This document shows positions 1 through 39,752 of a stretch of 39,752 nt of DNA, piece after piece. The position numbers and the translations under genes were made by a program. How positions within the stretch are numbered: the first letter of the stretch is position 1; the number at the start of each line of letters is the position of its first letter. The DNA is from a virus: positions 1-39,752 of IMG/VR virus record IMGVR_UViG_3300020411_002178, one strand, 5' to 3'. Below the pieces are notes generated by a model. That model was not told the origin of the DNA. It made no database searches and worked only from the letters and a program-made list of their open reading frames with translations.

Positions 1-1311
1 ACAAGAGGTCAATCAGGAACACAAGACGCAACACATACAGCTGGAGCTATTGTTCAACAAGCCGATACTTTTATTGGATGGGGTAATGCGGCTACATCAT
101 TAACAGACGGCCAACAATTACGATTATGGGGTAAAGATAATTTTGGTGAAGATTTAGTATTTAATGTTAATAATGGCGGTGTTTATTATTGGGATAAATC
201 AGGTGGAGTTTCTGCCCCGGCAGTTGCTTTATCTGCTAAAGCCGGAGCGGATGGATTTGCACCAACAGTAGCGACACAAGTTCTGGTTAGTGAACTTGGT
301 AAACATGTTATTTGCTTAGGAGCTAATGAACAAGGATCTAGCACACAAGATCCTATGCTTATTCGTTGGTCTGACACAGAAAATCCAAATATCTGGCAAG
401 TATTAAATGAAAACAATGCTGGTGATTATCGACTATCATCTGGTAGTAAAATTATTGGAGGGATTAAAACAAGACAAGAAATATTAATTTGGACCGACAC
501 AGCTTTATATGCCATGACTTATTCTGGTACAAATTTTGTTTTTAATTTTAGTTTGATGGATGAAGGCACTTCTATCTTATCACCTAATGCAGCTATCAAT
601 GCTAATAATGGTATCTTTTTTGCTGATAGTGAAAACTTTTATGTGTATACCGGTTCAGTTCAAACCTTGCCATGTAGTGTAAGAAATTATGTATTTAACG
701 ATATTAATATGTCACAACGCTACAAAGTTTTTGCTGCTAGAAATGAAAACTTTAATGAAGTGTCTTGGTTTTATCCAAGTGCTGATTCTACCGAAGTAAA
801 TAGATATGTAACTTATAATTATGTAGAAAGAACTTGGGCTGTAGGCACAATGGATAGAACAGCTTGGGATGATGTAGGAACTTCTGTTACTAATCCTATA
901 GCAGCCGGCACCAATAATTATATATATAACCAAGAAACTGGAGATGATGACGATGGATCTGCAATGACGGCTTATATTGAGTCAAGTGATATTGATATTG
1001 GAGCCGGTAATCAAATGATGTTTATCAGGCGTATATTGCCAGATATTTATTTTTATGGAACATCAGCTTCACAAGACATGAATATAATTGTAAAGGTTAG
1101 AGATTATTCATCTAGTTTGAATCCTCCAACAACAGATCAAACATTTACATTTCAAACCGGAGCGAGTAACAGCGGATCTACGGGATCACAACAATTATAT
1201 TCTCGCATCAGAAGTAGACAAGCTGCTTTTCGTTTTGAAAGCACTACTACAGGCCAACAATGGAGATTGGGAGGAGTAAGATTAGATATGAAACCGGATG
1301 GTAGAAGATGA
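1..1311 (+). CDS. Tail hub / head-closure-like structural protein, 5' end missing
   Basis: Frame 1 is open from the first base, so the gene starts before the window; 436 codons are visible. The protein is beta-rich with repeated aromatic/Gly blade-like segments (for example RWSDTENPNIWQ, EILIWTDTALYAM, FYVYTG, TLPCSVRNYVF). Its pattern resembles the tail accessory proteins typified by P22 gp10, which plug the portal-tail channel. The C-terminal part reads like a beta-sandwich ending in a basic tail. The stop overlaps the next start as ATGA, which places it first in the visible structural operon. The family assignment rests on remembered sequence style, not a search; a generic virion structural protein is the safe alternative. 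Confidence 0.65.
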   Translation, partial: TRGQSGTQDATHTAGAIVQQADTFIGWGNAATSLTDGQQLRLWGKDNFGEDLVFNVNNGGVYYWDKSGGVSAPAVALSAKAGADGFAPTVATQVLVSELGKHVICLGANEQGSSTQDPMLIRWSDTENPNIWQVLNENNAGDYRLSSGSKIIGGIKTRQEILIWTDTALYAMTYSGTNFVFNFSLMDEGTSILSPNAAINANNGIFFADSENFYVYTGSVQTLPCSVRNYVFNDINMSQRYKVFAARNENFNEVSWFYPSADSTEVNRYVTYNYVERTWAVGTMDRTAWDDVGTSVTNPIAAGTNNYIYNQETGDDDDGSAMTAYIESSDIDIGAGNQMMFIRRILPDIYFYGTSASQDMNIIVKVRDYSSSLNPPTTDQTFTFQTGASNSGSTGSQQLYSRIRSRQAAFRFESTTTGQQWRLGGVRLDMKPDGRR

Positions 1312-1484
1312 GCAGAACACCTGAACAAGTATTAACAAAAACAACTTTACCGTTACCGGAGAGCGAGTATCAAGAATCCTATTTTAGAAGGTTAGTAGGT
1401 GATATTCAAAGGATATTTACCAGCTTACAAACACCAGAGGAAACTAGAGAAGAGTCTGAGACTTTTTCTTGGTTTATAAGTTAA
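1308..1484 (+). CDS. Small hypothetical virion-operon protein (58 aa)
   Basis: A short gene that starts in an ATGA overlap with the preceding tail gene and stops in a TAATG overlap with the next one. This double coupling is the main evidence that it is real. The product is charged, with no membrane segment, and carries a central amphipathic stretch (YFRRLVGDIQRIFTSL). I recognise no family. Its position between structural genes suggests a minor virion or assembly protein. Confidence 0.7.
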   Translation: MSRTPEQVLTKTTLPLPESEYQESYFRRLVGDIQRIFTSLQTPEETREESETFSWFIS

Positions 1485-1813
1485 TGGCAAGAGCCTATTT
1501 AAATATTGTGAAAAATGGTTTATCATCGGGCGATAATACAATTTATACTTGCCCACAAGGTGGACAAGCTATAGTTAAAGTTGTAAATATATATAATACC
1601 TCTGGAGGAGCTGTAACAGTTTCTACAAAAGTATTAGATAGTTCCTCAACCACTACAGGTGTATGGAACGAAACATCAGTGTCTGCAAGCACACAAGAAC
1701 GAGTCCTTCAAAACGGAGAAGTTATAATTTTGGAGTCAAGTGACGTATTGAAAATAAACGCTGGGACAGGAACAGCAATAGATTCAATAGTTTCTTTACT
1801 TCAAATAACATGA
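1484..1813 (+). CDS. Small beta-rich structural protein (109 aa)
   Basis: The start chosen is the ATG inside the TAATG overlap at 1484. A start 15 bases further upstream would overlap the previous gene more and lacks support. The product is rich in Val, Thr, Ser and Gly in alternating hydrophobic patterns (TIYTCPQGGQAIVKVVNIYN, AVTVSTKVLDSSSTT), as expected of a small beta-sandwich. It has no signal peptide or membrane helix. Its place after a tail hub protein suggests a tail or decoration protein, but no family is recognised. Confidence 0.7.
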   Translation: MARAYLNIVKNGLSSGDNTIYTCPQGGQAIVKVVNIYNTSGGAVTVSTKVLDSSSTTTGVWNETSVSASTQERVLQNGEVIILESSDVLKINAGTGTAIDSIVSLLQIT

Positions 1814-1820
1814 GGACAAT

Positions 1821-2963
1821 ATGGCGTGGTATGATTTTATTCTAGATACTGGTAAACAATTTTTTAAACCGCAAAACTTACTTAACTCTTTAGGCACCGC
1901 AGGTATTATGCAATTGTTTGGTGGTGATAGTGATGATTTTAAAAGAAATTTCTTATTAAGTAATTTATCACGATCTATGAATCCTTTATCATTAAGCGCT
2001 AAAGATAAGCAAAAAGCTTTTGCAAAATTAAGTCCTAAAGAAAAACAAGAATATACAAATTTAGCTCGTTCTGGAACTTTAAAAAAAGAAGACTTTCAGA
2101 CTTTTAAAGATTTAGGTGTTATTAAGCCTGGAGCATTTAATACTTACGAAGATTATTTACAATACTTTCAATCGAAACAAGCTCCTTCAGCGGGACAAGA
2201 TTTACCTGATTTTACTCCAACAGGAGAACCTAAATTAATGTATACATCTATGGGTGGTGGATCTAATCAACCTTCCCAACAAATAAGTACAACTTCTTAT
2301 AAAGGTTTTAGCGATCCAGCTGGTATATTGAGTTTACCTCAATCTCAAAAAACAAGTCGCGGTGGCGCACCAAATTATGAAATAACAGAAGGTCCGGGAG
2401 GAACACAACGGTATTACGATCCAAAGAGCGGAAAAGAATTTATTCTTGGTGGTGATGGAAAAGTAAGTATGATAAGTCAAGGCAGTCCTCAAGCCCCCGG
2501 CTTTGGACAAGGAGGATTTAATTTTAATCAAGGTATTGGTGGATTGAATCAAGGATTTTTTGGACCACATCTTCAAAACTTTGATCAGATTATGATGAAT
2601 AAACTTTTATTAGAGGCTATTAATCCTGATTATTACAAGAAAAGAGATTTTGCAGCGGAGGCTGAAGAAAGAGATAAGAGATTAAGAAGAGAATTTAGAG
2701 CAGAAAGTTTAGATCCAATGATGTCAGGTTTTGCACGCAACATGCGTCCACGAGGATATAGCTCTGGTGGTATCACTGATTTAACAGACGGTGGAGAATC
2801 GGCTGGCCCCGGAACAGGAACTTCGGATTCTATCCCGGCTTTATTATCTGATGGAGAATTTGTTATGACAGCTGAGGCGGTAAGAAATATGGGTAATGGT
2901 TCACGAGAAAAAGGAACTCGTAAAATGTATGATTTAATGAATAGTTTAGAAAGAAAAGCATAA
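1821..2963 (+). CDS. Structural protein with C-terminal DGEFVMTA module (380 aa)
   Basis: Starts 7 bases after the previous stop behind a GAGG Shine-Dalgarno. The N-terminal part is hydrophilic and helical, and residues 200-240 are Gly/Gln-rich. The C-terminal 60 residues contain GGITDL, then SDSIPALLSDGEFVMTAEAV, then a short Gly/Arg stretch and a helix. This end module recurs in structural proteins of many uncultured marine phages, but I know of no assigned function. The stop overlaps the next start by one base (TAATG). It is probably an internal or minor virion protein, judged from context. Confidence 0.7.
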   Translation: MAWYDFILDTGKQFFKPQNLLNSLGTAGIMQLFGGDSDDFKRNFLLSNLSRSMNPLSLSAKDKQKAFAKLSPKEKQEYTNLARSGTLKKEDFQTFKDLGVIKPGAFNTYEDYLQYFQSKQAPSAGQDLPDFTPTGEPKLMYTSMGGGSNQPSQQISTTSYKGFSDPAGILSLPQSQKTSRGGAPNYEITEGPGGTQRYYDPKSGKEFILGGDGKVSMISQGSPQAPGFGQGGFNFNQGIGGLNQGFFGPHLQNFDQIMMNKLLLEAINPDYYKKRDFAAEAEERDKRLRREFRAESLDPMMSGFARNMRPRGYSSGGITDLTDGGESAGPGTGTSDSIPALLSDGEFVMTAEAVRNMGNGSREKGTRKMYDLMNSLERKA

Positions 2964-4051
2964 TGGCTGAAGTAGGACAATCACAACAAACATATATGGA
3001 TCCTGTAAAAAGGGAATTACTTAATTTCTTAGTGCAACAGTCTATGGGTTTAATTAGCGGAATGCAACCTAAGTTAGACGATCAAGGGAATATTATTTAT
3101 GGTACGCGAAAAGATTCTTTAGGAAATCCTTTACCAGAAATGGAATATGTAGGAAGACCTTTTTCACAAGATGCCGTTACTAAACAAGTTGCACCCTTAA
3201 CTGGATTAGAAACCTCCGCTTACCAAGCTGCTGGCGCTGGAGTCGGTCAATTTCTTCCTTACTTACAAGATGCAAGAAGACTGTATGGCGAGGCGGGAGC
3301 GCTAGAAAGAGAGCGAGTACCATTTGTTACAGAAGGTATATTAGGTACCCGTAAAGGAATGGATTTAGTCGAAAGCGCATTACCTTACTATCAAGGAATT
3401 GCTGACGAAAATAGATTTACAGAACAAGTTGCTGATAGATTAACAAAGAGATTAGAAGATAATGAAGCTAGACAATTAAGTAATTTAGCACGAAGTGCTG
3501 GTGGATCTGGAGCTTTAGGCGGAAGTCGTTACGGAATAGAAAGAGCTAATATACAAGAAGGAACTCAAGAAGCTTTAGCTGATAGTTTAGCAAACTTGTA
3601 TAACACAAATTTTCAAAATCAAAGACAAGCTGAACAAGTTGCGGCCCAAGGCATAAGTAGTTTAGGCAGCACATATGGAACTATGGCAAGAGCTGTTCCC
3701 TCTGTTGCTCAAGGATATGGATCTGTAGCAACTGGACTTGGATCTTTAGCTGGTAACTTTGCTCAATTAGGTCAAACAGGACAACAAATGTATGGACAAG
3801 ATTTAAATACAGCTAGAACATATGGGCAATCATTAAGAGATTATAACCAAAGTTTATTAGACACACGACAATCTAATTTATATGCTGAACAATCTTTACC
3901 GTTCCAGTTATTAGGTTATATGTCAGGTGTTACAGGAAGTTTACCAAATAATCCTTACACTATATCAACTCCATTACCCAACCAAGGCGATAGCTATGGA
4001 ATGGCATCCGGTATAGCTGGCGTAGGTCCGTTTAGTGGAGGGAGTGTATAA
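2963..4051 (+). CDS. Internal virion-type protein (362 aa)
   Basis: Coupled on both sides by TAATG overlaps. The product is helical and rich in Ala, Gln and Gly. Residues 95-200 are strongly charged and coiled-coil-like, with a Gly/Ser loop (SAGGSGALGGSRYG) in the middle. From about residue 225 there are repeated small-residue segments ending in a long Gln/Asn-rich helix, followed by a flexible Pro/Gly tail. Proteins of this style follow the tail genes in podovirus-like marine phages and are candidates for ejection proteins. No catalytic motif is seen. Confidence 0.65.
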   Translation: MAEVGQSQQTYMDPVKRELLNFLVQQSMGLISGMQPKLDDQGNIIYGTRKDSLGNPLPEMEYVGRPFSQDAVTKQVAPLTGLETSAYQAAGAGVGQFLPYLQDARRLYGEAGALERERVPFVTEGILGTRKGMDLVESALPYYQGIADENRFTEQVADRLTKRLEDNEARQLSNLARSAGGSGALGGSRYGIERANIQEGTQEALADSLANLYNTNFQNQRQAEQVAAQGISSLGSTYGTMARAVPSVAQGYGSVATGLGSLAGNFAQLGQTGQQMYGQDLNTARTYGQSLRDYNQSLLDTRQSNLYAEQSLPFQLLGYMSGVTGSLPNNPYTISTPLPNQGDSYGMASGIAGVGPFSGGSV

Positions 4052-5592
4052 TGCATAAACCTTGGCATCAAAGATCTATGATGAAATATAATGTTGGTGG
4101 ATCCGTACCAAGAGTTCCGGGTGGCCGAAGAGTTATGTTACCGGGAACTATAGAAACAGAAGAAGTTATTACTTTTGATGATCAAGGGCGTCCAAGATTT
4201 TTAGTTGAAAGTAGAAGAGGTGGTCATGCTGGTAGGAGAAAAGAGCTTGCTAATAGAAAACTGATAGAAGGTATTCTTTCTAATCTTCCTACTATAACTA
4301 GGGAAGCACCAAATCCTAGAGGTCAATCAATAACAAAAAGAGATTATCGACCATTAGGAATTTTAGGTCTTAATGTTAGCGAAGGATTGTTTGATACTCA
4401 AAAAAGAGATAGAGCTATTGCTCAATATCTTCAAGCAAACCCTGATCGATACACTACAATTATGGAAAGATTTGACGGAGATATAAATAAACTGTCAGAA
4501 TATCTTTCATCTGATGAAGTTACAGAAGAAGACATTGAATTATTTAATCCTGAACTTACCGAAAATCTTGAGATAGCAAGTGGCACTACTGAAAACCCAG
4601 ATGAGAGTGGTGCAACAACAGTTAGCACTGAAGAAGAACAAACAGACGAAAATACAGAACCAACTCCAGAAGAGCCAAAAGAAGAAACAGTGGAAGATTT
4701 TGTGAATCGCATAAGTACAGAATCTTTTATTGAGAGAAGTCCAGAATACAGACCGGAGGCAATACGAGCTGGTAATGTAGCTCAAATGTATGGTGAAATT
4801 GCTCCAGGTCAGGTAGGTGGTTTTGGTCCGGGACTGTCCCGCGGAGCGCGGACAGCGGAGCTGCGCCAGCAAGGTATTGAAGATAAAGAAAGAGAATACG
4901 AAAAAGAAAGAGCAATAGAGATGGCTAAGTTAGCTGCTGAACCTAAATATGGAAAGTTAGTTGATTTTAAATTAGGTCCTCTAGGAGACAGTAATTTAGT
5001 ATTACAAAAATATGTAAGTAAAACCCCTGGATCAAGAGAGTCTTTAGCAGCAGAAGGATCCGCTGCTATGGTGGTTAATGAAGTTTATAATGGCATAAAA
5101 AATATTAATGCTGGTTTATCTAAAATTAATTGGTTAAAGCAAAATGCTGACGGCGCAACTGGTGGGCCGGCTGCCCTTAAATCTTTTGCCGAAAAAGCAG
5201 CGCAAGCTTTAGGAATTTCATTACCTGCGGGACAATACACTACTCAAAAAGCTGTCGTTGATTTTCTTCAATTAGAATATGCTAAACAATTATTGGGAGA
5301 AGGCGGTAAAACAATATCTAATGAAGAAAGGCAAATGGTTAAAGACGCTTTAGGCCAACCAGGAGTATTTAATACAGTATCTGAGATGTTAGTAAAACTA
5401 GGAGAAGTGGAAGACAGACTAACTCGTAATTTAAAAGAGCATGAAAGATTTATAAATAATGCAGCAGCCGAACATCCATCTATCAATGATGCACTAATTA
5501 CTTATCAAGAAAATATAGGTGTTAGACCATCTTCTCAAAAACCAGTAGACGAAATGTCCGAAGAAGAAATTGATGCTGAGCTAAAAGGTTAA
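4051..5592 (+). CDS. Structural protein with acidic linker (513 aa)
   Basis: Starts in a TAATG overlap. The N-terminus holds a YNVGGSVPRVPGG motif resembling GG-V motifs in other structural proteins of this phage. Residues about 150-215 form a very acidic Glu/Thr/Pro-rich linker. The C-terminal half (from about residue 300) is helical, with VVDFLQLEYAKQLLGEGGKT and a long charged coiled coil. A short GC-rich hairpin lies in the coding sequence at 4834-4855. The next gene follows after two bases. This is probably an ejection or internal virion protein; no enzyme motif is visible. Confidence 0.65.
   Translation: MHKPWHQRSMMKYNVGGSVPRVPGGRRVMLPGTIETEEVITFDDQGRPRFLVESRRGGHAGRRKELANRKLIEGILSNLPTITREAPNPRGQSITKRDYRPLGILGLNVSEGLFDTQKRDRAIAQYLQANPDRYTTIMERFDGDINKLSEYLSSDEVTEEDIELFNPELTENLEIASGTTENPDESGATTVSTEEEQTDENTEPTPEEPKEETVEDFVNRISTESFIERSPEYRPEAIRAGNVAQMYGEIAPGQVGGFGPGLSRGARTAELRQQGIEDKEREYEKERAIEMAKLAAEPKYGKLVDFKLGPLGDSNLVLQKYVSKTPGSRESLAAEGSAAMVVNEVYNGIKNINAGLSKINWLKQNADGATGGPAALKSFAEKAAQALGISLPAGQYTTQKAVVDFLQLEYAKQLLGEGGKTISNEERQMVKDALGQPGVFNTVSEMLVKLGEVEDRLTRNLKEHERFINNAAAEHPSINDALITYQENIGVRPSSQKPVDEMSEEEIDAELKG
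4834..4855. repeat. GC-rich hairpin inside coding sequence
   Basis: Arms CTGTCCCGC and GCG(C)GGACAG pair as nine base pairs with one bulged C around a GGA loop. The tract is far more GC-rich than the surrounding gene and is read in frame. It is one of several similar stems within genes (16154, 18989, 23060, 32247, 34715). Confidence 0.6.
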
Positions 5593-5594
5593 TT

Positions 5595-8500
5595 ATGGCT
5601 GATACCTTAGAATTAAAAAGAAAAAGATTAATGTTAAAAAGACAGCGAGAGTCTAATAGCGGTAATCCCAATGTTGAATCTTTTTTTAAATCAGCTCAAG
5701 TATCAGACATTCCTCAAACACAAGGAACAGATCCATCTCAATATGTAGATCCAAATATTGCACGTTCTTCTGAAAGAGAAAAATATGACACTGATGTTGA
5801 TTATTCAAGTGGAATAAAAAATCAAGGATTTCGCTTACGATTTTCTAATTTAAATACCGACAAAGAAAGAGCTTTATTATTAAACAAAGAATTAGGCCCT
5901 CAAAAAGAATTTTGGGATGTAGATAGATCGGGAAGATTTATTCTTACCACTGCCGGGAGACAAAAATTAGGTGATGAAGGAGAAGGTAAAATAGCTATTG
6001 ATGAGGAGGGATTGAGCTGGAGTGATGTTACAGATTTTGTTGGTCAAGCTGGTCTTCCCATTTTAGGTTCTATTTTAGGAACAGTAGGAGCTGTCATAGC
6101 TGCACCTGTTGCCGCTCCATTGCTAGCGGCAAGTGCGGGAGCGGGGCTAGGAGCTGGTTTGTTTTCTTTTGCAGATGAAATACAACAAAAAGCACGAGGT
6201 GTAGCAGATGAAGATTTTAATGAATATGGAAAAAGAGCGGCAATAGAATCAGCTTTAGGTGCTGGCGGTGAACTAGTTGGCGGTGTTCTTTTTAATACTA
6301 TTAGAAGATTAGTTAAAAAGAGTGGCGGAACCGGAACCGGTCTTGTTAAAGATGTATTTTTAGGTAAAGGTGCTACAGAAGAAGGAATTGAAAGAGCAGC
6401 TCAATTAAGAAGTTTAGTTGATGAAGGATATACACCTGATATTACAGCCGAAGGATTAAGCAACAGACCTATTATGGGCATTAATGTAAGAATAGCTGAA
6501 ACACTTTTCCCCGGTAGAATAGAAGAAAATGCTCAAGTTTTAAGAAAAAGAATAGCCGATCAATTATTTGATGGAAGAGAAGATTTTTTAGATATTAAAG
6601 CTTTAGAAGAAATGGTAGAGCAATTTGAAAAAGGAAAATTAAGAATTGGAAGTGAAACAGTAGAACTAGCAGAACAAGATATTAAAAATTATCTTACTTC
6701 AGCTTATGATAATATTTTACAAAAGGTGGAAACAGAAGGATTTGATCCAGCTCAAGCAGCTAAACAATTAAGTGAAGTGCAACAAGCTTTTCATAAAACA
6801 ATGGATGATACATTTTTAGCTATCGACATAGATATGGGAATGGCAAATAGTAAGTTACTTGAAATTGAGGATTTAGGAAAAACTTTAGAAGAATTTGATG
6901 ATACTATAGTTTTAAAAACACAAACTCCATTAGATGGAGGTGGGCCTGTTGGTCCCGCTTTTATAGCACCAACAAATTTTAAAAATATGTTAAATGCTAC
7001 TTTGGAACAATCGGGAGGAGATCCAAACATAATATCTAACACAATCATTAAAAAGATTTTAGAACCAGATCCTGAAAAAGGAGGTCTTTCTCATTTAACT
7101 TTAAGACAAGTAAATTCGATAAGAAAATATATAAATGGTTATGATGCAGAAAAAGCTATTGGTGGAGATGCTTCAACATTTGGATTAGGAAAATTAAGAG
7201 AGGCTTTAGATGATGATATTGCTCTTGCAGCTAATAAAATAAGAGATGTTAATACATCTTTAAAAGGTAAAGCTAAACTTAATAACGATGAAAAACTTTT
7301 AAGCGATGCTTTTAAACAAATGGAAAAAAGCGTAAATGATTTAGAAAAAGCTCAATTAAATTATGCAGACTTCATGACGCATCAGGATGACGCATCCATT
7401 AGGGCTATGGTTCGTAGTGTAGTAAATGGTGAAAGTGCGACCGGAGATTATATAAATACCTTATTAAATGATCCTAATGCAATGGCTAAATTTTTAAGTG
7501 GAATAAGAAAAGCAAAATCAAGTGAAGGATTTAAAGGTGTCCAAGGTAATTTAGCTGAACCACCAACATTTACAAGAGGAGAACAAGCAACTTTAGAAAG
7601 CTTTGCTACTAGATCCGGAAAAACTTTAGAAGAAGTAGTAGATGATGTTACTCAAAAAATGGAAACTCCTGGCGCTCTTAAGACACAAGATGAAATAACA
7701 ATAAAAAACATTATAGAAAGAAGTAATACACGAAAACAAAACTTTGAAGAGTTTGGTAGATCTATGACAGATACATTACCAGCTTTAGAAGATAAAAGTA
7801 TTGAAATATTACAAAAGAAATTTTTTCAGAACGCAATTAAAAAAGCAACTGTTGATGGTAAATTTGATGTAAGAAAATTTGGACAATACATAGATAGTTT
7901 TAATGCTAAACCTAGAGTTGCAAAAGGATCTGAACCGGGAACAGCCGGAGCGGGATTTATAGATAAATCTTTTGAAAATAAAACTTTTTTTGAAATGCTT
8001 TTTCCTGATGGAAAAGGTATGGAGATGATAGAAAGTATTCAAAAATTAAATAGAAATATTGCTGACGGAGAAATCGATAATTTTACATTTATAGCTGATG
8101 ATCTTCTTTTAGATAGCACAGCCCCTAACGCAGGTGGTGTTCAAATAGATGAATTAATTAGTAGGTTAAAAGAAGGAAAAGAATTATCAGAAACTTTAGT
8201 TGGGCCTCAATCTGCAAAAATGACAGATCTTGCAGAAAACCAAACAGGAGGTCAAGCGCTACGTTATATTGCGGGGAGAAGTCCCGGCGAACAAGTGCAA
8301 TATTTTAGAGCAGCTGATAAACATATAAAAAAATTAAGAGAGGCTGGGAAAAATAATTTAGCTGATGAATATGATGCATTTAGAACTAATGCAAGAGATT
8401 TATTATTAGCACGCTTAATTGATAAAGGATCTGGAAATGCTACCGATGATGTATTTAATGCTTTAGATCCTAGAAAATTAGGAAGAATATTGTCGGGTGA

Positions 8501-9233
8501 TGGAAAAATAGCTGGATATACAGATTCCGAATTAGATGAAATTTTTGGTGCAGGTATGGATTTCACTAATAAAAAAATATTTGGTAAACAACCTAAAAGT
8601 TTTAGAGAGGCAATTGATTTAATAAGAGAAGAAGCTGAATTAGTTTCTTCATTAGGAGGGGCAAAAAAACAACGGGGCGTAGGACTACAAGCAGCTACAG
8701 CATCTACTAATGTTGCTGGTGGTTTTTTAGGAGGAAACAGAAGACAAGCATGGAACGGTTTAACAAAAATAGGAAGAGCATTGGTAATGGCTCGTACAAT
8801 TCAATCGCCAGCCTACATGAGATGGGCGCTTACTCCTCCTAAAACTTTAGCACAAATGAAAAAAGCTAGAGTAGCTTTACGCGATGCTTTTATCCAAAGT
8901 TTAAATAGAGTTGTAGGATCTGGAAGTAAAGCTGCTGTTGGTGAAGTTAATGAATTAATTCAAGAAGAGGTAAAACCTCGTGTAGAAGAAGTGACAGAAA
9001 GAGTAACTGAATCTGTAAGACCAGAAACACAAGGTGGTCCAGAAGTAGAAAGAGATGAAAGAGCTGTAGAAATACAAACTCCTCGAATGCCTATACCTTC
9101 TCCTCAAGAAATATCTTTACGCGGTCCAGCAATGGATTTATCTTCAGGTAATATAGAACGAGATATTGCACTTGGGGCTGCGGGAACGAATCCGACAACA
9201 CAAGCACTATTAAGAGCAAGAGGTAGAGCATAA
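5595..9233 (+). CDS. Very large internal virion protein (1212 aa)
   Basis: The largest gene in the window. It starts two bases after the previous stop and ends in a TAATG overlap. Residues about 145-200 form a long Gly/Ala hydrophobic segment (GQAGLPILGSILGTVGAVIA and an Ala/Gly helix) that could insert in a membrane. The rest is helical and highly charged, with no recognisable lytic transglycosylase or polymerase motif. The size, one membrane-active segment and the position in a run of large virion genes fit an ejection protein that helps DNA cross the envelope (T7 gp16-like by analogy, not by visible homology). The last 150 residues hold a Glu-rich linker. Confidence 0.65.
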   Translation: MADTLELKRKRLMLKRQRESNSGNPNVESFFKSAQVSDIPQTQGTDPSQYVDPNIARSSEREKYDTDVDYSSGIKNQGFRLRFSNLNTDKERALLLNKELGPQKEFWDVDRSGRFILTTAGRQKLGDEGEGKIAIDEEGLSWSDVTDFVGQAGLPILGSILGTVGAVIAAPVAAPLLAASAGAGLGAGLFSFADEIQQKARGVADEDFNEYGKRAAIESALGAGGELVGGVLFNTIRRLVKKSGGTGTGLVKDVFLGKGATEEGIERAAQLRSLVDEGYTPDITAEGLSNRPIMGINVRIAETLFPGRIEENAQVLRKRIADQLFDGREDFLDIKALEEMVEQFEKGKLRIGSETVELAEQDIKNYLTSAYDNILQKVETEGFDPAQAAKQLSEVQQAFHKTMDDTFLAIDIDMGMANSKLLEIEDLGKTLEEFDDTIVLKTQTPLDGGGPVGPAFIAPTNFKNMLNATLEQSGGDPNIISNTIIKKILEPDPEKGGLSHLTLRQVNSIRKYINGYDAEKAIGGDASTFGLGKLREALDDDIALAANKIRDVNTSLKGKAKLNNDEKLLSDAFKQMEKSVNDLEKAQLNYADFMTHQDDASIRAMVRSVVNGESATGDYINTLLNDPNAMAKFLSGIRKAKSSEGFKGVQGNLAEPPTFTRGEQATLESFATRSGKTLEEVVDDVTQKMETPGALKTQDEITIKNIIERSNTRKQNFEEFGRSMTDTLPALEDKSIEILQKKFFQNAIKKATVDGKFDVRKFGQYIDSFNAKPRVAKGSEPGTAGAGFIDKSFENKTFFEMLFPDGKGMEMIESIQKLNRNIADGEIDNFTFIADDLLLDSTAPNAGGVQIDELISRLKEGKELSETLVGPQSAKMTDLAENQTGGQALRYIAGRSPGEQVQYFRAADKHIKKLREAGKNNLADEYDAFRTNARDLLLARLIDKGSGNATDDVFNALDPRKLGRILSGDGKIAGYTDSELDEIFGAGMDFTNKKIFGKQPKSFREAIDLIREEAELVSSLGGAKKQRGVGLQAATASTNVAGGFLGGNRRQAWNGLTKIGRALVMARTIQSPAYMRWALTPPKTLAQMKKARVALRDAFIQSLNRVVGSGSKAAVGEVNELIQEEVKPRVEEVTERVTESVRPETQGGPEVERDERAVEIQTPRMPIPSPQEISLRGPAMDLSSGNIERDIALGAAGTNPTTQALLRARGRA

Positions 9234-11782
9234 TGGCAGAAAATAAAACAGGAATAGGTGGATTATATTCAAGCGGTTATGGCCCCTACATGACACGAAC
9301 AGACGCTCAATTTGTTAGAAGACCGGCTCAGAATTTTATGACTGGTCAAAATCTTCAGAACCCTCCATTGGACATTTTTGATGTTACGATGAATCCCGAT
9401 CAATTCTTTGGCGGTTCAGGAACTGGAACATTTAATCAACAATTTGAAGGAAGCGTACGACGTCCCGGATTAGGATCAGGTAATCCTAATTTAGGAGATC
9501 CAACCTTTGGTGGTGGGACCGTCCCAGGTGGCGGGGGTGCCGGGAACACCGGCGGGGGAGGATCTGGAGGTTCCGGAGGAGGTTCTGGAGGCGGCGGAGG
9601 TGACGGCGGCGTCATCATAGGTCCCGGACCAGGCGGAGGTGGTGGTGTTGATTTAGAATTACCCGTAGTTAAAGGGCCTGGGACTGGTGAACAAATATTA
9701 GGACTGTTAATTGGGGCTGGTGTTACAGCTGGAATGAATAAAATTATTGAAAAATTATCAAACGGAGCAGATCCAGAAGATTTAACAATTGAAGAACAAA
9801 CAAAAATTAACGAAGCTTTAAATCAAACTGGCTATGAGATGAGTGATAAATTAACAGACGTCATTGATAGTAAAGTAAATCCTATTATTGAAAATAATAT
9901 TGAAACTAAATTTGAGGAAGATTTGTATGATAATTTAGATCCCGATGAAGGTCTTGTTACGGATGTAGATGGCAATGTTATTGGCGCTTCAGATTTTACT
10001 GATTTAGATAATCTTATTGGTGGTGGAAATATATTTACTGATGGCAAAAGTCGAGTAACAGTTGACGAAGATGTAGCGGGAACTGATAAAGTAAAAAAAT
10101 TACAAGAGTTAAGGGATGCTGGTTTTGATGCTAGTACATCTTTGGATATTCTTGATAGCCTAGCTTTAGGAAGTCTTACTTTAGATGATTATAATTCTTT
10201 AGTTGATGTTACTGGAGCTACTACCGAAACAGGATCAACTTCTAACGAAACTACTTTTGAAGGAAAACGATCCTCTAATGAAATAGATTTAGATTCTTCA
10301 AATTATGGCATGGATGAATTTGGTAATTTTTATGATAACGCTGGAAATTTAGTTACGGGTGTTACTTCATCTTTATTAAGTAACGCTGCTAATGTAGGTA
10401 ATGTGGGAACTGGTATTACTCAATTAGTATCATCAGATGGTCTTTCCTCTACTTTTGCTGGTCTAAAAGGTGGTGTTCCTTTAGGTAATCAACCAGGAGC
10501 AACTATATTCGATTTTGGTTCAGCATTAGATAATGCAGAATATGTAATGGGAGGATTTCAAGAATCTACTATAGGTTTGTTAGGTCCTGATAAATACGCT
10601 TGGAGTTATGATTTAGATAGATATGTAACTGAAGATGAATTTATTAAGATGGGCGGAAAAGAAGCGCAAGAAATTATAGCTAGTGATTTACCGGAAGAGG
10701 CAGCGGCAGAAAGCGGAGGTATATTTGATTTCCTAAGCAAAGGTGGCGGAGATGTAGCTGGTTATAAAGGCGGCCTAAATGTTGGAGAAGGAATATCTGT
10801 TGCTTTATCAGCATTACAATTAGGCAATGCTATTAAAGAAGGAAGCGCTTCTGGCATGGCATCTGGAACTATGGGCATTATAACAACACTTGCAGGTGTT
10901 GGAGGATTACCGGGAATAGCAATAGGTATGGCTCCAGCGCTTATGCAAATGGCACTTGGAGGGCCAGAACCTTATACAGTTGGAACTGAAGCTACCGTAA
11001 GAGATGATGGATATGTAGATATTAAACCTGTATATGACGGAGGTCGTGAAATTGATACAGTAAAAACATTGGTGGGATCCGCTGACAAAGTAAATAGTAT
11101 TATCTTTCAAGCTAAATTAGAGGGAATAGATGTTGGTATAAATGATGAAGGAGCAAAAGCTATTTCTGATGCTACTACATTTACAAGTATGCCAGGAGGA
11201 AAAGAGAAAAGTGGTGTTGGATATGTCGGCCAACAAATTGAAGAGTTAGGCGGTTCAGATGCTGTTGCTACAAACGCTCTTATGAAAGCTATTGAAGTTG
11301 GTGGAGTAACTGGAGATGTTGAGGCTTTTGCAGAAATAGTAAATAGAGAAAAACCTGATGCATTTGATGAAGGCGGATGGGGTAAATTAAATAACCAAAT
11401 AGATCTTATTAATAATGCTGTCGATAGTGGATTAATTCCAGACGCTACAAGAAATTATGGAAAACCAGATAATGTAGTTGGATATAGAAATCCGGATCTC
11501 AATAATATATGGGATGACGCTGGCACTCCAGATGATTTTAGTGATGATGAATTAATATTTGCTGCACCATTCTCAAGCCAAGCATTATCTCAAGCACCTG
11601 GACTTCAAAACATTAGTTTAGGAAGTGACGAAGAAGTTGATAAATTTAATGCAATGATTGAAGCTAACAGAAAAGCTGATGATATTACTGAAGTTATAGC
11701 AAACTTACAAGGTGCTGGTTATGATGGCTTTGCCGATTACTTTGTTGATGAACTAGATAAAAGAAACGAAGGATCTATTTAA
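9233..11782 (+). CDS. Large structural protein with poly-Gly linker (849 aa)
   Basis: Last gene of the rightward structural run. Residues about 95-140 form an extreme Gly/Ser linker, encoded by a GC-rich tract (9510-9650) unlike its flanks. Residues 140-170 contain a hydrophobic stretch (EQILGLLIGAGVTAGMNKII). The middle is acidic with repeated DG and Asp turns. Residues about 520-585 are a small-residue hydrophobic region (ALSALQLGNA, GIITTLAGVGGLPGIAIGMA) that could cross or perturb a membrane. The stop overlaps the end of the convergent regulator gene. It is likely an internal virion or ejection protein. Confidence 0.65.
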   Translation: MAENKTGIGGLYSSGYGPYMTRTDAQFVRRPAQNFMTGQNLQNPPLDIFDVTMNPDQFFGGSGTGTFNQQFEGSVRRPGLGSGNPNLGDPTFGGGTVPGGGGAGNTGGGGSGGSGGGSGGGGGDGGVIIGPGPGGGGGVDLELPVVKGPGTGEQILGLLIGAGVTAGMNKIIEKLSNGADPEDLTIEEQTKINEALNQTGYEMSDKLTDVIDSKVNPIIENNIETKFEEDLYDNLDPDEGLVTDVDGNVIGASDFTDLDNLIGGGNIFTDGKSRVTVDEDVAGTDKVKKLQELRDAGFDASTSLDILDSLALGSLTLDDYNSLVDVTGATTETGSTSNETTFEGKRSSNEIDLDSSNYGMDEFGNFYDNAGNLVTGVTSSLLSNAANVGNVGTGITQLVSSDGLSSTFAGLKGGVPLGNQPGATIFDFGSALDNAEYVMGGFQESTIGLLGPDKYAWSYDLDRYVTEDEFIKMGGKEAQEIIASDLPEEAAAESGGIFDFLSKGGGDVAGYKGGLNVGEGISVALSALQLGNAIKEGSASGMASGTMGIITTLAGVGGLPGIAIGMAPALMQMALGGPEPYTVGTEATVRDDGYVDIKPVYDGGREIDTVKTLVGSADKVNSIIFQAKLEGIDVGINDEGAKAISDATTFTSMPGGKEKSGVGYVGQQIEELGGSDAVATNALMKAIEVGGVTGDVEAFAEIVNREKPDAFDEGGWGKLNNQIDLINNAVDSGLIPDATRNYGKPDNVVGYRNPDLNNIWDDAGTPDDFSDDELIFAAPFSSQALSQAPGLQNISLGSDEEVDKFNAMIEANRKADDITEVIANLQGAGYDGFADYFVDELDKRNEGSI

Positions 11783-11991
11783 GACGGCGTAGATAAACCT
11801 ATTGATTCAATACCACTAACAGAAACATCTTCATCTTTACCAAATTCATTATTCCATTGAAATCTAATTAATTGATTTAAAACAGATATTTGTGTCTTAC
11901 CTGAATGCTTGGCCATAATTCTTAAACGAGCTAGATCCTCTGTATATATTCTAGCTGTTGAATAGCTTTTTTCTTTTTTGTTTTCTGCCAT
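11779..11991 (-). CDS. Putative ribbon-helix-helix regulator (70 aa)
   Basis: A leftward gene convergent with the structural operon and divergent from the early operon, with GGAG before its ATG. The segment STARIYTEDLARLRIMAKHS, followed by a helix with SVLNQLIRF, fits the beta-strand/helix/helix layout of Arc/MetJ-type DNA-binding proteins. The C-terminal 20 residues are acidic and flexible. Its own promoter carries two TGTAAAC boxes, one over the -35 and one just after the -10. This is the geometry expected for autorepression. The fold is inferred from pattern; no structure-level check was possible. Confidence 0.6.
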   Translation of the reverse strand: MAENKKEKSYSTARIYTEDLARLRIMAKHSGKTQISVLNQLIRFQWNNEFGKDEDVSVSGIESIGLSTPS

Positions 11992-12016
11992 GTTACTCTC
12001 CTTAAAAACAGTTTAC

Positions 12017-12044
12017 ATTATATATATATTGTATCAGTTTACAA
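12017..12044 (-). promoter_or_regulatory. Leftward promoter of the ribbon-helix-helix gene
   Basis: On the minus strand TTGTAA and TATAAT are separated by 16 bases. The TGTAAAC box at 12037-12043 overlaps the -35, and a second box at 12011-12017 begins directly after the -10. The ATG at 11991 lies about 25 bases downstream. Confidence 0.65.
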
Positions 12045-12071
12045 GATTACAAAAAAAATATTTTTTTTTAC

Positions 12072-12100
12072 TTGTATTACAAATGTAAACGATATATAAA
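12072..12100 (+). promoter_or_regulatory. Rightward early promoter
   Basis: TTGTAT and TATAAA are separated by 17 bases in an AT-rich tract, about 56 bases before the first early gene. A third TGTAAAC box (12084-12090) lies in the spacer, where a bound repressor would block RNA polymerase. Confidence 0.5.
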
Positions 12101-12156
12101 AATCAAAACGGTGAAAAAAATCGCCAACTTATTAACTACTTATAAAGGATTAAAAA

Positions 12157-12633
12157 ATGCAAAAAAAAACATGCAACAAGTTTAGTAAACTTAAAATTAA
12201 CGAATTGTCAGAACAAGAGGTTGTAGAAAATCTTTTCCTTCTTACTCAACAACAAAGAGAAGATAGAAATACTGCCTCTAAACTCAGGAGTGCCTTACAT
12301 AGATATGATGGGCAACGCTTGATGGCACGGCTGCAAGACGATGGAGTGGATACCGGAACGAGAACCTTCGATCACGTTGATGGTTTCAAAGTTGAAGCCT
12401 CACTCACTCCAAAAGTACAATGGGATCAAGAACTGCTTTCTAAAGCATTTGATGATCTACAGCAGAAACACGGAAGTGATGCTGCTAAACATTACGCTGA
12501 TGTAAAATTAAGTGTGAGCGAACGCAAATATAAAAACGCTCCTCCTGAGATTAAAAATATACTTCAAAAAGCACGAACAGTTGTAGTGCCTGATGAAGCG
12601 TCTTTTAAAATCACTGAAAACAAGGGAGAATAA
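12157..12633 (+). CDS. Conserved early protein upstream of Sak4 ATPase (158 aa)
   Basis: First gene of the rightward early operon, with AAAGGAT upstream of an ATG followed by a run of A. The N-terminal half is charged and helical. The C-terminal part contains VQWDQELL, LSVSERKYKNAPPEI and ARTVVVPDEASFKI. I associate this arrangement with a conserved phage protein that sits beside Sak4-type ATPases, but I know no demonstrated activity. Its stop is one base before the next ATG. A role in single-strand annealing or nuclease control is a guess from neighbourhood only. Confidence 0.65.
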   Translation: MQKKTCNKFSKLKINELSEQEVVENLFLLTQQQREDRNTASKLRSALHRYDGQRLMARLQDDGVDTGTRTFDHVDGFKVEASLTPKVQWDQELLSKAFDDLQQKHGSDAAKHYADVKLSVSERKYKNAPPEIKNILQKARTVVVPDEASFKITENKGE

Positions 12634-12634
12634 C

Positions 12635-13474
12635 ATGGAAATAATTTCAGCTAATGAAAGATTAAATGCCGATTATGGTGCAAAAGTAATGTTACTTGGC
12701 GAGCCGGGCATTGGTAAAACAACACAGCTATTATCATTAAATCAAGAAAGAACATTGTTCTTAAATATTGAATCTGGTGATCTATCTGTTCGTAATTTTA
12801 AAGGTAAAACTTTAGAGCCAAGAGATTGGGAAGACTGTAAAGATATTGCAGTTTTATTAGGCGGACCGGATCCAGCTGTGACAGTATCAACCGGGAGTTA
12901 CAGTCAAGAACATTATGATAGAGTGGCTGCGAAATATCCAGATTTTGCAAAAGAAATAAAGGATGGTAATTTATATGATACTTTATTTGTAGACTCTATA
13001 AGTGTGGCATCTCGTTTATGTTATAAATGGGCAGAACAACAACCTGACGCTCAAACAAAAGGTGGCACTATAAACACAATGAAAGTTTATGGACAACTTA
13101 GAGTTGAGTTAGTGAGTTGGGCTACTCATTTACAACATATAAGAAACAAGAATGTAATCTTTGTAGGCATTCTTGATAAGAAAAAAGATGAGGCGGACAG
13201 AGACTATTATGAAATACAATTAGATGGTACTGCGCGTAACATCATTCCGGGTATTGTTGATGAACAATTATGTTACATCACGATACCTGATCCTAATCAA
13301 GATCCAAATCAACCTAAACAAATGATAAGAAAATTTGTCTGTAACAGAGACAACATTTGGGATCTACCAGCTAAAGATCGTTCTGGTAAATTAGAGCTTT
13401 TAGAAGAGGCTCACTTAGGCAATGTATTAGTAAAAATAACAGATAATAAACAATATACAAATCAGGAGAGATAA
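12635..13474 (+). CDS. Sak4-like / RecA-fold AAA ATPase for recombination (279 aa)
   Basis: The start is placed at 12635 because GGGAG precedes it; an upstream in-frame ATG would overlap the previous gene by 41 bases. Walker A is GEPGIGKT (residues 22-29) and Walker B is TLFVD (116-120), after which a Ser/Gly-rich region and a core strand (NVIFVGILDKKK) follow. This layout matches the short RecA-like phage ATPases (AAA_24/Sak4 type) that promote single-strand annealing or recombination with an SSB. The SSB-like gene follows immediately, as in other Sak4 modules. It acts in the cytoplasm at phage DNA. The general ATPase call is firm; the Sak4 subgroup is likely. Confidence 0.85.
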   Translation: MEIISANERLNADYGAKVMLLGEPGIGKTTQLLSLNQERTLFLNIESGDLSVRNFKGKTLEPRDWEDCKDIAVLLGGPDPAVTVSTGSYSQEHYDRVAAKYPDFAKEIKDGNLYDTLFVDSISVASRLCYKWAEQQPDAQTKGGTINTMKVYGQLRVELVSWATHLQHIRNKNVIFVGILDKKKDEADRDYYEIQLDGTARNIIPGIVDEQLCYITIPDPNQDPNQPKQMIRKFVCNRDNIWDLPAKDRSGKLELLEEAHLGNVLVKITDNKQYTNQER

Positions 13475-13475
13475 T

Positions 13476-14219
13476 ATGAATATGAATTTAACACAAGTAA
13501 ACACTGAATCAACTTCAGCATCAACAGAAAGGACTTTAATAGCCGATAAGACTATTGTTCCGGTAAAATTAACATTACAAGATCCAAGTAAAAATGTTGA
13601 TGAAGCGGGTATGCCTAGGAAACCTGAGCAAATTGTTCCGAACAATCCTTATGAACATTATTCCTCTCAACAAACAGGTGATAACAGAACTCGATATTTA
13701 AGAGTGAGATTTGATGTTATTGCCGGGCCAAATGAAGGATCTAGTTTTTGGCAAAACTTTACTGTCTTTCATGCTGATCCTAATAACATAAGTTTAGATA
13801 TAACAAGAGAAAATTTAAGAGCTTTTGTGTGTTCTAATTATAATATTTCTTGGAAAGATGATTCACCTGAAGCGGGTAAATTATTTAATCAAGTGGGTAA
13901 TGGATGGGATTTTTTAAACGGACTTCATGCTGTTGTTAAAGTAAAATTACAGCCGGGAAATTTAAAGAATGATGGATCTGGTGATAAGTGGCCTGATAGT
14001 AATGAGATATCTTACATACATGCTTTAGATAGAGGTACAGATATTTATTATCAATATGCTCAAGCTTTTGGTGTCATGCAAGGTCAAGCTGCTCCGACAT
14101 CTCAACCAGCACAACCGCCTGTTCAAGAGCAAGTAACACAAAATGTTCCTCCAGCTCAACCAGCTCAACCAGCTCAACCAACATCAAATAAACCTGATTG
14201 GTGGAAACCACAGGATTAA
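13476..14219 (+). CDS. SSB-like single-strand DNA-binding protein (247 aa)
   Basis: Follows the ATPase after one base, behind GGAGAG. Residues about 25-185 form a beta-rich domain with RTRYLRVRFDVIAG and SFWQNFTVF, then a helix and a second beta sheet (HAVVKVKLQPG). This resembles the DUF669-type phage proteins thought to replace SSB. The C-terminus is a Pro/Ala/Gln linker with PAQPAQPAQP repeats ending in WWKPQD, much like the flexible tail with a terminal interaction tip in bacterial SSBs. It likely coats single strands for the Sak4 ATPase. The stop overlaps the next ATG. Confidence 0.75.
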   Translation: MNMNLTQVNTESTSASTERTLIADKTIVPVKLTLQDPSKNVDEAGMPRKPEQIVPNNPYEHYSSQQTGDNRTRYLRVRFDVIAGPNEGSSFWQNFTVFHADPNNISLDITRENLRAFVCSNYNISWKDDSPEAGKLFNQVGNGWDFLNGLHAVVKVKLQPGNLKNDGSGDKWPDSNEISYIHALDRGTDIYYQYAQAFGVMQGQAAPTSQPAQPPVQEQVTQNVPPAQPAQPAQPTSNKPDWWKPQD

Positions 14220-14488
14220 TGATGGAATTAAGTAAGAGCATACTTACCAAGATGGGTACTGCCATTAAACTCATGGAAGAACTTCATAATGAAATACTTG
14301 AGTTTCATGAGATCAACCCTCATCTTTTTAAAGAAAGTCGAGGAAGAAAAAAATTTAGTGACAAAGCTGAAACAATTTTAAAGTTAAAATCTGAAGGTTT
14401 ATCAAATGTTCAGATTGGTAAAAAAGTAAATTGTTCAAATCAATATGTATCTCAAGTCATCCGCAGATCTGCGAATGGCGCAAAGTAA
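14219..14488 (+). CDS. Helix-turn-helix protein (89 aa)
   Basis: The start is the ATG within TAATG at 14219; a second ATG follows directly. The N-terminal 40 residues are helical. The C-terminal half, from GRKKFSDKAETILKL to SNVQIGKKVNCSNQYVSQVI, is a clear helix-turn-helix of the kind in resolvase or sigma region 4 C-termini. It could be a small transcription regulator or a replication accessory DNA binder. It overlaps the next gene by 14 bases. Confidence 0.65.
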   Translation: MMELSKSILTKMGTAIKLMEELHNEILEFHEINPHLFKESRGRKKFSDKAETILKLKSEGLSNVQIGKKVNCSNQYVSQVIRRSANGAK

Positions 14489-15038
14489 GTATCGCAAGAA
14501 CTCTAAGGGGGGCGCTCCAGGTTATGTTGACACCCTTAACATTAAAGCCTCCCTTAGAAACCTAAATATAACAAGCACGGGGTTAAAGAGTTGTTCTTCG
14601 TGTCATAACATAGGACATCATGGTTTTGGCAAATCAGATGTTTTTAACAAAGATATGAAATGGTTTTGTTGTCCTATGTGTCTAGCAAAAGAAGGAGTAA
14701 AAATGAAATATGATTGGAGGGATAGGCAACCTGATTTCGCCACAGTTGATATGGGCCATTTACCAGATGCATTAAAAGAATGCTTGCCTCAGGTTTTTAA
14801 ATTTTTAGAAGAAAAAAATTTGTTAAACAAAACATTACATGAATTTAGTAGAGAAGAAATATTTGATTTAATTTATAATTTACACATGATTTTTAAATCT
14901 ATAGAGCCGGAGGCTTTTATGATTTTTCATAGAGAAGTTATTGATGATTGGTTTTATAAAAAATATGAAAAACCTTTTACCAAAGAAGAAGAAGAAAAAA
15001 TTGATGATGAAGAAATTGATGATCCAATACCATTTTAG
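14475..15038 (+). CDS. Zinc-ribbon protein of the replication operon (187 aa)
   Basis: The start at 14475 is preferred over an ATG 30 bases upstream because it gives a modest overlap and a natural basic N-terminus. CSSC (about residue 40) and CPMC (about residue 68) are paired cysteines of a zinc ribbon. A helical domain follows, and the acidic tail ends in DDPIPF. Such zinc-ribbon proteins often lie between phage annealing and nuclease genes. I infer a DNA-binding adaptor role; no enzymatic motif is visible. Confidence 0.65.
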   Translation: MAQSKYRKNSKGGAPGYVDTLNIKASLRNLNITSTGLKSCSSCHNIGHHGFGKSDVFNKDMKWFCCPMCLAKEGVKMKYDWRDRQPDFATVDMGHLPDALKECLPQVFKFLEEKNLLNKTLHEFSREEIFDLIYNLHMIFKSIEPEAFMIFHREVIDDWFYKKYEKPFTKEEEEKIDDEEIDDPIPF

Positions 15039-15047
15039 GAGCTTTAA

Positions 15048-15800
15048 ATGTGGAATCTTTCAACCGTCCCAAATGAGGGAGATGTTTCTGATCGTATTAA
15101 CCCCTATGTTAATCACGCATTAGAATTAAAAAACAAAGACGAACCGATCCGAGGGTACATAGGTGGTTCTAATATAGGAACAGCATGTACACGAAAATTA
15201 CAATATCATCTTGAAGGACAACCAAGAGATGAGAATAACCCTTTAAAAGGCGATACATTACGAATTTTTCAAGCCGGGCATACTTATGAAGAAATGCTTA
15301 CCTTGTGGTTAAGAAACGGCGGCTTTGATTTAAGAACACATGATAGAAAAGGCAGACAATTTTCTTTTGAAACTGCTGGAGGAAATATAAAAGGTCATGT
15401 CGATGGCATTGTTGCGGGCGGACCTTTAGGAATTAAATATCCCATGTTATGGGAGTGTAAAAGTGCTAACGATAAAAATTTTAAATCGTTTCAACGCAAA
15501 GGTGTAGCACGACATAATGTTTTATATCATTCACAAATTGTTGTTTATCAATACTATATGAACTTGATGGAACACCCGGCATTGTTTTCCGTAGTAAATA
15601 AAAACACGCAAGAATTATATCATGAGTTAGTTCCTTTTGATTCTCAACTTGCGCAAGAATGTATTGATAAGGCTGTATTAGTAATAAAAGCGACAAAAGC
15701 AAAAGAGAGGCTTCCCCGCATTGCATTTGAGAGGGATCACTTTTCTTGTAGGTTTTGTGATTTTCAAACGCATTGTTGGGAGACGGAAAGTGAACTTTGA
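15048..15800 (+). CDS. Cas4/AddB-like PD-(D/E)XK Fe-S nuclease (250 aa)
   Basis: Behind an AGGAGC ribosome site. Visible motifs are C47, a GHTYEE motif with H78, GHVDG (D119), WECKS (E136, K138), QIVVY (Q163, Y167) and the C-terminal cysteines C234, C237 and C243. The order of the RecB-type active site plus one N-terminal and three C-terminal cysteines is the signature of Cas4/AddB-like exonucleases with a 4Fe-4S cluster. No cas1, cas2 or array is present, so a role in phage DNA end resection with the Sak4/SSB pair is more likely than CRISPR adaptation. The next gene overlaps by 11 bases. Confidence 0.85.
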   Translation: MWNLSTVPNEGDVSDRINPYVNHALELKNKDEPIRGYIGGSNIGTACTRKLQYHLEGQPRDENNPLKGDTLRIFQAGHTYEEMLTLWLRNGGFDLRTHDRKGRQFSFETAGGNIKGHVDGIVAGGPLGIKYPMLWECKSANDKNFKSFQRKGVARHNVLYHSQIVVYQYYMNLMEHPALFSVVNKNTQELYHELVPFDSQLAQECIDKAVLVIKATKAKERLPRIAFERDHFSCRFCDFQTHCWETESEL

Positions 15801-17877
15801 TTTACGATATGTAAAGACTACTGCTGAAGCATCGCCTCAACAAGACTTTAATTTAGAGAAATTTAAATCCGATTGTCAGTCGAGATTACCCCACATACTT
15901 CAACATCTTTTACCTAATGGTAAAATTAGGGGAGATGAATTTGTGTGTGGGGATTTACATGGTGGCCCCGGAGATTCTTGTTCGTTTAGTTTAAATAAAA
16001 ACACGCCTGGATTAGGCGGAGAGTTTAACGGCGGCAAAATGTTCGGAGACTTCATAGATCTATGGCAATATGTAAAAAATTGTGATTTTCAAGATGCCGT
16101 AAAAGATATTGGAGAATACATAAGTGTACCGACATCGCGTAAGCCGGTGCAAAGCGTGGCGCCAGCCACGCGCGAGGTCGTGAGTTCTAAAAAGCATATA
16201 TATAAAGATGAGAATAATGAGGTCATCTGTTATGTAATGCGAAAAGAATTTAAGGGTGGAGATAAGACATTTTATCCTGTGCTTCCCTCGGGAGAGAAAA
16301 AGTTCCCACAAGTTCGTCCATTATATAATCGCGAGAACATTGCAACATGTTCTAATGAAGATATGATTGTATTAGTGGAGGGAGAAAAGTGTGTGGACGC
16401 TCTTAGGGAAGTTGGTATTACAGCTACTACAGCTATGGCTGGATCGAATGCACCTGTTTCCAAGACCGATTGGTCCCCCTTAGATGGGCGTAATGTTGTT
16501 ATATGGCCAGACAATGATGAGTCTGGTTTGAAATATAGCACTGCCGCAGCATCGCATCTTTTAACTTTGTGTAATACTGTTCGGGTTTTACAACCGGAAC
16601 AAGGAAAGCCAAAAGGATGGGACGCAGCAGACGCTATCGCTGAAGGATTCGATATTGAGTCCTTTCTTTATAAGAAAGATACCGATGTAAAGATTATCAA
16701 TCTTCTCGATGATAGTCTATCTGTTTCTCAATATAAGGAAGGTCAAGCTCCTCAATTTGAATACCTTCTGGATAACACATTACCCCGAGGTGTCGCTGGC
16801 GTCATCGCTGCCGCCGGCGATACCGGTAAAGGTATGTTAACTTTAGATCTAGGGTTAAAACTTGCTTATGGTAAAGTTGGATATGATACAGCTTTCGATG
16901 CAACGCTGAGACAAAATGGATCTGTGGTTATGTTAACGGCTGAGGATGAAGCTGCGGAGATCCATAGAAGAATAGAGGGTGTTGATTTTGACGGCAGACG
17001 ATTTTCTGAAACGGGATATGATTTAAAAATATTACCCTTTCCTAACTATGGTGGAGTAAGACCAATTATTATTCCAACACGAAAAGGATTTGAAGCCACG
17101 GAAGAGTGGGAAGAGATTATAGCACAAATAAAGAAGATTGACGATTTAGTTCTTGTAGTCATAGATCCATTAGCATCATTTGTATATGTCGATATTAATG
17201 CGGATCCAGCAGCCGGGGCATTTGTTACCGGACACTTCGCAAGACTTGCAGCCGAAACGAACGCCACATGGCTCTTGGTGCATCATATGGCAAAAATGGA
17301 TATGAAGAACCCGGTAACAACACCTGAGCATGCACGAAACTTAATTCGTGGTACTTCAGCTATTGTAGATGGTCTTCGATTTGCATTTGCATTATGGACT
17401 CCACCAGAAAGTGAAATGAAACATTTATGTAAAATGCTCCGGATAGATTTTAAAAGAAATAAAATTGTTAATGGTGCTGTTGTGAAGAGTAATGGACCAG
17501 CCGATAGAGAGATCCGAACATTTGTCAGAAACTCGCATAGCGGATTACTTGAAGGGCGTAGTTCAGATCTTCAACTTGCACGTCGTGGTAGAGATTATGA
17601 ATTAGATGAATTAATTCTATGTGTTAAACAAGCTGCATTAGAGGGCAAACCTTTTACACAAACAGGTAAAGCCAATGGCATTGGTCATCATAAAGAAAGA
17701 CTAACACCAGACCTACAAGAGAAAGGTATAAACCATTTAGAAAAAATGGTGCAAACTTTAATTGATCAAGACAAGATTGTAAAAGCATCAGCGCCTGGAA
17801 TGAAACCGCGTGTCTGGTTAGATGTTCCTGACGGACCTTTTGCAACGGGACTTGGAGAATTTGAGCCGGGATCGTAA
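15790..17877 (+). CDS. TOPRIM primase - RecA-fold helicase fusion (695 aa)
   Basis: A GTG start at 15790 is chosen because GGGAG lies seven bases upstream; the next upstream ATG at 15721 would overlap the nuclease gene by 80 bases. Residues 40-110 include several Cys/His (C53, H57, C64). TOPRIM motifs are VEGEKC (E197) and WPDND (D241, D243). The helicase half has Walker A AAGDTGKG (341-348), Walker B VVIDP (D459) and HHMAK (H498), like RepA/AAA_25 helicases. The C-terminal 120 residues look like a winged-helix domain. It should prime and unwind phage DNA while the host supplies the polymerase. A GC-rich hairpin lies at 16154-16171. Confidence 0.85.
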   Translation: MNFDLRYVKTTAEASPQQDFNLEKFKSDCQSRLPHILQHLLPNGKIRGDEFVCGDLHGGPGDSCSFSLNKNTPGLGGEFNGGKMFGDFIDLWQYVKNCDFQDAVKDIGEYISVPTSRKPVQSVAPATREVVSSKKHIYKDENNEVICYVMRKEFKGGDKTFYPVLPSGEKKFPQVRPLYNRENIATCSNEDMIVLVEGEKCVDALREVGITATTAMAGSNAPVSKTDWSPLDGRNVVIWPDNDESGLKYSTAAASHLLTLCNTVRVLQPEQGKPKGWDAADAIAEGFDIESFLYKKDTDVKIINLLDDSLSVSQYKEGQAPQFEYLLDNTLPRGVAGVIAAAGDTGKGMLTLDLGLKLAYGKVGYDTAFDATLRQNGSVVMLTAEDEAAEIHRRIEGVDFDGRRFSETGYDLKILPFPNYGGVRPIIIPTRKGFEATEEWEEIIAQIKKIDDLVLVVIDPLASFVYVDINADPAAGAFVTGHFARLAAETNATWLLVHHMAKMDMKNPVTTPEHARNLIRGTSAIVDGLRFAFALWTPPESEMKHLCKMLRIDFKRNKIVNGAVVKSNGPADREIRTFVRNSHSGLLEGRSSDLQLARRGRDYELDELILCVKQAALEGKPFTQTGKANGIGHHKERLTPDLQEKGINHLEKMVQTLIDQDKIVKASAPGMKPRVWLDVPDGPFATGLGEFEPGS
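16154..16171. repeat. GC-rich hairpin in primase-helicase gene
   Basis: GCGTGGC and GCCACGC form a perfect seven-base-pair stem around a GCCA loop. The stem falls in the linker between the N-terminal and TOPRIM domains, encoding part of SVAPATREVV. Confidence 0.65.
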
Positions 17878-17878
17878 T

Positions 17879-18124
17879 ATGAATGTAAAATATATCATAA
17901 CAATTGAAATAGAGATGAAAGAAAAAACTCCTGATTGGAGTAAATGGAAAGATGTAGAAATTATTGGTATGGATCCTCCGAAGATTTTTAACATTAAGAG
18001 TTTCAATATTACTCATTTAGTTAAAAATTTAGAAAGAATATGTAAAAAATACTTAATGAAGGGAGATAAGGCCGAATTTAATGTAGATGTAAGCGAAATT
18101 AGCCTAAAAGACGATTTAAACTGA
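17879..18124 (+). CDS. Hypothetical early protein (81 aa)
   Basis: The start at 17879 follows the primase-helicase stop by one base; a start further upstream in frame would overlap that gene. The product is a charged alpha/beta protein (NVKYIITIEIEMKEK, then a basic helix). No family is recognised. It is probably translated from the early operon. Confidence 0.6.
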   Translation: MNVKYIITIEIEMKEKTPDWSKWKDVEIIGMDPPKIFNIKSFNITHLVKNLERICKKYLMKGDKAEFNVDVSEISLKDDLN

Positions 18125-18141
18125 TTACAGACGATTTAGGT

Positions 18142-18178
18142 GTTTTGGGACTTGTAGTATATACTAACTGCTTAAAAC
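18142..18178. promoter_or_regulatory. Palindromic promoter/operator region
   Basis: A perfect ten-base palindrome AGTATATACT (18156-18165) is centred between GTTTT (18142) and AAAAC (ending 18178). TTTAGG with a 17-base spacer to TATATA could be a weak rightward promoter for the gene at 18195. The only gap of more than a few bases between the primase-helicase and PD-(D/E)XK genes is here. Confidence 0.4.
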
Positions 18179-18194
18179 GAAAGAGAAGCGATTT

Positions 18195-18479
18195 ATGGAA
18201 GAAAATTTATTAAAATGGGATGGTTTCAATTCAGCAATCATCGGTATAGGTGAAAGATCCGGGTTCCCGGATGTTATTGTCTATGATTATTATAGAATGG
18301 TCGGAATCTACATGGAAGACAGAGGAGCAAGTCAAGAAGAGGCGGAAGATTTTATCGACATCAATATTGTCGGTCATAATATAGGAGAGCGTACTCCTGT
18401 TATCATCAAAACCGGTCCAGAGGGAATAGATCACCCGGAAGATACGCAGCTGGACATTAACTTTGAAATGGAGAATTAA
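18195..18479 (+). CDS. Conserved hypothetical phage protein (94 aa)
   Basis: Contains FNSAIIGIGERSG, VIVYDYYRMV, EEAEDFIDINIVGHNIGERT and TPVIIK. This arrangement, an AIIG strand, a YDYY strand, an EEA helix and a GE-TP turn, is common in small uncharacterised phage and bacterial proteins. Such proteins are usually listed as hypothetical and I know no function. The acidic tail (DINFEMEN) is short. The next gene begins at the following base. Confidence 0.65.
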   Translation: MEENLLKWDGFNSAIIGIGERSGFPDVIVYDYYRMVGIYMEDRGASQEEAEDFIDINIVGHNIGERTPVIIKTGPEGIDHPEDTQLDINFEMEN

Positions 18480-18704
18480 ATGAACATTGTTTATACAATA
18501 CGAAATTTTTTATGTTTCCGTTGGTTATGGAAAGAGAATAAAGACACAAAAATTTTAAAAAGCGTTATGCACAATTGGGATCTGTTTGGTGACAAGATGG
18601 AATTGAGCTTACCTGAATTTGCAAAACGCATGGAGGCTCTGAGGATCCAATATTATGGCAAGCCACGCGACATACCGCATGAATTTGACGATGATGTAAA
18701 CTAA
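18480..18704 (+). CDS. Hypothetical early protein (74 aa)
   Basis: Starts directly after the previous stop. The N-terminus has a hydrophobic/aromatic patch (IRNFLCFRWLW) but no clear membrane helix. The rest is charged, with an acidic end (EFDDDVN). No family is recognised. A TGTAAAC motif falls on its last codons. Confidence 0.55.
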   Translation: MNIVYTIRNFLCFRWLWKENKDTKILKSVMHNWDLFGDKMELSLPEFAKRMEALRIQYYGKPRDIPHEFDDDVN

Positions 18705-18728
18705 GCAAACTAGACATCTTTCTCAAAT

Positions 18729-19217
18729 GTGTGTAATTTTGCATGGGTGAGTAAGAAGAGAAAAACGAACCAAAAACAATTGGGCCGCATGGGCGAATTG
18801 TTGGCTGCCCTAGAGCTAGAGGGAATGGGGTACGAAACCTCCCTTGTAGACGCCCCCGGCTACGACCTTATTGTCAATTACAATGACAGACCATTACGGA
18901 TCCAAGTAAAGAGCGGCCATCCTTTTGCGAAGAACGCAACATCAAAAACAAAACGCTATACATATCAAACGAATGTGGGTGCGGAAAAGCGCCCGCTAGG
19001 GCGCGCGAGTGCGGATATATTATGTGTAGTAGCATCAGATCTTAGAAAATGTTTGTTTATAATCGTTCCAAAGAAGGGATTTGCTACAAGCTTAAAGATG
19101 TATCCGTCTGCTTTTAAAGAAGATAATGTAATGCAAGAGTCTTGGGAAAAGTGTTTAAAAAAATTGGCCCCTAGTAGAGAGGAAACTAGGGACCGTTGTG
19201 GCTGCAATCGTGGTTAG
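18729..19217 (+). CDS. PD-(D/E)XK endonuclease-like protein (162 aa)
   Basis: The core is LGRMGELLAALELEGMGYET (E23), GYDLIVNY (D46) and LRIQVKSG (Q59, K61), the pattern of small PD-(D/E)XK nucleases, here with Q in the (D/E)XK position. Such proteins may resolve junctions or cleave DNA. The start is uncertain: no good ribosome site precedes 18729, and GTG at 18747 or ATG at 18789 are alternatives. A GC-rich hairpin occurs at 18989-19004. The 3' end also contains the leftward terminator at 19157-19194. Confidence 0.7.
   Translation: MCNFAWVSKKRKTNQKQLGRMGELLAALELEGMGYETSLVDAPGYDLIVNYNDRPLRIQVKSGHPFAKNATSKTKRYTYQTNVGAEKRPLGRASADILCVVASDLRKCLFIIVPKKGFATSLKMYPSAFKEDNVMQESWEKCLKKLAPSREETRDRCGCNRG
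18989..19004. repeat. GC-rich hairpin in nuclease gene
   Basis: GCGCCC and GGGCGC pair perfectly around GCTA. The stem encodes KRPLGR directly after the nuclease core and stands out in GC content from its flanks. Confidence 0.6.
19157..19194 (-). terminator. Leftward intrinsic terminator inside the convergent gene
   Basis: On the minus strand a stem of eight pairs and one mismatch, with an inner CCCTAG/CTAGGG core, is followed by AATTTTTTT. It lies in the 3' coding end of the rightward nuclease gene and would stop the leftward 22565-19305 operon. Confidence 0.65.
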
Positions 19218-19304
19218 GTTTAATGTTATTTAAAGGGAGTTAAAAAACATTAGATGAGTCCTTCGTCCACTTAATACTAGATGTAGTTTAATACGCAGTG
19301 TTCG

Positions 19305-19385
19305 TCAAGATGTTGATTGTGCAATAATGCTTAAAAATGTCACAATACCTAGCATCATAACTAAATAAAATTCAAGAAATGTCAT
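19305..19385 (-). CDS. Tiny single-span membrane peptide (26 aa)
   Basis: A strong AAAGGAGG ribosome site lies seven bases before the ATG. The peptide is almost entirely hydrophobic (FYLVMMLGIVTFLSIIA) with an acidic residue near the N-terminus. Such small membrane peptides occur in phages as host-modifying or superinfection factors. It is the last gene of the leftward operon, just before the terminator. Confidence 0.5.
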   Translation of the reverse strand: MTFLEFYLVMMLGIVTFLSIIAQSTS

Positions 19386-19585
19386 ATTCGCCCTCCTTTT
19401 CTGTTTCAATAGCTCTCTTCTTTCTTGTGCCGCAAGAAATAGAAAAATCTTTTGACAAAAGACTGGCCTCTACGCCAACACTGGATAGGTGAAAAAATGC
19501 AGATATAACCGCACTCAATATGTTAATCCTAAGTGAGCGATAGTGTAATTTACTCGAAAAGAGCCTTCCTCAAAATAACCTCCTA
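19386..19585. other. Non-coding stretch between leftward genes
   Basis: I see no credible gene. It contains the palindrome TCTTTTGACAAAAGA (19448-19462), whose core TTTTGACAAAA recurs at 31294-31304 by the late promoter. No convincing -10 hexamer follows on either strand. Confidence 0.4.
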
Positions 19586-19870
19586 TTATCTACTAGAGGG
19601 GGTAAAGGCTTCAAAAGATGAGAAAGCGGCTTGAGCTATCTTCTTGGCTGTATCAAAATTATCAAAACTTAACTGTACCTTGTTAGCCTTTCCGCTTTCT
19701 ATCTCCAGAACTGTTGGTAAAGAATGATAGAACCTCATTGTATCTTCTTTTGCCGGTATTATGACCGTTACCTTTATTTGTCCTGCCTCCTTGGTCCATT
19801 GTAATCCGTCTTTTACCTGGTCTTCAATGTAACCTAGTTCCTCTAATGTTTTGTGTACTTGCGTACTCAT
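19586..19870 (-). CDS. Hypothetical accessory protein (94 aa)
   Basis: GAGGAG precedes two closely spaced ATGs; the second (19870) has better spacing than 19876. The product is alpha/beta, with QIKVTVIIPAKEDTMRFYHS in the middle and a charged C-terminal helix. No family is recognised. It is a downstream member of the leftward operon from 22565. Confidence 0.6.
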   Translation of the reverse strand: MSTQVHKTLEELGYIEDQVKDGLQWTKEAGQIKVTVIIPAKEDTMRFYHSLPTVLEIESGKANKVQLSFDNFDTAKKIAQAAFSSFEAFTPSSR

Positions 19871-19913
19871 ATGCATAATCTCCTCGCTTTTTTTTGTAAT
19901 TTCTATATTGACT

Positions 19914-20045
19914 TTAACTTTTTTTTCCTTTATTCGCGCGCGATGCAGAAGACATAGAAACGGCTATTTTCCACGATTCCATAGTTCTTTTATTACATCT
20001 TGGACACGAATTAGTTTGTAATTTTTTACATAAATCACAGGCCAT
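19914..20045 (-). CDS. Small zinc-ribbon protein (43 aa)
   Basis: Two CxxC pairs (CDLC and CPRC) are separated by seven residues, followed by a basic Ser/Lys tail. GAGAG lies upstream and the gene overlaps its upstream neighbour by 11 bases. This is one of three tiny zinc-binding proteins in the leftward clusters. The likely role is nucleic-acid or protein binding. Confidence 0.6.
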   Translation of the reverse strand: MACDLCKKLQTNSCPRCNKRTMESWKIAVSMSSASRANKGKKS

Positions 20046-20229
20046 TTTTTTCTAATTGCTCTCTTCTTTCATTAGCAACGACTAAAGCATTCCCGGCCTG
20101 ATTAATTAATTGAATTAAAATATCAAGATCCATAGGAATTTTTATACAATCTTTATTAGCATTACTAACTATTAAATATTCGCTATTAATGCTGACAAAT
20201 TTCATTTCATCCATACCTTCAAGATCCAT
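20035..20229 (-). CDS. Hypothetical accessory protein (64 aa)
   Basis: The start at 20229 is preferred because AGGAGG lies six bases upstream; an earlier in-frame ATG contains that ribosome site. The product has a short beta segment (EMKFVSINSEYLIVSN) and a helix (LDILIQLINQAGNALVVANE). No family is recognised. It overlaps neighbours on both sides. Confidence 0.6.
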   Translation of the reverse strand: MDLEGMDEMKFVSINSEYLIVSNANKDCIKIPMDLDILIQLINQAGNALVVANERREQLEKNGL

Positions 20230-20377
20230 CGTATTCCTCCTCTGCAATTTGATTTTCTACAAAAGATTCAGCATCTTCAAGTGTAGCTTTAGGGTTTTTC
20301 TTTCTGTATTCTTCCACACGGCGATCAAACTGTATTTGCTGTTGTTCGATTACCCAATCTGTAAATTTAACGCTCAT
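20219..20377 (-). CDS. Hypothetical charged protein (52 aa)
   Basis: A short gene with GGGAGAG upstream. The product is helical and charged (DWVIEQQQIQFDRRVEEYRK, then an acidic segment). Its 3' end overlaps the start of the next gene by 11 bases, which supports it as a translated member of the operon. Confidence 0.55.
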   Translation of the reverse strand: MSVKFTDWVIEQQQIQFDRRVEEYRKKNPKATLEDAESFVENQIAEEEYDGS

Positions 20378-20561
20378 TTCTTCTCTCCCTTACTTCTAAA
20401 AATATAACCAATGACACTAATATCAGCATAAACCAAAAGACTGTTTCAATGACAAACCAATTATAATTATAAATAAATTCATCATATGACTCTGCTATTT
20501 GTTCCTCATCTACAGTAAAATTATTAAGTTTATTTATTAGAGAATGTATCCAATCTATCAC
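20367..20561 (-). CDS. Membrane protein with C-terminal span (64 aa)
   Basis: A GTG start with GAGGAG eight bases upstream. The first 35 residues are hydrophilic; then FVIETVFWFMLILVSLVIFL forms one membrane helix, followed by a basic tail (EVRERRNER). No family is recognised. It overlaps both neighbours. Confidence 0.6.
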   Translation of the reverse strand: MIDWIHSLINKLNNFTVDEEQIAESYDEFIYNYNWFVIETVFWFMLILVSLVIFLEVRERRNER

Positions 20562-20799
20562 AGCCCGGCTCCTCTACATATAATGATATTGGATCCCCAT
20601 CACTATTGTATCCAGGACCAATATAAACCGGGACACAATCTTTTTCTTCTTCCTCTTCAGCAGCCAATAAAATAAGGTTAGATGCAACTACCCACATCGC
20701 TATCTTTTCCCATGACTGAGCGCGAGCATTACTAGATAAAATAATTATCATACTAAAAAAGATTAGTGCGATAATGCTTTTCCACCACCAATCATTCAT
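20530..20799 (-). CDS. Membrane or secreted protein with signal-like N-terminus (89 aa)
   Basis: The start at 20799 follows GGAGGAAG; a longer in-frame start overlaps the upstream gene more. Residues 8-25 are hydrophobic and end in SNARAQ, which reads like a signal cleavage site. A second hydrophobic patch follows, then poly-Glu and two cysteines (C about 62 and 79) in a polar domain. It may be a periplasmic host-interaction protein. No family is recognised. Confidence 0.55.
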   Translation of the reverse strand: MNDWWWKSIIALIFFSMIIILSSNARAQSWEKIAMWVVASNLILLAAEEEEEKDCVPVYIGPGYNSDGDPISLYVEEPGCDRLDTFSNK

Positions 20800-20959
20800 G
20801 ATTTTCTTCCTCCAAAAACTGCACACACTCTTGTATTTTCTCGTTTTTTTCTCTTGCTGCTTTAACATCTCCTATAACAATAATAAATGCCATAACAACA
20901 AGACCAACAAAATACATGCTTAATTTTTCATACCATGTAAATAACGGTTCTCTTTTCAT
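20792..20959 (-). CDS. Single-span membrane protein (55 aa)
   Basis: The start at 20959 has GGGGGAA upstream; an ATG 15 bases earlier lacks a ribosome site. YFVGLVVMAFIIVIG is one membrane helix, followed by a charged C-terminal tail. It is followed by a string of similar small membrane genes. Confidence 0.55.
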   Translation of the reverse strand: MKREPLFTWYEKLSMYFVGLVVMAFIIVIGDVKAAREKNEKIQECVQFLEEENHE

Positions 20960-20961
20960 TT

Positions 20962-21342
20962 TTATTTCCCCCATACTTTTGTTTTTTTTCCACCATCATA
21001 CTCAACAGCGTGGCCCTCACTGATAAGGATCTTACAAATATCCTGATCATCTTCTGTATATGGTATCGCTAATATTCTGCCATACTTTCCCACGCCAAAT
21101 GATTTAATTTTTAATTTTTTTCCGCATAACTCTTTTAATCGTGCGGACGCTTTTTTACCTAATGCCTTTTCAACTAAATTTCTGGTTCGCGATTCTGGTG
21201 TATCAATACCTTTTAAACGGCATCGTTGTTTGGTTAACTTAATATGAAAACCAAGATCAATAGTAACATCTATAGTATCACCATCAACTACCCTTTCTAA
21301 TTCAGCACGATATATATGTGTTTCAACTTTTTCTTTTTTCAT
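20962..21342 (-). CDS. SNase-like (thermonuclease family) nuclease (126 aa)
   Basis: Motifs RVVDGDT (residues 17-23), RLKGIDTPES (R42, D47, T48, E50) and GKYGR (R89) match the Ca-dependent active site of staphylococcal-nuclease-fold enzymes. Length fits a single domain. No signal peptide is seen, so it should act in the cytoplasm. It may degrade host DNA or process phage DNA during takeover. It lies in the middle of the small-gene operon. Confidence 0.85.
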   Translation of the reverse strand: MKKEKVETHIYRAELERVVDGDTIDVTIDLGFHIKLTKQRCRLKGIDTPESRTRNLVEKALGKKASARLKELCGKKLKIKSFGVGKYGRILAIPYTEDDQDICKILISEGHAVEYDGGKKTKVWGK

Positions 21343-21646
21343 CTTTACCTCCTAAAGCTTTCTTTTTCTTTGTTTTTATTTCCCCGTATTCTTTTAATAT
21401 AATAAAACCTATTTCATCATGAAGATTTCTAAATTTTATTGTAAAAATATCATAATTTTTTTTCATAATATTTTTTAATGTTCTTTCTGTTGTTCTTCTG
21501 TATTTAATTAATTCCGCTTTAGTTTTAAATTTACAAACAAGACATTCATCTTCATCTAATTTTTTAATATCACGATAATATTTATAGTATTTACTGTTCA
21601 TACCAAACACACTTGTATCTCTTATTTTTTTTATTTCAGCTTTCAT
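21323..21646 (-). CDS. Hypothetical Lys-rich protein (107 aa)
   Basis: The start at 21646 has GGGAGATAAAG upstream; starts before it overlap the upstream gene. The sequence is Lys-rich, with one CLVC pair and a possible fold around YRRTTERTLKNIMKKNYD. No family is recognised. Confidence 0.5.
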   Translation of the reverse strand: MKAEIKKIRDTSVFGMNSKYYKYYRDIKKLDEDECLVCKFKTKAELIKYRRTTERTLKNIMKKNYDIFTIKFRNLHDEIGFIILKEYGEIKTKKKKALGGKDEKRKS

Positions 21647-21821
21647 CTTTATCTCCCAATAATTTTTTGAATTTTTCTGTAGATTGACCATTATTTTTAG
21701 TCCACCTTTTTCTTGACGCAAGCCTTCTTAAATTTCTTGCTGTTAATCTATCTTCATCTTGAGCTTGGTTCATTGCGTCTATAAAACCTGCCCCGGATTT
21801 AGTAACTCTTTTTTTACTCAT
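21636..21821 (-). CDS. Hypothetical basic protein (61 aa)
   Basis: GAGGGAAAAAG precedes the ATG. A basic N-terminus (MSKKRVTKSG) and Arg/Lys-rich helix follow, suggesting nucleic-acid binding. It overlaps its neighbours by about ten bases. No family is recognised. Confidence 0.5.
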   Translation of the reverse strand: MSKKRVTKSGAGFIDAMNQAQDEDRLTARNLRRLASRKRWTKNNGQSTEKFKKLLGDKDES

Positions 21822-22083
21822 CTTTTTCCCTCAATTGTTTTAAGTTTTTATCTGTAAATACGCGTAGCAACGCATCAACAGCATCGTTTTTATTTTTGAA
21901 AACATCCCTCTCCATTTCGACAAGGAAGGCTACAAAGTCTTTTCCTAACTGTATTAAATCTTTTTGATTGTGATGTGAGCGCAGCTCAACTGCTATCTTT
22001 TGAAACACTTCATTTGTTTCATCATCGTTTTTATATGTATTTTCTGACTCTACATTTACATTTATATGTGATGGAAATCCCAT
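21814..22083 (-). CDS. Hypothetical protein (89 aa)
   Basis: GGGAG upstream of ATG. The product is acidic and helical (KDLIQLGKDFVAFLVEMERD, AVDALLRVF). No family or membrane segment is seen. It is in the same operon as the SNase gene. Confidence 0.5.
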   Translation of the reverse strand: MGFPSHINVNVESENTYKNDDETNEVFQKIAVELRSHHNQKDLIQLGKDFVAFLVEMERDVFKNKNDAVDALLRVFTDKNLKQLREKDE

Positions 22084-22151
22084 TTTTTTCTCCCTTTTTT
22101 GCAGACAAAAGCCCTTACCCCTCTAAATACTCTTCGCTATGTTGCAGCGAA

Positions 22152-22565
22152 TTACTCGTCCATCACAACATCATATGGTAGTGTTTTGCTCTTCCTTATA
22201 ACTTCCGGGGAATGAGCAACCCATTCCATAGACTGTGATGTTAAAGGGCTACGCTCTTTGATGACTGAATTTAATTGCAGTTCCGGATCATACCCAAATG
22301 GTCCTTCATTCGCTATCGAAACATGGATCCAATGAATAAAATCTTTCTTAGTCATCCTTTCTTCAGGACTCCAAGGCAAGTCAATTTTATCAGGATGCGG
22401 TGTTCCAAAATGTGCGCATCGTGCAATAGGCCACCATGATGGAATAAAAAAATCTTTACTAACACTTGCAGTGTGCTTGTAACCATTTTGATACTCATTA
22501 CGCTCCAAAACAAACTCCGTTGGAAGCGATTCACCAAGATCGTGTTTAACATTTAAAGCCTGCAT
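22152..22565 (-). CDS. Hypothetical first gene of leftward operon (137 aa)
   Basis: AAGGAGT lies before the ATG and a promoter with a TGTAAAC box lies just upstream. The product is a soluble mixed-composition protein with many aromatic and charged residues (FFIPSWWPIARCAHFG). No family is recognised. As the promoter-proximal gene it is expected to be made early and strongly. Confidence 0.6.
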   Translation of the reverse strand: MQALNVKHDLGESLPTEFVLERNEYQNGYKHTASVSKDFFIPSWWPIARCAHFGTPHPDKIDLPWSPEERMTKKDFIHWIHVSIANEGPFGYDPELQLNSVIKERSPLTSQSMEWVAHSPEVIRKSKTLPYDVVMDE

Positions 22566-22593
22566 TTATACTCCTTATGTAAACCAATTAAGT

Positions 22594-22624
22594 ATAATAT
22601 CTTTTATTATTTGGTTGAAGTCAA
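22594..22624 (-). promoter_or_regulatory. Leftward early promoter
   Basis: On the minus strand TTGACT is followed by GATATT after 16 bases or TATTAT after 19. A TGTAAAC box (22578-22584) lies just downstream, over the expected start site, as in the 12017 and 29318 promoters. Confidence 0.5.
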
Positions 22625-22664
22625 GTAAATAAAAAAATCCGTTTACTTTAAAAATAGGGTAAAA

Positions 22665-22891
22665 TGGTTCATAAAACATGGTTCATATGTATGAACGACA
22701 GCTATCTATGAACCATTTTTCCTTGTAAGTGTTTGTTTTACTTAAATAAAAAAAATGAAATGGTTCATGGTTCATAAAGCCTTTCTATGAACCGTTTACA
22801 CTAGTTAAGTTATTGAAAAATATATATAATAATTTTTTTTGCAATCGTTCATGGTTCATGTATATATATATATAGTGGGGCGTATGAACCG
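22665..22891. repeat. GGTTCAT iteron cluster beside TerS
   Basis: GTTCAT and its complement ATGAAC occur about nine times in 227 bases, at 22665, 22679, 22691, 22708, 22761, 22768, 22787, 22846/22852 and 22884, in both orientations. Around 22681-22697 two copies make a near-perfect palindrome (GTTCATA-TG-TATGAAC). An AT-rich tract (22811-22874, with a TA run) lies between copies. The stretch has no gene. A pac/TerS-binding site or an origin are the leading interpretations. Confidence 0.65.
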
Positions 22892-22898
22892 CCCCCAC
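22875..22898 (+). promoter_or_regulatory. GC-rich hairpin before TerS
   Basis: GTGGGGCG and CGCCCCCAC pair with one bulge, with ATGAACC in the loop. It sits 28 bases before the TerS ATG and has no T-run, so it is more likely a regulatory stem than a terminator. Confidence 0.45.
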
Positions 22899-22926
22899 AT
22901 ATAAAGTAAATAAAAAAGGAGAAGGC

Positions 22927-23460
22927 ATGAAAGGGAGTAGTAAATCAGATATGAATGCAGTGATCGAGGATCCACAATCTCCTCAGTCACAGTTAACGAT
23001 GCAGCAACAAAAATTTGTGGATCTTTATTGTTCGGCTGAGGATCTGTCGCAGACGGAGGCGGCCCGGAGGGCCGGGTATAAGTATCCGGCACTATCAGGT
23101 CATCAACTACTAAGAAAGCCCCATGTGGTCGCCTGTATTGACGAGAAGAGGAGGGAAATCGGGCATAAGTATCGTATCACTCCTGAAAGAAAAGCTCGGG
23201 ATCTAATTAATATTCAACACAAAGCTCAAGAAGAAGGAAAATACATAGCCGCCTTAAAGGCCATTGAACTACAAGTTAAGCTTGCGGGACTTGATATCAA
23301 AAAATCCATAAACATTACCGGGAAGATAGATATCGACTCCATGACTGAAGAAGATATCAAGAAAGAACTAATGAATTTAGCTAAGGAAGCTGAAAGAAAT
23401 ACAGTAGATCTCCCCCCGGAAAGCTTTGTTGAAGTAATCGAACCTGAAGAATCAGACTAA
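22927..23460 (+). CDS. terS: Terminase small subunit (TerS-like, 177 aa)
   Basis: After AGGAG, the N-terminal region reads LTMQQQKFVDLYCSAEDLSQ and TEAARRAGY, the helix-turn-helix signature of Terminase_2-type small subunits that recognise packaging sites. The C-terminal half is helical and acidic. It lies alone, flanked by leftward genes, about 11 kb from TerL, whereas these genes are usually neighbours. Iterons directly upstream may be its binding site. The GC-rich stem at 23060-23074 is in the conserved motif. Confidence 0.8.
   Translation: MKGSSKSDMNAVIEDPQSPQSQLTMQQQKFVDLYCSAEDLSQTEAARRAGYKYPALSGHQLLRKPHVVACIDEKRREIGHKYRITPERKARDLINIQHKAQEEGKYIAALKAIELQVKLAGLDIKKSINITGKIDIDSMTEEDIKKELMNLAKEAERNTVDLPPESFVEVIEPEESD
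23060..23074. repeat. GC-rich hairpin within TerS
   Basis: CGGCCC and GGGCCG pair around a GGA loop. It encodes the conserved EAARRAGY motif, so this copy is not an insertion but a codon choice or a site shared with the other stems. Confidence 0.55.
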
Positions 23461-23603
23461 ATTATCTGCCAAAGGCATTGGATCAGGACTATTATTGTCG
23501 GGATATGTATAAAATAATGCATTGTTAGACCAAGTAAAAAACAGTAAAAGACAATTATCTTTTATACTATCCACCAGGAAAATCAATGCGACAATGTGGG
23601 ATT

Positions 23604-24794
23604 TTACATTATATTTTCAAAAAAATGTTCAATAACTTTAATTGTAAATCCGTTCCCAATCATTTTATATCTTTGTGTGTTAGATACTCCCTCAGTATAG
23701 TTATCTGGAAGTGTCTGGAGCCGTTCACATTCTAATGGTGTAAGTTTGCGCCATGAAACTTCTTTATCATTAACCCACATATTTCCATTAGAGCTGTTGG
23801 TTCTTAATGTTGTAGATTTATCTCCCGTTATTGTCTTTTTATTATAAGGATCAACAAACTCTGCATCGGGATTAGGAACATATTTTTTTACTGATAATTT
23901 AGAGATTGGTATCTTATTCCCTAAATTAACTGCCACTTTCGGTTCGGTATTACCACCACCATGAGCATTAACTGTCGGTGATTTACCAACTTCTGAATAA
24001 ATTCTTTTTAAAGAATCATGTCCATTTACATCGGCGGCTACAGCTACTTGTTTCGGTGTTTTATATGTTTCTAAATATGGAGCATCAGTCGGTTCTTTGT
24101 GATATCCGGCAATAACTGTTCCTATCTTTTCATCTTTAGCTGTATAAAAACGGCCTTTTCCTCTTTTAGTATTTAATACTCTATCTTTCTTTTGGTCGCT
24201 AATTTCATGTTTAGGATCGGGATGTGTTTCTAATATATCTTTTAAAACAATTCCCAAATCATCGGGCTGTTCTTGTTTTAATGGAATGTTCGTCCAATAT
24301 AATCTTTTTCTGTTTTGTGCTGATACAAGAGATGAATTTATTTCAATCGGTTCAATACCAAATAAACTACCACTAACGCATTCAGGATAAATTTTACCTA
24401 TTGCATTATTAATTACTTCTTGATGCTCCTTTTTCATTTTTACATTTTCTAATAAAAAATATTTAGGTTTTAATTCTTCAAGTAATCTAATAAATTCAAA
24501 AAACAATACGGATCGTTCATCTTCAAATGCTAATCGTTTCCCGGCAAATGAAAAACCTTGGCAAGGACTACCCGCAGTTAATAAATCAATATCATGTATA
24601 AAATCTTCTCCTTTAATTTCCTTAACATCTCCAAGATGAATTGTATTCGGGAAATTCTTTCGGGTTATCTGAATGGCATATTTATCTATCTCACTCGCAT
24701 AATATTTATAAACGGGTATGCCTAAATTTTTTAAAGCAATTTGTGTTCCGCTACATCCATCAAATAAACTGCAAACTACAATGCCTTTTGTCAT
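23604..24794 (-). CDS. dcm-like: C5-cytosine DNA methyltransferase (396 aa)
   Basis: Motif I is LFDGCSGTQ (about residues 10-18), motif IV is GSPCQGFS with catalytic C78, motif VI is ENV (116-118), motif VIII is QNRKRLYW (160-167) and motif X includes GNGF (380-383). Residues about 200-340 form the variable target-recognition region. AdoMet-dependent cytosine methylation is well supported; the target cannot be read from sequence. No restriction gene is next to it, so it likely protects phage DNA. It is the last gene of the leftward cluster from 29282 and overlaps its upstream neighbour by ATGA. Confidence 0.9.
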   Translation of the reverse strand: MTKGIVVCSLFDGCSGTQIALKNLGIPVYKYYASEIDKYAIQITRKNFPNTIHLGDVKEIKGEDFIHDIDLLTAGSPCQGFSFAGKRLAFEDERSVLFFEFIRLLEELKPKYFLLENVKMKKEHQEVINNAIGKIYPECVSGSLFGIEPIEINSSLVSAQNRKRLYWTNIPLKQEQPDDLGIVLKDILETHPDPKHEISDQKKDRVLNTKRGKGRFYTAKDEKIGTVIAGYHKEPTDAPYLETYKTPKQVAVAADVNGHDSLKRIYSEVGKSPTVNAHGGGNTEPKVAVNLGNKIPISKLSVKKYVPNPDAEFVDPYNKKTITGDKSTTLRTNSSNGNMWVNDKEVSWRKLTPLECERLQTLPDNYTEGVSNTQRYKMIGNGFTIKVIEHFFENIM

Positions 24795-25006
24795 TTCTGC
24801 TCCATAATTAATCTTTTAACAAACTCTAACCCAGTCTTAAAACCTACATTATAGTCATCACTTTCTTCGGGATTTGTTTTATTAACTGAATGAATTATTT
24901 CGGGAGATACTAAATTTTGTTTATATAATTTTTCTATCTCCACATCTATTTTTGTTATCACTCTCATTGATTTTTTTCTTCCTCTCAAATTACTTTCAGA
25001 ACTCAT
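24791..25006 (-). CDS. Hypothetical protein upstream of methyltransferase (71 aa)
   Basis: The ATG at 25006 is chosen for an 11-base overlap with the previous gene; GTG at 25042 is an alternative. The product is basic at the N-terminus (RGRKKSMRVITKIDVE) and helical. No family is recognised. Confidence 0.45.
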   Translation of the reverse strand: MSSESNLRGRKKSMRVITKIDVEIEKLYKQNLVSPEIIHSVNKTNPEESDDYNVGFKTGLEFVKRLIMEQK

Positions 25007-25205
25007 TTTTAGCTCGCTTAATTTCATCACGTTTTTTTTCACACTTATTTACTATCTCTCTCGCCAATCTTGGTTCTTGCCAATGTTTATTCCATGTCGG
25101 TTTGCACTGCTCTTCTTCCCAATCGGGCTGTGCAACACTTGTTTTTAAAGCCCATATAACTTGATCTAATTGATCAGCGCTTAAATGTATGTTCTTTTTA
25201 ACCAT
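24996..25205 (-). CDS. Hypothetical protein (69 aa)
   Basis: AGGAGG upstream of ATG. A basic C-terminus (KKRDEIKRAKNEF) and aromatic middle (PDWEEEQCKPTWNKHWQEP) are seen. No family is recognised. It overlaps neighbours on both sides. Confidence 0.5.
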   Translation of the reverse strand: MVKKNIHLSADQLDQVIWALKTSVAQPDWEEEQCKPTWNKHWQEPRLAREIVNKCEKKRDEIKRAKNEF

Positions 25206-25395
25206 GTTTAATTTTCCTCCTAAGTTTTTTTGCTTTCATATTCTCTCTTTTAATTAGTTTATTGGCCTCCGACTGCATTGTGAATATTTCATACTTCGTT
25301 CCTCTAAATTTTGTGTGATCGGGTTCAACTCTTCGATGCGATAAAATTTTCCCTTTATCTTTGTTAGTTTTACCTGGCAATAATCTCTTACCCAT
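25198..25395 (-). CDS. Hypothetical basic protein (65 aa)
   Basis: The start at 25395 follows AAGGAGG; an in-frame start 63 bases earlier would overlap the upstream gene heavily. The product is very basic, with Lys/Arg-rich ends, suggesting nucleic-acid contact. It has no recognised domain. Confidence 0.5.
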   Translation of the reverse strand: MGKRLLPGKTNKDKGKILSHRRVEPDHTKFRGTKYEIFTMQSEANKLIKRENMKAKKLRRKIKHG

Positions 25396-25573
25396 AATTT
25401 TCCTCCTTATAATTTTCATAATCTTGAATAGTAAATTCAATATATCCCTCTTCAACATCTAATATTGTTTCATATACACAATTAGTAAGTTCAGAATTTT
25501 TTAAATGATAAAAAATTATTTCATCATTAGGTTTAAGTTTTTGTAGTGTTTCTATTAAATTTTTAACTTGCAT
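25388..25573 (-). CDS. Hypothetical protein (61 aa)
   Basis: ATG within the 3' end of the upstream gene, with GGGAAG upstream. Contains LQKLKPNDEIIFYHLKNS, then an acidic end (ETILDVEEGYIEFTIQDYEN). No family is recognised. Confidence 0.5.
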   Translation of the reverse strand: MQVKNLIETLQKLKPNDEIIFYHLKNSELTNCVYETILDVEEGYIEFTIQDYENYKEENYG

Positions 25574-25751
25574 TATTCATCTCTTCCCTTTGCTCTTTTG
25601 CTCTTTTTAATTCTTCTAACACCCCATTAATTTCTTCAATCGTTTTTAATTCATATCTATCTTCGGGTGAAACGGGAGAATTATTATATTCATCTTTTAA
25701 TGATACTTTTAATTCTTTAAGACAATTAGTAGCTATTTCTAACTCATCCAT
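25563..25751 (-). CDS. Hypothetical helical protein (62 aa)
   Basis: GGAGAAGAATA precedes the ATG. The product is a charged helix protein (ELKTIEEINGVLEELKRAKE). It is coupled by overlaps to both neighbours. Confidence 0.5.
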   Translation of the reverse strand: MDELEIATNCLKELKVSLKDEYNNSPVSPEDRYELKTIEEINGVLEELKRAKEQREEMNNAS

Positions 25752-25960
25752 TATTCTTCTCCTTTATCAATTTTTGTAAATGTATCTGCATCATAGGTTC
25801 TTTTGTTCTGATAATCATCATAGATACGATCATCATCCTCGTGATCTCCATTGACAACCATATCTACTATCTCTTCATCAGTTAAATGATCATCAACCTC
25901 AATCTCAGGATACCATGTTTCATGTCTTGAAATTTTTAGCTTAACTTTTTTCTTAGCCAT
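25751..25960 (-). CDS. Hypothetical acidic protein (69 aa)
   Basis: AGGAGAGGAATAATG start. A beta-like N-terminus (KKKVKLKISRHETWYPEIEV) is followed by an Asp/Glu-rich helix. Such small acidic proteins are frequent in phage host-takeover regions; function unknown. Confidence 0.55.
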   Translation of the reverse strand: MAKKKVKLKISRHETWYPEIEVDDHLTDEEIVDMVVNGDHEDDDRIYDDYQNKRTYDADTFTKIDKGEE

Positions 25961-26088
25961 TATTCCTCTCCTATTAATTGATTACCACTTCCCATACATT
26001 TATCACATTCAATCATATTTTCTTCTCTTTGATAGATGCTTTCTAAAGAGTATTTTCCTTTACCCTCACAATAATCACATTTTTCCAT
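25960..26088 (-). CDS. Zinc-ribbon protein with DnaJ-like repeats (42 aa)
   Basis: Two CxxCxGxG-like repeats (CDYCEGKGKY and CDKCMGSGN) make a zinc-binding pair, with TAATG overlaps at both ends. It has no J-domain. GGGAGATGAATA lies upstream. It may be a nucleic-acid or protein adaptor. Confidence 0.65.
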   Translation of the reverse strand: MEKCDYCEGKGKYSLESIYQREENMIECDKCMGSGNQLIGEE

Positions 26089-26285
26089 TATTCATCTCCC
26101 TCTTTAATTTCTTCTACTCTCGAAAATGTCCAAAATGGTGTGCCAAAAATATTTTTTACAATTGGCTCAAACTCACTCCCGTCAATTCTTCCGCCCTTAT
26201 CGATAGCATCATCTTCGTTCTCTGCATCAACCACAACATAATAATCTGTGTTCTCATTAACTATGTATTTATATTTTTTAGCCAT
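26088..26285 (-). CDS. Hypothetical acidic protein (65 aa)
   Basis: GGAGATTAATA precedes the ATG. The sequence has a beta strand (YKYIVNENTDYYVVVDAENE) and a helical acidic part (DDAIDKGG), the general style of small DNA-mimic or inhibitor proteins, though this is only resemblance. Confidence 0.5.
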   Translation of the reverse strand: MAKKYKYIVNENTDYYVVVDAENEDDAIDKGGRIDGSEFEPIVKNIFGTPFWTFSRVEEIKEGDE

Positions 26286-26287
26286 TA

Positions 26288-26563
26288 TTAATCTCCTCTA
26301 CTTAAAACGGGTAATACACCCTCTTCATTACTTAAATAAATTGCTCCACCATCATTTCCCTCATCATCCATAAAGGGAATTGCATAACTCCTATCATCAA
26401 ATTCAAGAATTATGGGGACTCTATTACTGCCTAACCTTTCTCCGCCAAAAAATTTAATCATTTCTCTTTCGGTTAAATATCTAGCCATAGCAATTTTTTT
26501 ACCTCTAAAAAAATCAAATGCCTTTCCATTCCAATATCTTCTTAGGTTTTTTTTACTTTTCAT
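26288..26563 (-). CDS. Hypothetical protein (91 aa)
   Basis: The start at 26563 has GGGAGAGTAATA before ATG; the earlier in-frame ATG lacks support. The sequence has a basic start and then GSNRVPIILEFDDRSYAIPF with a Gly/Glu-rich end. No family is recognised. Confidence 0.5.
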   Translation of the reverse strand: MKSKKNLRRYWNGKAFDFFRGKKIAMARYLTEREMIKFFGGERLGSNRVPIILEFDDRSYAIPFMDDEGNDGGAIYLSNEEGVLPVLSRGD

Positions 26564-27020
26564 TATTACTCTCCCTTTCTTGATTATGTTTCCAACCACT
26601 CCACAAACCCAGATCTTGCCAGGCCAGATGCACTGCTCCCTCTACATCCCAAATATCGTGATAGTCTTCAAAAAAATACTCTTCAGGTTCACTAACATGA
26701 GATACTGCATAAGAGTAATTGGCTATGAATGAACTATTAACATAATTATCTACAACATCTCTTTGAAATTTATCAAAAGCATCTGCGCTCTCTTCTTCAC
26801 TATTATAAGCATTCCAATCAGGTTTCGGGATATCATGCTCCCATTCATGTTTAGTGACAGTAACAATAAATTTTTCTGTTACTCCATCTATCGTATCATC
26901 CATTGTTATGGATGCTGAATCTTTAAAAAGTAATTTAAACTTTAATAATTTTATTTTCATATCGTCTTTTGATAGAAAACTTGGAAAAGAAAATCCAATA
27001 TTTATGTTGTTATTAATCAT
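26553..27020 (-). CDS. Hypothetical protein (155 aa)
   Basis: GGGAGAGTAATA, the same leader as the gene before it, lies upstream of the ATG at 27020. The product is Trp/His-rich towards the C-terminus (DIWDVEGAVHLAWQDLGLWS) and acidic in the middle. No family is recognised. It is one of the longer genes in this operon. Confidence 0.5.
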   Translation of the reverse strand: MINNNINIGFSFPSFLSKDDMKIKLLKFKLLFKDSASITMDDTIDGVTEKFIVTVTKHEWEHDIPKPDWNAYNSEEESADAFDKFQRDVVDNYVNSSFIANYSYAVSHVSEPEEYFFEDYHDIWDVEGAVHLAWQDLGLWSGWKHNQERESNNEK

Positions 27021-27303
27021 TATTACTCTCCCTCTCAATAAAATCTGCTACACAAATATCTTGCATGGCATTATTCAAACAAGTATCAACTCCCCATTGA
27101 GTTTTAAAATCTTCCCAAACTGATTTTCCCGTATCTTGTAAGGTTACTCGATAGCCATGCGTTCCGTATTCATTTTCACATTGGAACAATTCATCGGGAT
27201 CATCAAATTTGTCTATATCTATTGACGGTTCTTGTTTATAAATATCTATAATAAAAATATTTTCAGATGAATTTTTAAAAATTTTTTGTTTAACTAATTG
27301 CAT
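27013..27303 (-). CDS. Hypothetical protein (96 aa)
   Basis: Starts behind GGAGGAGAG within the end of the upstream zinc-ribbon gene. The product is acidic with alternating beta segments (NIFIIDIYKQEPSIDIDKFD). No family is recognised. Confidence 0.5.
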   Translation of the reverse strand: MQLVKQKIFKNSSENIFIIDIYKQEPSIDIDKFDDPDELFQCENEYGTHGYRVTLQDTGKSVWEDFKTQWGVDTCLNNAMQDICVADFIERESNND

Positions 27304-27418
27304 TACTCTCCTCCTTACATTCGGGACAAGGTATCTCCCTCATTTCGTTATATTCACATACACCACCCGATCTATAAATGATGCCCGTATTGTCACAAAT
27401 TTCACATTTTTTAATCAT
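27290..27418 (-). CDS. Small zinc-ribbon protein (42 aa)
   Basis: CEIC and CPEC pairs sit near the two ends with C21 in between. GGGAGAAG precedes the ATG and the gene overlaps its neighbours. It is like the zinc-ribbon at 25960 in size, in the same operon. Confidence 0.6.
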   Translation of the reverse strand: MIKKCEICDNTGIIYRSGGVCEYNEMREIPCPECKEESNAIS

Positions 27419-27684
27419 TACTCTTCTCCCATTAATGAGTCTATAAATTCAGGATTGTTTTCTTTTAATTCTTGAATGCGATCATAATCAATGCTCGCTT
27501 TCCTTAGTGGGATGGATCGATTATATCCATCCGTAACCGTTTGACCTGGCTCATCTTTAAATTTTAAAATGCCACTCTCAATAAAGGTATCAACAAAGTA
27601 TCTGCCATATGATCCCTCTAATTGAAGAAATCTTCCTTTTTCATATGTTTCTAATGCTTGCTCATATATATTTTTTTCAGTCAT
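27418..27684 (-). CDS. Hypothetical protein (88 aa)
   Basis: GAGAGGT precedes the ATG. The product is a soluble mixed protein (ALETYEKGRFLQLEGSYGRY then a loop and DRIQELKENN). No family is recognised. Confidence 0.5.
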   Translation of the reverse strand: MTEKNIYEQALETYEKGRFLQLEGSYGRYFVDTFIESGILKFKDEPGQTVTDGYNRSIPLRKASIDYDRIQELKENNPEFIDSLMGEE

Positions 27685-27860
27685 TATTTTTTTACCTCTC
27701 TTAAATCTTCGTGATCTGTCCCCTCTGCAAGAAAAGAAACATCATGATTTGGTTTAAGCTCAAAAAGTTTTATAGTCCCGTCATCATTTAAAAGCTCATT
27801 ACCATCTTCATCTTTTTTGTAAAATTGTAAATTCCACACACATATATCAAATTCAACCAC
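27684..27860 (-). CDS. Hypothetical acidic protein, GTG start (58 aa)
   Basis: The gene starts with GTG at 27860, within the end of the previous gene, behind an AAAGG site. The product is acidic with a Trp and a repeated GxI/L pattern. It ends in a TAATG overlap with the next gene. No family is recognised. Confidence 0.45.
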   Translation of the reverse strand: MVEFDICVWNLQFYKKDEDGNELLNDDGTIKLFELKPNHDVSFLAEGTDHEDLREVKK

Positions 27861-28317
27861 GATCTTTTACCTTTCTTTTTTCTAAGACTACTCCACCGCC
27901 CGCATCTTCTAATGATCTTGGGTAATCTCTTGATCCCTCTTCTACAATTTCAAAACTATTAAAGTTTTTTAATGCTTTCATTCCTCTTATAAATCCTACT
28001 AAACCCTCAAGAGTAGAAAACCTATACCAATCTTCATGCATTACTTCATGAATGCCATCGTCAAACTCTTCCTCTCCGAATTTAACATGAAGATGATATT
28101 GTTTTTTGTCTTCGGTATTCGCTAAATAAGTTTTTATTTGATGCTTAAATAGTTTTTTAATAAATTCGGGATTCGGGTTTTTTGTATTCTCTTCGTTATC
28201 TTGTAAAAAAGTTTGCAAAGTAAAAATTAATCTTGATTCATAATATGATGGATCATTTTTAATTGATTTTTCTTTCTGTTCTTCGGTATCCCTTAGTATT
28301 GGTAATTCGGTGTTCAT
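27853..28317 (-). CDS. Hypothetical protein (154 aa)
   Basis: Begins in an ATGA overlap with the preceding gene. The N-terminus is charged. Later come YHLHVKFGEEEFDDGIHEVM and STLEGLVGFIRGMKALKNFN. No family is recognised, but the long, well-mixed sequence and couplings support coding. Confidence 0.55.
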   Translation of the reverse strand: MNTELPILRDTEEQKEKSIKNDPSYYESRLIFTLQTFLQDNEENTKNPNPEFIKKLFKHQIKTYLANTEDKKQYHLHVKFGEEEFDDGIHEVMHEDWYRFSTLEGLVGFIRGMKALKNFNSFEIVEEGSRDYPRSLEDAGGGVVLEKRKVKDRG

Positions 28318-28463
28318 TGGTTCGCCTTTCCTTTCATAATTAATCGACCTGGTTCTGATAATATTATTTTTAAATTGTGTCTTCGGGCTATTTTTTTATG
28401 GTGTTCTTGCCAATCAAAGCTTATGCCCTCGCGTTTAAGATATTTCATAATGTTATTATTCAT
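28314..28463 (-). CDS. Hypothetical basic protein (49 aa)
   Basis: Basic and Lys/Asn-rich, with an SFDWQEHHKKIARRH segment. The start lies two bases after an upstream stop, and the end overlaps the next gene's ATG. It is too short for a fold call. Confidence 0.45.
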   Translation of the reverse strand: MNNNIMKYLKREGISFDWQEHHKKIARRHNLKIILSEPGRLIMKGKANQ

Positions 28464-28467
28464 TCTT

Positions 28468-28614
28468 TTAACCTTTCATTTTTAAAATTTGTTTAGCTAG
28501 TAATATGTTTTTTTTATCTTCGGGACTGTTTAAAAACATATTTAACGGGCTATTCATTATTACCACCCATTTTTTTAATTCTGTTTTACTTAAACTTTTT
28601 AGCCATTCTTCCAT
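28468..28614 (-). CDS. Hypothetical small protein (48 aa)
   Basis: GAGAGG precedes the ATG. The product is helical (EEWLKSLSKTELKKWVVIMN) and basic. No family is recognised. Confidence 0.45.
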   Translation of the reverse strand: MEEWLKSLSKTELKKWVVIMNSPLNMFLNSPEDKKNILLAKQILKMKG

Positions 28615-28631
28615 GTTTTTAACCTCTCTTT

Positions 28632-29282
28632 TTAGTGTAATTTATACGCGATATTTTCAACTGATTTATCCCAGCATTTCCGACATACTCCGCACTTGCC
28701 CGCGTTCTCATATGCTTTGCACGGGTGCGCGTTCTTTGGTAATTCTTGCGCGGTTCCATAAATTGTTGATTTATATAAACCGTTAATTGTTTCCGTTTCT
28801 TGAATGTTGGTTAAATCTAACCCGCCCGTGATGCTATCACTTGAAAACCTAACCACTACATTTTCAAGATCATTCATTTTATCAAGAATAGGTTTAATCT
28901 TTTTCAATTTATAACTGCGCGTTGGTATCCAATGGTTACAATGCGGGGTGTTCTTGCAAATGTTATATATTTTTTCCGCTAATTGTGGGTGATAAATATC
29001 ACCACTATCAAACCACCGAAAAAATCTCTCATTTAAATTTATATAATTTGTCATATCTTCGGTGAACTCTTCGCGTTGCCATGCTTTGAAATTGTCCGCC
29101 CTTGCTTTCTTCACATTTTCAAAATTGTAAGTGTGCTTGTTTGCATAACAACCCGCGCACGCTGTAACCAATTCGCCGTTGGCATTCCTGGCTCCTGGAC
29201 AAGTTTGGATAGCTTGCAAGCTCCATGATCCGCACGGCATTTTGGAAGTTTTACTAATATTTATATAATTTTTTAAAATCAT
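28632..29282 (-). CDS. gp88-family cysteine-rich protein (216 aa)
   Basis: The first gene of the leftward cluster. Cysteines at 17, 28, 42 and 45 (CAGCYA), then 109, 115, 188, 197, 200 and 203, suggest metal or Fe-S binding. The opening region with slTCPGA-like and C-x2-CYA motifs matches my memory of the phage gene product 88 family. The function of that family is not known to me; some radical-SAM-like annotations exist for relatives. The start follows AAGGG. A TATAAT promoter with a TGTAAAC box lies upstream. Confidence 0.65.
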   Translation of the reverse strand: MILKNYINISKTSKMPCGSWSLQAIQTCPGARNANGELVTACAGCYANKHTYNFENVKKARADNFKAWQREEFTEDMTNYINLNERFFRWFDSGDIYHPQLAEKIYNICKNTPHCNHWIPTRSYKLKKIKPILDKMNDLENVVVRFSSDSITGGLDLTNIQETETINGLYKSTIYGTAQELPKNAHPCKAYENAGKCGVCRKCWDKSVENIAYKLH

Positions 29283-29307
29283 TTTTTAACCCTTATATTT
29301 TTTTTCT

Positions 29308-29323
29308 TGTAAACCATATTATA
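29308..29323 (-). promoter_or_regulatory. Leftward promoter of gp88 cluster
   Basis: On the minus strand TATAAT (29318-29323) is followed after three bases by GTTTACA (29308-29314), the same box arrangement as at 12011-12017. The -35 region is only T-rich (a TTGTTT with a 15-base spacer). Confidence 0.45.
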
Positions 29324-29460
29324 GGAATTTGAGAAGAAAAACAAGAAAACAACCAAAAAAACTTATATTATTTGCTTTAACTGAAAAATAAGGTTTTTTT
29401 TAAAATCTCTTATATTATTTTATATAATTAAAACCCGCGTTTTTTTATAAATAAACTAAA

Positions 29461-29476
29461 GGCGGGCAAGCCCGCC
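29461..29476 (-). terminator. GC-rich perfect stem
   Basis: GGCGGGC and GCCCGCC pair around AA, followed on the minus strand by TTTAGTTTATTT. A weak terminator or a structural element at the edge of the repeat island. Confidence 0.4.
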
Positions 29477-29498
29477 CGCCGTCCCCATATAAACGGGG

Positions 29499-29779
29499 TT
29501 CGGGTTCTTCGGTTCATGGTTCGGGTTTAAGTTTGTGAACTAAAACTTTTTAGCGTTAGGGTTCGGGTATTGTCCAGGAGCGCGCGCCCGCGCGCCCGTT
29601 CGGGTTCGGGTTTTGGTTTAAGTTTGAACTTGAACTAAAACTGTTTAGCGTTGGGGTTAGGGTTAGCGATCCACAAGAGAGGCCATAAAAAAGCGGGATC
29701 CGTTCGGGGTTCGGGTTCGGGTTCGGGTTCGGGGCGCCCGCGCCCACCAATATGCAATATGTTAGGGTTAGGGTTAGAG
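29499..29779. repeat. Telomere-like GGGTTC/GGGTTA repeat island
   Basis: A non-coding region with runs of GGGTTC (29706-29734 has five G-runs) and GGGTTA (29653-29666 and 29761-29779), and a direct repeat of about 45 bases (29523-29567 and 29615-29662) around AACTAAAAC..TTTAGCG. GC-rich stems lie at about 29580-29596 and 29731-29744. The island is GC-rich in an AT-rich genome. It has no gene. Confidence 0.8.
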
Positions 29780-29808
29780 TTTATTTTTTTGAATGTTGCA
29801 GCGGACAT

Positions 29809-29837
29809 AAAAAAAGGGGAGCAGATTTCTCCGCCCC
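29809..29837 (-). terminator. Leftward intrinsic terminator
   Basis: On the minus strand a bulged GC-rich stem (GGCGGAG/CTCCCC type) with a seven-base loop is followed by TTTTTTT. It ends the leftward unit from 30998 just before the repeat island. Confidence 0.65.
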
Positions 29838-29869
29838 CCCTAGCTAGAGGAATAAGGAATAACCCCTAA

Positions 29870-29953
29870 CTATTGTAAGTAGATAGCTATCTCAAAACCT
29901 AGCGCGGTCATGAGAAGAGCAATCAAAATCGTATAGTAAATGTGTTCACTCAT
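29870..29953 (-). CDS. Tiny single-span membrane peptide (27 aa)
   Basis: AGGGAGGAAT lies seven bases before the ATG. The peptide has YYTILIALLMTALGFEIAIY, a single membrane span with an internal Glu. It resembles the 26-residue peptide at 19305 in length and style. It is the last gene before the terminator. Confidence 0.5.
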   Translation of the reverse strand: MSEHIYYTILIALLMTALGFEIAIYLQ

Positions 29954-29970
29954 TTTTCTAATTCCTCCCT

Positions 29971-30294
29971 TTAAAATAGTAACCAAGCAATGCCAAATAT
30001 CAGAACAATTACACATAAACTTTTCTGAAATTTTGTAGCATCTCTTTTGTTTGATGTTTCAAAACTATCTCCATTAACAATACCCGCACGCGTTAAAACA
30101 CTTTCAACTTGACCATTCAACTCGTTGAAAATGTCTTGTCCTTTTTCAGTAAAGTTAATGGTGTCATACTCATCCGTATAGATATATTTTTTGTAATTTC
30201 CTTTATATCTTTCTTGCATAACCCAATCGGCAATATCAGTAGTAAGCTCGATATATATGTCGGATGATAGTGGAATTTTATCTTTACTCGCCAT
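29971..30294 (-). CDS. C-terminally anchored membrane protein (107 aa)
   Basis: GGAGGAAAG upstream of ATG. The body is soluble; the last 18 residues (LCVIVLIFGIAWLLF) form a tail anchor. No family is recognised. Confidence 0.55.
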   Translation of the reverse strand: MASKDKIPLSSDIYIELTTDIADWVMQERYKGNYKKYIYTDEYDTINFTEKGQDIFNELNGQVESVLTRAGIVNGDSFETSNKRDATKFQKSLCVIVLIFGIAWLLF

Positions 30295-30538
30295 GCTTTC
30301 CTCCCACTATTTGATTGGGAGTTAATCTCCCATAATTTCTTTGAACTCTTTTGTCATAGAAATCAGTAACCGCTAGTAGCGACATTAAATTGTACCACTC
30401 TGCTCTAAATTTTTGTTTCTCGTTTTCTGGAAAGTATTTAATTAAATGTTCCATATCTTCGATAGCTTTAGGCGTTACCTTTTTAAATTTGTCCATGTAT
30501 CGCATGGCTGCTTTGTATTCATCTCTTAATTTAGTCAT
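30284..30538 (-). CDS. Hypothetical helical protein (84 aa)
   Basis: The ATG is six bases after a terminator-like hairpin and has no Shine-Dalgarno, so the start is unsure. The product is a charged helical protein. No family is recognised. Confidence 0.5.
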   Translation of the reverse strand: MTKLRDEYKAAMRYMDKFKKVTPKAIEDMEHLIKYFPENEKQKFRAEWYNLMSLLAVTDFYDKRVQRNYGRLTPNQIVGGKHGE

Positions 30539-30541
30539 TGT

Positions 30542-30571
30542 AAAAAATGGGTGGAGTTATTAGCTCCACCC
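30542..30571 (-). terminator. Terminator or attenuator between leftward genes
   Basis: On the minus strand GGGTGGAG and CTCCACCC pair (8 bp, 7-base loop), followed by ATTTTTT and then, four bases later, the next gene's ATG. Confidence 0.7.
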
Positions 30572-30578
30572 TTCTCCC

Positions 30579-30998
30579 TTATATTTTATCTGTGTATGAT
30601 TTATCTTCTTTTATGAATTGGTTGACATGGAAAAGTTTAGAGCGTTCTTGTAAAGTCTTTTGGACTTCTTTTGCTCTTGTAATTTCTTCTTCACTTAATT
30701 CGTTATAAGTGTCCATATCCTCGATAGCTCCACAAACTCCGAGAAGTTTTCCAAAACTATCCTCTAGCATTTGTGATAACTTTTCACGATTTTCTGTGTC
30801 GCACTTGCCATAAGCATAATGTAATTTTTCAATTGCGTCCGCTAATGGTTGGCATCGCGTTCTAGAAATTCCATAATGTCTATTGAAATATCTAGCAAGC
30901 AATGTTTTGCAATACGAATCATTCTGTTGATGAAAAGTGGTAGCGTCTTTTATTTTATTGACTTCCGCTTCCATAAAGTCTTGAGCTGATTTTGTCAT
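30579..30998 (-). CDS. Hypothetical first gene of leftward unit (139 aa)
   Basis: AAGGAGAG precedes the ATG. The product is acidic and helical (LCVGAIEDMDTYNELSEEEI-like patterns; QPLADAIEKLHYAYGK). No family is recognised. The upstream region contains TGTAAAC boxes. Confidence 0.55.
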   Translation of the reverse strand: MTKSAQDFMEAEVNKIKDATTFHQQNDSYCKTLLARYFNRHYGISRTRCQPLADAIEKLHYAYGKCDTENREKLSQMLEDSFGKLLGVCGAIEDMDTYNELSEEEITRAKEVQKTLQERSKLFHVNQFIKEDKSYTDKI

Positions 30999-31042
30999 CT
31001 TGCTCTCCTTATATTTGTCAGGAAATTATGTCCCCGACTTCT

Positions 31043-31080
31043 TTGTAAACCTTACTACAATATATGGTATATGTAAACTA
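31043..31080 (+). promoter_or_regulatory. TGTAAAC-flanked promoter module
   Basis: TTGTAAAC (31043-31050) and TGTAAAC (31072-31078) flank TACAATATATGGTATA. This is a near copy of the leftward promoter at 12017-12044 (TTGTAAAC, TACAATATAT, TATAATGTAAAC), so I read it as a rightward promoter with the same operators. Confidence 0.55.
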
Positions 31081-31166
31081 AATTATTTAATTTATTTACT
31101 TGATTCTAAGGAGCGTTGTGTTGTTGTGATGCGGTGCGTCTTACCTTGTAAACCAAATAGGGCTGT

Positions 31167-31253
31167 ATGAGTCCCTATTCGAGCGAGAGGCATGCTCTAT
31201 GCGGAAGCGGCACGGGACGGGGGGGGATTCTACTCAGAAGGCGATGGGGTTAG
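31167..31253 (+). CDS. Candidate 28-residue basic peptide
   Basis: ATG overlaps the TGA of a 13-codon frame (ATGA). The product has EGxG-type turns, GSGTGRGGILLRRRWG. No clear Shine-Dalgarno. It is kept as a candidate because of the coupling and the promoter/terminator frame around it. Confidence 0.25.
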   Translation: MSPYSSERHALCGSGTGRGGILLRRRWG

Positions 31254-31277
31254 TAGTCCTTCTGAGTAGTGTTTTTG
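31230..31277 (+). terminator. Rightward intrinsic terminator
   Basis: CTACTCAGAAGG and CCTTCTGAGTAG form a perfect 12-bp stem with a 16-base loop, followed by TGTTTTT. Confidence 0.7.
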
Positions 31278-31295
31278 TCAAATAATAACAGAATT

Positions 31296-31325
31296 TTGAC
31301 AAAAAGCCGGTCTGGTATGTAAACT
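31296..31325 (+). promoter_or_regulatory. Late promoter
   Basis: TTGACA with TAAACT after 18 bases and a TGTAAAC box overlapping the -10 (31318-31324). The upstream TTTTTGTCAA/TTGACAAAAA pair is a 10-bp inverted repeat (31272-31305). CTAGG-TAC-CCTAG lies just downstream. Confidence 0.45.
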
Positions 31326-31433
31326 AGGTACCCTAGAGATTTTGGTGGAAAAAGGATAAAGTTCTTGCCACCCCTAAAAAAATAATGTTACTTATGAATT
31401 GTATAGTATCTTAATCGGAAGGATAATAAATTT

Positions 31434-32651
31434 ATGCCAGCTCCATTAGCACCCGCAGCAATATCAGCAATAGTAAGAATGCTTGCAAAACAAGGTATAA
31501 AAGTTACTAGCCAACAAGCAGCAAAAATTGCCGCTACACGTCCAGACATAGTAAAAGCATCTACCATGCAAGGCATGAACCAAAGCGCACTGCGCATGGT
31601 TCTCAGCAATCCTCACATGAAAGCTATGTTAACAGGTCTTGGAGCTATACCAGTTGGTACAGCTGCTTTGTATCACAACATGACTAAAGAAAATGAAGAG
31701 CCTACATTAGAGGGGCCTATCACTGAAGAAGAGTTAATAGACACTAGTAAATATGGATTTCCTAGAATGACAGACGAAGAGATGAGAAAAGAAGCTATAA
31801 GAAGAAGGGCTAATAAAGGAATAGAATCTCTTGAGGGATACGCTGGCGGTGGCCGTGTACGAAGAAGAGTCCCGGATATTTATTTTAATAAATATGATGA
31901 AGGTGGGGAAGTGTTAACTCACGAAGAAAAGATAAGAAGACTTGATGAAGAATTAAATAGAATGTTGAATGAACCTATAGCGCCATTGGGCGAGCCTGGA
32001 GGGTACGGCATTCCACCTATAGATTTAGATGAAGAACCAGATTATGGTCTTGGACCTGAAGGCTTTGGTGAAGGAGAAACACCGGGTTTTGATTATTTTG
32101 AAGAATTTGATCCTGATGAAGATTATGGTTCTAATTGGTTTGATTCTTTGCCGGATGAAGAGAAAGAAAGAATAGATAGACAAAACAAACCTTATAGAGA
32201 TAGAGAAAGAATGCTTAAAGAATACGACGGACCACGCCAAGCGCTCGCACACGGCGGAGCCGTGCGCGGCTACAATATGGGCGGTGCTGTTAATAATTTT
32301 AATCCTCCTCAACCTCAAGGTATTGGAACCTTAAACACAGATCCAAGAATGAATTTAGGCAATATGCAAAATAATAATCAACAACAAGCAATGAACATAA
32401 TGCAAACTACAGCTAATGCGGCAAATTTAAATGCCAACAATCTAAGTAAAGCTCTCGCTGGACAGCAAAGACAAAACCTCCAAGCGTCATCTAATCCTTC
32501 CTTAGCACCCACCGCACCTAGCGGGACGATAATTCCCCGCGATAAAAGACGCATGTTTGAGGATAAATTACTCTCTGATAGAAAGAGAGGGCTTTACGCT
32601 GGAAAAACAAACGCAAATCGTGTAACAATGCCGGGAACAATGTTTGGATAG
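31434..32651 (+). CDS. Structural protein with GG-V motifs (405 aa)
   Basis: The first late gene, behind AAGGAT. The N-terminal 85 residues are Ala-rich and helical. The middle is acidic. YAGGGRV, AHGGAV and NMGGAV motifs occur within it. The C-terminal half is Asn/Gln-rich. No enzyme motif is visible. It may be a scaffold or minor virion protein. Confidence 0.6.
   Translation: MPAPLAPAAISAIVRMLAKQGIKVTSQQAAKIAATRPDIVKASTMQGMNQSALRMVLSNPHMKAMLTGLGAIPVGTAALYHNMTKENEEPTLEGPITEEELIDTSKYGFPRMTDEEMRKEAIRRRANKGIESLEGYAGGGRVRRRVPDIYFNKYDEGGEVLTHEEKIRRLDEELNRMLNEPIAPLGEPGGYGIPPIDLDEEPDYGLGPEGFGEGETPGFDYFEEFDPDEDYGSNWFDSLPDEEKERIDRQNKPYRDRERMLKEYDGPRQALAHGGAVRGYNMGGAVNNFNPPQPQGIGTLNTDPRMNLGNMQNNNQQQAMNIMQTTANAANLNANNLSKALAGQQRQNLQASSNPSLAPTAPSGTIIPRDKRRMFEDKLLSDRKRGLYAGKTNANRVTMPGTMFG
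32247..32267. repeat. GC-rich hairpin in structural gene
   Basis: ACGGC and GCCGT pair around GGA, extended by outer GC pairs with one mismatch. It encodes the AHGGAVRG motif. Confidence 0.55.
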
Positions 32652-32654
32652 AAT

Positions 32655-33620
32655 ATGGCAAATGTAGATTTAAGAGATTTTATACAATATGTAAGCGGAG
32701 GATTTGCATCCTTACAGGATATTATGAATTTGGCTTCTGATATAGGAATTGATCCTCAAACAGCGATTAGTGTTGTACAGCAGGTTCAACCAAACATGCT
32801 CCCAACAAATCCATTCGCTGGTAATTATACTACACCAACACAAGAATATTCTGCACCACGCATTGGTTTTGAAGAGGCAGTAAGTATTTTTGATCCGGCT
32901 GAAGATTTAGGACCACTTCCTCTAGATCAAGCACTAGTAACTACATTTGATCCAAATAATAAAGTTGATATGTTTGGAAGAAGTATGGCAAGTGACGATC
33001 CGGGGCAAGTTAATTTAGCTGCAACAAAAGTAGCTGATAATGGTGATGGAACATATACACGTTATTATTTTGATTATAATGGCGAAAGATTAGGAGAAAG
33101 AATTGTAGGGGCTGGAATAGAAGGTGAAGCAAAACTTTACACACCAGACACTGGTTATTCTACTTTTGTGGATAGTGCGACTAATACGATGTATCCGGGC
33201 AGACACTCTACCCAACGAATACATGGAGATCCAGAACGGTTGCTAAATCCTACGGCAACATATGCGATAGACATTCCACCACATTCAGATCCAAAAGAGT
33301 TAGATCGCCCTCGCCCTCACATAGAGCAAACAATAGAGCCAACACCGCCAACACCGACAACTTTATCTCTTACTGATACTATTACAGATAATATTTCTAC
33401 CGCTACGGGCGGAGGTTTAGGTGGTTCACCTGTTGTTGAAAAAGATAGTGTAAATGTAACAGAAACCGTTTCACCAACCACATTTGATACTGGTAATATG
33501 GTTGTGGATATGGGTGATGCTTTATCTGTTGTTAACAGTCCATTTACAAATCAAGCTGACAGAACTGCCGCACAAGATTACATAAGCGGTATAGTTAGCA
33601 ATATAAGAATGCCATTTTAA
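32655..33620 (+). CDS. Hypothetical late protein (321 aa)
   Basis: Begins three bases after the previous stop. Contains a helical N-terminus, a tyrosine-rich beta region (TRYYFDYNGERLGERIVGAG) and a Pro/Thr-rich linker. No family is recognised; a virion role is likely from context. Confidence 0.6.
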   Translation: MANVDLRDFIQYVSGGFASLQDIMNLASDIGIDPQTAISVVQQVQPNMLPTNPFAGNYTTPTQEYSAPRIGFEEAVSIFDPAEDLGPLPLDQALVTTFDPNNKVDMFGRSMASDDPGQVNLAATKVADNGDGTYTRYYFDYNGERLGERIVGAGIEGEAKLYTPDTGYSTFVDSATNTMYPGRHSTQRIHGDPERLLNPTATYAIDIPPHSDPKELDRPRPHIEQTIEPTPPTPTTLSLTDTITDNISTATGGGLGGSPVVEKDSVNVTETVSPTTFDTGNMVVDMGDALSVVNSPFTNQADRTAAQDYISGIVSNIRMPF

Positions 33621-33630
33621 GGAGACAATG

Positions 33631-33771
33631 ATGAAAAATATGATGATCGTTTTTGTTGTAAGTATGTTTTGCATTTCCTGTTCTTCAAGTAATATTTCTG
33701 TAACAGCTAATATTCCTGAAACACAAGAAGTAGATATTCATATTAAAACAAAAGACAAACAAACAAATTAG
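33631..33771 (+). CDS. Small lipoprotein, spanin-like candidate (46 aa)
   Basis: The start at 33631 has GGAG six bases upstream; 33628 is an alternative ATG. A hydrophobic signal (MMIVFVVSMFCISC) ends in a lipobox-like CISC. The mature part is a short polar tail. It is in the lysis cassette, so an outer-membrane spanin partner is possible. Confidence 0.5.
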   Translation: MKNMMIVFVVSMFCISCSSSNISVTANIPETQEVDIHIKTKDKQTN

Positions 33772-33780
33772 GAGAGTATG

Positions 33781-33984
33781 ATGGAATTATTAAAAGTAGT
33801 GAAAGATTTTATTCTTTCTATTCCTTCCAGAGTTGATATCACTTCGCCTGTTACTTGGGCTGGTATTGGTATCGGAGTTATTGGTTTGTTAATGGTAATC
33901 TTAGGCAATGTTGCTTTAGGGTTATTAACAATAATAGCTGGAAGTTTAGCATTATTCATAATCGAAAAAAATAAATCTAACTAG
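33781..33984 (+). CDS. Two-span holin-like protein (67 aa)
   Basis: A start at 33778 is equally possible. VTWAGIGIGVIGLLMVILGN and VALGLLTIIAGSLALFII are two membrane segments, with a basic tail. This size and topology fit class II holins. It precedes the larger holin gene. Confidence 0.55.
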   Translation: MELLKVVKDFILSIPSRVDITSPVTWAGIGIGVIGLLMVILGNVALGLLTIIAGSLALFIIEKNKSN

Positions 33985-33992
33985 AGTTAATT

Positions 33993-34472
33993 ATGCTATC
34001 ACTTTTCGGCAGTTTACTCGGCTTCGGAACTTCTTTTCTCCCCACCCTTTTGGGATTTTTCGAGCAAGGGCAGAAAAATAAGCACGAGTTAAGGCTTCTC
34101 GATGCGAAGGCCAAGCACGCAGAAGTTCTCAGTAAGTTAAAAATTGATGAATTAGATGCACAAGCTGATGTATCGGAATCCGAAAATCTTTACAAACATG
34201 CAGCGGAAATAGCACGAAGTAATAAATCTTCTTTTATTTCTGCTTTACAGGCGTCCGTTCGTCCTGTAGTAACATACTTCTTCTTTATTTTATTTGCGAC
34301 AATTAAAGGATTAGCTGTCTATGTCGCGGTTCAAGAAGGAGAAGATGTATCTCAAGCTATATTAAGTAGCTGGGACGAGGAGACAAAAATTTTATTTTCA
34401 ACCGTCATTTCATTTTGGTTTGGCCAACGTGGAATGCGCAAAATTAGAGAGGCAATGAATGGCAAAAGCTAA
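33993..34472 (+). CDS. GTA_holin_3TM-like holin (159 aa)
   Basis: Hydrophobic N-terminal segment, then a charged coiled-coil region, then VRPVVTYFFFILFATIKG and a last hydrophobic helix with VISFWFGQR. This order, with the VRP-V and SFWFGQR signatures, matches the alphaproteobacterial GTA/phage 3TM holin family. It would form membrane holes in lysis. The next gene overlaps by 14 bases. Confidence 0.75.
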   Translation: MLSLFGSLLGFGTSFLPTLLGFFEQGQKNKHELRLLDAKAKHAEVLSKLKIDELDAQADVSESENLYKHAAEIARSNKSSFISALQASVRPVVTYFFFILFATIKGLAVYVAVQEGEDVSQAILSSWDEETKILFSTVISFWFGQRGMRKIREAMNGKS

Positions 34473-34665
34473 AACAAAAAAAACTACTAAAAAAGCACCA
34501 GCGAGAAAAAGAGCTAGGACATCTAAAGGCAGATTTGTAGCCGATGATCCATCTACTCCTGGGAATGAAGCTTATGTATCCGAGAAACAACCTTTTAATA
34601 ATAAATGGTTAGTTCCTATTTTAGTAATTGGATTAATAGTAGCAATATTCGTAATACAAGGTTAA
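34459..34665 (+). CDS. Basic membrane protein (68 aa)
   Basis: A Lys/Arg-rich N-terminus (KAKTKKTTKKAPARKRARTS) is followed by a single C-terminal span (WLVPILVIGLIVAIFVI). It is translationally coupled to the holin gene. It may assist lysis or bind DNA at the membrane. No endolysin gene follows. Confidence 0.5.
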   Translation: MAKAKTKKTTKKAPARKRARTSKGRFVADDPSTPGNEAYVSEKQPFNNKWLVPILVIGLIVAIFVIQG

Positions 34666-34672
34666 CGGAGTG

Positions 34673-36160
34673 ATGTCTCAACCAGATTGGGGCAAACTAG
34701 CGGAGGGGCTTTCTGGCGAGGAAGCTCGCCGCGCTCTACAACTTAAAAAGAAACTTACTCAACTAGAGGAAAGAAGACAAAAGCAAGATACTTTTATTCC
34801 TTTTGTTAAACATATGTGGCCTGATTTTATTGAAGGCGAACATCATAAAGTATTTGCTAAACAGTTAGAAAAAGTTTCTCAAGGTAAGTCCAAAAGACTT
34901 ATTGTGAATATGCCACCCCGACACACGAAGTCTGAATTTGCTAGTGTGTTTTTTCCGGCATGGATGATGGGAAGAAATCCTAAATTAAAAATTATTCAAG
35001 CTACACATACAACGGAACTTGCCACAGGCTTTGGTCGTAAATGTAAAGCTCTTGTGCATAGTCCACAATTTCGTGAAGTTTTTCCTGAAGTAAAAATATC
35101 TCCAGAGAGTCAAGCAGCTGGTCGATGGAATACTGTAGACGGCGGAGAGTATTTTGCTGCGGGTGTTGGAGCCGCGATCACGGGACGGGGCGCGGACTTA
35201 CTTGTTATTGATGATCCACATTCTGAGCAAGATGCATTAAGTTCTACTTCGTTTGAAGCATGTTATGAATGGTATACTTCTGGTCCACGACAAAGATTAC
35301 AACCCGGAGGATCTATTGTTATTGTTATGACGCGCTGGTCAACAAAAGATTTGACAGCTGAAGTTTTAAAAATGCAATCACGAAAAGGAGCAGATCAATG
35401 GGAAGTTATAGAGTTCCCGGCTATCTTTGAAGATGATAAAGTGTTGTGGCCTGGATTCTGGACACGCGATGAACTAGAAGGTGTTAAAGCTTCTTTACCA
35501 GTGTCCAAATGGTCAGCACAGTGGTTACAACAACCAACAAGTGAAGAGGCATCTATCTTAAAAAGAGAATGGTGGAAAGTTTGGGAGAGAGAAGATCCTC
35601 CTCATTGTGAATATATTATTCAATCTTATGATACTGCATTTTTAAAATCTGAGCGTGCTGATTACAGTGCAATTACGACATGGGGTGTTTTTTATCCTAC
35701 AGAAGATGATGGTCCTAATATAATATTATTAAACAGTGAGAAAGGACGATGGGAATTTCCTACATTAAAACGCAAAGCGCATGAGCATTATATTGACTAT
35801 GATCCTGATATGGTGTTAATTGAAGCTAAGGCGTCTGGTTTGCCTTTAACACAAGAGCTAAGGAATATGGGAATACCCGTTGTTAACTTTACTCCAGGTG
35901 GTAGAAGATCAGGACAAGACAAAGTTGCAAGGGCTAATGCCTCTGCTCCAATGTTTGAGTCTGGTCTTGTTTGGCATCCAGATACAGACTGGGCTGATGA
36001 ATTAGTCGAGGAATGTGCATCTTTTCCGAATGGTGATCATGATGACTTGGTAGATTCAACAACTCAGGCTATATTACGCTTTAGAGAAGGAGGTTTTATT
36101 CGTTATCCTGAAGATGAAATGGATGAAGAATCACCTCCATCACAACGCATTTATTATTAA
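34673..36160 (+). CDS. terL: Terminase large subunit (495 aa)
   Basis: Walker A-like PPRHTKS (residues 81-87), Walker B LLVIDD (D180, D181), TRWS coupling motif (220-223) and nuclease carboxylates SYDTAF (D320), LIEAKASG (E384) and DHDDLVD (D455, D457/D458) are all present. The order matches the T4/P22-type packaging ATPase-nucleases. A GTG at 34670 is an alternative start, overlapping the CGGAG. It lies between lysis and portal genes. A GC-rich stem is at 34715. Confidence 0.95.
   Translation: MSQPDWGKLAEGLSGEEARRALQLKKKLTQLEERRQKQDTFIPFVKHMWPDFIEGEHHKVFAKQLEKVSQGKSKRLIVNMPPRHTKSEFASVFFPAWMMGRNPKLKIIQATHTTELATGFGRKCKALVHSPQFREVFPEVKISPESQAAGRWNTVDGGEYFAAGVGAAITGRGADLLVIDDPHSEQDALSSTSFEACYEWYTSGPRQRLQPGGSIVIVMTRWSTKDLTAEVLKMQSRKGADQWEVIEFPAIFEDDKVLWPGFWTRDELEGVKASLPVSKWSAQWLQQPTSEEASILKREWWKVWEREDPPHCEYIIQSYDTAFLKSERADYSAITTWGVFYPTEDDGPNIILLNSEKGRWEFPTLKRKAHEHYIDYDPDMVLIEAKASGLPLTQELRNMGIPVVNFTPGGRRSGQDKVARANASAPMFESGLVWHPDTDWADELVEECASFPNGDHDDLVDSTTQAILRFREGGFIRYPEDEMDEESPPSQRIYY
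34715..34730. repeat. GC-rich hairpin near the TerL start
   Basis: GGCGAG and CTCGCC pair around GAAG. It encodes GEEARR. Confidence 0.55.
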
Positions 36161-36175
36161 GTAAAGGAGTATAAA

Positions 36176-36580
36176 ATGCCAAGAGTCGGAAAAAAACATT
36201 TTTCTTATGATGAAGAAGGATACGAAAAAGCAAGAGCTGAAGCAGACAGAACTGGTAAGCCAATGATTACGGGTTATGCTGGTGGAGGTTCTGTTGAAGA
36301 TCTTTTGGACGAAGGTTCAAGATTAGTATCTGATGCTGACAGAAGAAGAATCGCTAGAGAATATGATAGAGATTCAAAAGCTGCTAATAGAGATTTTACT
36401 TACGACCGAGCTAGTTATATTGAAGATATGACTAAAGGATCCGGAAGAAAGTTTTCTGAAGGTGGATCTGTCTACAAAAAAGAAAAAACAGTTAAGCAAC
36501 CAAAATCTGCTGGTGGTAAAAGCACCATGAGAGGTATGGGAGCTGCAACTAGAGGTGGTAAATTTTCTGGAGTATTCTAG
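36176..36580 (+). CDS. Basic late protein with GG-V motif (134 aa)
   Basis: AAAGGAG upstream of ATG. Contains YAGGGSV and SEGGSV and a basic C-terminus ending in AATRGGKFSGVF. That end motif recurs in small proteins beside TerL and portal in marine phages. Function unknown. Confidence 0.6.
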   Translation: MPRVGKKHFSYDEEGYEKARAEADRTGKPMITGYAGGGSVEDLLDEGSRLVSDADRRRIAREYDRDSKAANRDFTYDRASYIEDMTKGSGRKFSEGGSVYKKEKTVKQPKSAGGKSTMRGMGAATRGGKFSGVF

Positions 36581-36583
36581 AAA

Positions 36584-36796
36584 ATGGACATTGAAGATTT
36601 TTTAGATAAAGATAAAATAACTTTAGAAGAAGTTGTATCTAGAGTTATTTGTTTTAATAATGTAAAAGATAGATGTAAGTGTTTATCACCCTTAGATTGT
36701 AAAGATCATGGGGATTATAATATGTCGGCTTTATCGACAATACTTTTACTGCAAAATGTTCGATATGAGGCAGTAAAAAAATCGGAGATTAATTAA
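36584..36796 (+). CDS. Hypothetical late protein (70 aa)
   Basis: Two cysteine-bearing turns (KDRCKCLSPLDCKDHG) suggest metal binding. Overlaps the portal ATG as TAATG. No family is recognised. Confidence 0.5.
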   Translation: MDIEDFLDKDKITLEEVVSRVICFNNVKDRCKCLSPLDCKDHGDYNMSALSTILLLQNVRYEAVKKSEIN

Positions 36797-39228
36797 TGGC
36801 TTCAGCAGAGAGACCTTTTGGCCCCGGCGGAGAAGAAGAAACCGCTCTAGAAATAGAGCAACTTCCAGCTAATGGGCAAGTACCTACAGACCTTTTAGAA
36901 GTTATTGAATCAGGTTCTTTTGAAACTGAAGATGGTGGTATAGAGTTTGGTCAACAAGAAGTTATTCAAGAAATGAATACAGTTCCATTTGATGCTAATT
37001 TAGCTGATTATATGGAAGAAGACCAACTTCAAAACATATCTAATGATTTGTTAGGTGGTATAGAAGAAGATAAATCTTCACGAAAAGGTTGGGAAGAGGC
37101 TTATGAAAAAGGTATTAAATTACTTGGAACTTTAGATTCAGAAAGGTCAGAACCATTTGAGGGTGCCTCGAATGTTATTCATCCTATGTTAGCGGAAAGT
37201 GCTACTAAGTTTCAGGCTATGGCATATAAAGAATTATTACCGCCAGGCGGTCCAGTACGAACAATGATTATGGGAGATTCTAATCCTGAAGTAGATGCTC
37301 AAGCAGATCGTGTTCAAGAATTTATGAATTATCAAATCACTTATGAAATGGAAGAATATGATCCTGAAATGGACCAGTTGCTTTACTACCTTCCATTAAG
37401 TGGTTCAGCTTTTAAAAAAGTTTATTACGATCCAACAATGGCAAGACCATGCGCTCGTTTTGTGCATGCTGAAAAATTAATTGTTCCTTACAACACTACT
37501 GATTTATTGTCTGCTTCACGCATAACACATCAACTTAGTATGAATGGTAACGATGTTCGTAAAATGCAATTATCTGGTGTTTATAGAGATGTAGATTTGC
37601 AAAGCGGTGGTTATGTTAGCACTAGCGAAGTTGAAGAAGAAATAGCAAAACAAGAAGGAATAGAAAGAACATCATTTGATAATGATGTTTTTGATCTTTA
37701 TGAAGTTCATACATTATTAGATTTAGAAGGTTTTGAAGACTCTAGTAATGGCGAGGTAACAGGTATTAAAGTTCCTTACATAGTTACCCTTGATGCTGTT
37801 AACGGTAAAGTTTTATCTATTAGAAGAAATTATGCTGAAAGCGATCCTTTAAAAAAGCCAAGACAATATTTTGTTCATTATAAATTTTTACCCGGATTAG
37901 GTTTTTATGGTTTTGGATTACCGCACATTATTGGTGGTGTTTCCCGTTCAGCAACTTCTATTCTCCGACAATTAATTGACGCTGGAACATTAGCAAATTT
38001 ACCAGCTGGTTTTAAAGCTAGAGGTATTCGTATTCGCGATGACGATGTTCCTTTGCAGCCGGGAGAATTTAGAGATGTAGATGCTCCTGGAGGTTCATTG
38101 CAAAATTCATTGATCCCTCTCCCTTTCAAAGAGCCTTCAGGAACTTTGTTTAATTTATTAAAACTTTTAGAAGATAGTGGTAAAAATTTTGCGGCTATTG
38201 CAGATCATCCTTATCAACAAATGGATAAGAATGCTCCAGTCGGAACAACATTAGCAAATCTTGAACACGGAACCCGTGTTATGTCTGCTATCCATAAAAG
38301 ATTACATTATGCACAAAAAGTAGAATTTAAACTACTAGGTGTTTTGTTTAGAGATTATTTACCACCCTCTTATCCTTACATGGTAAATAATGGTCAAGCG
38401 GAAGTAAAACAAACTGACTTTGATGACAGAGTTGATATTCTTCCAGTTAGCGATCCTAATATTCATTCATTGGCACAGCGTATAGCTGTAGCACAAACTG
38501 AACTACAAATAGTTCAATCCAATCCTCAAATTCATGGACCTACTGGGCTATGGGAAGCGTACCGTAGAATGTACGAAGCCATAGGCGTAAAGAATGTGGA
38601 GCAGATCCTGCCTCCTCCTCAACAACCTCAACCGACCGATCCAGCACTCGAAAATGCTGCGGCATTGCAAGGCGGTCAATTGCAGGCTTTTGCTCCACAA
38701 GACCATGATGCTCACATAAAGGCACATACTGCTGCATTAGCTACACCTACTATTGCAACGAATCCACAAGTAGCGTCTGCTTTACAAGCTCATATCTATC
38801 AGCACTTCTCATTTAAAGCGAAAGCTATCGCTTTAGCAGAATTGCAAAATAGTCCTGAATATCAACAATTAATGCAACAGTTTGGAGGTCAAATACCTCC
38901 TGAGCAACAACAAGCCTTACAAGAAAAATTAGAAGAAGAAGCAGCACTTGATATTGCTGAAATGACAGAATTATTTACTCAAACTGTCGAACAAGATTTA
39001 CAAATAGATCCACTTGTTCAATTAAGACAAAAAGAGCTAGAGTTAAAAGAAATGGATCAAGAACGAAAAGGGCAAGAATTTCAACAACGTTTACTACATG
39101 ACATAAGATCTGATGATGCTGATATTCAGGTTGATAAAGAAAGATTGCGATTGCAAGAAAAAAACATTGACGAAAGAACAGAAATTGCTCAAGAAAGAAT
39201 AGACGTTCAAAGAGAAAAACAACGATAG
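36796..39228 (+). CDS. Portal protein (810 aa)
   Basis: Contains FEGASNVIHPMLAESATKFQ, AYKELLPPGGPVRTMIMG, QLLYYLPLSGSAFKKVYYDP and PHIIGGVSRSATSILRQLID, the pattern of large podovirus-type portals with an N-terminal wing, clip and stem helix. The last 150 residues form a Gln-rich coiled coil, as in long portal barrels. It follows TerL by two small genes. It would form the dodecameric entry channel for DNA. Confidence 0.85.
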   Translation: MASAERPFGPGGEEETALEIEQLPANGQVPTDLLEVIESGSFETEDGGIEFGQQEVIQEMNTVPFDANLADYMEEDQLQNISNDLLGGIEEDKSSRKGWEEAYEKGIKLLGTLDSERSEPFEGASNVIHPMLAESATKFQAMAYKELLPPGGPVRTMIMGDSNPEVDAQADRVQEFMNYQITYEMEEYDPEMDQLLYYLPLSGSAFKKVYYDPTMARPCARFVHAEKLIVPYNTTDLLSASRITHQLSMNGNDVRKMQLSGVYRDVDLQSGGYVSTSEVEEEIAKQEGIERTSFDNDVFDLYEVHTLLDLEGFEDSSNGEVTGIKVPYIVTLDAVNGKVLSIRRNYAESDPLKKPRQYFVHYKFLPGLGFYGFGLPHIIGGVSRSATSILRQLIDAGTLANLPAGFKARGIRIRDDDVPLQPGEFRDVDAPGGSLQNSLIPLPFKEPSGTLFNLLKLLEDSGKNFAAIADHPYQQMDKNAPVGTTLANLEHGTRVMSAIHKRLHYAQKVEFKLLGVLFRDYLPPSYPYMVNNGQAEVKQTDFDDRVDILPVSDPNIHSLAQRIAVAQTELQIVQSNPQIHGPTGLWEAYRRMYEAIGVKNVEQILPPPQQPQPTDPALENAAALQGGQLQAFAPQDHDAHIKAHTAALATPTIATNPQVASALQAHIYQHFSFKAKAIALAELQNSPEYQQLMQQFGGQIPPEQQQALQEKLEEEAALDIAEMTELFTQTVEQDLQIDPLVQLRQKELELKEMDQERKGQEFQQRLLHDIRSDDADIQVDKERLRLQEKNIDERTEIAQERIDVQREKQR

Positions 39229-39249
39229 AGAGGTCGGAGATGATTTATT

Positions 39250-39752
39250 ATGTTACCAAGAGCATTTTGGCGCGACTTATCTGTAATTGTACTATCACTA
39301 ATAGTTGTTAGTTCTATTGTTATAGCTGAAGACAGCAACATAACAAATACGACTACGACTACATCTACTGTTACAAGTAATAATACCAACACCAATAATA
39401 ATACGAATGTCAATCAAAGCACTAGCACTAGCACAAATACTAATTTTAATACCAACAACACCACAATTTCTCAGACCAACAATTCGACATCGAACAATAC
39501 AAATGTGAACACATCAACGGTGACGAGTACGATTAATCAAACACAAAATGTTAACAACACTTCTTTGATAACTAACAACTCTACATCAGAAAATACCAAC
39601 TTGAATACCAATAATTCAACAAGTGTTTCAACAAATACTAACAACAATAATAATGTTAGTTCATCAACTTCTGATGTCACAACTAACAACCAGAATGTAA
39701 ATCAAAATACATCAACAAATGTGAACACAAATAACTCTACAAGCCAAAGTTC
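39250..39752 (+). CDS. Secreted Asn/Thr/Ser-rich repeat protein, 3' end missing
   Basis: ATG at 39250 with GGAG ten bases upstream. LSVIVLSLIVVSSIVIA is a signal peptide, then ED, then about 140 visible residues of Asn, Thr and Ser with short period repeats (TNTNNNTNVNQ, STSTSTNTNFN). No stop before the window end. Such sequence suggests a beta-solenoid or surface adhesin. Its site beside the portal is unexpected for an exported protein. Confidence 0.6.
   Translation, partial: MLPRAFWRDLSVIVLSLIVVSSIVIAEDSNITNTTTTTSTVTSNNTNTNNNTNVNQSTSTSTNTNFNTNNTTISQTNNSTSNNTNVNTSTVTSTINQTQNVNNTSLITNNSTSENTNLNTNNSTSVSTNTNNNNNVSSSTSDVTTNNQNVNQNTSTNVNTNNSTSQS

Follow-up and report, generated by a model that had tools for sequence, protein, structure and literature searches.

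A strand-polarised, fast-changing G-tract repeat between the terminase genes of HTVC027P-type marine phages: a possible recombination joint

The cluster of GGGTTA and GGGTTC words described here is one phage's version of a strand-polarised, fast-changing repeat element that belongs to the interval between the small (terS) and large (terL) terminase genes of HTVC027P-type phages. We favour, tentatively and at somewhat less than even confidence, the reading that the repeat arrays are polarised recombination joints that punctuate a region of gene cassettes between the two terminase genes. HTVC027P-type phages include phages that infect SAR11, an abundant ocean bacterium. The window, by which we mean the whole stretch of 39,752 nucleotides analysed (IMG/VR record IMGVR_UViG_3300020411_002178, positions 1-39752), comprises about two thirds of the ~59-kb genome of one such phage; its terL has ~62% identity to that of Pelagibacter phage HTVC027P, with 92% of the length covered. 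About 19.35 kb of the genome is absent from this record and is seen in a relative, G005 (IMGVR_UViG_3300020441_000006); the overlap of the two contigs yields a circular map of ~59 kb, near the sizes of HTVC027P (57.6 kb) and psg01 (59.8 kb).

Over the window as a whole, the two hexamers are unremarkable in number (31, with 26 expected). Twelve of the 31 fall at 29496-29776, all on the plus strand, and the densest 300 bp holds 14 GGGTT, against a mean of 2.7 and a maximum of 5 in 200 dinucleotide shuffles; the clustering reported in the initial annotation is thus borne out. So is its G-quadruplex call: when both strands of the window were scanned for the canonical motif, (G3+N1-7)3G3+, the stretch at 29706-29734 was the sole match, and no canonical motif was found in G005, a 55-kb relative that ends within the island. 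The direct repeat of about 45 bases is real, but its copies are imperfect (a 28-nt family at 79%, spacing 91; a 33-nt family at 91%, spacing 95), and the GC-rich stems number three, not two (29461-29476, 29580-29595 and 29732-29745). GC content is 0.54 in the island and 0.36 in the window. The island is non-coding, as had been proposed: it has no conserved reading frame, and relatives differ by non-triplet indels. It lies, again as first described, between leftward genes, with a leftward terminator (29841-29814). To judge by its sequence, the AT-rich leader probably holds the leftward promoter of the GP88 gene, and the extra ~195 bp of G003 and G004 encodes a small rightward ORF (GGAG Shine-Dalgarno, ATG).

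Table 1. Features of the repeat island and of the terminase interval in the window
Feature	Position	Strand	Remarks
terS, small terminase	22927..23460	+	PF03592 (Terminase_2); weak PDB match 3zqp
GP88-family gene	28632..29282	-	PF17338; adjoins the island, and arrays in several other lineages
AT-rich leader	29283..29459	-	94-95% identity to G002-G005; read from sequence
GC stem GGCGGGC-AA-GCCCGCC	29461..29480	-	terminator-like for leftward transcription; invariant in six contigs
G-tract repeat island, GGGTTC/GGGTTA words	29494..29781	+	degenerate hexamer phase; kept in G001-G004
Direct repeat copy A	29508..29568	+	varies among relatives in step with copy B
GC stem GCGCGC-GCCC-GCGCGC	29580..29595	.	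G003: loop and flank altered, stem kept
Direct repeat copy B	29599..29663	+	varies among relatives in step with copy A
(GGGTTC)4 array	29706..29734	+	sole canonical G-quadruplex motif in the genome; G003/G004 have 3 units against 4 here
GC stem GGGCG-CCCG-CGCCC	29732..29745	.	GGGCGC-GGG-GCGCCC in G003: loop changed, stem kept
(TTAGGG)3 cluster	29761..29781	+	
Site of ~195 extra bp in G003/G004	29806..29808	+	insert absent from window genome
Intrinsic terminator of upstream leftward unit	29814..29841	-	
terL, large terminase	34670..36160	+	phrog_38

Two other accounts of the island were rejected. As a structured non-coding RNA it gives no Rfam match at gathering score, and its fold z-scores against shuffled sequence are -0.53 leftward and -1.53 rightward. 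Coding repeats (EPEPEP or GSGSGS peptides) account for many GC-rich matches elsewhere; the island has no such conserved frame. Outside the island, a 12-bp stem (CTACTCAGAAGG/CCTTCTGAGTAG) stands at 31230-31269, just before the late operon, and is followed by TGTTTTTGTCAAATAAT; its counterpart in contig L123, CTACTAAGCGG/CCGCTTAGTAG with a similar tail, differs by compensatory changes, and the stem is possibly a late leader, pac or origin element. Directly before it, at 31219-31226, is a run of eight G with the top G4Hunter score of the window (1.84); L123 has six G at the matching place.

The island recurs in four other IMG/VR contigs (G001-G004) at 89-99% identity, while G005 ends 44 bp into it; an exact search across IMG/VR gave no further members of this close clade. 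The possibility that related genomes lack the repeats, or that these are an artefact, is thereby answered: the island is confirmed as real, non-random and no product of assembly. With the near-identical G001 excluded, the relatives diverge from the window by 3-10% over the island and by 5-6% over the AT-rich leader, against differences of 12/62 to 17/60 at fourfold sites of the GP88 gene; in terms of identity, 90-97% for the island stands against 72-81% for those sites. The spacer is therefore either constrained or recently exchanged. Its history is not uniform: sites in the left part group G002 with G003 and those in the right part group G002 with the window, a four-gamete conflict that indicates recombination inside the island. 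This conflict, together with an array-joining deletion in a relative (below), gives support from the sequence to one of the roles first suggested, that of recombination hotspot.

The relatives bearing the island or G-arrays, in the close clade and beyond, are metagenomic contigs throughout. With the island as query, BLAST, which masks such low-complexity DNA, gave no nucleotide match in the phage collection, and that collection yielded no cultured phage bearing G-arrays; literature searches turned up no account of an element of this kind in a phage, in keeping with the initial annotation. Among the matches listed in a scan for GGGTTM arrays, most of the non-coding arrays in AT-rich contigs came from the window's phage family. 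A scan of all IMG/VR for (GGGKTTC)3 gave 44 contigs; 29 of these have GC below 0.47, and 28 of the 29, all but L412, belong to the HTVC027P-type family as assigned by tblastn to reference genomes. Of the other contigs most are GC-rich, and many have the motif in a long open frame. Four viral contigs (L412, L111, L003 and L009) carry G-tract arrays outside long ORFs and are unmatched to, or uncompared with, the HTVC027P-type family.

The arrays have a consistent place and a consistent strand. They lie downstream of terS and upstream of terL, and in all 21 contigs that hold terS or terL the G-rich strand coincides with the sense strand of the terminase, though many of these are closely related and so represent one conserved arrangement rather than 21 independent events. 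In the 11 records that bear canonical G-quadruplex motifs, all 17 motifs fall in the terS-terL interval (taken, for records without an identified terS, as reaching ~5.8 kb upstream of terL) and none elsewhere; this region makes up 34% of the non-coding DNA, giving p ~1e-8 on the assumption that the motifs are independent, which they are not. Further contigs in which terL was located place motifs 0.2-6.3 kb upstream of it, the G009 contig being read as circular.

Genes beside the arrays, by contrast with this fixed strand, point leftward to either side of the array, rightward to either side, or away from each other; local transcription, then, does not determine polarity. This bears on the idea of a transcription insulator, in which a G-tract array would stop read-through between adjacent units. 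Arrays do often come directly after an intrinsic terminator (G009 array 2, L129, L415, L418), and the window island sits between units; however, with a G-strand that stays constant whatever the direction of its neighbours, template and non-template positions are mixed. The roadblock role proposed at first is weakened by this, polarity tracking the terminase genes instead, and we allow insulation only a slight chance.

What the arrays do not keep is their word. In a sister group, a GP88-like gene is closely preceded by a G-tract array at each of 13 loci, and the word of the array is GGGTTC, GGGGTTC, GGGTTTC, GGGGTTTC or GGGTC, despite TerL proteins that are 93-100% identical across most of the group; close relatives thus use at least five words. 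Across 60 distinct arrays there are 408 G-tracts and three broken ones (GG), joined by 53 different linkers. The repeat word turns over while the G-tracts persist. Farther afield the word changes altogether. HTVC027P itself has heptamer arrays (TGAAGCT, GCTTGTG, AAGCTTG; word GCTTGNN) on either side of its GP88 gene (L373:16502-17737), with 16 of 17 GCTTGNNGCTTG matches at 16506-17726 on one strand only, flanking that gene, and no canonical G-quadruplex motif. In the psg01 group a dispersed, polarised GGGWGGGTGGGCCC element occupies the interval, as the 28-bp GGGWGGGTGGGCCCGNAGGNCACAAGC in 2-7 copies per contig (L227, L196, L198, L175, L144 and others); where both terminase genes are known all copies are within the interval, all are antisense to terL, and in psg01 a copy is present in intergenic gaps of the interval. 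In a clade of 45% GC (G020-G023), G7-N-G6-N-G6 lies antisense to terL, some 1 kb upstream of that gene, within a conserved GATGG(T/A)ACC..AAAA-G7-N-G5/6-N-G5/6 element (L394-L404). The general feature, given these differing words, is a polarised repeat in the interval. G-tracts are common in these repeats, not universal, and since the HTVC027P word cannot form a G-quadruplex, quadruplex formation cannot be general to the locus; from the sequences we infer a G-quadruplex role for the arrays that do carry G-tracts. In the sister clade L375-L391, CCAGG or CACCAGG words recur beside the arrays. A C5 cytosine methyltransferase gene (23604-24794) is present in the window, and a connection of these words to that enzyme is only a guess.

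Such turnover makes the telomere likeness superficial. GGGTTA words are present, as they are in vertebrate and HHV-6 telomeres, but the phage repeats are internal and unconserved, the word differs between near-identical relatives, and GGGTTA is mixed with GGGTTC, GGGTC, GGGTTTC and GGGGTTC in relatives. We therefore rejected both a telomere repeat, which would call for a uniform conserved word, and the genome-end signal proposed at first, the island being internal in the window genome and in G002, G003 and G004, and the overlapping contigs closing a circle. Contig ends near arrays (G005, L411, L418, L428, L099) were set aside as evidence, as repeats and strain variation break assemblies.

The reading as recombination joints is favoured by the variety of cassettes between arrays and by two losses. 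In the sister group a cassette of differing gene content lies between two arrays spaced by ~0.95 kb: among 13 relatives, with TerL mostly 93-100% identical, the space between arrays holds three different gene sets or none. Cassettes bounded by an array at either end occur in G009, G012, G025, G026, G011, L409, L414 and L442. In L314 the left flank of array 1 is joined to the right flank of array 2 through a hybrid array, without the ~0.93-kb cassette of G009; in L041 the crossover that removed the cassette lies rightward of the arrays. Repeats in the same orientation would permit the loss or gain of a cassette, or its exchange when relatives co-infect, and fixed polarity is what exchange through direct repeats requires; exchange at the arrays would leave neighbouring units unbroken, and nearby predicted terminators and promoters would keep a swapped cassette transcriptionally self-contained. 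(Terminators beside arrays were identified by scan in the window and by visual inspection in relatives; the promoters match a consensus or were read from the sequence.) A G-quadruplex or R-loop on the displaced G-strand may raise local strand exchange and slippage, a suggestion drawn from the retention of G-tracts and from the instability of G-rich repeats in E. coli when transcribed (PMC7023247). Several facts tell against the joints. Recombination is widespread, the genomes being mosaic, and many other breakpoints of the window clade lie away from any array, so that arrays are not needed for exchange; crossover inside arrays is seen in only one deletion; and the window itself shows one island and one small adjacent indel only.

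A second perspective supposes that the arrays are a pac-like packaging-initiation site: the terminase would recognise or cut the polarised repeat, and the G-strand would set the direction of packaging. Nearness to the terminase genes and fixed polarity, which such a site should show, are both found: arrays are always between terS and terL, polarity tracks these genes and not local transcription, and all 17 motifs lie in the interval. TerS is a Terminase_2 protein that weakly matches a small terminase in the PDB, and the contigs overlap into a circle. There is also a parallel among other terminase-driven dsDNA viruses, as herpesvirus Pac1 contains a G-quadruplex-forming sequence (PMC13386867); Pac1, however, is a short site on which genome cleavage depends, whereas the phage arrays are multiple, variable and internal. 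In the psg01 group 3-7 copies are dispersed over up to 5 kb, and other genomes have two or three arrays, unlike one pac site; the word differs between phages whose terS are 89% identical (L321), which misfits recognition of a sequence; and the window island is 6 kb from terS. On balance we think a packaging site unlikely.

The same repeats, with AT-rich DNA and palindromes, could instead be an initiation site for replication, perhaps via an R-loop. AT-rich flanks and palindromes do stand beside arrays in several lineages, and in the window composite and in G009 the arrays lie close to where GC skew turns; but GC skew was discarded as origin evidence, for in HTVC027P and psg01 it tracks gene orientation only. 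Several arrays per genome and a word that turns over, which speaks against an initiator protein reading it, make an origin improbable.

It may also be that the arrays have no selected function and mark a locus-specific slippage or recombination hotspot that makes short GC-rich tandem repeats in non-essential spacers. Copy number and word do turn over fast, HTVC027P and psg01 use different words, and similar heptamer arrays are present in many bacterial genomes, so that an array as such is not phage-specific. Cyanobacterial STRR are intergenic tandem 7-bp G/C-rich repeats scattered over bacterial chromosomes; the phage arrays differ in being restricted to one genome interval with fixed polarity. 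That restriction, when two thirds of the non-coding DNA lies elsewhere, is one difficulty for absence of function; the fixed polarity, G-tracts that are almost never broken, and an island conserved as well as or better than its neighbouring sequence, are others. We hold this account to be distinctly unlikely.

Two known systems come partly close to the arrays. The pilE G-quadruplex of Neisseria gonorrhoeae, a G-tract element of one polarity next to a variable gene, is experimentally proven to promote recombination; it differs in being one fixed sequence at one bacterial gene, where the phage arrays vary in sequence and are candidate elements. The promoter early stem-loops (PeSLs) of T4-type phages are intergenic terminator and promoter punctuation in a plastic gene region, reported, as cited in PMC4503421, to mediate gene shuffling. 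The arrays, too, lie in intergenic gaps of a plastic gene region, and gene shuffling or deletion goes with them in the L314 and L041 losses and in the variable cassettes; they differ in having a polarised repeat whose word changes between close relatives in place of a conserved composite promoter-stem-loop motif.

The interpretation given initially to the island is thus partly supported. A broader proposition is that quadruplex-capable polarised arrays, selected on structure rather than on sequence, are a dedicated DNA-level signal between the terminase genes for genome handling, whether cassette recombination, packaging start or both, in a widespread marine phage family; this is possible, though we consider it doubtful. 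If true, it would stand as an uncommon instance of a DNA-structure property under selection in a phage, and it would provide a handle on the exchange of small genes, or on the start of packaging, in HTVC027P-type phages.
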